The notes beneath the pieces were generated by a model that saw only the letters and a list, made by a program, of their open reading frames with translations, was not told the DNA's origin and ran no database searches. 64,000 nt of DNA. It comes from Caenorhabditis elegans (Eukaryota > Nematoda > Chromadorea > Rhabditida > Rhabditidae). The stretch spans positions 7,316,001-7,380,000 of the forward strand of contig NC_003281.10 of NCBI RefSeq assembly GCF_000002985.6, given 5' to 3'. Both the position numbers and the translations under genes were made by a program. Positions 1 to 64,000 of the stretch are shown here, in pieces; the stretch's first letter is position 1, and the number at the start of each line of letters is the position of its first letter.

Positions 1-478
1 AGCATGAAAAGTATCACAACATTTGAAAATTGGAGAGGGGAACATTTTTTAGGGTAGAAAATAAATTATGCGTAGAATTCTTTTGTTGTGTTCTATAATT
101 TTTTTGGAGTAAAGGTTTTGGTACAAAACCCCTACTTTTTAAATTTTTTTTTTGTGGGAAATTTTAGAAAAAGGGTCGGTGCTGATATATAGTCATAAAA
201 TTGTCAAAATATAGAAAAATGTGTGAAAATAGAGATAAGACGTGTTAAACTATGGCATGATAGGGGGTATGGGGAGAATAATTTTTCAGTAATAAAAATC
301 CTGATTTGCATATGTAACTGCGTCCCATAGGCAAATTTCACATTTAAAAATTAAATGACCTAGGTTAATGAAAGAAGAAAAAGGTAATTCTTTCACAACC
401 TTTTTTTACAATTGTACTCATATGTTTGTTTGATGAATTTGAAAAGTATCAAAGAAAAATAGAAAACACTACAATGTC

Positions 479-2840
479 TTAGACAGAAGATTGCACAAAG
501 TTTGCTCCAGGAGATTGTCGTTGAACATTATATTCAATTGGCTGCTGTTGAATATATCCAGTTGGTCCTTGAGTATAAATTACATCTGGAGCATATTGTG
601 GAATTGATTGATTTTGAATATATTGTTGAGTAGTTGGAGTCACCAATGGAACATTTGAATATTGTTGTGGTTGAGTACTGTATTGAGTTACGGATGGAAC
701 TGGAGTGAATGACGTTGGATTCACTGGTGTACGGATTGGAGCATTGTAGCTGCAAAAACTCATTTTTGAAGAATTGAATTGAAAAATTTTTCAGTCATTT
801 TTTGAAAATTATATTCTTCTTTCATCAGCAAGCTATAAAACTAGATGCATTTGAAATTGGATATCTGTCGTCTATTCTGACTCTGATAAAGCAAAATTTT
901 CAATCGGTTATTCTTCATTCAAGTTAGAATTTTAAATTGAACTTTACAAAAATTGGTTCTTGTAACATTAAAAAAAATCCCCATTTGCATTCATAACTTT
1001 TTTGAAACCCTCTGACAAATGTAGTACTTACTCATAGTTCTGTGTTGGAGCTGGATTATAAGGGAAGTCAGAAGCTGGCTGTTGCTCTCTGAAATACATT
1101 TGATCGAAATTGCCCTTCCAATTAAAAAACTGTTAGGTTTATTTTACCTGTATTGTTGTTGTGGTTGATTCCATTGCGCAGAATTCCTCCCAGAATGAAG
1201 CCTTTGTTTATCATCACTTCTCATCTAAAAGAGGAAGGTTTTAAACATGTGTATCTTAAAATGACTTTTTGATTCGCTGTGAAATTCAATTTTTTGCAAT
1301 TATTTTTCATTTCCCTTCACAAAAGAACTTTCAAAAGTCATATAAATATTGCAAGTTCTGTCATATTCCACCTGAGCCGCTGACCTCCTTCTGTCCCATC
1401 CGTTCTTTTATTTGTCAAATGCTTCTGTTTCTTTCTTTCTTTCTCTAATTCTCTCTTGATTTTGTTCATCTCTCTCTGTATTTCATTCACATGCAAATAC
1501 AAACATTGCATGTACATATGAATGATTCCTCTCTCTTTTCTCCTCCGCAACAAATAGGCAAAGCGCATACCAAAATTCTTCGAGCCGTCCATCTTTGTGA
1601 AGAGAATGAGAGTGAGAGAAAACATACAAAAGCAAAATTTGGAGAAAAAGAATCGTAATGTCTATGCAGACTGTACAATACTATTGATTAATGGAAGAAA
1701 ATGAATTGAGGTTTCCAGGTTTACGGGATTTTCCGAGTGTCAGGCTTTAGCTTATAAAAGAGCCTATGCTTATTTTATACAGTAATCAAAAACAGAAAAA
1801 AAAACGATATTTGAAATCAACCTATAAATAATTTTGCAGACCTAACCTTCAACATTTAAATTTCAAGAATTCAGTGTAAAGCTGGAATGATTGAAAACCA
1901 TAATCATTGAATTTGGAAAATCCACAGAATGAGAAAGCTTGATCTTTGAGCTTGATCAGTGGCCAAGTTTTCTCAACTTGGCAACCACGTGAGAAATGAG
2001 CCAACCGCTGAGGTCTTTCACTCTATCTTTCCTCAATATTTGAAACCATTTGAGTCATCTCTCAAAAATTGATATTTTTACATCTGTCGAGAGATGTATA
2101 CAAATATAATCACATGCCCAAAACATTTCATACTATAGTTCTATATAGTTCACTCTTATTTTGGTTGGACGACATACAGTGACAGCAGAACCTTTTCAAT
2201 TTGAAATGACAGTTTCTATAATTTCAAGCAATGAGGAGCACTTAACAGAATTCCAGGAGTTCTCAAATTATCTTTGAAATTATAATTTAATAAAGACTCA
2301 CTGATCTCACTACGGCAGCGTAGATTACATAAATGAAAGCGGCGAGAAGCAGAACACCTCCAATGACAATTGCAAAGACCACAGCGATCTGAAATTCATT
2401 AAAATATGAAAAAATGAGCATAGATGAAGAAGTTTTTAAAGTTATATTTTTAAAATGTATTTACACTTATGGTGCAAGCTGTTGTTCGAACTGTATGATT
2501 CTCTTATGCGGGCTAAAACTATCACTAATGTTTTGAAATGGAAGAGAAAGTGATGTAATACAGTCGCCCAACTTAAAAAAATTCGGAGAATCAACTCAAA
2601 TTTAATTTAAATTTATTTATTTACTATTTCTTTGACTAGTATTTTGAGAGCAAAAGGTGGAAAACTCTAAACACCTACAAACAAATTAAATTTTTTATTC
2701 AGACCTGTGGTCCATTTCCAGCAAATGGTTCATCAAAAGTGTACGCAGGAACATAACCCATTGGGGAATAAGTCAAGAAAGAAAGGAATTGAAAGTCAGA
2801 AGGTCCAATGTTTGGACACCTTGACCCAAATAGGAGGGAC
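479..2840 (-). CDS. Single-pass membrane protein with Q/Y/P-rich cytoplasmic tail (5' end unresolved)
   Basis: Five exons can be joined in frame on the minus strand: 2705-2840, 2302-2388, 1148-1224, 1032-1088 and 479-749 (stop TAA at 479-481). Exon 2302-2388 encodes one strongly hydrophobic helix (IAVVFAIVIGGVLLLAAFIY) followed by a basic stop-transfer stretch. Upstream of the helix lies a short, probably extracellular, segment with one visible Cys. Downstream is a low-complexity tail rich in Gln, Tyr, Pro, Asn and Thr, including repeated PQQQ- and QYS-type runs. The acceptor chosen at 2840/2841 (GGTAG) is weak. A tiny ATG exon at 3434-3466 (MSYNHNQYNYQ) with a good donor could be the true first exon, but its phase does not fit this acceptor directly, so an exon may be missing. 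I do not recognise the family. The TM-to-stop portion is well supported; the N-terminus is not. Confidence 0.6.
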
Positions 2841-5800
2841 CTACCACCCAAAATTCAATGAGGATAGGATTTCATTATTTTCTATTTTAGTTTTGAGTTT
2901 TCAGAAAGTGAAAAATATTTTTTGAGTTTTTCTGTTAAAAATATTTTTTTGACAAATATTTCTTCAAAAAAACATTTCCAGTCACCAAAAGTGATAAGAA
3001 CTTTGAAATCAAACATCGGAAATATTAATTCGTTGAAATTTCTTAATAATTTTGAGTCTTGTTTACGGAAATTGAATTTTAGAAATTAAAACTAACTTGG
3101 AACTTTTTTTATTTCAGAAATAATATGTAGGATACTTTCTCTCTGTCTACAATAATAATTTCTACTCCCCCATATGTATAATTTCACTTTGCTTTTATGA
3201 AATTTCATTATTTTTGGAATCAAAAAGTTGCCGATTATAATTTGTAGTCTACGATAACTATCCAAAAATGGAAGAATATATTGGTTTGTCAGCAGAAAAT
3301 GTTTAATTACAACAATTCGAAAAACTACCAGGTGTCAAATAAATAATGAGTTTATACTTTCTGAGACTGCAGGTTACTACAGTAACCTCAAAAGAGATGG
3401 GATTTGCACTTGAATATGAAGAAAAAAGCAAACCTGATAATTGTACTGATTGTGATTGTACGACATGATGATGAATGAAAAGTTGAGTCACAGTTTTTGC
3501 TCTTGCTCTTCAATGATAATAATTAAAACGACGTCCTATACCTCCTTGCGGTGCGGGAGCGGAAAAGAAGTCGGTTGGGAAAGGAGAGTGAAAAAGAGAT
3601 GAAAAAGAAAAAGAGTGAAGGATTGACTGAGTCAACACTGAAGTTTCGAAGGCACATAAGAAATCAACAAAACATGGGAAGAATGAAGGTGAGAGGAGAA
3701 CAATTTGGAAGAGAACTACAGTTGCACCTGTTTTGTTTTGGGAAGAACAGCTGGTACAAGAACCGCGAATTCTCCGCTAACCTTTTGGGTTTAAATTATT
3801 TTGTGCCTGCGAAAATGAATTTTTTGTGTTGAAAAATACATGTCTACACAACCCGGTGATTTTTTACTTGCAGGCACGTCCTCATGTCTACGTGTTGGCC
3901 TACCTGCCTATTGCCTTTTTCTAAATTCTAGTTTATTACAGTTAGTACAGTCAGGCATTTTAATGCTAAAACATTTTTTGAAATGAGATATACATGGAAA
4001 AGTATAGGTTCCTTGAATCTGGAATATTGTTTTCCAAGTAGAGTACACATGGCAGGTATTACTGTAGAAGTATTACACTTATGGGAGAACATTGTTGTAA
4101 TTATTGTTACCCGATTGAACCCAACGCAGTTTTGATATATTTATTTAGTCTCTGAACTATTCAATAATTTCTTCTCAAAACCTTAAAAAAAAAGCATACG
4201 AAACAAATAATTCTTGCCAAAATGCAAAATGCAAAGACCTATCTATGCGGCCATGAAAGTGTGAAAATGAAGAAAAGCTGGCAATAATGTGAGGTAAGAC
4301 TGCACAGTGATAAGAAATAGTGGAGATGAAAAAAAAAGAAAATTAAAACGACAAAAAATATTTCAAGGGAAATTGCCTAAATCGTCAATCTTCCATGATC
4401 AATTCCACTATGTTGAGCACTAAAACAAACAGGCTTTCTTCAAAGGTTCAAGTACTTTAGTGCTCTTTCAAACAATTTCATTAAAACCTGTTCATAAGAT
4501 GTAGTCACGCTCTAATGACTTTTGTTTGTGAATGGCTCCAAAATATAGAGCTTTAAATATTTAGATAAAAAAGTGAACACTTACTTAAAAAGTCATTATT
4601 AATTTTAAAAAATTCTATAAGATAATATGGTCTAGAGGATGTACCAACAGAAAAGTTACAGATTTTTCAAAAAAAGAGAAAAGCACGTGCTGAGTGGTAT
4701 TGTCATATGTATGTGTTTGTTGGCATTGGGTTACAATTCTTATTTTTTCTTCGGTTTTTGATGACACAGTTCGATGCAAAAATATTTGAGTTTTAAGGAG
4801 TGGTTTTTTAGTTAATCACAACTTTTTGGTATTGTTAAAGATAAGCCTTCCACGTAGGCAAAAAAATGTATGCCTATTTGTCTACTATGCACCTAGTAGA
4901 TAGGCATAAATTTACTGGACTCGAGTTTAATTTTTCTTAACGGCATACTTAGTAAAATTCAAAAAAAGCTATATTTGTCATGTAGGCGAGCAGGAAGGAA
5001 TTTTTATGGCAGTGTGAAAGTCTTACTATTAGTTACTAGCTAACGCCTAAATTATTATACAAGTTCCATTCGAACAGTGTTGGTTGTGGAAAAGCAAATG
5101 AGTCACTTCAAAACTTTTGAAAGGTTTAAATATAAGTAAAAAATATGTTGAATGATTCATCCGTAAATGCGGAGTACCTGTTTAACTATAGGCAATTGTG
5201 GAATTCAAACTTTGTGAAGGTGAAATTTAGAAAACTCAAAATTATATTTGAGAGCTAATTGCTCAAAATGGTAAATTTCAGAGAAATGACCGTCTTTTTA
5301 TCAGTAGCCTTATCGTAATCACTTTTTAATTTAGAAGCGACCACTTCTATTTTGAGCCTGCTAAAGCGGTTCATTCTGATATAGCTAATTTTAGTATTTT
5401 ATAAATTGAATGTGTTCTAGAAATAGACAATTTCTCTCTATTTTCAGTCTAGATGTCATAAAAGTTATCATGAAGTTCGCATCTGCGAAATACCCAATTC
5501 AGACATATTTTCACACTACACTGAGCCCATTCAATGAAATAAAAGTAATGCTTTCTTAAACTCTCAAAGTGCCTAGAAAAAAATCAGGTATATCGGGCAA
5601 AAATTTGGCCATCCAAGTTTTCTCAGTTGCCAAATTTATAAAATTGTTTAAATCATATTCTCACTAACAAGTGTTTTTGAAACAAATATAGTAATTGCCA
5701 AAATTGTATAGTCAAAACAGTTTTGGCAATCGTAAATTTAAATATAGATTTTTGAAATTTTTCGGTCAAGTTGCGGTAAATTGAAAAAATCTTGAAATAG

Positions 5801-5970
5801 TTTAGGATGTTAAAAATTGAATAGCCATAAAGTATATCTGGAATTTTTTTTCGAATAGTCTCTTATGAATTTTTGACAAAAAATATTTTTTGTCAAAAAA
5901 TTTTAAAATATTGATAGGTTACTTCTCCTATTATTTATTTAAATTACAACGTTGTTAACTTTGAACTACA

Positions 5971-6955
5971 TTTGGAAATTATGTCTTCCGTGTAAAAATA
6001 AAAAAGCAAGTACCAACTGAAAGAGCACAATTTATTTAGAGAAAAAGGTCTAACCTTTCTAACCTTTCTCTTTCTCCCGAACACATAGACAAACAAAACG
6101 AAAGCTTCTTCTCTTCACTTGCTCAATTGTAAATATACTCTCATGTAGACCAGACCTTGAGACTTTTCCATGTAAATATACACATTTTACGGCAAAATTT
6201 CGTTTGGTGCTAGAGTAACACACTGTTTGATAACAGATTTTCCCTCATTCTTGAAACATTGATTTTCTCGGTCAACCAGGTCATGTGAAACAAATAAAGA
6301 AAACTGGATGGAGGAGAGACGAGAAAAAATAAAATGGGAAAATGTGAAAAAAAGAAAGACAAATAAACAAATATATCGGAAAAATATTGGCATACGGCGC
6401 CAAAAATTATGTAAATTTCGAGAAGACAACGAATTTCTCCACAAAAAAAGGTTTCGGTAAGATGTTGGAAGACAGTTTCTATGAAATTTCACCTAGATAT
6501 CAGACTTATCAGTGGTAGTTGCTCTATCCGTAAGGCTTTCCATTGTAGGCAGACATATTTTCAGGCTAATGTGCCTGCCTGCTTATTGCCTACCCTACTG
6601 TTTTCACTCTGTATATTATTAAATTTATCATTCCAATAAGTGGGTTGAAAGTTCAAACGAGAACAAAATAACTGTGCTCACGAGGCAGGATCCTTGAAAG
6701 CAATAAACATTCATTATGAATGTCCTACTCTCTGGAAAAATGTTATAGGTATACCTATAGGCACGGGTGCAAAATCTTAATGGGGATCACTCTAAAAAAA
6801 TTTAGTTGTCACGGAGTCGGTTCAGAAAAGTTTCAATTTTCTCCACATGAGCAAAACCGAGCATCATTTCGCTCCTCCTTGGCTTTTTTTGGAAATTATG
6901 TCTTCCGTGTAAAAATAAAAAAGCAAGTACCAATTGAAAGAGCATAATTTTAGAG
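5971..6955. repeat. Pair of ~65-bp direct repeats
   Basis: Positions 5971-6035 and about 6888-6955 share a block beginning TTTGGAAATTATGTCTTCCG and running through AAAAAGCAAGTACCAA to an AGAGCA(C/T)AATTT end, with only a few differences. The copies are in the same orientation about 920 bp apart. The DNA between them does not look related to either copy. Confidence 0.75.
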
Positions 6956-7618
6956 ATACATCAACAAAAAAAGGTTGGCAAACTTTGGAAATTGTAAAAG
7001 TTCACAAAAAATTTGGCAACATTTTCTATCTATGTCAAAAAATATTGATAATATCAACTTTCAATCGAAAAAATTGGTAGATTACTTTAATTTTGAAATA
7101 AGATTTTATATAAATCTATACAAAAAACAATATATTTTTTATGTCGGGAGGGTGTGATGATAAGTTGATAATTAGCAAACAGAGCATGGCGGGAAGAGGT
7201 ACGATTGATTACATTGAGCCATTTGAAGAGACAGAGAGTGATAAGAAAATGGGTGGAGCTCAACATTTTGTTGGGATACAAGGAATAACATCGAGGTAAA
7301 CGTAGTTTTTTGAAAAATTCATGGAATTTTCATATTAAATTTTTCTTGTTTATTACTGATTAAGACACCGGTCGACACCTTGTACCTTGGATATATTTAT
7401 CAAGTTTCCAATAGAGCACAATCCAAACTTTTAAATAATATCAATTCGATTCGTCGTTGGTAAGCAAAATAAAATGGAAAAATGTATTTTATTGCTTTTC
7501 GTCATCGCAAATTCATTGATATAGATTTACGACCGGCACGGGGCACAGTAGCAAACCGATAAAACTGCTCTCATCGGCCGATCAATCAGATAATAGTTTT
7601 TGTCATCAACAAATTACG

Positions 7619-7629
7619 GGGGGGGGGGG
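7619..7629 (+). repeat. Poly-G tract (11 G)
   Basis: An uninterrupted run of eleven G on the plus strand in intergenic DNA. Long monoG tracts can fold as G-quadruplexes and in C. elegans are deletion-prone without the DOG-1/FANCJ helicase (established knowledge); whether this one behaves that way is inference. Confidence 0.8.
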
Positions 7630-8544
7630 AAGAGTTGAGGTGCAATTTTTTTGGAGAGGAATTTAATTGACTATATTTAAAATTTGAAGATTATCATTAT
7701 ACATACTATGATTATATTGATGTGTTGGAAAAATGCCCACTTTTTGCAACAAGGATCTTTTTGTCAAAGTATCCAAGTTTTGGTATCATAATCTTTCAAA
7801 ATTGTTCATTGAATGCATGTTGGACTGCTCAAAATAGATTGTACCTTTAATTTCTTAAAAGTGGAATAGTCTAAAATTCTGGCAGAAGGGAATGAGCATG
7901 GCTTCTCATTTTGGAAGAAATTATGATTATTATTTTGTAAATGAATTTTTTTCTATTTTCAGAGAAATCATTTTGTGAAGCAGGTGAAGTGTTTTCGAAT
8001 TTTGCATCCAATTGACTGTCACCGAAATGATTTTGCGCAAAAAAAAAGAAAGATTCGTTGTCATATCAGCATATGGATATGAAATATTGTACAAATAGAA
8101 ATAGTTTGAAAATTGTTGAATCATATTGATGTAGTTCTATTTATTTGCTTACGTGGTTATCAACTTTTTCATGGAACAAGAAAAATAACGTTTATGAATG
8201 CAATATTTGAAAGTTTAAAGTAACACATTTCATTCATGATTGTTGATACAGTGTGTTTAGTATTTATCTTAATATTAACTTAAACCAATTTACGGACGGA
8301 GCCTATTTTGCAAGTTGGTGGCGTTTCAAATAATATTGTTGAAAATTGAAATGGAAATGAGTGGTCACAAGAAAAATGTACTGCCAAAATTTAGCAATCG
8401 ATCCTTAAACGACGTTTTTCGGCATGCTTCTTTTTGCATTTAGCATTCGAAATGTTCATCAAGCTGTAAAATTACGGTACTTGGTCTCGAAACGAGAAAT
8501 GTTTCCCAACTGCGACAATGCTTGCGCCTTTAATGAGTCACTGT

Positions 8545-8662
8545 AGTTTCAAAGTTTCGTTTCATCGTTCTTTTTAAAGGCGCACTTTTTTATTTAACAA
8601 AAACGTGACGTGTCAAGATCCAGTACCGTAGTTTTTTGGTAAAATGTCGCGTCTGGGTATTG
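8545..8662. repeat. Dispersed repeat with GTACCGTAGTTTTTTGG core
   Basis: This copy carries the recurring order: AGTTTCAAAGTT..., TTTAAAGGCGCAC, ACGTGTCAAGATCCAGTACC, then TCGCGTCTGGGTAT. The same order recurs at 18709-18803, 32945-33028 and 57828-57945, with partial copies near 9490-9575 and 33755-33800. It is non-coding and looks like a short interspersed element family. Confidence 0.7.
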
Positions 8663-9118
8663 CAGGCTCAAAAACAACATTCCTTTTAGATAATACATTC
8701 TGACTCACTTTTTTGACCTGTTCCAAACTCGGGGTTAAGAAAGTTTTCTCACAATGAAATAGCATGCACCATGTACTAAATATGAAAAAAAGCGGGAAAT
8801 GGTATACGGTTGAGTCATAGCTCCAACTTTCCCCCACTTCTCTTCTTTTGAAGCGAGCAATGAAAGAAAACCTGAGTCATCACGAATGTTTGTGATGAGA
8901 AGAAAAAACGGGAAATTTAGAAAAACTTCCAAGGTAGGCAAAAATATGAAAATTTATTGGGACTGGAACTGAATTTTACAACAAATGATGAGACCGTAAA
9001 TCAATAGAGTTAGAGATCATGCAATAAAACGATTTTTCTTGAAAAATTGGAAGAACTTTTCCTAAATACAAAATTTCACAGTGGAAAATACCATAATTAT
9101 TATCGAGTAGAAAATAGC

Positions 9119-12100
9119 TCAATTTGGAAGAATCGGAGAAAGAAGTTGATTCATAGCGGGCATTGGTGAATTCACAAGGCGTGGAGATTTCTCTGGCGGA
9201 GACGCATTTGACACTGTTTCATCAGAAATTCCACGTTTCTGTGTGTTCGGTTCCATGAGGATAAGACGATTGATGGTATTACGTGCTTGCTCGGACAAGG
9301 ACTGAAAATTTAATTTTAATAATGAAATTGTTGATTTGAGAGTAAAAACATTCCTATGTTAAATTGTGTTGCGGACTTTTCTTAATTTTTCTCCGGTTTC
9401 TCTCAGAAACTGGAGAAAATTTTTTGAAAAATAAAAATGATGAAAACTTATCAAAAATCGAAGAAAACCCCGTAACAACAAGGAGTTAGAAACTACAGTA
9501 CTGCTTAAAGGCGCACTGCCCTTAATTCAAAAAAGATTGGTCGCTTCGAGACCGGGACCAATACCCGGAAAATTGGGGAAAGTTTGAAAACATAAATTTA
9601 TAAATTACCTCAATAGCCTTTTCATGGGTAGTGCCTCAAAGCGGCGAAAAGGTGGAAACATTTCTCTCCCCCAAGCTCGCTTGTGCCTGGAGTTGGTCAC
9701 CAGGTAGGAGAGAAGTAGGCTAAACGACCCAAACTGCCATACGTCCTGATCGGTAGCAGCGTCCAATGCTCCCGTTCTTGACGGCCTCCCCCAGGTCTTG
9801 GCGACGTCCGTGCTCCGGCAATCTGGCTTGGCCTAGTAAGTCAGCCCAGTAGGACACCAAAAATTACTAAAAACTCAAAAACCAAAGAAAAAACCGATGG
9901 ATCTACAACCCGGCAATCAAGTTCACTAGGGCCACGGTCTTCGCCCTTGAGGACTGCCGGGGGCCAACTACGAAAGACCACCAGATCGGAATTAAAGAAG
10001 AGCGAATTCCACCTTGGCACATGGAACACCCAATCTCTGCTCGGTCCTAGACTCGCATCAGGGGTTGAATACCTCAAAAATTCCACATGACACGTCGTCA
10101 ATCTCCAAGAGACGCGCTTCTTCTCCATGCCTTCCATCGATCAACCTGAATACCAACTGCTCTAAAAACCAACAACAAAGACTTGGGACTGGGCTTTTTC
10201 GTAAAGAAATGCCATGAACTAGAAGTCATCAACGTCTCGTGGATTGGCGGAGGCATTGCTTCTCTTGAACTGGAATTCAGAAAAGTCAAGATCATGGTTC
10301 TCAATGTCTATGCTCCAGTTTGCAAAAGTCGGTCCGAAAACGACGCAAAGCGCTTCTTCGAGAGACTCCGGGCTGAATACTTCCAACTCAGGAAATCTTT
10401 CAAAGGACCAATCGTTCTCGGAGGAGACTTCAACGCCGCCACCTCATGCTCTACCAACGATGAACTGGCTCCCTGGATCTGCGGGAACGTCTTCGGAAAT
10501 TCCAACAACCACGGAGACTTCTTCTTCAATTTCCTTGCATCCACTCGTCTCTTCCAGCTGAACTCAAGATTCCCTAAAAGACTCGCGAAAAGGTGGACAT
10601 TTGCAGGAAAGAAGGCTGTTGGGAGGACGGAAATCGACTTCTTCATCTCATCCAGGATCGATCTCGTGAAGGATGTCAGCACATTCTCCAATCTCCACAA
10701 TCTCAGTGATCACCGTCTTATCCGTTCGAGATGGGCTATTTCAGTAAAATCCGAACGCGACCACGCCTTCAAGTCAAGGAGACTGCCATCCACTGGTAAG
10801 GAGAGAGACTGTACTCTCTACGAAGACGCCATCAAAGATCTGAGTAATCACGCAACCTTCGGTTCGTACGACTCCTTCGTCAAGACTCTCCGACAAGGAT
10901 TGGTTCCGCTTCCCGCCCATAAACCGCAAAAATTCAGCCAAAGGACTAACATGATTCTGCAAGAAAGGAGATCAGTCCTTGAATCCTCCGCTCCAGATAC
11001 TGCCAAGCTCCGTAAACTGTCTCAAGAAGCAAGGAAATCGATAACGGAATATCTCACTCAAAAGTACGACTCGATTCTTGAAGCTTGCCGGAAGAAAATA
11101 TCTTCAAAAATCTTGAAGAAATCCATCCCTGCCGAAATCCCCTTGCAATATCTCGAAAGGCCTGACGGATCTCTCACGGCCAACCGCATCGAAATCCGAA
11201 AAATCGTCGAATCTCACTTCAAGGCACTATACGAGGCTCCCACGAGCTCTCCACGTCAACCACAAATCCTAATCCTCCGAGTCTTGATCCCATCCCAGCC
11301 ATTCTCAAGAGCGAAGTACGTCTGGAGATCAGAAAACTCAAGACCAAATCTGCTCCAGGTCTCGATAATGTGGATGCGGCGATGCTCAAAAATGGAGGCG
11401 ACACTGTAGTGGACTCAGTAACTGCTCTGTTCAACAACATCCTCCAACACAACAAGGTCCCTGATCTTTGGAAAATATCGGATGTCAAGCTGATCCCGAA
11501 AAAGGCTAAAGCCACTAAGATCAAAGACTTCCGACCAATCTCGCTCCTCCCAATCCTGAGCAAAATGTTCTCGAGCATTCTGACCAGAAGGCTGACACCA
11601 ACCTTGGAGAGCTACCTGGACGAAAGTCAAAACGGCTTTAGGAAAGGGAGATGCTGTGCTGACAACATTCAAAGCCTCACCATGCTCATCGAAAAGTGCA
11701 ACGAATTCCAGCTCCCACTCCTTCTTCTTTTCATCGACTACCAGACGGCTTTCGACAAAATCGGACACTCGGCTGTGGTTTCCAGCCTCGAGAAAGCAGG
11801 AGCCGATCCCGCCATGCGCAAGATGATTCAGGAAATGATGGATGGAGGACAAGCCGAGATCACAGTGCACGATAAGAAGCTCAAAGTCAACCTCTGCACC
11901 GGGGTTCGTCAAGGAGACTCAGCTTCCCCAGCTCTTTTCAGTGCTGCTCTCCAAGCTATTCTGACGGATTGCGACAACGAGTTCGCGGGAGTTGGCATCA
12001 ATGTGGAAGGTAGACACATAAGAAGACTGGAATTTGCGGATGATGTAGTCCTGATATGCTCCACACCGGGAGAAGTTCAAGAACGACTGGAAATTTTGGA

Positions 12101-13607
12101 CCGAATAAGCTCAAATTACGGACTCAAGATCAATCAGTCAAAGACTGTTCTTCTGAAGAACAAGTTTTGCCGGAGCCAAGACGTCCTTTTCAACGGATCC
12201 CCCATCATTCCCGTGCCAGGTTGTCGCTATCTGGGGCGCTGGATCGACATATCTGGCTCAATTGACGAAGAAATCTCGAGGCGAATAAGAGCTGGTTGGG
12301 GTGCTCTGGTTGGAATCAAAGAAGTCTTGAGAATCATGCCAAACAAGGAAAGAATAATCCTCTTCAAGCAAAATGTGCTACCAGCTCTCCTGTATGCTAG
12401 TGAAACTTGGACTTGTAATGCTGGATCCACGCTGAGACTCAAAAGAACTGTCTCCGGTCTCATCGACGCTGCAGAAATTCGAGGCTGGAACTTCAACTTG
12501 GATCGTTACCTCCTTGCAAAACAATCAAGATTTACAGGACACATTCTACGGAGAGATCCAAACCGATGGACAAAAATCTGCACGGAATGGGACCCGAGCC
12601 ACAACAAAAATTGGAAACGGGCCGTTGGAGGACAGAAGAAAAGATGGGCAAAGGACATCGACGAAGAATACGCAAAATTCCACCATAATTCCGCCATGTC
12701 GGGACAAGTCGTCGTTGGGAGAAGAAGACTAGGAATGCTCACACCGAAGGTCCCATGGCTGTCCATCGCACGCACCGACCGTGAAAAATGGAAAGAGTTT
12801 GTCCGCAGTTGCCTCGCAACTTGAACCCAACGGACATCAAAGTATCAAAGTAAGTATCAAAAAAGATTGGTCGCTTCGAGACCGGGACCAATACCCGGAA
12901 AATTGGGGAAAGTTTGAAAACATAAATTTATAAATTACCTCAATAGCCTTATCAAATACTTTTCTATAATTCCGAGCGAGTTGTTCAATATTAATAGTAC
13001 TTTCTTTCTTGTCGTCAAAGTACAAAACAATCATGTTTCTGTTGCAAGTCAATCGAAATCCGTCTGATGATGGATATGGATGTTCCGACATAATTCTGAA
13101 ATAATACACAGAAATTAAATTTTTTTTCCGCGCTGTGTTTACCTTTTTGCTTCACGCAACGTCTTTTGAATAATTTCAGCATTGAATCCAATGTATTGCT
13201 TCAATTTAAGCCATTTCTTATGATCCATTTCCGAACTTTTTTTGTTCATTCGATGAATTTTCTTTGTTTTTCCGTGTCGTTGTTCAAACATTTCGGCAGA
13301 ACTATTCGAATCAACTTCAAAGCATACATAGTATCTCTGATCTACTTCAGAATCATCGTCGGGCATATATCCAAATTTTTGAACGACAATTTTAAGATTT
13401 GGAAGGTTGAATCTGAATTATCTTATACACTGTTTTTTTCCAAATGAAAAAACAAGATAAGAAATAAATGTTTTACCCAATATCTCTGAGAACATCCACA
13501 ACGGTATTGATTACTTGCTCTTCTGAAGCCCGTTTCAGCGTCTCTCCTTCGATTTTCAGATTATCTAACATATAATCTTTCCATGTAGTTGAGGGATGTG
13601 GTGGCAT
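9119..13607 (-). CDS. Unrecognised 246-aa protein, last intron invaded by an RTE retrotransposon
   Basis: Four exons on the minus strand, 13477-13607, 13143-13412, 12939-13095 and 9119-9301, sum to 741 nt (246 aa plus stop) with matching phases. The protein starts MPPHPSTTWKDYMLDN, is mixed alpha/beta-looking and charged, with no signal peptide, membrane helix or catalytic motif I recognise, and ends in a Ser/Pro-rich tail (KSPRLVNSPMPAMNQLLSPI). The final intron would be about 307 nt but is expanded to 3.6 kb by the antisense retrotransposon at 9621-12856. The last 12 coding bases of exon 3 and its splice donor lie inside the duplicated target site, so an identical donor copy sits at 9609-9620. 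The gene follows the BCAS3-like gene on the same strand by 618 bp. The model is well supported; the function is unknown. Confidence 0.8.
9527..9620. repeat. Left copy of 94-bp target-site duplication
   Basis: Identical over 94 bases to 12857-12950 (offset exactly 3330). The flanks diverge at once on both sides. It contains host sequence: 12 bases of exon, a splice donor and adjoining intron. Long, variable target-site duplications are known for RTE-clade elements. Confidence 0.9.
9621..12856 (+). mobile_element. RTE-clade non-LTR retrotransposon (RTE-1-like), 3.24 kb
   Basis: An element of 3236 bp lies between two identical 94-bp direct repeats. It encodes, in plus orientation, an apurinic-type endonuclease followed by a reverse transcriptase, with no long terminal repeats. 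Its 3' end is a short tandem-repeat tail (ATCAAAGTATCAAAG-TAAGTA) rather than poly(A), typical of the RTE clade. The size is close to what I remember for C. elegans RTE-1 (about 3.3 kb), also noted for long flanking direct repeats. It is inserted antisense to the host gene, inside the last intron. Its GC content is visibly higher than the surroundings. Confidence 0.93.
9993..12824 (+). pseudogene. RTE endonuclease-reverse transcriptase reading frame, interrupted
   Basis: Endonuclease motifs appear in order: LGTWNTQSLL (from 10013), NLQETR (about 10100), NVYAPV (about 10299), LGGDFNA (about 10417) and SDHR (about 10702). The reverse transcriptase follows in another frame: FRPISLLPI (about 11532), motif A IDYQTAFDKI (about 11736), motif B GVRQGDSASPALFS (about 11903), motif C FADDVVL (about 12033), then a YLGR block and a C-terminal domain ending at TGA 12822-12824. 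The frame is broken at least three times: an in-frame TGA at 10088-10090, a frame change near 10160 just before a TAA at 10163-10165, and a second frame change near 11240-11270 between the endonuclease and reverse transcriptase parts. As read, the copy cannot make a full-length protein. Motif order and spacing otherwise look complete. Confidence 0.85.
12857..12950. repeat. Right copy of 94-bp target-site duplication
   Basis: Identical to 9527-9620. This copy is the one contiguous with the host exon (12939-13095) and carries the working splice donor, minus-strand GAG|GTAATT at 12938/12939. Confidence 0.9.
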
Positions 13608-14224
13608 CAGAAAAAATTATTTGTCATTAATTTTTGGAATTAGGAAATAATTAAAATATAAAAACTAGAATAGTAGAACACTAGAAATTCACGTGAGCTC
13701 GTATAAAAAATTATTTTAATTTCTACATTTTCATTGATAGACCAAAAGTTTGATGATAATTTGTTAGAAAAATGATAAGGTGAAATGGATAAGGACGATA
13801 AAAGTCTAGGGGAATCTAGTTCAGTGAAACTGAATTGGTAATTTCTTAATGAAACATGAAATATTCTAGATAAAGTTCCAAAAATTATACAAATAATGGG
13901 AAAATACTCAGAAAAGGAAATTTTACACATATTTCAAGAAAAGTGAGGTTAAAATTACAGCGAAATTTGAATTTTAAAAAAGTAGGACCGTAATATTTTT
14001 TTGTGGATTTTCACATGTTTTCAGTGGGAAGTTTTTGAGAAGTTTGAATGATTGAAAATTGAATTAAAAGAAACCTGATTAATAAATGGGGAAAAGGCAA
14101 TTACGGGGAGCTGAAAGATGGGAAGAAGTGAGAAATTATACCAACCAGTGGTCAAAGCATAGGAAAAAACTTAAAGGAGATAAAATATAAAATTACATAC
14201 AAATTATACAGAAATAGATACAAA

Positions 14225-17200
14225 TCAAATATCATCCATGTCAAAAGTTCCAAAATCGTCAGAATCCTTCGATCGTTCTCGTCCATTCTGAACTTTTTTG
14301 TCCTTTTGAGATGATTTTGTGGAAGATGTTGGTAGAGGGGCAGACGCTGGTGGTGTCTTCTTCTTTTTCAAAGATTTGCCGCCAGTGGCTCCAGTGGAAG
14401 ACGATGATCCAGAACCGTTTCGAGCAAATGGAGTTGACGATTCGGTGTCGAAAAATTCTTCAATAAGATCATCATTTTTTGGAGACTTCTTTTTCGTGCT
14501 GTCGTCATCACTTGAAATATCACGCATAGCATCAGCAATTGAGGCAATGTACTGAAATATTGTAGGTAATTGTTTAGTTATTAATTTTGGTTTATAAAAA
14601 TGTTCCTTTTTACTTAATTCTGAATTTGTTTGTTAATTTTCTAAACTATTTTTCGATCTAAAACCTACATCTCCATTTGTGGCACTACTATATCCACCAA
14701 TTACTGGTTGATCAGATCCTTGATCGATGCTGTACGAGTTGGCAGATGTGTAACTACCGCATTCAATTCTTGTTGCATCAGCGGGAATAGTTTTCATGGC
14801 TGCAAATATAAGGTTGTTTTGATAAAATTCACCCACTAAATCTTCCAACTCACTTATATTCACTGCCTCAGATCCAACAAGGACTGGAATCGACTTGAAT
14901 GAAGCATTGGATCCTTTATTACCAGGAGACATCAGACTCGGTTGATCATCTTCTCGATATTCAAACAACTCGAACTGTGGTCCTTGCCAAATCCAACGGT
15001 GTGGTGGTAGATACGTTCGTGTTTCCACGTGAGGTGTCCAAACATCCTCGTCGCCAATCCTCTTTGCTGGTACAGTCTCTACTGTAGCAAAAGCCATTAG
15101 TGGAGAAGCAGAAGGCATTGGGGCATGCATATCTGCATTGTTCTTGGTCCTCTGAAGAATCCAACCACCGACAGGAGCAACACTTATTTGAGGAGAAGCT
15201 TCCATGTTAGTTTCACCCTCTTTTCGGAGAGATTTGATATCATGTTGTGTAACAATGACTCCTTGAGCTGGATCAACTTTTGCAATGACTAGAGACATTG
15301 ACATCAGCATTTTGGTAGTTTTCGCCGTTTTTGTGCTAGTTGTCGAGTTATAACTCTTCATCCTGAACATCACTGACATTCTAGAAACTTCCAAGCGTCG
15401 CCTTGCAGCTACTGCAGGTGAAGACGAAGCTTGAGCAGCTGGATAGGAGAAACTTGTCATGTCAGCAGCCCATGCACTTAAATCTTCTTTCGTGTATCGA
15501 GAGTCCTTGATTTTCTCAGTAGCGACAAGAAGTAGTGGTGGTGGGAATGGTCCGACTCTGGAGTTCCCATTGGTCTTGGCCAGGGTTGGAGAGTTTACGG
15601 CGATTGGATGTTCTTTTGTATAGGAGCAAGAATCAGCCATTGCTCTGTGTTTGCTGGGTCCGATTGATGCAGTAACATCTGCTGCATCGGTTAATCCAGC
15701 AGACCTATGAAATCTTGATTCTTTGTTCACAAAAGTATCTCCATGTGTTCTTTGATTAGGTTTTCCTCCAAACGGACAAACTGCGAAAACGTGAGTTGTT
15801 GCGTGATTCGTAGTAATTGCCAACCAACGGCAATCTTCGGAAAATGCTGTGGATACAACTTTTGCAGGGGTGCTACCGCGATTCAGCTTGTACAAATGTT
15901 GAACTGCGGCCAATGAAGATGATGTAGCATGTGGCATCAGAAGGAATATATTGAAAACGTTAGCATTCGCGTCGGCAGAAAGAACCAATCGTTGATCAGG
16001 TGAAAATGCAATATATGAAATAGGATCGACATGTGCTACATAGTGACACATAACGCCATCTGATTCATCTTCTCCGGAGACTGCCAGATTGAGAACAGTG
16101 ATTACTCCTTGTGGCTGATTAGCCTTCGTAGAACTTCCCGATCCTGCACCAACTGATTCACTGATTGTCTTGACGCTACGACTGAAGTACTAAAACAAAA
16201 ACGTTTTTAAGCATTGGTTAGAATCAGCAACTTACGCTCATTGCAGTATAAATATGATCGGTATACTTCTCACTACTTGTTGCCTCAACTTCAGCGGCAA
16301 GTCCTCCACTACTTTGCAGATTCAAGTCGAGCTGAAAATGAATGATAATTATTCTATCAAATGCGACTTTTAAAATAAATCAAAAGTATTAATTAAAATT
16401 TTAAAAACCTACACTAGTGTCAGCATATGCCAAAAGTTGGCAAGACAGGGAAAGTGCTGGCGGACTGTTTTCGCAGGATGGTGCAGTTCGAATGGTCCTA
16501 ACTTCATTGAATGTTAGAATGTCATAGGCATACGCCATATTTGCAAGAGAGACGACCAAAAATTGATCTGACACATTAACAGCACAAACTGGCTCTTCGA
16601 ACTTGATTTTATGAACTTCTCGTCCAGTTAACAATGAGATGATGGTGACCGAGCAGTACTGTCGATCAGGGTGATGAGAAGAAGCATCAACCATTGCAAT
16701 AAGTGGACGGGAATCGGCGAATGAATCTTTCTTTCCACGGAGTTTAAGATTATTTGGAAGCACTTTCAAAGCTCTCACGGGTCCTTGTCTTTCTGATAGA
16801 ACCTCTTCGAATTCGCCGCTTTGCTGAAATTCCATCTAATCACGGTAGGAATTTATGTTTATCAATTGATTTATGTATGATACAGAAACAGAAAAGTTTC
16901 CGTTCTATTTCACAATTAAATAAATATTTAGAAACTTACACTCATCGTCCAGATTTGATATCCTCGACATAATCCAACAATCAGCACTTCAAGCCTTTCA
17001 TTCGGTTCTCCTGCTTTCTCCACAGATGTTAATTGCACCCATTCGGCCTTTTCAGCAGTTATTTGTGAACTTTGTGTCTGTCCCTTTGACATTCCCATCG
17101 CAACTAAATCAACCACTTGATTGGCGAGAGTTTGTTGTTCTACAGCAGATTGTCGAACGACTTGTCCCTTGATATAAGAAACTGAGTTGGTTCTTGGCTT

Positions 17201-19117
17201 TGTCATTATCGTATTCATTGACGGAATTGGTGGTGGTGCTGATCTCTGATGTGGTTTTCTTGGAGGTGCAGCTGGAGCATCGTCAAGTGACATATCGACA
17301 AGCATTTCTTCAGCTTGTAAAGAATCCTGTTCAACTGCTGTTTGGGACGGTGGGGATGTTGGAGGAGACGTTGTGGTCCTATTGACCACTGGAACGGCGT
17401 CCTCGTCTTCTTCCGGCGAATCCTTCACATTCTCAATTAAAAAATTATGACGGGTTATCGAGTGTTAATATTATAAAAAAATTTCAAAAAGTTTAAACGT
17501 CCTTGTTGAGAATTTAAATTTCAACCAGACTACCACATTTAGAGAGACGATTCTTTTTTCAGTTTTAAATTCTACAAAATTTTTCAAACATGAAATCAGA
17601 AACATACCGGTCTGCTACTCAAACTACTCTTATCCGAAGAGCTGAAATCCAAAAGATCCCCGCTAATGTTTTTTTCTTTTTCGATGGTCGGAGCCACCGT
17701 TTCTTCTACTTTTTCTTTGTCTTCTTCTCGATTCTTCTCTACTACTTCTTCTAAAACTTCTGGTTTTGGGTCCTTCTTGATGGGGTTTTCCTGGAAATTT
17801 ATAAATTTTGAGATGGAAATGGTTTTATGGAAATTAGTCTCGCAAAGTTAATCAAAAGACGTAAATTGGTTTTATTTTTTGTTCACACTTCAAATTGAGA
17901 AAAAACAGCATATGGGAATAGATGATGTGTTATAATTAACATTGAACGTGTACACTCAAAATAATAAAACTGCGTGGCGTGTACTGCAGAAAACCTAATA
18001 TTTAGGCCCCGCCTTTTAATCGTCCACTCACGGGGAAAAGACAAAAATAGGGGAGGGGGGGGGGGACAGCTCGCCACGCCAACAGTGAGAAAAATAGTGT
18101 GGTGCGCGGACCTCGAATGATGTCGGCGGCTGATATTGCCTGGGGTACGGCTTTTTGCGTTTTCCCCGTGAGTGGACGATTAAAAGGCGGGGTCTAAATA
18201 TTAGGTTTTCTGCAGTACACGCCACGGAGTTTTATTATTTTGAGTGTATGTGTTAGGGTCAGTGGTCACCTGATGATGAAATGAAAGTCAAACCGATAGA
18301 GGAGTGCCAATCAAGTGGAGAAGAAAAGAAAGAAAATATTGGAAAATTTCATGAAATCGTGAGTGAGACGCAGACACTGTTATGGTGCTTTCACAATGTG
18401 TTGAAATTGTGCAAAACAGGTGGAAGAAATATTAATTTTTGACAAAAAAAGTAAAATATATTTGTGTATTTTTCAAATTTACCTAGATTCAAAAATCATT
18501 TGAAATGACGTATACCTAATATTTTTTATTTTGCGACGAGAAAAAACTAAAAGTTATCTTATGTTTGATACTATGTATACATTCGTATGCAGAAGCCAAA
18601 GATACGTTAACCGGCCTTGACACGACTCGTTGCTACGGAATTTTTTATCGAATTTGTAAGAAAAACTATAAAAAATTTATGTAAACTCCACACATCGAAA
18701 GTTTGGAATTACAGTACTATTTAAAGGCTCACATTCAACAAAAACTTGTCGTGTCCAGACCCAGTACCGTTTTTTGGCACGAATTTTCGCGTCTGGGTAG
18801 TACTATAAGAAAAACATTCGTTAGCGTTCCGAATCTATTAAGATTTTATCTATCTTTGAAAATAATTGCATAGTTTCGATGTTTGCAGCGCTTTAGAAAA
18901 CGGAAAAATCCGTTAAACGGTTTTTTAAAGGAGATTTTTTGAAATTCGATTTTTTTAACTTTTAGTTTTGAAAAATCATTATGAAGTAACACTTTACCGG
19001 CTGTTCCTCTTCTGGTAGCGGTTGTGGCTGTGTTTGTTGATGTTGCTGTTGAGGGCGTTGATGATTCTTCTTGTTCTTCTTTTTCGGGCCCCCAACAGAG
19101 TTCGCGTTTGGCGGCAT
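14225..19117 (-). CDS. BCAS3-like WD-repeat protein, 1053 aa
   Basis: Seven exons: 18998-19117, 17608-17790, 16940-17431, 16413-16835, 16236-16331, 14669-16189 and 14225-14551. All are joined in phase 0 and total 3162 nt. The first two exons and the start of the third give a low-complexity N-terminus (Lys/Asn then Gln/Pro, then acidic). Residues from about 200 onward form a WD-repeat propeller. The block AHVDPISYIAFSPD...VQHLYKLNRGS...EDCRWLAITTNHATTHVFAVCPFGG matches the diagnostic human BCAS3 segment (HHLYTLHRG...DCRWVVVST..GTSHVFPINPYGG). The C-terminal exons are acidic/Ser-rich and end MDDI. In other animals BCAS3 partners PHAF1 at autophagic phagophores and affects cell migration (established family knowledge); the worm role is inference. 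Each joined exon pair has canonical sites. The first intron carries an inverted-repeat transposon. Confidence 0.9.
17953..18246. mobile_element. MITE-like element with ~90-bp terminal inverted repeats and TA target site
   Basis: The arms 17953-18043 and about 18155-18246 are near-perfect inverted repeats starting CACTCAAAATAATAAAACT and including CCCCGCCTTTTAATCGTCCA. They are flanked by TA dinucleotides (17951-17952, 18247-18248), the usual Tc1/mariner-type duplication. The ~110-bp centre holds an 11-base G run (18055-18065) and no open frame. It sits in the first intron of the BCAS3-like gene. Confidence 0.85.
18709..18803. repeat. Dispersed repeat, second copy
   Basis: Order ACAGTACTATTTAAAGGCTC, then TCGTGTCCAGACCCAGTACC, then TCGCGTCTGGGTAG, as in the copies at 8545-8662 and 57828-57945. 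It lies in intron 1 of the BCAS3-like gene. Confidence 0.7.
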
Positions 19118-20622
19118 CTTCTTCGAACTGTGCAGATTATCGATTTGTTCAGAAAATGTGGTGAAGAACAGAACACAAACAGGAACAGATAGGATAGAAC
19201 GAATGAGAAGAGAGGACAACAAAAAAAAGAGAAAAAATAATCAATAGGAAGATGTGAGAAGATAAAACAACAGAGATTTTGTTTTTCTCAAACTTTCAGG
19301 TAGATCAACGATCTATGAGTGTCTGATCCGACAAAGGTGCATTGTTACCAGTGACAGAAAAGCGGCAGAAGAATCGAAATCATGCCCTTCTCTTTCTCTC
19401 TTTTCACTTCTCACGTGTGCTAGACATGACATGGGGAGAAAACGACAGAAACTGCAGTTGGTCACGAGGGACTAGAGGGAACAGGCGACGCAGAGAAATG
19501 GAGGGAGTTGTGAGGAGGATGGAGAAGAAGGCTTCCATGAGCACCACACTTCTCGCATCTTTTTTGCTGATTTTTCTCACTCCAACTATTTTTCTTTTTT
19601 CTTATTTCTTATTGAACTTGACTAGACATCAATCGATTTTTTTAAATGCTCACTGCTCATTTTCTAACTAATGCTTCAATATATTTTCTGAACGAATTCA
19701 TGGATGCAGAAGTACCAAAGTGTTCATATATTTCTAGCTAAATAATATATAACTTTTGAGTACTATAATAATCTCATATTTCAAAATGATTCATAAGTAA
19801 AAGTTTTATCAAAATATGCTAAATAAACTTCTTATAACTACGTTTTCATCTATTAAACTTTCACTTAATAAGATTTAATGCATCTTGTTCCCCATGTTTT
19901 TGCATCTGATCATAATTGCTGACAAATCGTGAACGAAGAACAGTGTATTTGTTATATTTACACATTTCAATCTCTCACCACCAACCAATTTCTCTGCCAT
20001 CTTGGTCGAAAACAAAGTGACGAATTGGCGCATCATTCGATTATATGTGCCCCGTTTTTGACAAATAGTGAAAATTTCAGGGAAAAGAGAAACTTTAAGC
20101 TTTATCTTCTAAATAATGGTAGAAATATTTTCCTCAATGTAAAATTCAACTTTCAAAGCCCTCTAACCAAGTTAATCCTTTTCGCGCGCTCTTTTTCAAT
20201 TCAATACTAATGAAGTTCTGAAAATTTGAACGTCCCCTTTTTTTTAATTTTAACAAGAAGAAAAAATGTAGAAAAACAGATTCAAAATCATTAAATTAGC
20301 GGATAAATTCAGAAAAAATGAGAACATGTAAAAGCGCTCCACCGGCCACCGTACCCTGCTGAATGCGGCATTTTCGCGGCGAGACCCGCCACTCTTTTCA
20401 TTCGTTTTGACCCTGTCGCCTCCAAATATCTTTCGATTTTTGACATGTTTGCTGCTGTTTTTATCAACTTTTCGAGTAATCACGCGATTTAAAGACGTAA
20501 TTATCAAACTTTCTTTCTAAATTTTCCGTATTTTCACGTTTGTTGATTGACATTATCTCAAAGAGGTAATTCTATTCGTATTGCAGATCTAATTGGGTTG
20601 TTTGAGCGATTTCTCGCAACAA
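19118..20622. promoter_or_regulatory. Intergenic region between divergent BCAS3-like gene and gsp-2
   Basis: About 1.5 kb between the minus-strand BCAS3-like start (19117) and the gsp-2 start (20623). Neither strand shows a convincing gene. It must hold both promoters. A TTGCAG acceptor lies about 38 nt upstream of the gsp-2 ATG and could be a trans-splice site. No TATA element stands out. Confidence 0.5.
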
Positions 20623-22189
<1,567 letters not shown>

Positions 22190-23000
22190 TCATCAGTCGA
22201 TTTATCTATCATCTGTAAATACCTAACCTTTTCTTTGTTGTTCACGCCCCAAGAGGCCTCGGCCATCTCTCGTAAATCGGCTTCAAAAAGTTGTGTACAT
22301 TAATTTTGATTTTAAACATAGTTTCGAAAAAGTTTAAATTCGATTCATTATGATCTAGGCTGGCACGAGAAGATGCTGTGGTCCCGGCGAATCTCCTCTC
22401 AATTCAAGCTTTCGTTGTCAACATCCCTTCCTCTTTATCTCTGTGGACCATTTAGAGCTAATGACTCCTCACCAATTGCTGGCTCAATTTTTCATCAAAA
22501 CAATCCCCATTTTATTCGTTTTTAAATTCCAAATTTTAATTTTTTTTGCTAAACTTATCTCTTAAAACAGTATCAAATTTTACTTCTCTAAATGGTCTAA
22601 ATATTTAAAACAAATGTTTATGATGTCAATCAATCTCCACTCCTTTCCTTCCTCCATTCATTCGTCCATCCCGTACTCTTCGTTTCTCAATTTTATATTG
22701 TTAAAACCCCCATTTGTCGATTTAATTCATTAAAGTTTTCCGAACAAATAAAATAGAACACTGGTACAAGCGTGTAAGCAATATTTCTTATTACAACGAG
22801 TGCAACGTCTCCAAGGAGAGCGTGCGAGACGAACAGACATCCCCCACGACTAGTGCTCCTCGAGCCGTCTCATCGATTTCTGTCGTTTGTCAGTTATTCA
22901 GAAATGCTCCGCCCCGGCTCTTCAGTAAGCTATAATAGGTAATCAGAATGAAGAGAAATATTTTTTGAGTTTTTTCGATTGATTTTCCGTGTTTAGCTCA
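22190..23000 (+). other. gsp-2 3' UTR and kap-1 upstream region
   Basis: Non-coding. The pyrimidine-rich DNA after the gsp-2 stop contains several AATAAA-type signals, the last near 22747. A TTTAG acceptor at about 22996 lies immediately before the kap-1 ATG and could be a splice-leader site. Confidence 0.5.
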
Positions 23001-26000
23001 ATGAATCAAGTTTCAATAGATGCACACCCGTCAGATCAGGCAATTATTGTACGATTTGAACAATCTCCTAGTAAGTTTTATATTTTTATTTTCAATTGAA
23101 TGTGTTACGAAGATTATTTGGAAGTTTGATTCAGGTTCTTCAGCAGGAATTTCAATAAAAAAGCGAGCTTCTTCAGCGAACGTTGAGTCTCTTGGCCATC
23201 AAAAAATGTAAGAATCTGATATAAAATATAAAATTAAACTGGAATGCAAATCTGCTTAACAAGAAAAATAAAATAAAATATTTTTAAGACCGTATGCCCA
23301 CGAAGGTGCACGTATTCTTTCGGATGGGTCTCACCGCGAAAAATGTTTATGGTAACACTTTAAATTTTTTCTGTTGCAAAAACCACAATCAAGATACAGA
23401 AAAGTTATTTAATAATTGCTCACAAAACCCCGAATAACAGAAAACGCACGACCGAAAATAGCAAAAAGTGTTGACTTGAGCATTTTGCTCGCTGTGAGAC
23501 CCATTCCCCATGAATCCATGCCTCTTTAATTTTTAGAATATTGGAAAATAACTGATAAAAAATAATAATCGAATATATATATATATGAGAACCTCAAAAT
23601 GTCACCTGCATCTAACATTGTACGGCTACAAAATTACCCAAATTGTATTACAGAATCCACTTGAAAGAAATGAGTCTGGATGTAGATATTCGTGCTTTAT
23701 CAAATGTTATTCTTCAAAAATGTCTTTTCATTCCTGCCACGTCACGAAGTCAATTGGAGCAGGTTTTGTTCTACATTCAAAAAAGAGGAAATCAACGAAT
23801 AAGTGCGAGATCAAGAAGTTCTTCGGCCGTTTCATTTGATCGAAGGCCTATTCATAGTCCTACAATTAGTGCAGAATTAGGGAAAATAGATGTACGTTTT
23901 ATAAGAAAACATTTTGTAGATTACGTAAAGTTGAGGAGCATTTGGTTTTATTTTACAAATACGCATAGGCTATATCAAAATTGAAAACATTAATTGTTAC
24001 ATGTTCTAAAATGGAGCAGCTGAAACAAAACCAAGCTCGCTTGAGTGCTTTTGTATCCGGTAGTACCAATATTTTAGAATCTAAAAATTTATTTCGAAAA
24101 TAATCTGATTAGTTTAAAATAATCTTTGAATGGTTTTCTATACATCATTCAACATTTATATAAAAACAGATTTCTTATTATGGTGAGAGCCTAAAACCAA
24201 ATAGAACTTGAAAAACTACTTTTGAAATTAAAAATGTATCTTTCAGGAGTACATAGAATGCTTCTACGGTGAAACTTCTGTTGAGAAAAACAAAGGAGCC
24301 GTGGCACTTTATGAACTTTCAAAAAATCCTCAAAACCTCACACAGCTTGTGAACAATGGTAGGTAATTCTAGAAAAGCTTACCCGATGACCATAATTTTC
24401 GGACGTAATCTATGTATTAAAGTTAACGTTCAAATAACACTACATTTCAGAAACTCTTATGATGGCACTGGCAAGAGTATTCCGAGAAGACTGGAAGAAA
24501 CACTTTGAAGTTGGAACCAATATTATGAACCTTTTTGTGAATATTTCCAAGTTTTCATGTTTACACGGAATTCTGCTTCATCACAAGGCATGCATGGTTT
24601 CTAAACGCCTTCACTTCACCTGAATTTCGTTTAAAAGCTAGATTTGCAGATTGGTACTTTATGTGTAAATGCAATGGAACATGAAACAAAACGGTACGAT
24701 TTTTGGATTGCTGAGATGAAAAAGACGGATCAAGAGACATTGAGAAAACTAAAAACAGCCATTCGAAAACAGGCGATGCTATTGGCAGGTTTGTTGCAAT
24801 TGTACATATTACATTGAAAATGGTTCAATTCCAGCATGTGTCACTTTTCTTACCAATCTAGCCACGGATATCAGTGTCGAATTGAAAATGGTCCGAAGAA
24901 ATTTGGTGGCACTTCTTGTCAAGTGAGTTTAAAGGCGCAGTTAGTGAGGAAATTGTAAAATGCTGAAATATCATAGTAACACTTTTCACAGTTTTTTTTA
25001 ATCTCTCCACCTTTAATAATTAACACCACATTCACTCATTTTACATTTCTAGATGCCTCCAAATGTCATCAGAATCTACAAGTTCACTAACAACTGCAAC
25101 TATCAAGTTTCTTCTTAAATTAAGTATTTTTGATGAAAATAAGATTGTAATGGAACAAAATGGAACAATCGAAAAACTTTTGAAACTATTTCCAATTCAA
25201 GATCCAGAACTGCGAAAAGCAGTTATAATGCTTCTTTTCAATTTTTCATTTGACTCCAAAAATCTACCAAAAATGGTGAATGGAGGTCTTGTACCACATA
25301 TGGCATCTCTATTGGACAGTGACACGAAGGCATTGAATATGATGTATTTATTAAGTTGTAATGATGATGCAAAAGCAATGTTAGCATACACCGATGCTAT
25401 TAAATTGGTGAGTTGGGTCAATCAAAGGAGATAGTCGAAAAGTTACTATACATTAAAGATGGAAAAACGCAAGTGGAAAATTGTTAAAAACCAATCCTAT
25501 ACTAAAACTTTTCAAATTTTTTGATATTATTTTCAAGTTTGCATTCGAATAGTGGTTGTCGTTTGAGCTACTTTATTTGTGAATCAATTGTTTTTTTTGA
25601 AATTGTTTGAACATTATTGAAATAGCAATTCAGACAAAATCTACTTACCTCGGGTCTATGTTTTGTTAAACCTAAATATAACGCCACATAGCAAATAGTC
25701 ACCGATTTTTCCAACGTTTGCTACGAGGATATGATTCATAAAAAAACATTTTTCCAGCTAATGAAAGATGTGCTAAGTGGAACAGGAAGTGAAGTGACAA
25801 AAGCAGTCCTGTTGAATATTTGCCTCGAAAAACGAAATGCTCAGTTGGTATGTGGACAACGTGGTCAAGGATTAGATCTTCTTATGGAAATGTCTATCAA
25901 CTCGAGAGATCTAATGCTCATAAAGGTTGTTCGAGCGATTTCAAGTCACGAAGGTGCGACGCAGAATATGTTTTTGGTAAGTTGAGAACTGAATTATTAT

Positions 26001-27573
26001 TGAACGGTGAAAATAGATAACGAAAAAAAATGAACGTTGTTATTTAAATTTAGAATTTTCAGAAGTGGATTGAAACTCTTATCGGGATTGCAAAAAATGA
26101 AGGAGCAGACAACTCAGAGTCAAAATCTTCATTTGGTTTAGAATGCATGGGTACAGTTGCTGAGCTCAAAGTTGCTCCGTGGGCAAAGTGAGCTTTTTGA
26201 GTTCGGAATTCCAATCAAAAACTTAAATTATAGAATAATTCAATCTGAAAATCTTGTTCCTTGGATGAAAACTCAACTTCAAGAAGGAATTGATGAATCC
26301 GAAGAAGTGACAGTACTTCGAGACATAAAACCTCTCCAACTACAAATTGTAATTGCTTGTGGAACAATGGCTAGGCAATTGGATGCAGCTAGGTTATTGG
26401 CTCCTTTGATTGATACATTTGTGCAGTTATTACAATGTACGTTCATAAATTTAAGTTATTTTTTAAGAGTTTGTTTCATAATAAAACCCCAGTAACTTTT
26501 GAAAACATAAAAGTTCATTTTTCCTCACAATCAGATTTAAAGGTGGAGCTTTGCCAGTTGGTAAATTACAAAATGGAAATTATTGAAACTAGTTGTGTTT
26601 CAATTGTATTTGAACATTCTAGGAAATCGAACATGTAAAAATGTTCAAAATTACTCAAAAAGTACATATTTTTGGAAGTAATTGGCAAATTAACAAATCT
26701 TCAGCTAAATCTTTTTTAAAATCTAACGTTTTTGAAGTGTTTTACTGGTGTCATTTTGATCTTTTTTGGGTGTATCGAGAATACAAATAAATTACTGAAA
26801 AATATCGCAATCTTTTTTTCAGCATGCCAAATTGATGATGAGTTTGTTGTGCAACTTCTCTACGTTTTCTTGCAATTTTTAAAGCACAAGGTATAACGTT
26901 TTAGAGTTTTTTCAACTCTCATATAAATTTTTCAAAGGAACTATCTGCTCGCCTGATGACTCAAGATTCAGCTCTCGGAGCCCATATGATCGATTTGATG
27001 CACGATGCAAACGCAGTGGTTCGAGAAGTTTGCGATAATGCCCTTTTGATAATGGGTGAACATTCAAAAGAATGGGCAAAACGGATAGCTGGAGAGAGAT
27101 TCAAATGGCACAATGCACAATGGTTGGAGATGGTTGAGGTATGATCGTAGTTATTTTAACAATTTATTCGTTGATTGGTACAAATAATATTATGATACTG
27201 GTCACTATACAAATATACTATACAAGGTTTTGGAAATTTAACGTCACTAGCATTTCCTAGTTTTATTTCTGTATAAAAATACTTTCAAAAACGAAGACAC
27301 TCTGACTATCCCGTTAAAAATATGTATCAAAAACATCATTACTTTAAATGAATCTATTTAGTAGTTTACGGTGAGTGTTACGGTAGAAACAGGATAGCAG
27401 TAATGCAGCTTGAGTTACATTACATTAATATAGGCTCTAAAGTCACCGGTTAAAAATCGTTTTTCCAGCGAGACGACAGCGAATTCGTAGATTACGATGA
27501 TGAAGATTTTGGAGCTGATCTCAAATTTGATCACTATGATGATGGATTTGATATGAATGAGCCCCTTTTTTAA
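23001..27573 (+). CDS. kap-1: Kinesin-associated protein KAP-1 (kinesin-II adaptor)
   Basis: About fifteen exons. Those resolved at the 5' end are 23001-23070, 23135-23207, 23654-23891, 23969-24052, 24247-24358, and the next from 24451. Later ones start near 24651, 24834, 25054, 25757, 26063, 26235, 26823, 26938 and 27469; the stop is at 27571-27573. The N-terminus (MNQVSIDAHPSDQAIIVRFE) and the armadillo-repeat body (KFLLKLSIFDENK...LLFNFSFD...MVNGGLVPHMASLL) match animal KAP3. The end is an acidic Asp/Tyr tail (FVDYDDEDFGADLKFD) also typical of KAP3. KAP is the non-motor subunit of heterotrimeric kinesin-II, which drives anterograde intraflagellar transport in sensory cilia with KLP-20 and KLP-11. 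The splice after HHK (near 24590-24600) is uncertain: either a GC donor or a GT donor nine bases later. The downstream gene at 27771 is close enough to be in one operon. Confidence 0.93.
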
Positions 27574-27770
27574 CTTTTGTTTGTTGTTTTTTTAACCTAC
27601 AAATTATATATTTTTACTTAATAAATGAATGTTTTGATTTATATGCAAAAAATTAAAACAAAATTCACGTATAAATATTTATCTTTTGAAAGGTCAAATT
27701 TTCTCTGGCCATGTAGTGTTTCACATTTAGTGTTTCATTCCTCGAAGTGACTGCTTCATTTTATTCAAAA

Positions 27771-29824
27771 ATGAACAATTCTTCAAATGTTACAACTGCA
27801 ATAATTTCGGTAAGTTGTGAAACTTTCAATCTTGTGAATCTTAAAGGTGGAGTGAATGGGGACACATATAGTACTTGAAAGAGTCTAGGACTCAAAAATG
27901 CCACAGAAGAAAATAAGAGAAATTATTAAGAGACCATGAGATCATGAGAATGCCTACCGTTTTGGCGCGGGAATATCTCGTAGCGAAGGTACCTAAATTC
28001 TCATCGCCGCATGTTCTTACAATTAGATTACTCTAGATATCCGAAGAATCTCTCCTGCCGCCATTTTCGCGCCAGAAAGTAGACATTCTCATGCACCGAT
28101 GGTTTCTTAATACTTGACACGTTTAATTTGAAGTGGAATCTAGTTGCATCGTGGCTGGGAACCTCATTAGCAGTTCTCATGTTAATCGGATTTTCAGACA
28201 ACAACGATCGATAACTTACTCAAGCAACACCAGTGTGAATATTTTCATTATAATAAACTGGCACTTGGATTATGGATTGTAGCTTCTGCACTTTGCTTCA
28301 TCGCGTTGTTGAGTACCATTTACTCGGTTTTCAACGCATTTCAACTATGGAGTACGATACAGGATTTGGATAATGCAATCATCGATTTGATTGACGAGGC
28401 AAGTTCAACTCTTCAGAAATTGCCCTTTTCGATAGTTGTGAATTGAACACCTCTCTTTTGGATACTTCTACAAAACATTATATTCACACATACAATACAC
28501 TTGTAGGTTACTGTAGATATCCGAAGAGTCTCTGAAGTACTATCACGACTCTCAAGTCAAATGATGAAAAACTAACGAATAAACTGTAGTTTCGAACTTC
28601 TATAATGTTCCGATACAAAAATAAACATTCGATAAGGTTATTTTTAGAAAAAATTGGTTTTGGTCAATGCCCCAAATTATGATAGAAAAGTTTTCATAAA
28701 AAGTTATTTAATTTTACTAGTTTCAGGCGTTGCAAATTCTCCTTCCAATCGAAATCTGCAAACAAATCTGTCATCCTAATCATTTGGGTTCTGTCAATGT
28801 GAACTACTCGACAAATGGACAAAAACGTATGTCTTTCTCTGTATCTGTCTCTCCAAAATTCATTATTTCAGAGGAAACAAAACCAGGAAAAAAAGATAAT
28901 CGATATCCAGAAGATGTCACATTTCCACCATCTGATATTGAACGTGTTTATGACACGATGGGAGGTAAGAATCAGAACTCGGTTATTGTTTAGTTGCCAT
29001 ACGCTCCAATTTTCGGCAACCAGCAACTTGGTTGCCCTGGTGGTCAGATAGACAGGGAGTAGGTATTGAGGGGGGTTGTGCAAGTCGGCAAAGCCGTAAG
29101 ATGTAGGGATGAGGTGGACACGTACGCAGGCAGGTGTGAAGTAAGTATTAGGTAGGCAGAAGGAAAGGGACTGGTGAAGTGTCTGTCTATTTCTTGCAAA
29201 TAATCGAAATCAATTTTCAGATGAAGATACTCGTAAATCGAAGACTATGACACTTGGAACTATTGAAGAGGTTTGTATGTTCACTCGAGTGTTTTCATTC
29301 ATTTCAATCAATTTTCAGCCTGCTCCAAAATCGGCCATGCTCAGCTTACAGAAGACACCAAAGGAGAGTGAGACTGATCTGGTTCGTTTTTTATTTTTCG
29401 AAATATTTTTTAGCTTTTGTAGTACTCCAAGATCTTGAGCAAAAGTACAACCAATTTTTCAGAAAAAGACATTGCCACGTTCTCCTCCTCCAATTCCGAA
29501 TCGTAAGCAGCCGTCTCGTGAGATCATGTTGACTCCGAAGCAATCTACAAAGACTGCAAATGCTGGAGGAAGAAGCAAGGAGCCGTCGTTGAATACTGCA
29601 ATGAGCCAAGAGGCAGGAAATATCGAACCACGAAAGACTCCGAGTAAAGATACAATTGGAAGTACTGGAGTATTGCCATCAAATCAGGATAAGAAGACTC
29701 CGAGCAAGGAGAAGGAAAGTGTTAAAAATGTAAGCAACTGAAGAATGGTCCATGATGTTTTGTAATGCTCTTTTTTCAGACACCTGCTCCGACCCCGAAG
29801 CTAGGAACTGCAGAGCCCATCTGA
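27771..29824 (+). CDS. Small single-pass membrane protein, 285 aa, unrecognised
   Basis: Eight exons: 27771-27809, 28198-28398, 28727-28826, 28872-28964, 29221-29270, 29319-29381, 29463-29729 and 29780-29824. They sum to 858 nt. A short Asn/Thr N-terminus is followed by one hydrophobic helix (ALGLWIVASALCFIALLSTI, residues about 32-52) and a short loop with ICKQICH cysteines. The long hydrophilic tail is rich in Lys, Ser, Pro and Thr with repeated TPSK motifs (RKTPSKD, KKTPSKEKE), possible proline-directed kinase sites. Intron 2 starts with GC (GAG|GCAAGT at 28398/28399), a non-canonical but consensus-rich donor. The gene begins 198 bp after the kap-1 stop, with an AATAAA at about 27620 and an acceptor (ACATTTAG) at about 27730, as expected for a downstream operon gene. 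It is convergent with rpe-1. Confidence 0.8.
27924..28112. repeat. Short inverted-repeat element (MITE-like), copy A
   Basis: The ends TATTAAGAGACCAT and GATGGTTTCTTAATA are inverted repeats. The interior is also roughly palindromic, with CATGAGAATGCCTACCG and CGCGCCAGAAAGTAGACATT arms. It is closely related to the element at 61381-61537 and lies in intron 1 of the small membrane-protein gene. Confidence 0.75.
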
Positions 29825-29958
29825 ACTTTATAGATAAATAAATGCTGCTTTGAATTTTTTAATTGACAATCATTTACTAACTATTAACATCACAACCTCA
29901 AAAAGCTCTGAAAAAATGAGCTTCAAAATTCAAAACAATATTCAAGTAATTAAGAAAA

Positions 29959-31142
29959 TCAGCACTTCGAAATAGCAGCTTCAACTGCATTTCTGATTGT
30001 TGTCATGGCGACAGATTGATCTGCAGCTTTGATGATTCCAGTTCCACTCACGATCGCATTGGCTCCAGCTTGAGCAGAGATTTCAATATTTTCAGGTGTT
30101 ACTCCTCCGTCAACTTGAATAGTCAGATTTGGATATTTTGAACGGATTGTGCGAACCTGAAAGCCATAAATTTTATTCGTATCAAATAAAAACCAAAATA
30201 AATACCTTTTCCATCATGTTTTCCATGAACTTTTGTCCTCCAAATCCTGGTTCCACAGTCATGATAAGAGCATTATCCAAATGATTAGCATGTCTAAAAA
30301 GTTTTTTAATTTAAAATCTAGATTGAAATATAATTTTGATTTTACTTCAAAATATGCTCAACAGAAGTTCCCGGTTTGACCGATAATCCCACTTTCATTC
30401 CACTTTTTCTGATTTTTTCGATCAATTCACTGACTGCCACATCACCATCTACAGCCTCATAATGGAATGTGAACTGGCTGGCACCAGCTTTTGCCATCGG
30501 TTCAACCCACTGTCCAGGATTAGAGACCATCAAATGAACATCGAAGAATGGTTCAGCACCAAGAGATTTACGAAGAGATTCAACGACAGGGTGACCGAAT
30601 GTGAGGTTTGGTACAAAGTGACCGTCCATCACGTCGAGGTGAAGCCTGCAAGTTGGGAGCTGGATACTATGGGAACGCAGAAAGTAAATCCTTTGAAAAT
30701 CCAAGTGGAAACGTTACTTACTTACTGCTAAATGAAAACGCTCCGCCCCTCGAACCATGGGTCTCATTAGGTATTGACATTGATAGTTTAAGCGTTTTCA
30801 ATTAGTCCTGCCAATTTGTGTTTGAAGATGAAAACAATTTCAATTTGCGATTTTGTGGCCAAATACCTAACGAGACCGTAATCTCGGGGGGTCGGAGCGT
30901 TTCCAATTGGCCGTGGAGTACGTTTCCATGTTGATTTCAGAAGAGGTTTTTGTGCGTTCCCATTTAGATTTTTGAAATCTAAAGGGACATTTAAATATGA
31001 AAGTAGTTGTCAAAACTATTCAGAATTTCTAAAGATCACCTTACCAATCTGCTCCAGCTGCTAAAAGTTTCTTGCATTCAGAAGCCAATGATGCAAGATC
31101 GGCATTCAGAATTGATGGACACACAAATGGACGGAGGGTCAT
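29959..31142 (-). CDS. rpe-1: Ribulose-phosphate 3-epimerase, 227 aa
   Basis: Four exons: 31045-31142, 30346-30645, 30206-30293 and 29959-30156 (684 nt, the usual family length). It interconverts ribulose-5-phosphate and xylulose-5-phosphate in the non-oxidative pentose phosphate pathway (cytosolic TIM-barrel enzyme). Visible signatures are [13 protein letters not shown] near the N-terminus, the metal/active-site strand [17 protein letters not shown] (His and Asp ligands), [18 protein letters not shown], and the phosphate-binding loop [13 protein letters not shown]. The start ATG follows a TTCAG acceptor directly, so the transcript may be trans-spliced or have an upstream exon. Intron 1 contains an inverted-repeat element. 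It lies last in a same-strand run with gos-28.1, 459 bp downstream of it. Confidence 0.95.
30670..30962. repeat. Inverted-repeat element in rpe-1 intron 1
   Basis: Two arms pair: 30670-30715 (starting GGGAACGCAGAAAGTAAATC) with 30918-30962 (ending TTTTTGTGCGTTCCC), and 30733-30775 (AACGCTCCGCCCCTCGAACC) with 30857-30905 (GGTCGGAGCGTTTCC). Pairing is roughly 75-85 percent. The inner block recurs at 61043-61165. Confidence 0.75.
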
Positions 31143-31600
31143 CTGAATTCTAGATAAATAAATTTTATCATCCAGAATCAATGAACAAATAAAGTTATAG
31201 AATTAAACTTTCAACTGTAAACTTTCAAAAAAATCTTTAAATAATACTTTAATTCATAAATATGTATACCCAATTGTTTCACATCGAGAAAAAAACGAAA
31301 AAGCCAAGAACTCCATTATACTCGAAAGATTACAAAACGAGAAAATTATTTACAAGTAAAAATTAGAAAAACGGTGAGGAATATCACAATGAAAGTGGTG
31401 TGCGTTGTATGAAGGGACAAGGGAATAGTACAAAAATCGATTATTCTTATCATTCAGTTTCTATTTTTCATTGACACAAAGTAATAACAACTCGAAAACT
31501 TGATAAAAAGTTACGACTGCCGATTGTTAAATTTCTTCGAAAAATACGAAAATCGGAGTTCGAAAAAGTTTTTGAGTTTTTTTTTGATATTTGAAACTGA

Positions 31601-33164
31601 TTAATTGATAATCCAGAAAATTGTAAAAATAAGGCACGATGAGATGACGGCAGCAAGGATCAGTGTGTTCTTCTGCTTTTTCGTTTTGATTTTTTGCATC
31701 AAATTGTTAATTGCAGGATATTTTTCTAAAAAAAGTTGTTTTGATAATTATTATGCAGCTTGTAAAACTGTTTTTCAAAAATGTTGAGTCTCAGTTGAAA
31801 GGAGGAATTTTTTTTTGAAATTTTTTCGGCTTTTTGGAGAAATTCTAACTTTTGTTTTTCGGTCCAAATTTCAAATAAATTTTTTGTTGTTTTTTTTTAA
31901 AGATTTTTTGTCAAAAAACTGTATTGCAAGAAATTTGAACTCAAGTTTATTAGGTCTAAATTAATCTAGATTGACGATTTCAAAAAAGATCGGGTGTTTC
32001 AGGAACATTTTTATCAGAAATGTTCATAAATACTTAGATTTACTTTAATTGTTTCCCTTTTAAAGATAAATTACTTGAAATATGATGAAGCCGAGTTGAT
32101 ATTCCACGTAGATTAATTCCCTGTCTGGCCATATTCTCTTTCGTTGACATTGCCATTTCTAACTGTTCATCTAACAATCGATCACAAGCGTTTATATGGT
32201 CATTCTCCTGAAATTAAATTAATTAGTACTACTTTCTTGAAATTCTTCCCAAAAATACCTTCAAATACATATCATATCCACGAGCCCTGTTGTTCAGTAT
32301 AGGATTATTACGATTTTCATTTGAACTGCTCAACAAGAGTTCTCTGAATAATATCGTATTGTTTAATTTAAAAAAAGTATTTTTCATACCTCTGTAATAC
32401 CTGATCAACATTATCTCTTGCACGTCGATACTCACTACCGTAATCTCGAAGAATTTCTCGATGTCGTCGAAGTGTGTGTTGAATGGCTGGATTATTAGCC
32501 CAAGATGCCGAGGATTGAGCACCAGCTACGTCATTCATCTGAAGTTGACGAATTTAAAAACAAAATTGAAAATAAACTAACATCATCATTGATATTTGTC
32601 AATTGCTCTATCAATCCTTCGATTTCTGTTGTCACTGTTTTGAAGCTCGTTTGTCTTGAGGAAACTGTTTTCTCGTCGATGTCAAAACCGCCTGAAATAT
32701 TTTTTCAATAGGAAACATGTTTATTAAATATTTTTCTGAGAGACATGTTCGAAAGTTGGTTATTCAAACGCCAAAAATACTGTACCCGGTCTCGACACGA
32801 AAATGTTCTTTATAAATGCCCTTTTTGGTTTTTTCATTAGTTTCTTTTTCTTTTTTAAAGTTTTTTTTTCAGAATATATAATATTTGGGTTTTTCAAATA
32901 AATACATATATTTTTTTTGAAACTTCCGCATCAACACAATTCAGAAAGTGCAGTACTCTTCAAAGGCGCACACTTTTTTGTATTTTATGAAAATGTTTCG
33001 TGTCAAGACCCGGTATCGTATTTTCTGAGGATAAAATCGTAAAATTCTTGGTAATACTTACCATGAGAGCTAGCCGTTAATTTATTCAGGGAGACGAGCT
33101 TGACATCGATGGAATTTTCTGTGCTTCGGGCTTTCTTCCGCAACGCTTCCCAAGTTTCTGACAT
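31601..33164 (-). CDS. gos-28.1: Golgi Qb-SNARE GOS-28 (GOSR1 family), 234 aa
   Basis: Six exons: 33062-33164, 32582-32691, 32390-32538, 32259-32343, 32075-32207 and 31601-31725 (705 nt). It starts MSETWEALRKKARSTENSID, as in GOSR1 proteins (W..LRKQAR..EN). The middle contains RHREILRDYGSEYRRARDNV. The SNARE helix covers roughly residues 148-205 (NACDRLLDEQLEMAMSTKEN ... RGISTRLHHIS), and a C-terminal membrane anchor follows a Lys-rich stretch (NTLILAAVISSCLIFTIFWI). The family acts in ER-Golgi and intra-Golgi vesicle fusion. A TTTCAG acceptor sits nine bases before the ATG, consistent with trans-splicing. It lies 244 bp downstream of the previous minus-strand gene. Confidence 0.92.
32945..33028. 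repeat. Dispersed repeat, third copy
   Basis: Order GTGCAGTACTCTTCAAAGGC, then TTCGTGTCAAGACCCGGTAT. It is inside the first intron of gos-28.1 and related to the copies at 8545, 18709 and 57828. Confidence 0.65.
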
Positions 33165-33407
33165 TCTGTGTTCCTGAAAGTATTGTTTTTTCGAGTGACT
33201 GAAATGTTGGTCACTACTATGAGAAATAAATATATTCATCGATATTTTGACGATTAGAAAATTAACAACAAATAAAATTAAACGGAAGTTATGAGTAAAA
33301 CTTCATTCAAAAACTTAAATTGAATTAAAAAAGAACGAGATTTTCCAATAACGATTCTACGATTGAATTGATTTCGAACAAAACAAAGTTTTCCAGCCAA
33401 TTGTGAA

Positions 33408-36400
33408 TCAAACTTCTTCGTCATCACTGATATCTTCCATATTGACCGTTACTTGAACGTTTTTGTTGTTACGACGACGTTGTTTCCTGCTGGGACCTTC
33501 AGCTGAAAAAAATATGTGTATTACCACTTTGCCATTTTTGATAAGAAATTACTGGATCCGGTCATGGCGCGACAGAAACATTTATGAACTTTTATGGATT
33601 ACTGTAGTTGCGAATTTTCCTTGCTATTTATCTCGTTTCTTTGATGTGATCACATCAAATACTTTTAAAAATTATTTTATTTAATATTTGTTTTCAAAGA
33701 AATTTTAAGAGCAATGTCAATGAAAAGGCAGATAAAGTATTAAATAACTGGGGGTGGCGAACTACTGTACTCTTGAAAGGCGTGAGACCGGGTACTGTAA
33801 CTTTGCATCAAAACTCGATTTTTTTGCAACTATAGACCTATAGGTTATGATTGAAAAAAGTTTTTTGTTTGATTACCTGGTTGAATACTTCCTGCTCTAC
33901 TTTGATCAGCCGATCGCTTCAATGGGCCTGGGCTTGAAACTGAAAATAGAAAGTATGAGGATATTTGAAATAAGAAGATTTGGGGAATCAGCTGGGAATT
34001 ATTTGAATCAGGAATGAGTATATTCAGCCCAGTAATTAAAACCAACAAATTTTGATTTTATGCTTCAAAAATCGTTAAATTATCGAACAGGTATTATACA
34101 TCTTGGTAGGTAGGCATGCGTGGTTTGAAGGTCTAGGTGCCTGCCTGAAACCTTCCAGCCTCTCGCCTCTTTCTGCATTCTGACATTACTTTACGAATTT
34201 ATATTTTGTAATTTCAATCAATTTAATGTGAATCAAATTGAGAAATGAAAAAATTAAATTCATGTGTATTTTAGCAGAAGGCACCGGTTTGAGGCGCGAG
34301 GCAGGCATTTTGACGCCTACGTGGAAGTCCAATGATGGGGAGTAGAAATAGTCAAATTTGAAGATTATTAGCGTCAGAAGTTCTAATCGTAATTTTTGGA
34401 AAAACCCTCTGTTACGATTTGAATACTGACTGCAAAAATAACCAAAAAACATTATGAAAGAGAGAAAAATCGAAAATCCAAGAAAGAAAACGCGTCATCA
34501 TGTGAAATCGTTTGTCTGTACCTTCTTCGTAGACTCTTCCCTGTCGTCTCGCTAATTCTCCTCCCAGTCTCTTCTTTCTTTCGACTCGTTGTCCATAATA
34601 GTGAGAAGCAGCGGGATCCTCGTTGATGCTTATCGACCGCGAAGTCGAAGAATAGTTGCCGCCAACAGATGGATTTTTAGATTCGTGATGGGAACTGTAT
34701 TCTCGATTATCATAGTTGTGCTGGCTGAAAAGAGGGGATAATAGAATATCAGTTAATCTGAAATTCTACAAGATATGGGGGGGGGGGGGGTTGAATAGGG
34801 GGAATAAAAGTAGAAAACAAAATATATTTCCTCAAACTTTTTTGTGAATGGACACAAAATGTTTCACAAAGCCTAAGCTTGATGTAATTCTAAACGAGTA
34901 TCTCAGAGCTTTACAGATGGCGATTAGAAATCTCAAACGATCGATTATAACATTCTGAGCCACAATTTTCCCATTTTCAAATATTTTCGTTCAGAGTCTT
35001 TCAATGATTAGCCAGAACGAATTCAGTTACTTCAGAACTAGAGGTCACTGTCCGATGTTTCTGAATTCGAAAGAAACAATGAAAAGTTGAAAACTGTGAT
35101 CGTAATCGAAGGTTAATTTCAATTAAATAATCAAAGAAAAATCAATTGATTGTTACATCTCAAAAAAATTAGACGAATATATTGGGAATTTAGTGGAATC
35201 TCTCATATCAACTTATCCTTCAAAAGAGAAGGCAGAAAAATATGAAAAAAAACAGGAATATGGGATAGTATTAAAAAAGGACTTGTTCAATTATTTCAAA
35301 AACGTACCCTGTATGACCCGCATGAGTTCTACCATTCTCGAAACATTCTCTATCTCTGAGCTCTCTTTCCCTCAGCTCCATCAATTGCTGCCTCTTTGCC
35401 AATTCCATTTCTCGATGCCGAATTTCAGCTTCCATTTGCATATGCATTTTCTTCGCGTTGATCATATGAAGCTCTTGCTCAATTTCCATAAGTCTTTTTT
35501 GTCTCAAAAGTTCATCTTCGGAAGCTTCCAAAGGTTGTGAATGGAGAGAAGCAAGAGAAGCGGAAAATTGATTCGTGTTGAAATCTTGATTTACTTGCTG
35601 ATTCGGTTGATTATATTGTGGAGTTGTGTAACCATTAATTGCTTGATTTATCAAATCTGGAACCATCGGAGTATATTGTGAAGACTGTTGATATGAAGAA
35701 GAAGAAGATGGAGTTTGATTTGGAAAAGAAGAATATTCTGATGTCTGGTACGATGGGAAAACATTGGAAGTTCCAGAAGTTGGAACGGTTGAATAGTCAC
35801 TCGTGGCAGATTGTGGGTTCCAATGGTTTCTTGTTGGATCATCATAAGCAGATGCCGAGGATTCAGATATTGGTTCGTGCACTGCAACACCAAACGAAAT
35901 GACAGAAGATGTTGATGTTTGTGTTGGATCCGTAGCTCCACCATATACAGGAACAGAACTCGACGAAGATTCCAATTGACGAGAAAAATTGGCATATTCT
36001 GATGGTTGATATGGCTGATAAGTCGTAGAAGTGTCTGGAGTTGATGCAAGGAAAGTCGAATATCCATTTGTTGAAGGATCGTAATTCCATTGACTCTCGG
36101 TGTTAGGCCTGAAATTATACTTTGAAATTTTGTAATTAATAATTTTTTATTCAAAAATTGCTTTCTTTATTTTAATCGCTCGATTGTCAACAGGGCTGAT
36201 AAATTTTTAATTTTTGACACAAAAATCCCAAAAAAACACTTTCAGTAAGTACATTAAACACTTTTCATAATTTGCAATTTTTTAAAAAAAGAAAAATGTG
36301 GTTTTTTAATAGTCTTCTCGAAATCTATAAATCTTTAATAGACTCTACTTCTTTTTGGTTTTTTTAAACCAATTTAAATGTTTTGATTTTCGTATTTTTT

Positions 36401-37953
36401 TGGTCCAAGATCAACACCTAAAATTTTTTTGTAATTTTTTCCCCAGCCCTGTTGTCCGAACTTGTAAAGTTTTTTAATCACGACTTACCAAGTATTTCCG
36501 ATATGTTGATATCCTCCGGATCCTTCCGAACCTTGATAGTTCGACGAAATATCAAAACCACCATTGTAATCTTCTCCCGTTCTTTGCTTGAATGATCTGG
36601 CTTTTTCATCAAATTTGATATCCATCAGTGGTTTGGCGTTTTTGTTTTTTTCCTGATTTTTCATCTGTTTCTTTTGATTAACATTCTGTTTCGGCGGAAC
36701 AGCTTCCATGTGTGCTTGTTTTACCACAATATTGGCGAGATGAGGTTTATTAGCTCTTTTCATAAATGTTTCCTTGTTGAGAAGCCATAGCAATCTGCAT
36801 TTGAACTTTATTCTGCCTTGATGCTTCGTTGTATAAGTCGGAAACTGGGGATCACTCTGTAGAAACGTTTATTTTAAGGTAGAGTTTTCAAATTTGGCTT
36901 AAAATGGATAGCAATGATCGAATAAAACTGTTTAAAAAATTATGAAATATACCAAAATGTTTAGTCTTTTTTTTTGTGCAAGTTTTTAATATTTTTGCGC
37001 TTTCAGTCTATATTAAAAAGGTTTTTTTCCGTTTATCTTAATCTCTTGATTTGCGACATAGTTCGTCTATTTTTCAGAAGTCTTTCCGTAAAGAAACCTT
37101 AATAACTATAAAACTTCGCTAAAACTTCAAAATTGCCATTAAAAAAGCTATAATTTTTCTATTATAAAAATGTTTGAAAAATTGGCAAACTGTGTTTTGA
37201 GTCAAATATTACAGAAAAATGGAGAAAAATCGATAAATATAGCCAGAAAACGCGAAAATCTCAAAACATTCAACTAATTTTTTTGAATTTTGAAAAATTG
37301 AATTTTTTTGAATAATAGAACTTTTTAACAGTTATATTAGATAATTAAGGTCCATATTCTGCCATTTAAAGCGAATTTTTAATTTTACTTTAAAGTAGTA
37401 AATCAAAAAAAAACTTACCAATGTATTCTCTTCAATATGGATCTTCATTGCCTTTTTCTCCAGTAAAGTGAGTTTAGCCTCCTCTTCTGCCACAAAAAGC
37501 CCGTTCATACTTGCCGGTTTACCAGTATCGGTGATTCTGAGAAAAACAAAATAAAAAATGAAAAAATTAAAGACTTTCTCACAAATTTTTCAAAAACTTG
37601 TTGTTTAGATTTTGTTTTTGTTTCTGTTTTTGCTTTGGTGGTTTCGGAGGTTTTTCCTTCCTTTCTTCAGGCTTCTCAGTAGAGTTGACCACAGTTTCAG
37701 TTGAATTTCCATCGGTCTCCTTGGGTTTCTTGGGAATTCGCGCAGATGGGAGTTTGCGTGCTTCAAGTGGAACTCCGATAACTGGGATTATCTGGAAAAC
37801 ATTTTATATCGATTATTCATTTTCTATTTTTTGTCTAACATTTTCAAAAAAAGTTTAATGATTTTTTGGTATTAAAAACAATTTATAATTTAAAAGTTAT
37901 CGCAAGTTGTGAGTAAACAGAAAAATTACCTTATTATCCCATTCCGATGACAT
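33408..37953 (-). CDS. Paralogue A of an unrecognised low-complexity/coiled-coil family, 626 aa
   Basis: Eight exons: 37930-37953, 37583-37791, 37419-37536, 36489-36856, 35308-36108, 34522-34724, 33877-33939 and 33408-33502 (1881 nt, phases consistent). The N-terminus is basic and Pro/Lys-rich (PPKPPKQKQKQKQ). A conserved core then follows: EEEAKLTLLEKKA ... RLLWLLNKETFMKRANKPHL. A long Ser/Thr/Tyr/Gln-rich region (about residues 240-410) precedes a charged helix (RQKRLMEIEQELHMINAKKM ... LMELRERELRDRE) likely to be a coiled coil. The tail is basic with RKQRRRNNKN before an acidic end. It shares the core motif, the helix and a 118-nt exon of the same phase with the gene at 38256-41387, so the two are a tandem duplication. 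No known domain is recognised. Confidence 0.82.
34777..34790 (+). repeat. Poly-G tract (14 G)
   Basis: Fourteen consecutive G on the plus strand (C on the transcribed strand's sense copy) in an intron of paralogue A. It is the longest monoG run in the window. Confidence 0.85.
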
Positions 37954-38255
37954 TTTGGGAAGAATATTCAGCTGAAATTGTGAAATTAAAGCGTTTTCTG
38001 TAGTAAGTACAGCTGTGCAACAGACTTTACGACACCGCCCGCAAACACTATGACGTCACGACGCACCACTTTAACGTGGCAAAGTTTAGAAGGGAACAGT
38101 TAAAAAAATATATAATAAAGACGATTTTTCAACGTCTACAAGTTTACAGGGAAAAGAAGGGAAAAATTATAATTTATTCATTAGTTGAACAAAGCATAAC
38201 ATTTATAACACTAGTATTAAAACATTTACAAATGGAAATCGCCACTACATTCCTT

Positions 38256-41200
38256 CTAGTCATATTCCATTCCTCCGTGTTGATATTGATTTTTAGGATA
38301 CTTCTTATTCCCACCGCGACTCTTTTTTGGGAATGCTGAAAATGAAACTTGCTTGCAACAAACCAAAGTTATGTCTTATTACCGGGCTTAATTTTTCCTT
38401 GATAATGATGGGAGTCAACCGGCCGATTCCAAGAGGATGAACCTGGAAAACATCCAACTTATCAGGAAAAGGGAGTACGTTTCAATAAATAGTAATTTGA
38501 ATATTGAAAATGATCAACTGCAAAAATTCAGATATGAAAAATTTTGTAGTTACAATTTTACTCACAAGAAAATCACACCTCGAAATAAAATTTCCAAAGT
38601 TGAATTCAAATGTGCAATGGTGAATTGTTTCTTCTACAGTACACCACATAATATAGTTATTGCTCCTGTGGTCTTAATGGTATGATTGAATAATCAAAAC
38701 CAAGCCGAAACATTAGCATCACGAGATAATTGTATCTCCACTGAGAAACAAAAGCTCAAATATTGGCAGGCTCTACAGAATAATAGTACCAATTAGAAGA
38801 TTCGGTTAAACACACGAATCTAACTTGGGTACTGTTTTTTTTTCTAAATTTACACTTTACTATAATCATATTCTTTCAAAATATTTAGTGTGGTATATGT
38901 TCTGTACCTTCGCGTGCTCCATGATCATCGTCATAATACTCATGTTCATCTACATCGAAATTTTGCCCTGAGTGATGTCTTCCACGGCGCCGAGAACCGA
39001 ACGAGTTCGGATTTTTATTAGCTTTCATCGGACGGCCATCTTGATAATAAAAGTCATCCTGTGGATGATGAGAATCGTGATAGGAGGAGTGATGATTACT
39101 GTAGTCTGAACGGCCACAGTATTGAGAAGCATAGCTGGAAATTTTCTCACTTTAAAATATGGTCTCTTTATAAATGATGAAGTTTTCGACTACATGTTTC
39201 AGTAGGCATTCAAATTCATTCATAAGAACATATTGAACAATTCAAATTTCGACTTTCATGCTTGAACTCCGTGAGAAGCAATTTAGCACATGATGCATCA
39301 TGAATATAGTAATTCGGGAATAGGCTACTCGATAACATATCATGAATTTTTTCTCAAACCTCAGTTTTAGAGAAAGTTCTGAATTGTTGTATAATTTGAG
39401 AAGCTGAGCATGTGTGAGTTTCTCAGCAGAAATATGAATTTACTGCAAAATGACTCAGCATATGCACTACTTCGTAAAACATTTATGTAGGGAGTTATTA
39501 AAATTAAATTCCAAAACTTCCGATTAAACAAGTTGATTATCAGAAATACCGCCTGTTTTCCAAGAAGGTATACACAGGTACAAACTGGTTACTTTCTTTG
39601 TTATACATGATATACATATGAATATTCACATAAATATGGCAGAATCTGCGATCAGGAATTTCTGGCAGCATCAGGCCATGTCTATTTAACATCTTGCTTG
39701 TTGCCTTGGAATGGAACAGATATTTTTATAGGAAATTGTAAATATACAGTTTCTTAAAAATTCTTCCAATCTTTCTTATCAATGATAAGTTGTCGTCGAG
39801 AAGGTACCGACAAGTAAGTTCATTAACAGATCTTCACTGTATAATGTATCATAGATAACTGACAATTAGTAATTGCGGTATCTGCATCAAACTGTTTCAA
39901 AGTTTGGAAATCTAACCACATCGGGTTAGATCAGTTGACAAGCAACTTTAGGTAACATCGTCTGTTATACGGCATATTTGAAATTAAAAAAAGAAATAAT
40001 AAACTTTGAAAATAATAACAATTTCAAATTAAAAAATATACCTATTCTGTTCTAATTGTGATCTACGCCCAATCTCGAAATACTCTCTATCCCTGAGCTC
40101 TCTTTCACGAATTTCCATCATTTGTTGTTTCTGAGCCAGTTCAGCTTCTGCTTGTTTGATTTCAGCTTCCATTTGAATTTGCAATTTTCTTCCATTGATC
40201 GCCTTTAGCTCTTCTTCAATCTCCATAAGTCTTTTTTGTCTAGAAAGTTCTTGCTCAGAAACTTCCAGTGCAACTTGTGTCGGAACTGGAGAAACTGGAG
40301 CCGAAGAATCGAATGAACTTGTACTGAAGTTCGAGGCTAGCTGACTGTAAGGATTTGTAAATCCAGCGGTTGGTTGACTTGAAATGCTTTGAACAATTGG
40401 AGAATAAGTAGAACTCTGTTGATGAGATGAATATGTAGTTGGCGGTGGAATTCCAAATGCAGTAGTTAGAGCTGAAGATGGGCTAGTTTGTCCAAATGGA
40501 TTGAAGGATGACAAAGAGGAAGGCGCTGGAGCAGGAAAGAACGAATAGTCGTTCTCTGGGTATGTTTGATATACATTAGACGTATTTAACGTTGATCCGG
40601 TGTACCCAGGATACGAAATGAGCTTGGCTGCTTTTTTCCGCGCCTTGTTGTCGTTCATCCTGGAATTAAAAAAAACGTTTGTAGTTATTACTTTTTCGAT
40701 TTTACCTGTCGTACCCAAGATACTGATATTTGTGTTGTTCACCAGTAAGATTAAATTCAATTTCTTCATCTTCATCATAATACTGTTCTTCACCTCCTTG
40801 GTCAATATCAGTTGATTCTTCAGTAGTAGCTCCCTTTTTTCGCTTAACTTTCTGAAGATGTTGTGCGTAACACCTTTGTTTTGATTCTTTTTTAGCTTCC
40901 CTCGATAATTGTTGAGCGAGTTTTACTTGGTTAACGTTACGCATCATTGTTTCTTTATTAAGGAGCCAAACTTTTCGAAGTCGGAAAGTTCTATTTTTTT
41001 GAATTTTTTCGGTAAGCTTAAGGAAACGGGGGTTGTGCTGAAAAATAAGTAAGTTAAGGGAGATAAATATAATGCTTTCTCTCACCACTGTCATCCTTCT
41101 CACGTAATTATTCTTCGCCTTTTCCTCAATCGGTGTCAATTTTGCTTCTTCCTCTAACACATATTTTCCATCCAACTGTCTTTCCATTCCAGTCTCGAGA

Positions 41201-41387
41201 ATTCTACAAATATAACTGTTTAGGTTTTTCTGTTGTCTGGAAAATCTCACAAATTGTAAAATGGACTCTTTGGATTCATAATTTTCTTTGGAATTCGCGG
41301 TTGTATCCCCTTATTTATAAATTTGGTTGGATTCGCATCTTGAATTGTTTGATACGATGCTGATGGTCCTTCGGTAGCTGGAAGCAT
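38256..41387 (-). CDS. Paralogue B of the same unrecognised family, 503 aa
   Basis: Six exons: 41251-41387, 41086-41203, 40706-41037, 40042-40659, 38908-39134 and 38256-38335 (1512 nt). The core EEEAKLTPIEEKAKNNYVRR ... KVWLLNKETMMRNVNQVKLA matches paralogue A, as does the coiled-coil-like segment RQKRLMEIEEELKAING ... MMEIRERELRDREYFEIGR. Between them are an acidic stretch (YYDEDEEIEFNL) and a Ser/Thr/Tyr/Pro region. The C-terminal exons are His/Tyr/Asp-rich, ending in basic KKSRGGNKK. An acceptor (TTTTTCAG) abuts the chosen ATG, so an extra upstream exon is possible; the paralogue has a tiny first exon there. The stop lies 303 bp upstream of the next minus-strand start, compatible with an operon. 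Confidence 0.82.
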
Positions 41388-41928
41388 CTGAAAAACTGAT
41401 CAACATAATGTATTTTTGAAATAAGCAGCGTTGTAAAGTGAAAATTTAATTTTATGTATTGCCCAAGAGGCTTATTAAAAGCAAAAAAAATCATTAAATT
41501 CATGGCAGCAGTGAATTCACGTGAATACTTGTTCCACTGAAATGTGCAAACACCGCCACGCCAAAATGCATACTCCCTTCAATAAATAATTCATGGAACA
41601 TGACCGAAAATAATTATTCGTTTTGAAAACGAATATCCTCTCGTGAACAAAAGGTAACAAATAAAAATTTCAAACTTTTTTAAATGAAGAATTTTGAGAT
41701 TGTTGTGCGATATTTCGAATACACGAGTAAGCAACCCGAACAAAGAAAACTGGTATAAACATGTGAATTGGTAAAATATTCAGAAAAGAAAGTGAGTTAC
41801 ATGTGGAAAAAAACAAGATGAAATAAATGCTGTTAATAAATGAGAATCTCCCCATTATATTGATCCTCTTTTTGATATCTTGTTCTGAAAACAACGGTTA
41901 CATGCATAATTATATAAGAAATAAATTC

Positions 41929-43065
41929 TTACTCAATAAATCGTCTAGCCAATTTGATTCCGTCATCCGTTGGATCACAAAACGCAATTCTAAGACGTCT
42001 CGATCGGAATTCCATTTGACGATCTTGAGTTGTTGCAGCATCCAGAAGAGAGTTAGCAACACCTTTCATTCGACAATGTGAATCTACCCATATACGATCG
42101 ACGCCCACTATCCAATCATTTATATCATTGTTGTCCGTAACTTCCTGTAAAATCAGAGTTGTTTAAATTTAAATTTATATATTTTACAAACCATTTTCCC
42201 AACATTTGTCCACGCCCTGGAAATTTTTTCGATAACTAAAATTCCTCCAATAAGCATTCTCTCTTCTCTTACACTAAGTACCAAGAATATTCTTTTCTCC
42301 GGAGACCATAAATCATTCTTTTCATCACAATAACCAAGTTCTTCGTTTATTTTCTTCATATGTTCATTGAAAAGTTTTTTGAATGGTCCATCTGCGAAAG
42401 TGGCGAGATAGTAGACTTTAAAATTTCCATGATCACGATTGTGGAAGTTTCTGAATTATTTTTTATGACTTTCGTCGATTTATCGAGTTTTCTAACAAGA
42501 AATTTGGAACGAAAGTCCTGGAAATCTCGAATCGGAACCTCCAGGCATTATGAAACTTTTCGTGTTCTGCAACGTCTTCAGCTGAATCCACGGAATACAT
42601 CATTCGACACTATAATATGTTTGAAATTAGTATTTCATGACTTTAATATTTTTATCACATCTTTGCATTTTGTACTTCCGATCACTGATTGACCACAGTC
42701 TAGCACCATCTGCGACTTTGCCAGTTTTTTCATTGAATGGCCACTGCTGCGCTTTCGAACCGCCCGTTTTTCTTTTTCTGTAAACACATTGTTCGTTTTT
42801 ATTTTCTTTTCCCATTTTTTTCTCTCTCACTGGCAATAATATTGTCATCTGTTGCATCATCATCCAACACTTTTCTCTTGGGACACCGCAGACTTTTTTG
42901 CACGTCCGCACTTGTGCTTTGCTCTGTAAACATTACGGTTTTTTCAGAACTAAATATTTCAAACTTACCTTGAAGGTTCTCTTCTGTGTTTCTTTCGACT
43001 TTCTTGAAATAATCGTCTAGTTTCGACTTCTTTAGTGAATTTTTAGGCAGTCCTGGGTCTTTCAT
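41929..43065 (-). CDS. ESCO/Eco1-type cohesin acetyltransferase, 298 aa
   Basis: Six exons: 42969-43065, 42831-42923, 42659-42777, 42497-42609, 42192-42450 and 41929-42144 (897 nt). The family acetylates SMC3 lysines in S phase to establish sister-chromatid cohesion. The ESCO zinc finger spans an exon junction: LDCGQSVIGSTKCKD then CRMMYSVDSAEDVAEHEKFH (C..C...H...H). The acetyltransferase part shows NEELGY, KRIFLVLSVREERMLIGGIL and the signature GVDRIWVDSHCRMKGVANSL then RIAFCDPTDDGIKLARRFIE, matching animal ESCO GISRIWV...AFSDPTPDG. Near the N-terminus KKSKLDDYFKK resembles a PCNA-interaction (PIP) box. The TAA stop is embedded in a perfect donor (GA|GTAAGAA), so a spliced, different C-terminus is possible. 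Exon 4 ends at a less usual donor (GTTAGA). Confidence 0.88.
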
Positions 43066-43514
43066 CGTTAATAATACTAATTCTTGTAATGTTCTATATG
43101 AAAAATCGAATTATTATAGTTTATTTCGAACAATAAACAAAAGATATGAAATTATAAAATGAGAAAATATGATTCTCAAAACTAGCGCTTCAATTGTGAA
43201 ATCGCGCGGAGGGTTGGCAGAAATTGCGTGCCAGAGTTGCAAAAGCACGCCCCGCCCATTGAAGAAAGATGAAGTTTATTGAATTTCAGCATTCTCTCGG
43301 CTTTCTGCTTCTTTTATTTTTGCCGGTATAGGTTTTACATTAATTTGATGAATATATATTTTTTAAATAATCCGATCAGTGTGGTGCGATCAACATTAGC
43401 AAGTATAAAACATTCCTGTTGATAATACATGAAACCTTTGCTCAAATCGATGATATATTCTTCACGACAAATAATATCTCAAATATTTTTTTTTCAGGTG
43501 GAAACCAAAACATT
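43066..43514. promoter_or_regulatory. Shared upstream region of divergent ESCO-like gene and hmgr-1
   Basis: Only 449 bp separate the two divergent start codons. It includes a GC-rich patch (about 43199-43260) within AT-rich DNA and a long T-run acceptor ending at about 43497, just upstream of the hmgr-1 ATG. No TATA box is evident. Confidence 0.5.
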
Positions 43515-45854
43515 ATGGTGGCGGATAAGCGGAAGCTGCTGGATTTTCTTCAATCCTGTGATATATCAGATGAAGCGTCTAGGAAAATAGAAAAGTGAGT
43601 TGTTTGGTTGTTAGTATAAAAAGTTTTAAAAATTATTTTTGTCTTTCCTTTCTATTCTAATTAGAAACACTAATTTTTATTTTAAGTTTCATCTGCGAAA
43701 ACTACGACCAAAAAGAGAAACCTAAAAGAAAACCACTATTTTCTGTTGGAGAAGATGATGATTCAGAAGAATACGTATCTCCAATAAAAGAGACCTGTGA
43801 AACTGGAACTCAATGCAAACGAGATGTGGAATATCCCGAAATTGAATCGGGTAATCGAAGTTTAGACGAAATTAGCAGAGAATGGAAAGAATGTGAGATT
43901 GCCCGTCATTATTGAGACATAAAATTTAAAATTTTTGTAGGCAAAGATGTGACTCCAGGTGAAGCAGTACGACTATTAAGGCGAGGTCAAGCAAAATCAA
44001 GAGAGCTTGAAAGCAGGTTTCCTGCAGAGCAAGCTATTCCAATTCGACGAACTTTTATTAATAAAAAGTTTGAAAATCTTCCTTATCTTGGTTATGATTA
44101 CACTTTGGTGAGTTAATTTTTTATTTCCTTTGTAAGAAGTATATAATTGTTGTTTTTCTAGGCAACCGAATGCTGCTGCGAAAACGTTATTGGATATACG
44201 CCGGTTCCTGTTGGAGTGGCAGGACCATTAACTCTCAACGGAACGTCAGAAATCTACGTTCCAATGGCAACGACAGAAGGAGCACTGATTGCATCCACAA
44301 ATCGTGGAATGAATGTTATAAGAGCTGCAGGAGGTGTTGAAACTTCTATTTTTAACTCTGGAATGACCAGAGCACCAGTTGTTAAATTTCCAACGGCGAG
44401 AGATGCTGTGTGAGTTTTAAAAAAACTTTGAAGATTGCAAAAATTTAACACTTTATTATTAATTCGTGTAATACAATTCCTCACCTTATAAATTTGAATG
44501 ATTTGAAGAAGAACAAGATCAATAGGGTTTAAACGTTCATTTTGAATCTTTTGGCTAGAAAAAAACCGAAGTCAGAAATTTCACCTAAAAGTTGAACTAC
44601 ATTCAATTAGAATGCCGTAGTAAGTAGAACATCAATATTGTAGATTAGTAAAAAATAGTTAAAAATGACATAAACATAAATTATTTCAGTTCTATGAAAC
44701 GCTGGCTGGAACACCCTGAAAATCAAGATCGGGCTCGTCAAGAGTTTCAGTCGTGCAGTAGATTTGCTAAACTAAAGTCTATCGATATTACAATTGACGG
44801 AAATCTCGCTTATCTTCGTTTCGATGCTCACACTGGCGATGCAATGGGAATGAATATGATCTCAAAGTGAGTATTAATTAGCGAAAATTTCAATCACAAA
44901 ACGCAGGAAAGAAGGAAAACCATTTTTATATTATTATCTCTGATGAATTATAAACATTTAAAACAAAAAAAACGTCAGAAACAAAAGGATAAATAAAAAA
45001 AACCTTTCAAAAATTGATTCATCTATTTTCAGAAGCTGTGACTCTACAATGAGATTCCTAATGGAAAATTTCCCTGAAATGACCGTTCTAGCTTTGAGTG
45101 GAAATCTCTGTGTGGACAAAAAAGCTGCCGCAAAGAATTGGACGGAAGGACGTGGAAGATCTGTTGTTGCAGAATGTCTAATTCCAAGAGAAGTCGTCAC
45201 AAAAACCCTTCGAACAACTCCCGAACAACTTGCTTATCTGACAACCACGAAATTACATATAGGATCTTCTCGTGCCGGAGCAGTCGGAGGATCGAATGCA
45301 CACGCTGCAAATATTGTCGCGGCTATTTTCATTGCAACAGGACAAGATGCTGCTCAAGTAGTCTCTTCATCCATGTGCTCGACAAGAATGGAAGTTACTG
45401 CTGATAAGAATTTGTATGTGTCATGTACTTTGCCATGTGTTGAAGTAGGAACTGTCGGTGGAGGAACTATTCTTGCACCACAAAGAGCATGCCTTGAAAG
45501 TCTTGGATGTGCTGGGCCAAATAAGGAGCAACCTGGACAAAATGCGGAACGTCTTGCCGAAGTTATTGCGGCCACTGTGTTAGCTGGAGAATTATCTTTG
45601 ATGGCGGCTCTGACAACGAATGAGTTGGTGTCAAGTCATATGAAACTGAATAGGTCAGTCTTGGGAATTTCAAACAAACATTACAGTATTTAATTTTCAG
45701 ATCAAAACAACAATTGTATGCTGACGACTCTGGAAAAGCAACTCATTTTGAAAAGGAAGTTGAAAAAGCGGGCAGCCTTCTCTCCGGAAAAAGTGGAAAT
45801 ATCAAGTTGAAGAGACTGCCACAAGATGTTGTACAATGTTCTAATATCCTCTGA
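43515..45854 (+). CDS. hmgr-1: HMG-CoA reductase, catalytic-domain-only form, 550 aa
   Basis: Seven exons: 43515-43594, 43687-43892, 43941-44107, 44162-44409, 44690-44866, 45033-45653 and 45701-45854 (1653 nt). It converts HMG-CoA to mevalonate with NADPH, supplying isoprenoids. The catalytic signatures are all present: [30 protein letters not shown] (catalytic Glu), [21 protein letters not shown] (catalytic Lys), [20 protein letters not shown] and the GTVGGGT nucleotide loop. The N-terminal ~110 residues are hydrophilic and acidic, with no transmembrane helices, so the sterol-sensing membrane region of animal HMGRs is absent. The first in-frame ATG lies just after an acceptor, and the upstream gap is only 449 bp. 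Confidence 0.96.
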
Positions 45855-46461
45855 TTTTTTGAAAAGCTTCTCCGTCACATTTACAGTTATCCTCTTCCTG
45901 CCTTATTTGATTTATGTGTATTATTCTTGGGGTTTGTGCTTTGTTATTTTTTTTGGTTCAAATTTATTCTCTACGTATTCATTGTGTCAAAATGACACGA
46001 CATCACTTCCAAACATCCCATCCCGATTTTATGTAGGTTCCTGTTTAGTTATTCATTAAACTTGTTAATAAGGTTCATCAAAGTTTATTTAGAAATTTAG
46101 ATGCTTTTATGATAAAATTTTTAATTATTTAATACAGAAAACACACAAAATTAAATGGCAACATGACGTGAAATAGTGATCTAAATAGCTGGAGAACAAT
46201 TAATTTTTGAAACGAAATGCAAACATTTAATTTCCACTAAATAGTTTGAGTATTATTCGTACGTAAATGAAAACAAATTTTGATGGAGATTGACTTCAAA
46301 AATGACTGGAGCTTAAAAATTGACATGAAATCCTGGCAATGTTGTGGGAAGAGAATCTGCAGAAGGTTACTTTAATATTTTGAAAAGTGTCTATCATGAA
46401 AGATGCTTATCGCATTATGGAGAGCTTCCAATGTATATATAATGTAGTCACATATTCTATT
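45855..46461. other. Intergenic region between hmgr-1 and the palindrome
   Basis: AT-rich, no gene seen. An AATTAAAC/TTAATAAGG signal lies about 200 bp after the hmgr-1 stop. From about 46340 it contains degraded continuation of the palindrome arm (TGCAGAAGGTTACTTTAATA and beyond, matching the far side near 49470 with mismatches and indels). Confidence 0.5.
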
Positions 46462-46618
46462 TATATGAAAAATAAGTTTATTTTTTAACGTTTATTATAA
46501 AAAACAGTTTTTAAAATTATTCAAAAAAGTACATGAAAATAAGTAGTGGAATGAATTGAGAACATTGAATACTACTTTTGAAAGAATAATTATAAAATAA
46601 GAATGAAAAATGAGATAA

Positions 46619-47464
46619 TTAACATCGACCAAATCTGCGTTCAAATGGATGTTGTCTCTTGAATCCATGATGTCCGAATCCATGACCAAATCCATGATGA
46701 TGACCACCGAATCCATGGAATGCTCCAAATGGATGATGATGTCTATGGAAATTGAATCCATGATGATCCATTCCTCGTCTTCCAAATGGTCTTCCGAATC
46801 CTCCAGTTGGACCTTCAAATTCTTCTCTTCCACAAGGTGTTCCAAATGATCCTAATGGATGTCTTTTGAATTCTTCTCCTTCACGACATGGTCTTCTTCC
46901 AATTGGTGATGCTGATCTTGCACGTCTTCCACCAAAACAGTGACGTCTTTTGAATTCTGGATGTCCATGGGATTCTTGGAATCTTTTCCACATGAGCTTC
47001 TTCATTTGATGTCTCTTGTGATGATCATGGAAATTTGAACGACTTCTGCTTCGAGATCTTGAACGATCAAATCCACGACTTCTGGATCTATCACGTCTTC
47101 CACAATGACGACGATGTGGAGCTACTTCAGGAGCATCAGCAATAATGACATCTTCATCTCCAGAATCAGAAGAATCAGATGAAGAATCCGATGAATCAGA
47201 ATCAGCAATCACAAAAATAGAAGCAGAATCTCTGTTAGCCATCTTTTTCAGAACTCTCTGAGCATTCTGAGACATTGAAATCAAATTTCCTTTGTCATTT
47301 TTCCAGAAAACAACATTGAAATTGAGTCCGAGTTCTCCCAATTTCAACTCTAATTTTTCAATTAGTTGTTGCAAATTGTAATATTCAATTGAAATTTGTT
47401 CAGTTGCTCCAGGAGCAAAATAAAGTTTGAAAAGAATTGAATTGGTTGCAGTTGTAGTTTTCAT
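46619..47464 (-). CDS. numr-1/numr-2: NUMR metal-responsive nuclear protein, left palindrome copy, 281 aa
   Basis: Single exon. Residues 1-85 form an alpha/beta domain resembling a PB1-type fold (ILFKLYFAP ... LQQLIEKLELKL ... VVFWKNDKGNLISM). Next is an acidic Ser/Asp run (about 88-105). An Arg/Ser segment follows (RDRSRSRGFDRSRSRSRSRS), and the C-terminal third is rich in Gly, His, Phe and Arg (FGGHHHGFGHGFGHHGFKR), plausibly metal-binding. This fits the C. elegans numr-1/numr-2 genes, reported as nearly identical, nuclear and induced by cadmium and other metals. I cannot tell which of the two this copy is. It is transcribed outward from the palindrome centre with a TATA box (47501-47507) about 37 bp before the ATG. 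Confidence 0.88.
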   Translation of the reverse strand: MKTTTATNSILFKLYFAPGATEQISIEYYNLQQLIEKLELKLGELGLNFNVVFWKNDKGNLISMSQNAQRVLKKMANRDSASIFVIADSDSSDSSSDSSDSGDEDVIIADAPEVAPHRRHCGRRDRSRSRGFDRSRSRSRSRSNFHDHHKRHQMKKLMWKRFQESHGHPEFKRRHCFGGRRARSASPIGRRPCREGEEFKRHPLGSFGTPCGREEFEGPTGGFGRPFGRRGMDHHGFNFHRHHHPFGAFHGFGGHHHGFGHGFGHHGFKRQHPFERRFGRC

Positions 47465-47500
47465 TTTTCAGAATGATTTTCTCTATTCTAAATTTCCAAT

Positions 47501-47507
47501 TTTTATA
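47501..47507 (-). promoter_or_regulatory. TATA box of left numr copy
   Basis: Minus-strand GGTATAAAAATTGG with TATAAAA centred about 40 bp upstream of the ATG. It is mirrored exactly at 48342-48348. Confidence 0.65.
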
Positions 47508-48341
47508 CCTCCATTCTTAAGCTCCGCCTACCAGCTGTCCCTGAACTATTTCGAAATTGTTTAATGTGTCTGTGTCTATCGAAATAATACGAAAATGTAC
47601 TGTCATCACTGTCTGCGTCTCGAATTGGCGCTGATCTTTTGATATTCATTGATGAATGAGACTAGAGACATGGATGTATTGCACAAACCACAGAAAGAGC
47701 ACAAAGTCTTTGAATTTCAGATGATCTGAAATACATCGACATCAATAGAGATTTACTTCTTAGGTGACATTATGCTTGGTGATTTCATTAGAAATATTGA
47801 ACATTCATCTAACGAATTGGGATCTGCAAACTCAATGTTTCAGAAAACGTGTTCATTTCAAAAAGTGATCGAAAAATAGTTTTTTTCTGTAAAAATTTCG
47901 CTCTCCAGATTTCAGACCCTAATCAGATTGAAAACATAGGCAGGCACTCAGTCCGGGTTACGGAAAAAACTATTTTTCGATCGCTTTTTGAAATGAACAC
48001 GTTTTCTGAAAAATTGGGTTTGCAGATCCCAATTTGTTAGATGAATGTTCAATATTTCTAATGAAATCACCAAACATTATGTCACCTAAGAAGTAAATCT
48101 CTATTGATGTCGATGTATTTCAGATCATCTGAAATTCAAAGACTTTGTGCTCTTTCTGTGGTTTGTGCAATACATCCATGTCTCTAGTCTCATTCATCAA
48201 TGAATATCAAAAGATCAGCGCCAATTCGAGACGCAGACAGTGATGACAGTACATTTTCGTATTATTTCGATAGACACAGACACATTAAACAATTTCGAAA
48301 TAGTTCAGGGACAGCTGGTAGGCGGAGCTTAAGAATGGAGG

Positions 48342-48348
48342 TATAAAA
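48342..48348 (+). promoter_or_regulatory. TATA box of right numr copy
   Basis: TATAAAA within GGTATAAAAATTGG, 37 bp before the ATG at 48385. Such a strong TATA box suits an inducible stress gene. Confidence 0.65.
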
Positions 48349-48384
48349 ATTGGAAATTTAGAATAGAGAAAATCATTCTGAAAA

Positions 48385-49230
48385 ATGAAAACTACAACTG
48401 CAACCAATTCAATTCTTTTCAAACTTTATTTTGCTCCTGGAGCAACTGAACAAATTTCAATTGAATATTACAATTTGCAACAACTAATTGAAAAATTAGA
48501 GTTGAAATTGGGAGAACTCGGACTCAATTTCAATGTTGTTTTCTGGAAAAATGACAAAGGAAATTTGATTTCAATGTCTCAGAATGCTCAGAGAGTTCTG
48601 AAAAAGATGGCTAACAGAGATTCTGCTTCTATTTTTGTGATTGCTGATTCTGATTCATCGGATTCTTCATCTGATTCTTCTGATTCTGGAGATGAAGATG
48701 TCATTATTGCTGATGCTCCTGAAGTAGCTCCACATCGTCGTCATTGTGGAAGACGTGATAGATCCAGAAGTCGTGGATTTGATCGTTCAAGATCTCGAAG
48801 CAGAAGTCGTTCAAATTTCCATGATCATCACAAGAGACATCAAATGAAGAAGCTCATGTGGAAAAGATTCCAAGAATCCCATGGACATCCAGAATTCAAA
48901 AGACGTCACTGTTTTGGTGGAAGACGTGCAAGATCAGCATCACCAATTGGAAGAAGACCATGTCGTGAAGGAGAAGAATTCAAAAGACATCCATTAGGAT
49001 CATTTGGAACACCTTGTGGAAGAGAAGAATTTGAAGGTCCAACTGGAGGATTCGGAAGACCATTTGGAAGACGAGGAATGGATCATCATGGATTCAATTT
49101 CCATAGACATCATCATCCATTTGGAGCATTCCATGGATTCGGTGGTCATCATCATGGATTTGGTCATGGATTCGGACATCATGGATTCAAGAGACAACAT
49201 CCATTTGAACGCAGATTTGGTCGATGTTAA
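48385..49230 (+). CDS. numr-1/numr-2: NUMR metal-responsive nuclear protein, right palindrome copy, 281 aa
   Basis: Encodes exactly the same 281 residues as the left copy. Alternative frames on both strands are also identical between the copies, showing nucleotide identity across the gene. Domain order is as for the left copy: PB1-like N-terminus, Ser/Asp acidic run, RS segment, Gly/His/Phe-rich tail ending RRFGRC. The paired genes are head-to-head and about 920 bp apart. The intervening DNA is itself palindromic, so each gene has its own copy of the same promoter. Confidence 0.88.
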   Translation: MKTTTATNSILFKLYFAPGATEQISIEYYNLQQLIEKLELKLGELGLNFNVVFWKNDKGNLISMSQNAQRVLKKMANRDSASIFVIADSDSSDSSSDSSDSGDEDVIIADAPEVAPHRRHCGRRDRSRSRGFDRSRSRSRSRSNFHDHHKRHQMKKLMWKRFQESHGHPEFKRRHCFGGRRARSASPIGRRPCREGEEFKRHPLGSFGTPCGREEFEGPTGGFGRPFGRRGMDHHGFNFHRHHHPFGAFHGFGGHHHGFGHGFGHHGFKRQHPFERRFGRC

Positions 49231-49387
49231 TTATCTCATTTTTCATTCTTATTTTATAATTATTCTTTCAAAAGTAGTATTCAATGTTCTCAATTCATTC
49301 CACTACTTATTTTCATGTACTTTTTTGAATAATTTTAAAAACTGTTTTTTATAATAAACGTTAAAAAATAAACTTATTTTTCATATA

Positions 49388-49901
49388 AATAGAATGTACA
49401 TTATATATATACATTGGAATCTCTCAATAATGTGATGAGCATCTAGACACTTTTCAAAATATTACAGTAACCTTCTGCATATTCACTTCCAACAACATTG
49501 CTAGACGTCTATTGATTTTTAAGTTGAAATGTTAGTAGAATAGTATTTCAACTAGAGTGGTCATTCAATAAAAAAAAAGAAGTCTTCAATTCCGCAGAAC
49601 GGAACGTCCTCAACTTTTTCTGAACTATTTTCAGTTTTCTAGAGCGTCTTTCTGAAAGCATTATCTCTGGCAGCCGAATCTTCACCGTTGTCTGGAAGCG
49701 GATGTCAAATATATACTCTCGCTTTTGGAAGTCTGACGTCACACACAATTTTGAGTGTAAAATTCCACGTATTTCAGAGATCAAACGAGAAAAGAACACT
49801 TTCAGCTCCAGTCATTTATAAATTTACATTCACATCATAACTTGTTTCAATTCAAGCTATTCATATGACCTTCTATAGAAATTAGGAAATGTGTAGTGGC
49901 A
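49388..49901. other. Intergenic region right of the palindrome
   Basis: No gene seen. It contains degraded palindrome homology to about 49495, then AT-rich DNA and a short hydrophobic open frame without start or splice support. Confidence 0.45.
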
Positions 49902-50407
49902 ATGCCGTGGAATACAAATAATCGAAATTCCGTCAAAAATTCGTTCATTTCTCCTCCAAGTATGCCAGAATACGAGCAGCTTCCCAATTTCCAGGTAACC
50001 GATATTAGTGGCTTAATTGAGTTTTCAATTTATAATGAGAAACGTTACTAATTTTACAATCAAATTCCGTACAATTACAGAATGTCCAACCATTCAATGC
50101 TTCTGAAACTTCTGAAATTATCCGATTCTTACGGATCCAATTTCCAATAAACGATTTGACATGTGGTCTTTTGGAAAACCTCTCCGACTATAGAAAACGT
50201 ATGTTTTCAAAAAAAAACTTTATTTTCAAAAATTAATTTATTTCAGCCATTTCCATGAATCAGGTCACCACTTTGCGATTCTGTCAAACCATTGAATTTT
50301 GTGTTGAAAATTCAGTATTTGTCCTTGTCACTCGATACATTGAAATCAAAACCTTCAATCGACGAATTGTGCCAAAAAAGACAGTCAAAGTCATTCCGTC
50401 CTGTTGA
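49902..50407 (+). CDS. Small unrecognised protein, 123 aa
   Basis: Three exons, 49902-49994, 50081-50198 and 50247-50407, sum to 372 nt with canonical sites (CAG|GTAACC, TTACAG, C|GTATGT, TTTCAG). The protein begins MPWNTNNRNSVKNS and has no hydrophobic helix. The last third looks like beta strands (VTTLRFCQTIEFCVENSVFV...TRYIEIKTFNRRIV). An AATAAA-like signal follows about 70 bp after the stop. It lies in the accessory stretch next to the numr palindrome. I see no family resemblance; exon phasing and splice sites are the main support. Confidence 0.62.
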
Positions 50408-50929
50408 CATGTATCTGAACAATTACAATCCAATATTGAAGATCAAATAATTAAACTTTTATCATGAAAGCGCCTAAATAAACTTTGATGTATCTTATTA
50501 ACAATAGTCTAATGAATAACTAAGCAAGAACCTACATAATCATTGTTACCTCCTCAAAATCCTTTTTGAGCACTTGTTCATTTGCCTCCCGTGTCTTGTT
50601 TGTTGTGAACATTATTCCACCACCAGCTTGTCGGACCTAGGCATATTCTGCAGTGAGTAGTAATTTTGGCGTGTAAATCCTCATGCATTGAGACGATGAA
50701 CTTCATTTTTCAAACATCATGTGAGGTACAACCATTTCCAGACAGAAATCCGCAAACCAAAGAGTATAATTACGTTAACGAGGAGCGGGTTACTGTAGTA
50801 TTTAAAGGTACATTCATATTTTTCCAATTTAGAATTGAAAATATTTTGAGCGTGGAAGAGCGGACACCGTATTGAAACCTTGAATTGCAAAAACCTTGAA
50901 TTGTAAAAAAAAGGCGAGAAACCTAAACA
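50408..50929. other. Intergenic region, no gene seen
   Basis: About 520 bp of AT-rich DNA with short unsupported open frames. It includes a small motif block AGCGGGTTACTGTAGTATTT resembling other dispersed repeats in the window. Confidence 0.4.
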
Positions 50930-51121
50930 ACAGTAGAAGTGGAGGACTTCGTGGGCCATGTGGAGGAGGAGAATTTCGCGGATTTGGAAAACGTGGTGGA
51001 TACGAAGGTTTTGATAGATCGAACGGACTGGAGATGTTTGAATAACCATCTGGGTTCGAAAAATTCGGAGGACATAGAGAATTTGGAGCATGAGCAAGAG
51101 GTGTTTGGTCATGGATTCTGA
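50930..51121 (+). pseudogene. Probable numr-like C-terminal fragment
   Basis: A GC-richer patch reads GLRGPCGGGEFRGFGKRGG then, after frame disruption, VFGHGF before TGA. This resembles the numr region GSFGTPCGREEFEGPTGGFG and its FGHGFGHHGF end. The 15-mer TTTGGTCATGGATTC is shared exactly with the numr coding sequence (about 49159). The upstream PB1-like and RS parts are not recognisable, so this looks like a decayed or partial relative. An unrelated Gly-rich coincidence cannot be excluded. Confidence 0.45.
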
Positions 51122-51661
51122 CAGTTTTAGTTATTTGTTTTAATACTGTTCATTTCAATTAATATTTTAATAAGTTCAAATTGTTGTTCCGCACGTTTAC
51201 TTTCAATAAAATTTCAATATGGAGCTTTCAAAAATATATCAAATAGTATTGTACACTCTGTCTTAAACTAGAATATAAAGTACTCAAAAATTGGCAAAAC
51301 TGAGTAATAGGAATTTTTGACTGAAATACAAAATTTAACAAGTTATTACCAATTTAAAGCTTGGAAACAGGGTGTTTATAGTTTCCAAGGCGCTGTAGGT
51401 GTTCTAGGCAAGTAGGTAGGCAGTTTTGTGTCTATTTGGCAGCCTTCGCATAAATCTAGGAAATTTCAAAATATTGCAACAGCATCTGAATTTTTCATGA
51501 AAACCATAGAAACGCGTATCCTTTTAGCTGAAGACTTTCCTTATTTTCACTCTTTTTTGCGTTATTATTGTTTGTTTTTACTTTCAAAACAAGAAAGAAA
51601 ATATTTAAAGATTCTCAGTTAACGTTCAAAATACAAAAACGTATGTATTTCAGAGTGGAAA
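51122..51661. other. Intergenic region upstream of the F-box gene
   Basis: No gene seen. It contains a GTAGGTAGGCAG-type short repeat at about 51395-51425. A TATTTCAG acceptor lies 11 bp before the F-box start and could be a splice-leader site. Confidence 0.45.
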
Positions 51662-53538
51662 ATGTTAGCTCTAAATATTCAAGATCAGCTGAATCAATTC
51701 TCGGAATTAATGGAAGAAATTGAGAATCAGTCAAAACGAAGAATAGTTTCGAAAAAAGAAATAAATGAATTAAGCATTTATATTGGAGGATTTAAATACT
51801 GGAAATTTCTAAATGAAGATTGTAAAATTGAAGTTTTAAAATATTTGGATTATTGTTCAAGATGTCAACTTTCAATTTGTTCGAAATCGGATCACAAACT
51901 AGTTTCCATAACTCCTCTGTATGTTTATGAAATTGAAATAAGTGACAATGAGAGAAGCCTTCATTCTACTTCTACAAAAGATTTTGTAAGTTTTGTTATA
52001 CTGGAAAATGAAAAAAATTGTATGAAAACTTCAAGACTCCTTGTAGTGGCAGCAACACTTTTTTGTTATTATGGGGACTTTCGGACCGAAAAAATAATAT
52101 ATTTTCAGACTTGTTAATTTTAGAAGCGAGAATGCGAATTTTATACGTTTTTTTTGAGTTTCTGAAGAAATTAGATTTTTTCGTTTGGTTCAAAAAATTT
52201 TGTCAACGGCCCGTCACATCCACAAGCTTGAATACCTATTCTAATTGTATACAATAATGAAATCCGGGTTTGCACAGTGTTAATTGCGTTTCTCTCAATC
52301 ATCAGCTGAAATGCTATTGAACAATTTTTTTTGCAAAATCTACAGGACAGACATTTTTCAGAGTTTAGATTATTTTTTCAGGAAAATATTGTTGTCCGTG
52401 TTAAATTCAGTCAATTTTCCGGCTATCGATTTGAAGTTGTCTTCTGGCAAGTTGAGGAAGATGTTCACATTCGATGGTTTAAATATTTTGGATTTAAACA
52501 AAAATCTGTCCGATCATTAATATGGAAATCCTGTAACTATTATGAACAATCTGTCAAATTCGCAGAAAAGTGGATGAAAGTTTGCAATTATGAGTTTCAA
52601 TCTATCAATGTTGACATGGTAATATTATTTGTGTAACCTAGTGAATACTATTAATAATTTACAGAACAAATATCCAATGAAAAGTAGTACAGTCAGAAGC
52701 TTAGCGCGTTGCAAAACAATTCGAATTAATGCAACGGATATTGCCACGTATTCATGGTGGCTTGAAAAATGCCCAGAAAAATTGGATTATCTTGAATTGA
52801 AAACTCTTTATTCGAATAAAGACACATTCACAATTCCAACGGATTTTCTGGATTTTTCACAGGTACACCAGTCATTGAAAACCGGATTTTTGGTATTTCG
52901 CATACGAAAATCCTCAAATGACTTTCATAAATGCACTCAATCTCAAAATATCTGATTAAAATTTAAAATAAATTTTTTAAAACAAACATTTCTAGATAAA
53001 GAATGCCGGAACCTTTTATTTTTGGTGTCGCTCTGCATTCACAGACGAGCAATTTCTAAATTTAAAAGCAAAAAAATTTGGATTCCATTGTGTTAACATA
53101 ACTGCTAATGGCATTAATGATTTCATTAAGGTAATTTATATTTTTAAATTGTATATTAACACTGATATATTATTTTAGAAATGGGTCAATGGACACGGAG
53201 TAAATGAATTTCAAAAGGCTTTGCTATGGTCTGCGAAATTAAATAATTCTTTTATGATAATGAGAGGAATTGAATTTCGTTCATGGGATCAAACATTTCG
53301 AGAGCAAGAGTAAGACTATATGGATTTTCTGATTTCAAATACTAAAATTTTAAGAGCGGAATTTTGTTCTGCCTTCAATGAAGAATTTCTTGATGGAGAG
53401 AAAATACAAGTGTACAGTAGAATTGATCCATATGAGAGTATCACTATTTACTTTTCACCTGACACAATTTCAATTATTGCAACTGGGCATAGAATGACTC
53501 GAAATAAGAAGACGTTCACTAGATATCAAGTTCCTTGA
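51662..53538 (+). CDS. F-box protein with FBA_2-type domain, 402 aa
   Basis: Six exons, 51662-51985, 52382-52618, 52665-52862, 52996-53130, 53179-53309 and 53355-53538, sum to 1209 nt with consistent phases. The F-box lies at about residues 48-95: WKFLNEDCKIEVLKYLDYCS then RCQLSICSKSDHKLVSITPL. The C-terminal half carries the nematode F-box-associated type 2 pattern (TVRSLARCKTIRINATDIAT ... NDFIKKWVNG ... WSAKLNNSFMIMRGIEFRSW). Such proteins are predicted substrate adaptors of SCF ubiquitin ligases, and the family is hugely expanded and fast-evolving in Caenorhabditis. The last intron (53310-53354) is only 45 nt. An alternative reading without it would stop at FREQE. A longer intron 1 (396 nt) holds a stray open frame. 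Confidence 0.82.
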
Positions 53539-54431
53539 AATGCTTTATTTGTTTTTTATATGTTGGAGTACGGTCTGTGGAGAAATTAGTAAAATACACG
53601 TCTATTTTCCTATGATGTTTAAATAACTAAATATCATAATACAAACTTTTAGAAACGTTTTGGACATTTTTTTTTATTTCGAGTCAAAACTTTTGAAATT
53701 GAAATGTAGACTCCAATTTTTTACGCTTTATGGTGTACTGTAGTTCCTAGATCCACATTGTTTCAAAATTTTCTTGGATTTTATGTTGCCACAACATTTT
53801 TGCACCTTTCATTATTCTTAAGTTCAGATTTTCCAAAAAAGGTGCGAAGAAACGAAAAAAAAACTATAAAAAATGAAGAAAACCAATGCAGCAAAGAGCT
53901 AGAAACTACAGTAATCTTCAGACACTTATTTGTATTTTGAAAAACGTTCATTAATTTTTTTAAAAATAAATTTAGTAAAGTTCTAATTAATTTTTACTTT
54001 TTAAAGGAAGAAGGTTGTTTCGAATCAACTTTTTTCGTGATTTTTTTTTGTAAATTTCCTTTCTATTGCTACAAAATTTTTTCTTCGGTATTATTCGATG
54101 TGTTTGAAAATGAAGACCGTCGAGAGTGATAAATTTAAAATGTATAATTCTTTCTTTTTAAAATTACCAGAAGAGGTAGAGACAATGTACATTTAATACA
54201 TGAGAAATTGAGCAAACTGTAATATAAAGGTAACCCGAACATATAAACGAGGGCTGTTTCTGTGGTGGCTGCTAGTGGGAAAAAAACCCGTGATTGAATC
54301 TAAATGATTAGAATCCTGGATAAAAAGTTATGGCAACATGAAAGGGACTGAGATATTTCAAAAAATCTAAACAAATCTACGCAGAAAAATCGTATGTTAA
54401 AAACAATAAACATGATTCTATAATGAGCAGT
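53539..54431. other. Intergenic region between the F-box gene and mml-1
   Basis: No gene seen. AT-rich, with a TGTACTGTAGTT/AAACTACAGTAAT inverted pair (about 53732-53915) and the mml-1 3' flank on the right. Confidence 0.45.
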
Positions 54432-57400
54432 TCAAAATGGATTTTTGAGTTGTTGCATGACATAATCGGGAAGAGTGTCCGGCTCGGCGAGAATGCTCGA
54501 GTTGGTTGCAAGAGAGACCTGAAATTTATAAATTGATTATTAATGAGTATCTATATTATATTTACCAAAAGTGTACTCGCAAGCGGCCGAAGTTCTGTGG
54601 CTTTCCAATTTTTGTTCAGCCAATCAGAACACGAGGCGGCTACTTCATTTCTTGACGACGAGTCTCCTGCTACAGACGATGCGAAAGAGTTTGTTTGTGT
54701 GACACAGATTGGTTTCAGCATTTGGGACATCTATTATGAAGTTGTATTAATTTGTCTCAATAGTAATTCAAAATTTTTGCGGTTGCTTTGTCAAAAATAC
54801 GGGCCTCGACGTGATAAATTCTTTTTTAGTGCCAAAAGGATGTGCACCTTGGTGGAGAAATATTTCGATTTTTCAGCAATAGATTTTAAAAAAATTTCAA
54901 CTTTTCTGCTAGATAACTTACCACCCAAAATCTCCAATTCTTTTTCGCGCCTTCTTTGACATATCTATCGAAAAATGTTTCCAGTGAAGTTTTCGAGTCC
55001 ACCTGTGATGAACTGGATGGTGCACTCGATTGGGGAAGATTTGATTGTAAGGATCTGAATTGATACAGTTTTAAAATATTTCAACAAAAAACTATCTTAC
55101 GTTATTTTCTGATTCAGTTTTTCGATTTTCGCTTTGGCCTCGTCGATCTTCTGTGTTTTATCCCATTTTTCGGCCTGCAATCTTCGAATATGATCCGCTG
55201 ACTTGGCTAGAACGACAGCATTCGTTGGCTTAACACCGCCAGAATACAAATCGGGTATCTGGAAAAAAAATAAAATTTTGAATTGGAGATTTCATGAGAA
55301 AAACCAAAACTTACAATATCCATAAGCTGGTCGAATCCATCTTTCAGTGCACTTCTTCGGTTTTGCTCAGCGTGTAAATGCAATATTCTTTTGCGTTCTT
55401 CTGGGTGCAATGTGGAATCTGGAGCTTGTCGTCGCATTGATTTGACACTTGATGGTGCACTCATCAACAGTGGTTCTTCTTTTGTTACTTCCTTCAATTC
55501 GGTGGGTGTGGTTGGTAAGTCTGAAATTTACTTAATTTAAACTCAGTTGGAGATAACATAACTTTGGTGAAGAAACATTAAAAAATATGCTTACAATGCC
55601 TTCCGGATTTCTCCTCGACCTTCACAGCCATTTTTCCATTGAGTAGATTGACATCACAAGACTGCTGCCTGTTCACTAATGGCGCCATCGCTGCTTCTTG
55701 CTCTTTTCGTTTTGACGACGCCGACGGTGGTGTGATGATCTTCGGTGGATGCTGTGAAGCTTGTACTGGAACTGACGCGGGACCACTAATATCTCCAGAT
55801 GTTGAAGGACTTTCTAATATTGACGGCTTCGTGGTAACCGACGCAGCAAAAGCTTGATAAGTAGGCGATCCTTCTACTATATGACTCATTTTCCATGATT
55901 CATTGAGAGATGATGTGCGTAAGCGAGAAAGGCTAGAAATATCCAGAGGAGATGGTGTTGGTGTATTCTGTGATGTTAATGAAGTGAATATTCTTTCAGG
56001 TTTATTCTCGACATTTCCAAAAATTGTTGAAGTTCGACTAATTGGAGGTTGTTCTAATCTTTGTGATAAAGTTGGAACACCACTGGTAGTCCCACTCATT
56101 TTAAATCCACCCGGTGTATTATTTCCACCGAATAAAAAACCGTTGTCCGCACTCCCAATAAGCTGACCCAATGGAGTCTGCGGTCCCGTTTGATTGGCAA
56201 GAGGCAATGGTGTTGCTACTGATAATGGTGATTGAACACTTGCAGTCAACGGACTATCCAGCCACCATGATCTCGATGGAGCCATCATTGGATCATGAGA
56301 TTGGGGTTGTGGAGTAGGTTGAGTGGATTGAAGAAATTGAGGAAGATATGGATCATTTTGAGTCGGCAGCAAATTAGATCTGGATGGAGGCGGAACAAGT
56401 GGTGGTTGATTATTCAGAATTCGTTCGACGTGGGATTGATGTGGTAGGGAAACCTGAAGTTATTGAATTTCGAGAAACTGTCTAAATGTTCATGCATTTT
56501 TCAAACTAACCAAGAAGTTACTTTGTTGTTGCTTATTCCAAGGTGAATGCTGACTCGTATGGCCCAAATGATGTTGGTTTGTCATTGTATTTCGAATTGG
56601 GAGAAATGAGTTATTCGTGCTATAGTGTGTTGATGTGGCATACTGTGGTTGTGAAGACAATGTCGATGCGGATTGACTGAGCATAAGCATTTGTGAAGTA
56701 ATTGCAGATGATTGTCGTGTCGGCATTAATCGATAGTCCATCATAATCGACGAAGCCATAAACTCATGTGGACGAGCCGCAACAGGTTGTTGAATTTGAA
56801 TTTGATGTTGCAGTTGTTGAGATGGTTGAGATATTTGAGATATGGATTGAGCCTGAGCCTGAGCAACTTGCATTTGATGCAAAGACGCCGAAGATGAAGC
56901 AGATCTTCTCATTTGAGGAATTTGTTGTGCTGATATTGATGGCTGATCATTCGTCGGAGTTCTCATTGTGTCCCGATCATTGTGGAATGGCGGAGAATCT
57001 GGCATATCGTCGCCTAATGACATCATGATATCCTCGATTGTTGGCTGTAGTGGGAGGAGTCCTGGCTGCATGATATCAGCGTTATTTCCACTATCTGAAA
57101 CAAGTTTTTGACGATTAGACATATAAAGCATGAAGTATTTATAAAGATTAATAGATTTACTGAAAATATTTTAACACATATTTTGTTCCATCAAATGAAA
57201 TAGTTTCTAAACTGCTACAAAATTCAAATAAAACTAACATAATATGTTTAGTTTCTTTCATAATCAAAAGTTAAAAATAAAATAAAAAACTCACAAACAT
57301 CTCTTGGATCCGGAAACATGTAAGGTTCACTCAGAGAATTTAGAAAATCATCAGTGAAAACATTATCCAAGTCATCAAAATCCCATGCAAATTCATCAGA

Positions 57401-58725
57401 AATCGTGTGTTTTGGCGTCTGACTTCTTTGAAGTTTTACAGGTGGCTCATAGCTTCGCAACTTGCTTTCAATTGTTTCTTTTGGAACGGTGTGTTTCTTT
57501 AAAAAAATGTCTTCGATATTTATTAAAATTTTGTTTCTAATTTTTTGTTTCGATTTCGTCTGTTTTCGGATGTTTCTTGTCGCTTTTTCCTTTTTTCATT
57601 TAAATATTTCGAAGTTTAAATTAATTTTTCAAATATAAAAAAAAGAAATTACAGAAAATAGAAGATTATTGTGTGGAATTTCTTCAAAGTGGAACTAATT
57701 TTTTATAAAATGCAGTGATTTTTTTTTTGAAAAAATGAACACGAAAAAATTGTTTTTTTTTCGATTGTATAAAACCAAATATCTGCCGACGCTACTAGAA
57801 ACAGACGATTATGCAGCAACAAGAGTTTGAAATTACAGTACTCTTTGAAGGCACACACCTTAATGTATTAAACAAGAATTTGTCGTGTCGAGACCATGTA
57901 CCGTAGTTTTGACGCAAAACTCGAAAGGTTTCGCGTCTGGGTAATCTTCCACTTTCATTTGGTGTATAAAAAAGCTTCGAGAAAAATCATACCCTTTTCC
58001 GTTTCAATTCTCCCGTCATACTGCTGACGCTTGTCGAAGAGCACGTCGCCACCATTCCTCCCTTATCCGTGACCAAATTATGTTTCGAACGAATTCTCCA
58101 TCGTTTATATTGTGCACACACACCTTCCATTTTTCTTTTCCAATACATTCCTTCGACAATCGATCCCTCGATTTTTTGATGTGTTGTGTCATCGTCGGGT
58201 ACGGCAAAGTAGCAGAATGGTTTTTTCGGCTTTTCTGGCTGCTTTTTTCGAACTGTAAGACAAGATTTTGAACAATAGCTGATAAAATTAAAGAGGGAAC
58301 TTACATTCAATATAATATGCTCTCCAAATAACATTATTCAATCGTACCCTCTGCTTCCAATGAAGACGTAATCCTTTGAAATCCTTCCATTTTGGAGTTG
58401 TCATTTTGCTACAAACTAACAATGCCATCAATTTTTATTGAAGATAAACTTACTTATAAGCAACTTTGATACATTTGTTCAACTTATTCAGTGATACATC
58501 AATCGCGATCGACTGTGTTTTACCAACTCCAAACTTGTAAAACGTCACCGGTTTCTCGTCGAGAGCCTTATTTTTATGATGAACTGATGATGATGCTTCC
58601 ATTGATTTATCATCATCTTCAACTACATCCACTTCAACATCTTCTTCATCTTCATCTTGTACTAGATCGTCGTGGGGATTCGAACACATAAAGTGCCCAC
58701 TGTGTATAATCTGCCCGCGCGACAT
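54432..58725 (-). CDS. mml-1: MML-1, Mondo/ChREBP-family bHLH-Zip transcription factor, 1009 aa
   Basis: Eleven exons: 58454-58725, 58305-58408, 57993-58252, 57295-57496, 56511-57094, 55595-56453, 55315-55520, 55101-55258, 54922-55054, 54566-54730 and 54432-54518 (3030 nt). The N-terminus has the Mondo conserved regions: IHSGHFMCSNPHDD, TPKWKDFKGLRLHWKQRVRL then NNVIWRAYYIE, and IVEGMYWKRKMEGVCAQYKR. A Gln/Ser/Pro-rich activation region (residues about 280-730) follows. The bHLH is EERKRILHLHAEQNRRSALK then DGFDQLMDI, continuing into a leucine-zipper helix (SADHIRRLQAEKWDKTQKID). The dimerisation/cytoplasmic-localisation C-terminus is FFDRYVKEGAKKNWRFWV then CSDWLNKNWKATELRPL. It pairs with Mlx-type MXL-2 and regulates metabolic and longevity genes through E-boxes. 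A TTTTCAG acceptor precedes the ATG by five bases. Confidence 0.95.
57828..57945. repeat. Dispersed repeat, fourth copy
   Basis: Order ATTACAGTACTCTTTGAAGG, then GTCGTGTCGAGACCATGTACC, then TTTCGCGTCTGGGTAATC. It is within an mml-1 intron and the same family as 8545-8662. Confidence 0.7.
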
Positions 58726-60247
58726 TTTTGTCTGAAAATATTGAAATCTTTTGAAAAGTAGAAACAGTGAAATGAAGAATTATAGAGGATGAAAGTAAAT
58801 TTACTAGGTAACAATGTACAATTGATTATTTGGAATTACAATTCATCCAATCACGAACAAAAATCCCATATTGCCAAATTTTCAGAATTATGTGCTTCAA
58901 GGTGTGAGCTCAACTAAAATCTACACATTTTCGTAAACTTTGCAAAAACTTATAGCTTGGCCCTGAGGAACTTTTTTAGGAAAAAAGGAAGTGGAGAAAT
59001 GTGGGAAAATTGTGTGTGAGAGCGATGACAATAAGCAAGGAAGAAACGACGAAGGACGGACGGACGGGGAGAGCGATGGAGGATCAGTTGTTACAACACG
59101 TGACCGACTAAAAGAGTGTCTAGGTCTCTTGTTGTTGAATTATTTTTTTTGTGCATTGTTTTGGAAAACCGCTGCAAAAGGCGTTAAAGATAGGTTCACT
59201 ATTTATGGAATTGCAAAATTTTATTTAAGATATTAGAAAGCTATTTCAGAAGTTTTTTTTACAGGTGCGAAAATTAAAACAGATAGGGTGCATTTCATTA
59301 AGTCGAGTTTATTTATTTATTTATTTTAAATATGGAAAAATATTTTTGAAACTTGTCCCCGCAAAAAGTTTTGACACTGGTCAGTTCAGTTAAACAAAAT
59401 TATGCGTTTTGGCAAAACTACTTAGAGTACGATAATCCGATTTGAATTCAACTTTGTACGACCTAGATAGTATTGAACAGTTTGTGGGTGTGACAGGGAC
59501 AAAAGTCAATCGATACAGGGTTTCAGAGAACCAACATCGGAGAGGATGGGGGACGAAAAAGATAGGAAAAATCATATATCGAATCGTCGACCAGCGACAG
59601 TCACAACGATATACAGTGTTGGTGTGAAATAGGGGGAGAAAACGAGACATATTTGTGAAAAGAAAACGACGAAACGGAGGGAGAATGGATGGAAGAATAC
59701 GATTGATAACACAAACAGAATGGCCATTATCTGATAATAATGATAACAAGCAGCGGGGGTCGCTCCCGGGAGGACGTATATTTTCACAGATTTCATGACT
59801 ATTTTGTTTTACATCAAAACAATTATAGTTTCAGTTTGCAATTTTTCTCAACAAAAATAGACAGTAGGTTGTATTAATAAGAACCATGATTCTCTCAACT
59901 ACGTAAAACTATCTTGATTCGCACCTGCACAACCAGTACATTATATCGTACGCGCATTATATACCGTACCTGGCAGGCAATCAGACAATTTTGACAATTC
60001 GATAATATATCCGAAATAATTGGAATATTTTATAGAAACAACTCAAAAAAAGAACAAAAAACTAATTTCTAATGTAGCAAATGTTTTTTTGGTAAAAAAA
60101 TATTACGTTCGGCACTTGCCGAATTTCCGGAACCTAGTCATATTAACAAACAGAAAATCATAATTCAGAAGTAAAAAGAAAATTAGAAAAGGGTTCTGAA
60201 ACTTAGAAATAAATAAACGTTAACCTATGCCCCTAATATGTTAGAGT

Positions 60248-60303
60248 TGTGCGTGTGTGTGTGTGTGTGTGAGCGTATATTGGGTAAGTGTGTGTGTGTG
60301 TGG
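60248..60303 (+). repeat. (GT)n microsatellite, interrupted
   Basis: Two runs of GT dinucleotides (about 10 and 8 units) separated by GAGCGTATATTGGGTAA. Confidence 0.85.
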
Positions 60304-61042
60304 TCGAGTGCATCCAAAAAACGAGAGATGCATCGACTCAGGAGACTGGAGCAACAGAGACATCATCTTGAACATGAAAGACGCAGGCACAATGAAATAC
60401 GCTCAGCTCTCTGTTTCAATTTGCCGCACAATACTTCCACGAATATTGACACATACACATGCCCTCGCGCGTTTTCAATCAGCCACTATTTTAACATCAA
60501 CGAAACTCTCCAGTATACAGAATACAGAATACACCAACAACACAAAATTATAGCCACGTGGTTTCCCAGAAACGCAGAGAAACGAAGAGACAGTGACGGA
60601 GCGGGAGAACTACGTGCCGATTTGGCATGTCATAGAACTTGTCCCTTCACATCGAAAGAAGGACGGAGAAACGAGTGGAAAAAGATATTAGACCACGTGA
60701 CATTATTCTCGTTTATGAATGATGACGTCATCAGATGTATGATAACTGGATTCTGAATTGTGATATGAGATTGTAACCCCTGTGGACCTCTAACGCGACC
60801 CTCTACAATTGATTATGTAATAGAGATTTCATCTAAATTTCTAGCAGTTTCTGTTACAGCTTACTCTATTCTTAAGAATTCTTTTATTCATTATTTAAAA
60901 ATGAGAAAGGATGTTTTTTGAGGGAAAACTAAGATTACTGTAACAAACTTTTTTCCAAATTTTTTGCAACAAAATTAATTCGAAACTCAATGTATTATGG
61001 GAAAACAGCCTCTATTGAAAGCGACGTGGAAACTCGCTCTAC

Positions 61043-61165
61043 GGTTAATTGAAAATGCTCCGCCCCCGAACCATGGCTCTCGTTAGGTATTTGGCGAAAA
61101 GCAAGTAAATTCGAACGTGTTCAATTAGTTTCGTCAATTTTCAAGCTGATTCCGTCTTGTCCGGT
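61043..61165. repeat. Copy of the rpe-1-intron repeat, one half only
   Basis: ATGCTCCGCCCCCGAACCAT, GGCTCTCGTTAGGTATT and TGTTCAATTAGTTTCGTCAA correspond in order to 30733-30830 in the rpe-1 intron. The opposing arm is not evident here. Confidence 0.65.
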
Positions 61166-61211
61166 AACACAAAATTCTGAAAATGCGTATAACGAAACAT
61201 ATTTTTCACAA

Positions 61212-61627
61212 AAATATCTCGTAGCGAAAACTACAGTAACTCTTAAAATGTCTACTGTAGCGCTGGTGTCGATTTACGGGACTAATTTTCGAAATAAATT
61301 TCGGTACGAATTATGACGAAGATATTCATTATTCTTTAATTTGTTTCGTATTGTTTGCCAATTTTGTGTTTTCTTTTATTATGATATTAAGAAACCATCA
61401 ATTCATAAGAATGCCTACTTTCTGGCGCGAAAATAGCGGCAGCGGAGAGAACATGCGGCGAAGAGAGATTTAGGTTCCTTCGCTACGAGATATTCCCGGG
61501 CCAAAGCGTTAGGCATTCTCATGATTCCTTAATATCATCAATTGATAAATGATTTCTGTAAATCGACACCAACGCTAAGTACAGTAGTCGTTCAAAGAGT
61601 TACTGTAGTTTTCGCTACGAGATATTT
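61212..61627. repeat. Outer inverted repeat carrying a nested element
   Basis: Left arm 61212-61279 (AAATATCTCGTAGCGAAAAC ... TGTCGATTTACGG) pairs with right arm about 61556-61627 (GTAAATCGACACC ... GTTTTCGCTACGAGATATTT). The loop includes the separate inverted-repeat element at 61381-61537. Confidence 0.8.
61381..61537. mobile_element. Short inverted-repeat element (MITE-like), copy B
   Basis: The ends ATGATATTAAG and CTTAATATCAT are perfect inverted repeats, with AAGAATGCCTAC and GTTAGGCATTCT inside. It matches the element at 27924-28112 in inverted orientation (shared CGCTACGAGATATTCCCG and TGGCGCGAAAATAGCGGCAG blocks). Confidence 0.75.
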
Positions 61628-62077
61628 GCGTGTCAAATTTGCTGCGCACAACACGAATTCTAATTTAAATTTCAGTATACAAAAAAATATAAAGCTAATC
61701 TATAAATTTTGATAAAAAAAACTTAACTAAATATACCTTTTTTTCGAAATCTGAAAATTTGTTCGACGTTTTCGTCGAAGAAACCTGAAAAACAAACATT
61801 CCCGACTCTGTTCAGACCCCGGTTTTGACATATCTTCCAATTTCAATTTTTTTGGAAACTAGATGAGCTTTTATTTTCTTCAACACAAGATAGCACAAGA
61901 AGAACTCTACGCGCAAAGTAATAACGAAAAATGAAATATAGACAATAGAAAAAGTAACAGACAAGAATAGGAAAAAATGGTGTTCAGCTGGTTGGTTGTG
62001 TGGAAAAGATGGTGTTTTTGAAATTAGGGGAGATGAAAACCACGTGTCAAGAGGGGGTGAGAAAAAGCTGGAATGCA

Positions 62078-63045
<968 letters not shown>

Positions 63046-63280
63046 CTGAAATCGAATAATTTAAATTTCATAAGAATCGGAAAATAATCAAAGATCACGT
63101 ATGGGTTTGAACCAGTAAATCGATCAATCATCAAAAAATAATAATAAAAGATAAGTGTATTAAAGTTAAAAGTGCAATCAAAAAATTAATGAATGTAACA
63201 GAATGAGATATTCAGACAACTTGAGATACATGAATATTTAAACGATAGTACACGAGTTTAAAAGAAACAAAATTAATAAT

Positions 63281-64000
63281 TTAATCTGAATCATCCGATT
63301 CATCAGATCCATCGGAGCCATTATTACTCTCTTCTGATTCTTCTTTTGGAGCGGCTTTCTTCTCTTTTTTCTTCGGCTCCTCATCGTCCGAATCATCTGA
63401 ATCACTGATATACTCTTTCGAAATGGCCTTGGATGAAGATGGTCCAGAACTTTTCTTTGATGTTTTTGATGAAGATGGTTTTGACGAGGAAGATGGTGGT
63501 CCATTCTTTCTGTATTCCTTCATTTCTTTCTCGTATCGAGACTTATCTTCTTCTGCTTTTTCCTCCCATTTCTGTAAATTAAAATTATTTTAGAGGATAA
63601 ATTGTAGACTATAATCAACGAACCTTTTTATCATCCGAGCTCATCGTTTTCCATTTGGCTCCACCTTTCTTGGCCACATCAGCAACAGAATCACCATCCT
63701 CCTTCAGTTCATTTCGACTAGCAAGGAACCATTGCATGTAGGCACTTGTAGCACGTTTCGGAGCGTTTGGATCTTTGTCTTTCTTTCCTTTCTTGCCTTC
63801 CTTCTTTTCTCTTTTCTCCTTCTTTTCCCTCTTCTCTTTAGGTTCACCCTTTCTTCGCTTCGACGGAACATCTTGCTCAGAATCCGGCTCAGACTCTCCA
63901 GTTCCACTGGAATCTTGTTCTGATCCAGAATCATATTCATCGTCTGGCTCTGATCCAGTTCCTTCTGACGACTCCTTATCCTCCTTTTTCTTTTTTATAT
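63281..64000 (-). CDS. hmg-4: HMG-4, SSRP1 subunit of the FACT histone chaperone (C-terminal part, runs off the window)
   Basis: Two exons are visible: 63624 to beyond 64000, and 63281-63571 (stop TAA at 63281-63283). Reading toward the C-terminus, there is an acidic Ser/Glu/Asp region and a Lys-rich linker ([20 protein letters not shown]). Then comes a single HMG box, [20 protein letters not shown] ... [14 protein letters not shown] | [20 protein letters not shown], and a Ser/Lys-rich and Asp/Ser-rich tail. This order is typical of SSRP1. C. elegans has two close paralogues, hmg-3 and hmg-4; I assign hmg-4 because I remember it next to mml-1 and the anamorsin gene. FACT loosens nucleosomes for transcription and replication. 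The Spt16-interacting N-terminal domains lie outside the window. Confidence 0.9.

Follow-up and report, generated by a model that had tools for sequence, protein, structure and literature searches.

An inverted pair of numr genes in Caenorhabditis elegans lies in a palindrome with a mismatch-free core and diverged edges

Introduction

Palindromes carrying gene pairs have been described in C. elegans by Zhao et al. 2007, passages of which report them at the F44E5.4/F44E5.5, hsp-16, and F42F12 pairs, with counterparts in C. briggsae and C. remanei; the F44E5.4/F44E5.5 palindrome is conserved in two related species, while the hsp-16 one is decayed in C. briggsae (PMC1803023). Gene conversion is named there as one possible mechanism (PMC1803023), and passages of two papers establish gene conversion between adjacent inverted paralogs in this genus, including hsp-16 and hsp70 (PMC3966223; PMC1803023). 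Across duplicate pairs of C. elegans, published conversion tracts have a mean of 117 bp and a range of 12-2958 (PMC3966223). The words numr and F08F8 are absent from the main text of Zhao et al. 2007 (PMC1803023). According to sections of another paper, numr-1 and numr-2 are 100% identical and share the same promoter, and their induction by cadmium and dependence upon HSF-1 are published as well (PMC6631800). In the literature searched, no description of the conversion profile of the numr pair was found, and no paper there treated numr-1 together with gene conversion, although an account of the inverted repeat may already be given in the founding paper (Tvermoes 2010); the sole match for numr-1 together with palindrome came from the title of a cited work about a zinc element, and numr-1 was absent among the matches listed for the copy-number literature. 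Here, we describe the numr palindrome and compare it with its closest relatives.

Results

The window considered here is a single stretch of 64,000 nucleotides (64 kb) of the C. elegans genome, at 7316001-7380000 of contig 3, evidently chromosome III, and the evidence comprises the two numr palindrome arms together with control loci within one assembly. A left arm (46454..47885) matches a right arm (47964..49395) in inverted orientation over 1432 bp, which leaves a spacer of 78 bp (47886..47963). Allowing small gapped matches shortens this to 65-74 bp: the gapped alignment places the inner arm ends at 47887/47962 with 74 bp between them, and four further matched bases reduce this to 65 bp. Each arm carries one complete, intronless ORF of 281 codons, located at 46619..47464 on the minus strand and at 48385..49230 on the plus strand, such that the two genes read outward, and the DNA of the two ORFs is identical between the arms. 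The gene pair is evidently the published C. elegans numr-1/numr-2. RNAi and short reads cannot distinguish one from the other. A TATA box (TATAAAA) is present at 48342..48348 of the right copy (plus strand) and mirrored at 47501..47507 of the left copy (minus strand), while AATAAA occurs at 49353 and 49367 of the right arm and is mirrored at 46491 and 46477 of the left arm. Thus, a sequence-only reading of this DNA, which had claimed a palindrome with arms of about 1.4 kb around a short spacer and two identical outward genes each having its own TATA box and 3' end, was accurate, except that the palindrome extends a few bases beyond the 46462-49387 that it gave. These arms are by far the longest among the 5 inverted repeats of at least 60 nt listed for the window, the runner-up having 97 nt. 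When the assembly itself was searched (100,286,401 bases in 7 contigs), both the arm sequence and the NUMR protein were found at 2 places. Elsewhere in the window, 17951-18248 contains two inverted arms of 97 nt (96%) separated by 104 nt, perhaps a small hairpin element, and 9527-9624 and 12857-12954 form a direct repeat of 98 nt that is 99% identical, 3330 bp apart.

By sequence, each numr gene has a separate mirrored promoter with its own TATA box. Motif patterns were used to scan 47925-48384, and these simple patterns, which like the stretch itself may be too narrow, detected no metal-response, GATA, SKN-1, DAF-16, or CRE-like sites and no exact three-unit heat-shock element. A single two-unit GAAnnTTC was present in the same stretch, compared with 0.27 expected. 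Since the pattern scan returned no exact heat-shock element, the cis basis of the HSF-1 dependence is not evident. Its negative result for DAF-16 and SKN-1 also conflicts with a section of a review, which places putative sites for both factors upstream of both numr genes (PMC3184976). Each promoter further includes a near-palindrome with 17-nt arms (82%) and 1 nt between them, at 47706-47740 and 48109-48143.

The identity of the arms is far from uniform along their length. We report the counts from the stricter of two alignments, which pairs 46333-47885 with 47964-49504 over 1555 columns and includes 16 mismatches and 16 gap columns; looser settings raised the inner mismatches to 7 and the outer count as well. 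A core of 1317 bp (46454..47770 in the left copy and 48079..49395 in the right) is free of mismatches. It includes 306 bp ahead of the ATG and 165 bp beyond the stop codon; it begins 263 bp before the TATA box and stops 23 bp beyond the last AATAAA. On the inner side of the core, the arm tips include 6 mismatches in 115 bp, whereas the outer flanks (46333..46453 paired with 49396..49504) include 10 mismatches in 107 ungapped columns, plus gaps. Over the 222 columns of tips and outer flanks together, 16 mismatches amount to a divergence of ~7%, and this edge divergence rests on those 16 mismatches only. When the 16 mismatches were placed at random 200,000 times, a clear run of 1317 columns never arose, and the same was true of a clear run of 471 columns when placements were confined to noncoding columns. 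None of the 16 mismatches falls within the 471 noncoding positions of the core, for which P ~8e-9 under an even spread over noncoding columns, with a core boundary picked after seeing the data. Likewise, none of the 113 four-fold sites of the numr gene differs between the copies, because the two genes are identical. The numr palindrome thus has an identity step, i.e. a homogenized tract between diverged homologous stretches, as expected of arm-to-arm conversion. With a mutation rate of 2.3e-9 per site per generation, the edges would correspond to ~16 million generations, compared with no more than ~1.1 million for the core, both being orders of magnitude only.

Homology extends beyond the aligned arms. 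An outermost inverted block at 46029..46133 has its mirror partner at 50442..50539, with an alignment score of 129; the maximum was 82 among 200 shuffles and 90 among 20 real stretches. Further mirror matches beyond 46029/50539 were at the null level. The block lies 937 bp from the arm on the right and 199 bp from it on the left, and this difference of ~740 bp would reflect either a loss on the left or a gain on the right. When searched against the genome, the left flank matched at three places, namely itself, the right outer flank, and the right block at 50442-50539; being confined to these three local places, the left flank does not look like a dispersed repeat. Separately, 50354-50480 is ~81-84% similar to contig 1 at 9317438-9317570, ~3 kb from an HSP70 match. 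The contig 1 stretch aligned to the right flank with a score of 187, compared with 67 in 60 shuffles, and to the left flank with a score of 68, compared with 77 in 200 shuffles, yet blastn matched 46077-46130 to this contig 1 stretch at E 1.6e-7.

The N-terminal domain of NUMR (48385-48690 and its mirror copy) has been published as RRM-like. In Pfam, NUMR matches SL4P and not PB1, and there is no RRM among its 4 Pfam matches up to E 10. The order of elements in an RRM is beta-alpha-beta-beta-alpha-beta, and that of a PB1 fold is beta-beta-alpha-beta-beta-alpha-beta; the modeled NUMR N-terminus begins strand-strand-helix at low confidence, and this low-confidence model suggests a domain that may resemble the PB1 fold. 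Structure comparisons of the model had no RRM among the 50 matches listed, which excludes nothing, and sequence searches of solved structures with NUMR yielded unrelated weak matches only. Nothing was found on numr-1 together with a PB1 domain in the literature searched. If a PB1-like fold is correct, work on NUMR action would be redirected from direct RNA binding to self-association. An ORF of 491 codons on contig 4 (L008:3073-4545, minus strand) also has an SL4P domain; it further contains stretches rich in serine/arginine and in histidine/glycine, and it matches PB1 weakly, at 15.7 bits where the cut-off is 23.6. BLASTP of NUMR against this ORF was weak as well (19/61 identical, E 0.21), and common membership of the SL4P family makes it a possible distant relative of NUMR.

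Discussion

An identity step such as the one at numr usually results from arm-to-arm gene conversion, and we consider it likely that the palindrome arose as an old inverted duplication whose core was homogenized later by conversion between the arms. The duplication would have created the numr-1/numr-2 pair, and conversion would later have equalized the transcription units and proximal promoters (1317 bp), while the inner tips, spacer, and outer flanks drifted apart. The outcome would be a doubled stress gene with identical regulation, in which each copy retains a complete promoter and reads outward. We infer conversion as the cause of the identical core, and the benefit of the pair would presumably be extra dosage. 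The core is far above the mean tract length of 117 bp and within the published range of 12-2958, so several events may be needed (PMC3966223).

A recent inverted duplication alone, in which the arms are identical simply because they are young, would readily account for 1317 bp without a mismatch, but it leaves unexplained the ~7% divergence and gaps of the tips and flanks (16/222 columns) and a third homologous block further out. Since a single age cannot produce an identical core as well as diverged edges and an outer block, we regard this explanation as unlikely. The sequence-only reading had offered recent origin, selection for dosage, and upkeep by conversion as options, and conversion is favored over simple recent origin by the contrast between a mismatch-free core and diverged edges. 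Purifying selection alone could also be proposed to have prevented the genes and promoters of an old pair from diverging, given that the identical part coincides with the promoter, gene, and 3' end. However, the absence of any difference at 113 four-fold and 471 noncoding positions exceeds what functional selection normally gives, which makes it very unlikely that selection acted alone.

That the functional element is the palindrome as such, acting through a cruciform or by yielding hairpin RNA, is similarly most improbable. Zhao et al. do raise, in a passage of their paper, that structure rather than sequence is possibly what matters (PMC1803023), and a 310-nt RNA of the numr centre, were it transcribed, is predicted to fold strongly (-181.6 kcal/mol versus -59.2 for shuffles), as any inverted repeat would, since this follows from the arms. 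Against this, divergence extends to the innermost arm tips, the opposite of what keeping a structure would entail, and both numr genes are transcribed away from the centre. The latter point also reverses the geometry of an earlier suggestion that read-through toward the centre could generate hairpin RNA: with outward transcription, read-through exits the palindrome, on the left toward an HMG-CoA reductase gene that adjoins the pair and is convergent with the left numr, and a hairpin RNA would need a separate transcript starting inward. Finally, long near-perfect palindromes can be mis-assembled, but a single gene doubled in the assembly, which the sequence-only reading had named as its own refutation, is scarcely credible given that the outer flanks of the two copies are not the same, that their inner tips show differences, and that a deletion removing both numr genes has been made and genotyped, as stated in part of a published study (PMC7354062).

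An old duplication with a later converted core therefore remains our preferred account of the numr palindrome. A more specific version, in which conversion tied to their own transcription keeps the HSF-1-driven stress genes of C. elegans identical, is prompted by where the perfect runs of numr and the hsp70 pair begin and end, but it seems improbable to us; if true, stress transcription in germ cells would set where conversion acts. No account treating the hsp-70 palindrome, conversion, and HSF-1 together was found in the literature searched. Because the edges of the homogenized tract are clear on both sides, numr offers a small locus for studying the persistence of palindromes and the reach of conversion.

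The genes at the numr locus already have names, and their palindrome belongs to a known kind, of which it is one more example. With its near-identical inverted arms and adjacent paralogs in opposite orientation, it resembles the pairs described by Zhao et al. 2007. For comparison, we profiled an hsp70 pair and the hsp-16 locus in the same way as numr, both picked as known loci rather than by a genome-wide survey. The hsp70 pair (contig 2, L030) is, by inference, the F44E5.4/F44E5.5 palindrome described in passages of Zhao et al. (PMC1803023), and it similarly consists of adjacent divergent stress genes with an identical core and mismatched inner tips and outer edges, having a perfect run of 2209 bp, 4 mismatches on the inner side, and 8 on the outer side. 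Its core is longer than that of numr (1317 bp), and its perfect run starts 13 bp before a TATAAA. This run stops 65 bp past the stop codon without reaching the AATAAA, a signal beyond which the numr run extends. The hsp-16 locus (T27E4, contig 5, L019) is likewise a stress-gene palindrome, with 1881 perfect bp and a spacer of 414 bp, the same as given in a passage of the earlier paper (PMC1803023). Unlike numr, it has four genes, two per arm, and no diverged edges inside its aligned arms; with one mismatch in 1891 columns and no diverged edges, it does not show the identity step.

The palindromes of the Y chromosome are much longer and lie on a chromosome without a partner, whereas the numr palindrome has arms of 1.4 kb and lies on an autosome. 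The human and ape Y-chromosome palindromes are named by Zhao et al. (PMC1803023) and among the references of a second paper (PMC3966223). What they have in common with the arrangement proposed for numr is inverted arms that carry genes and stay alike through conversion between them. With numr, the large palindromes of the worm include a stress-inducible pair in addition to those at hsp-16 and hsp70.
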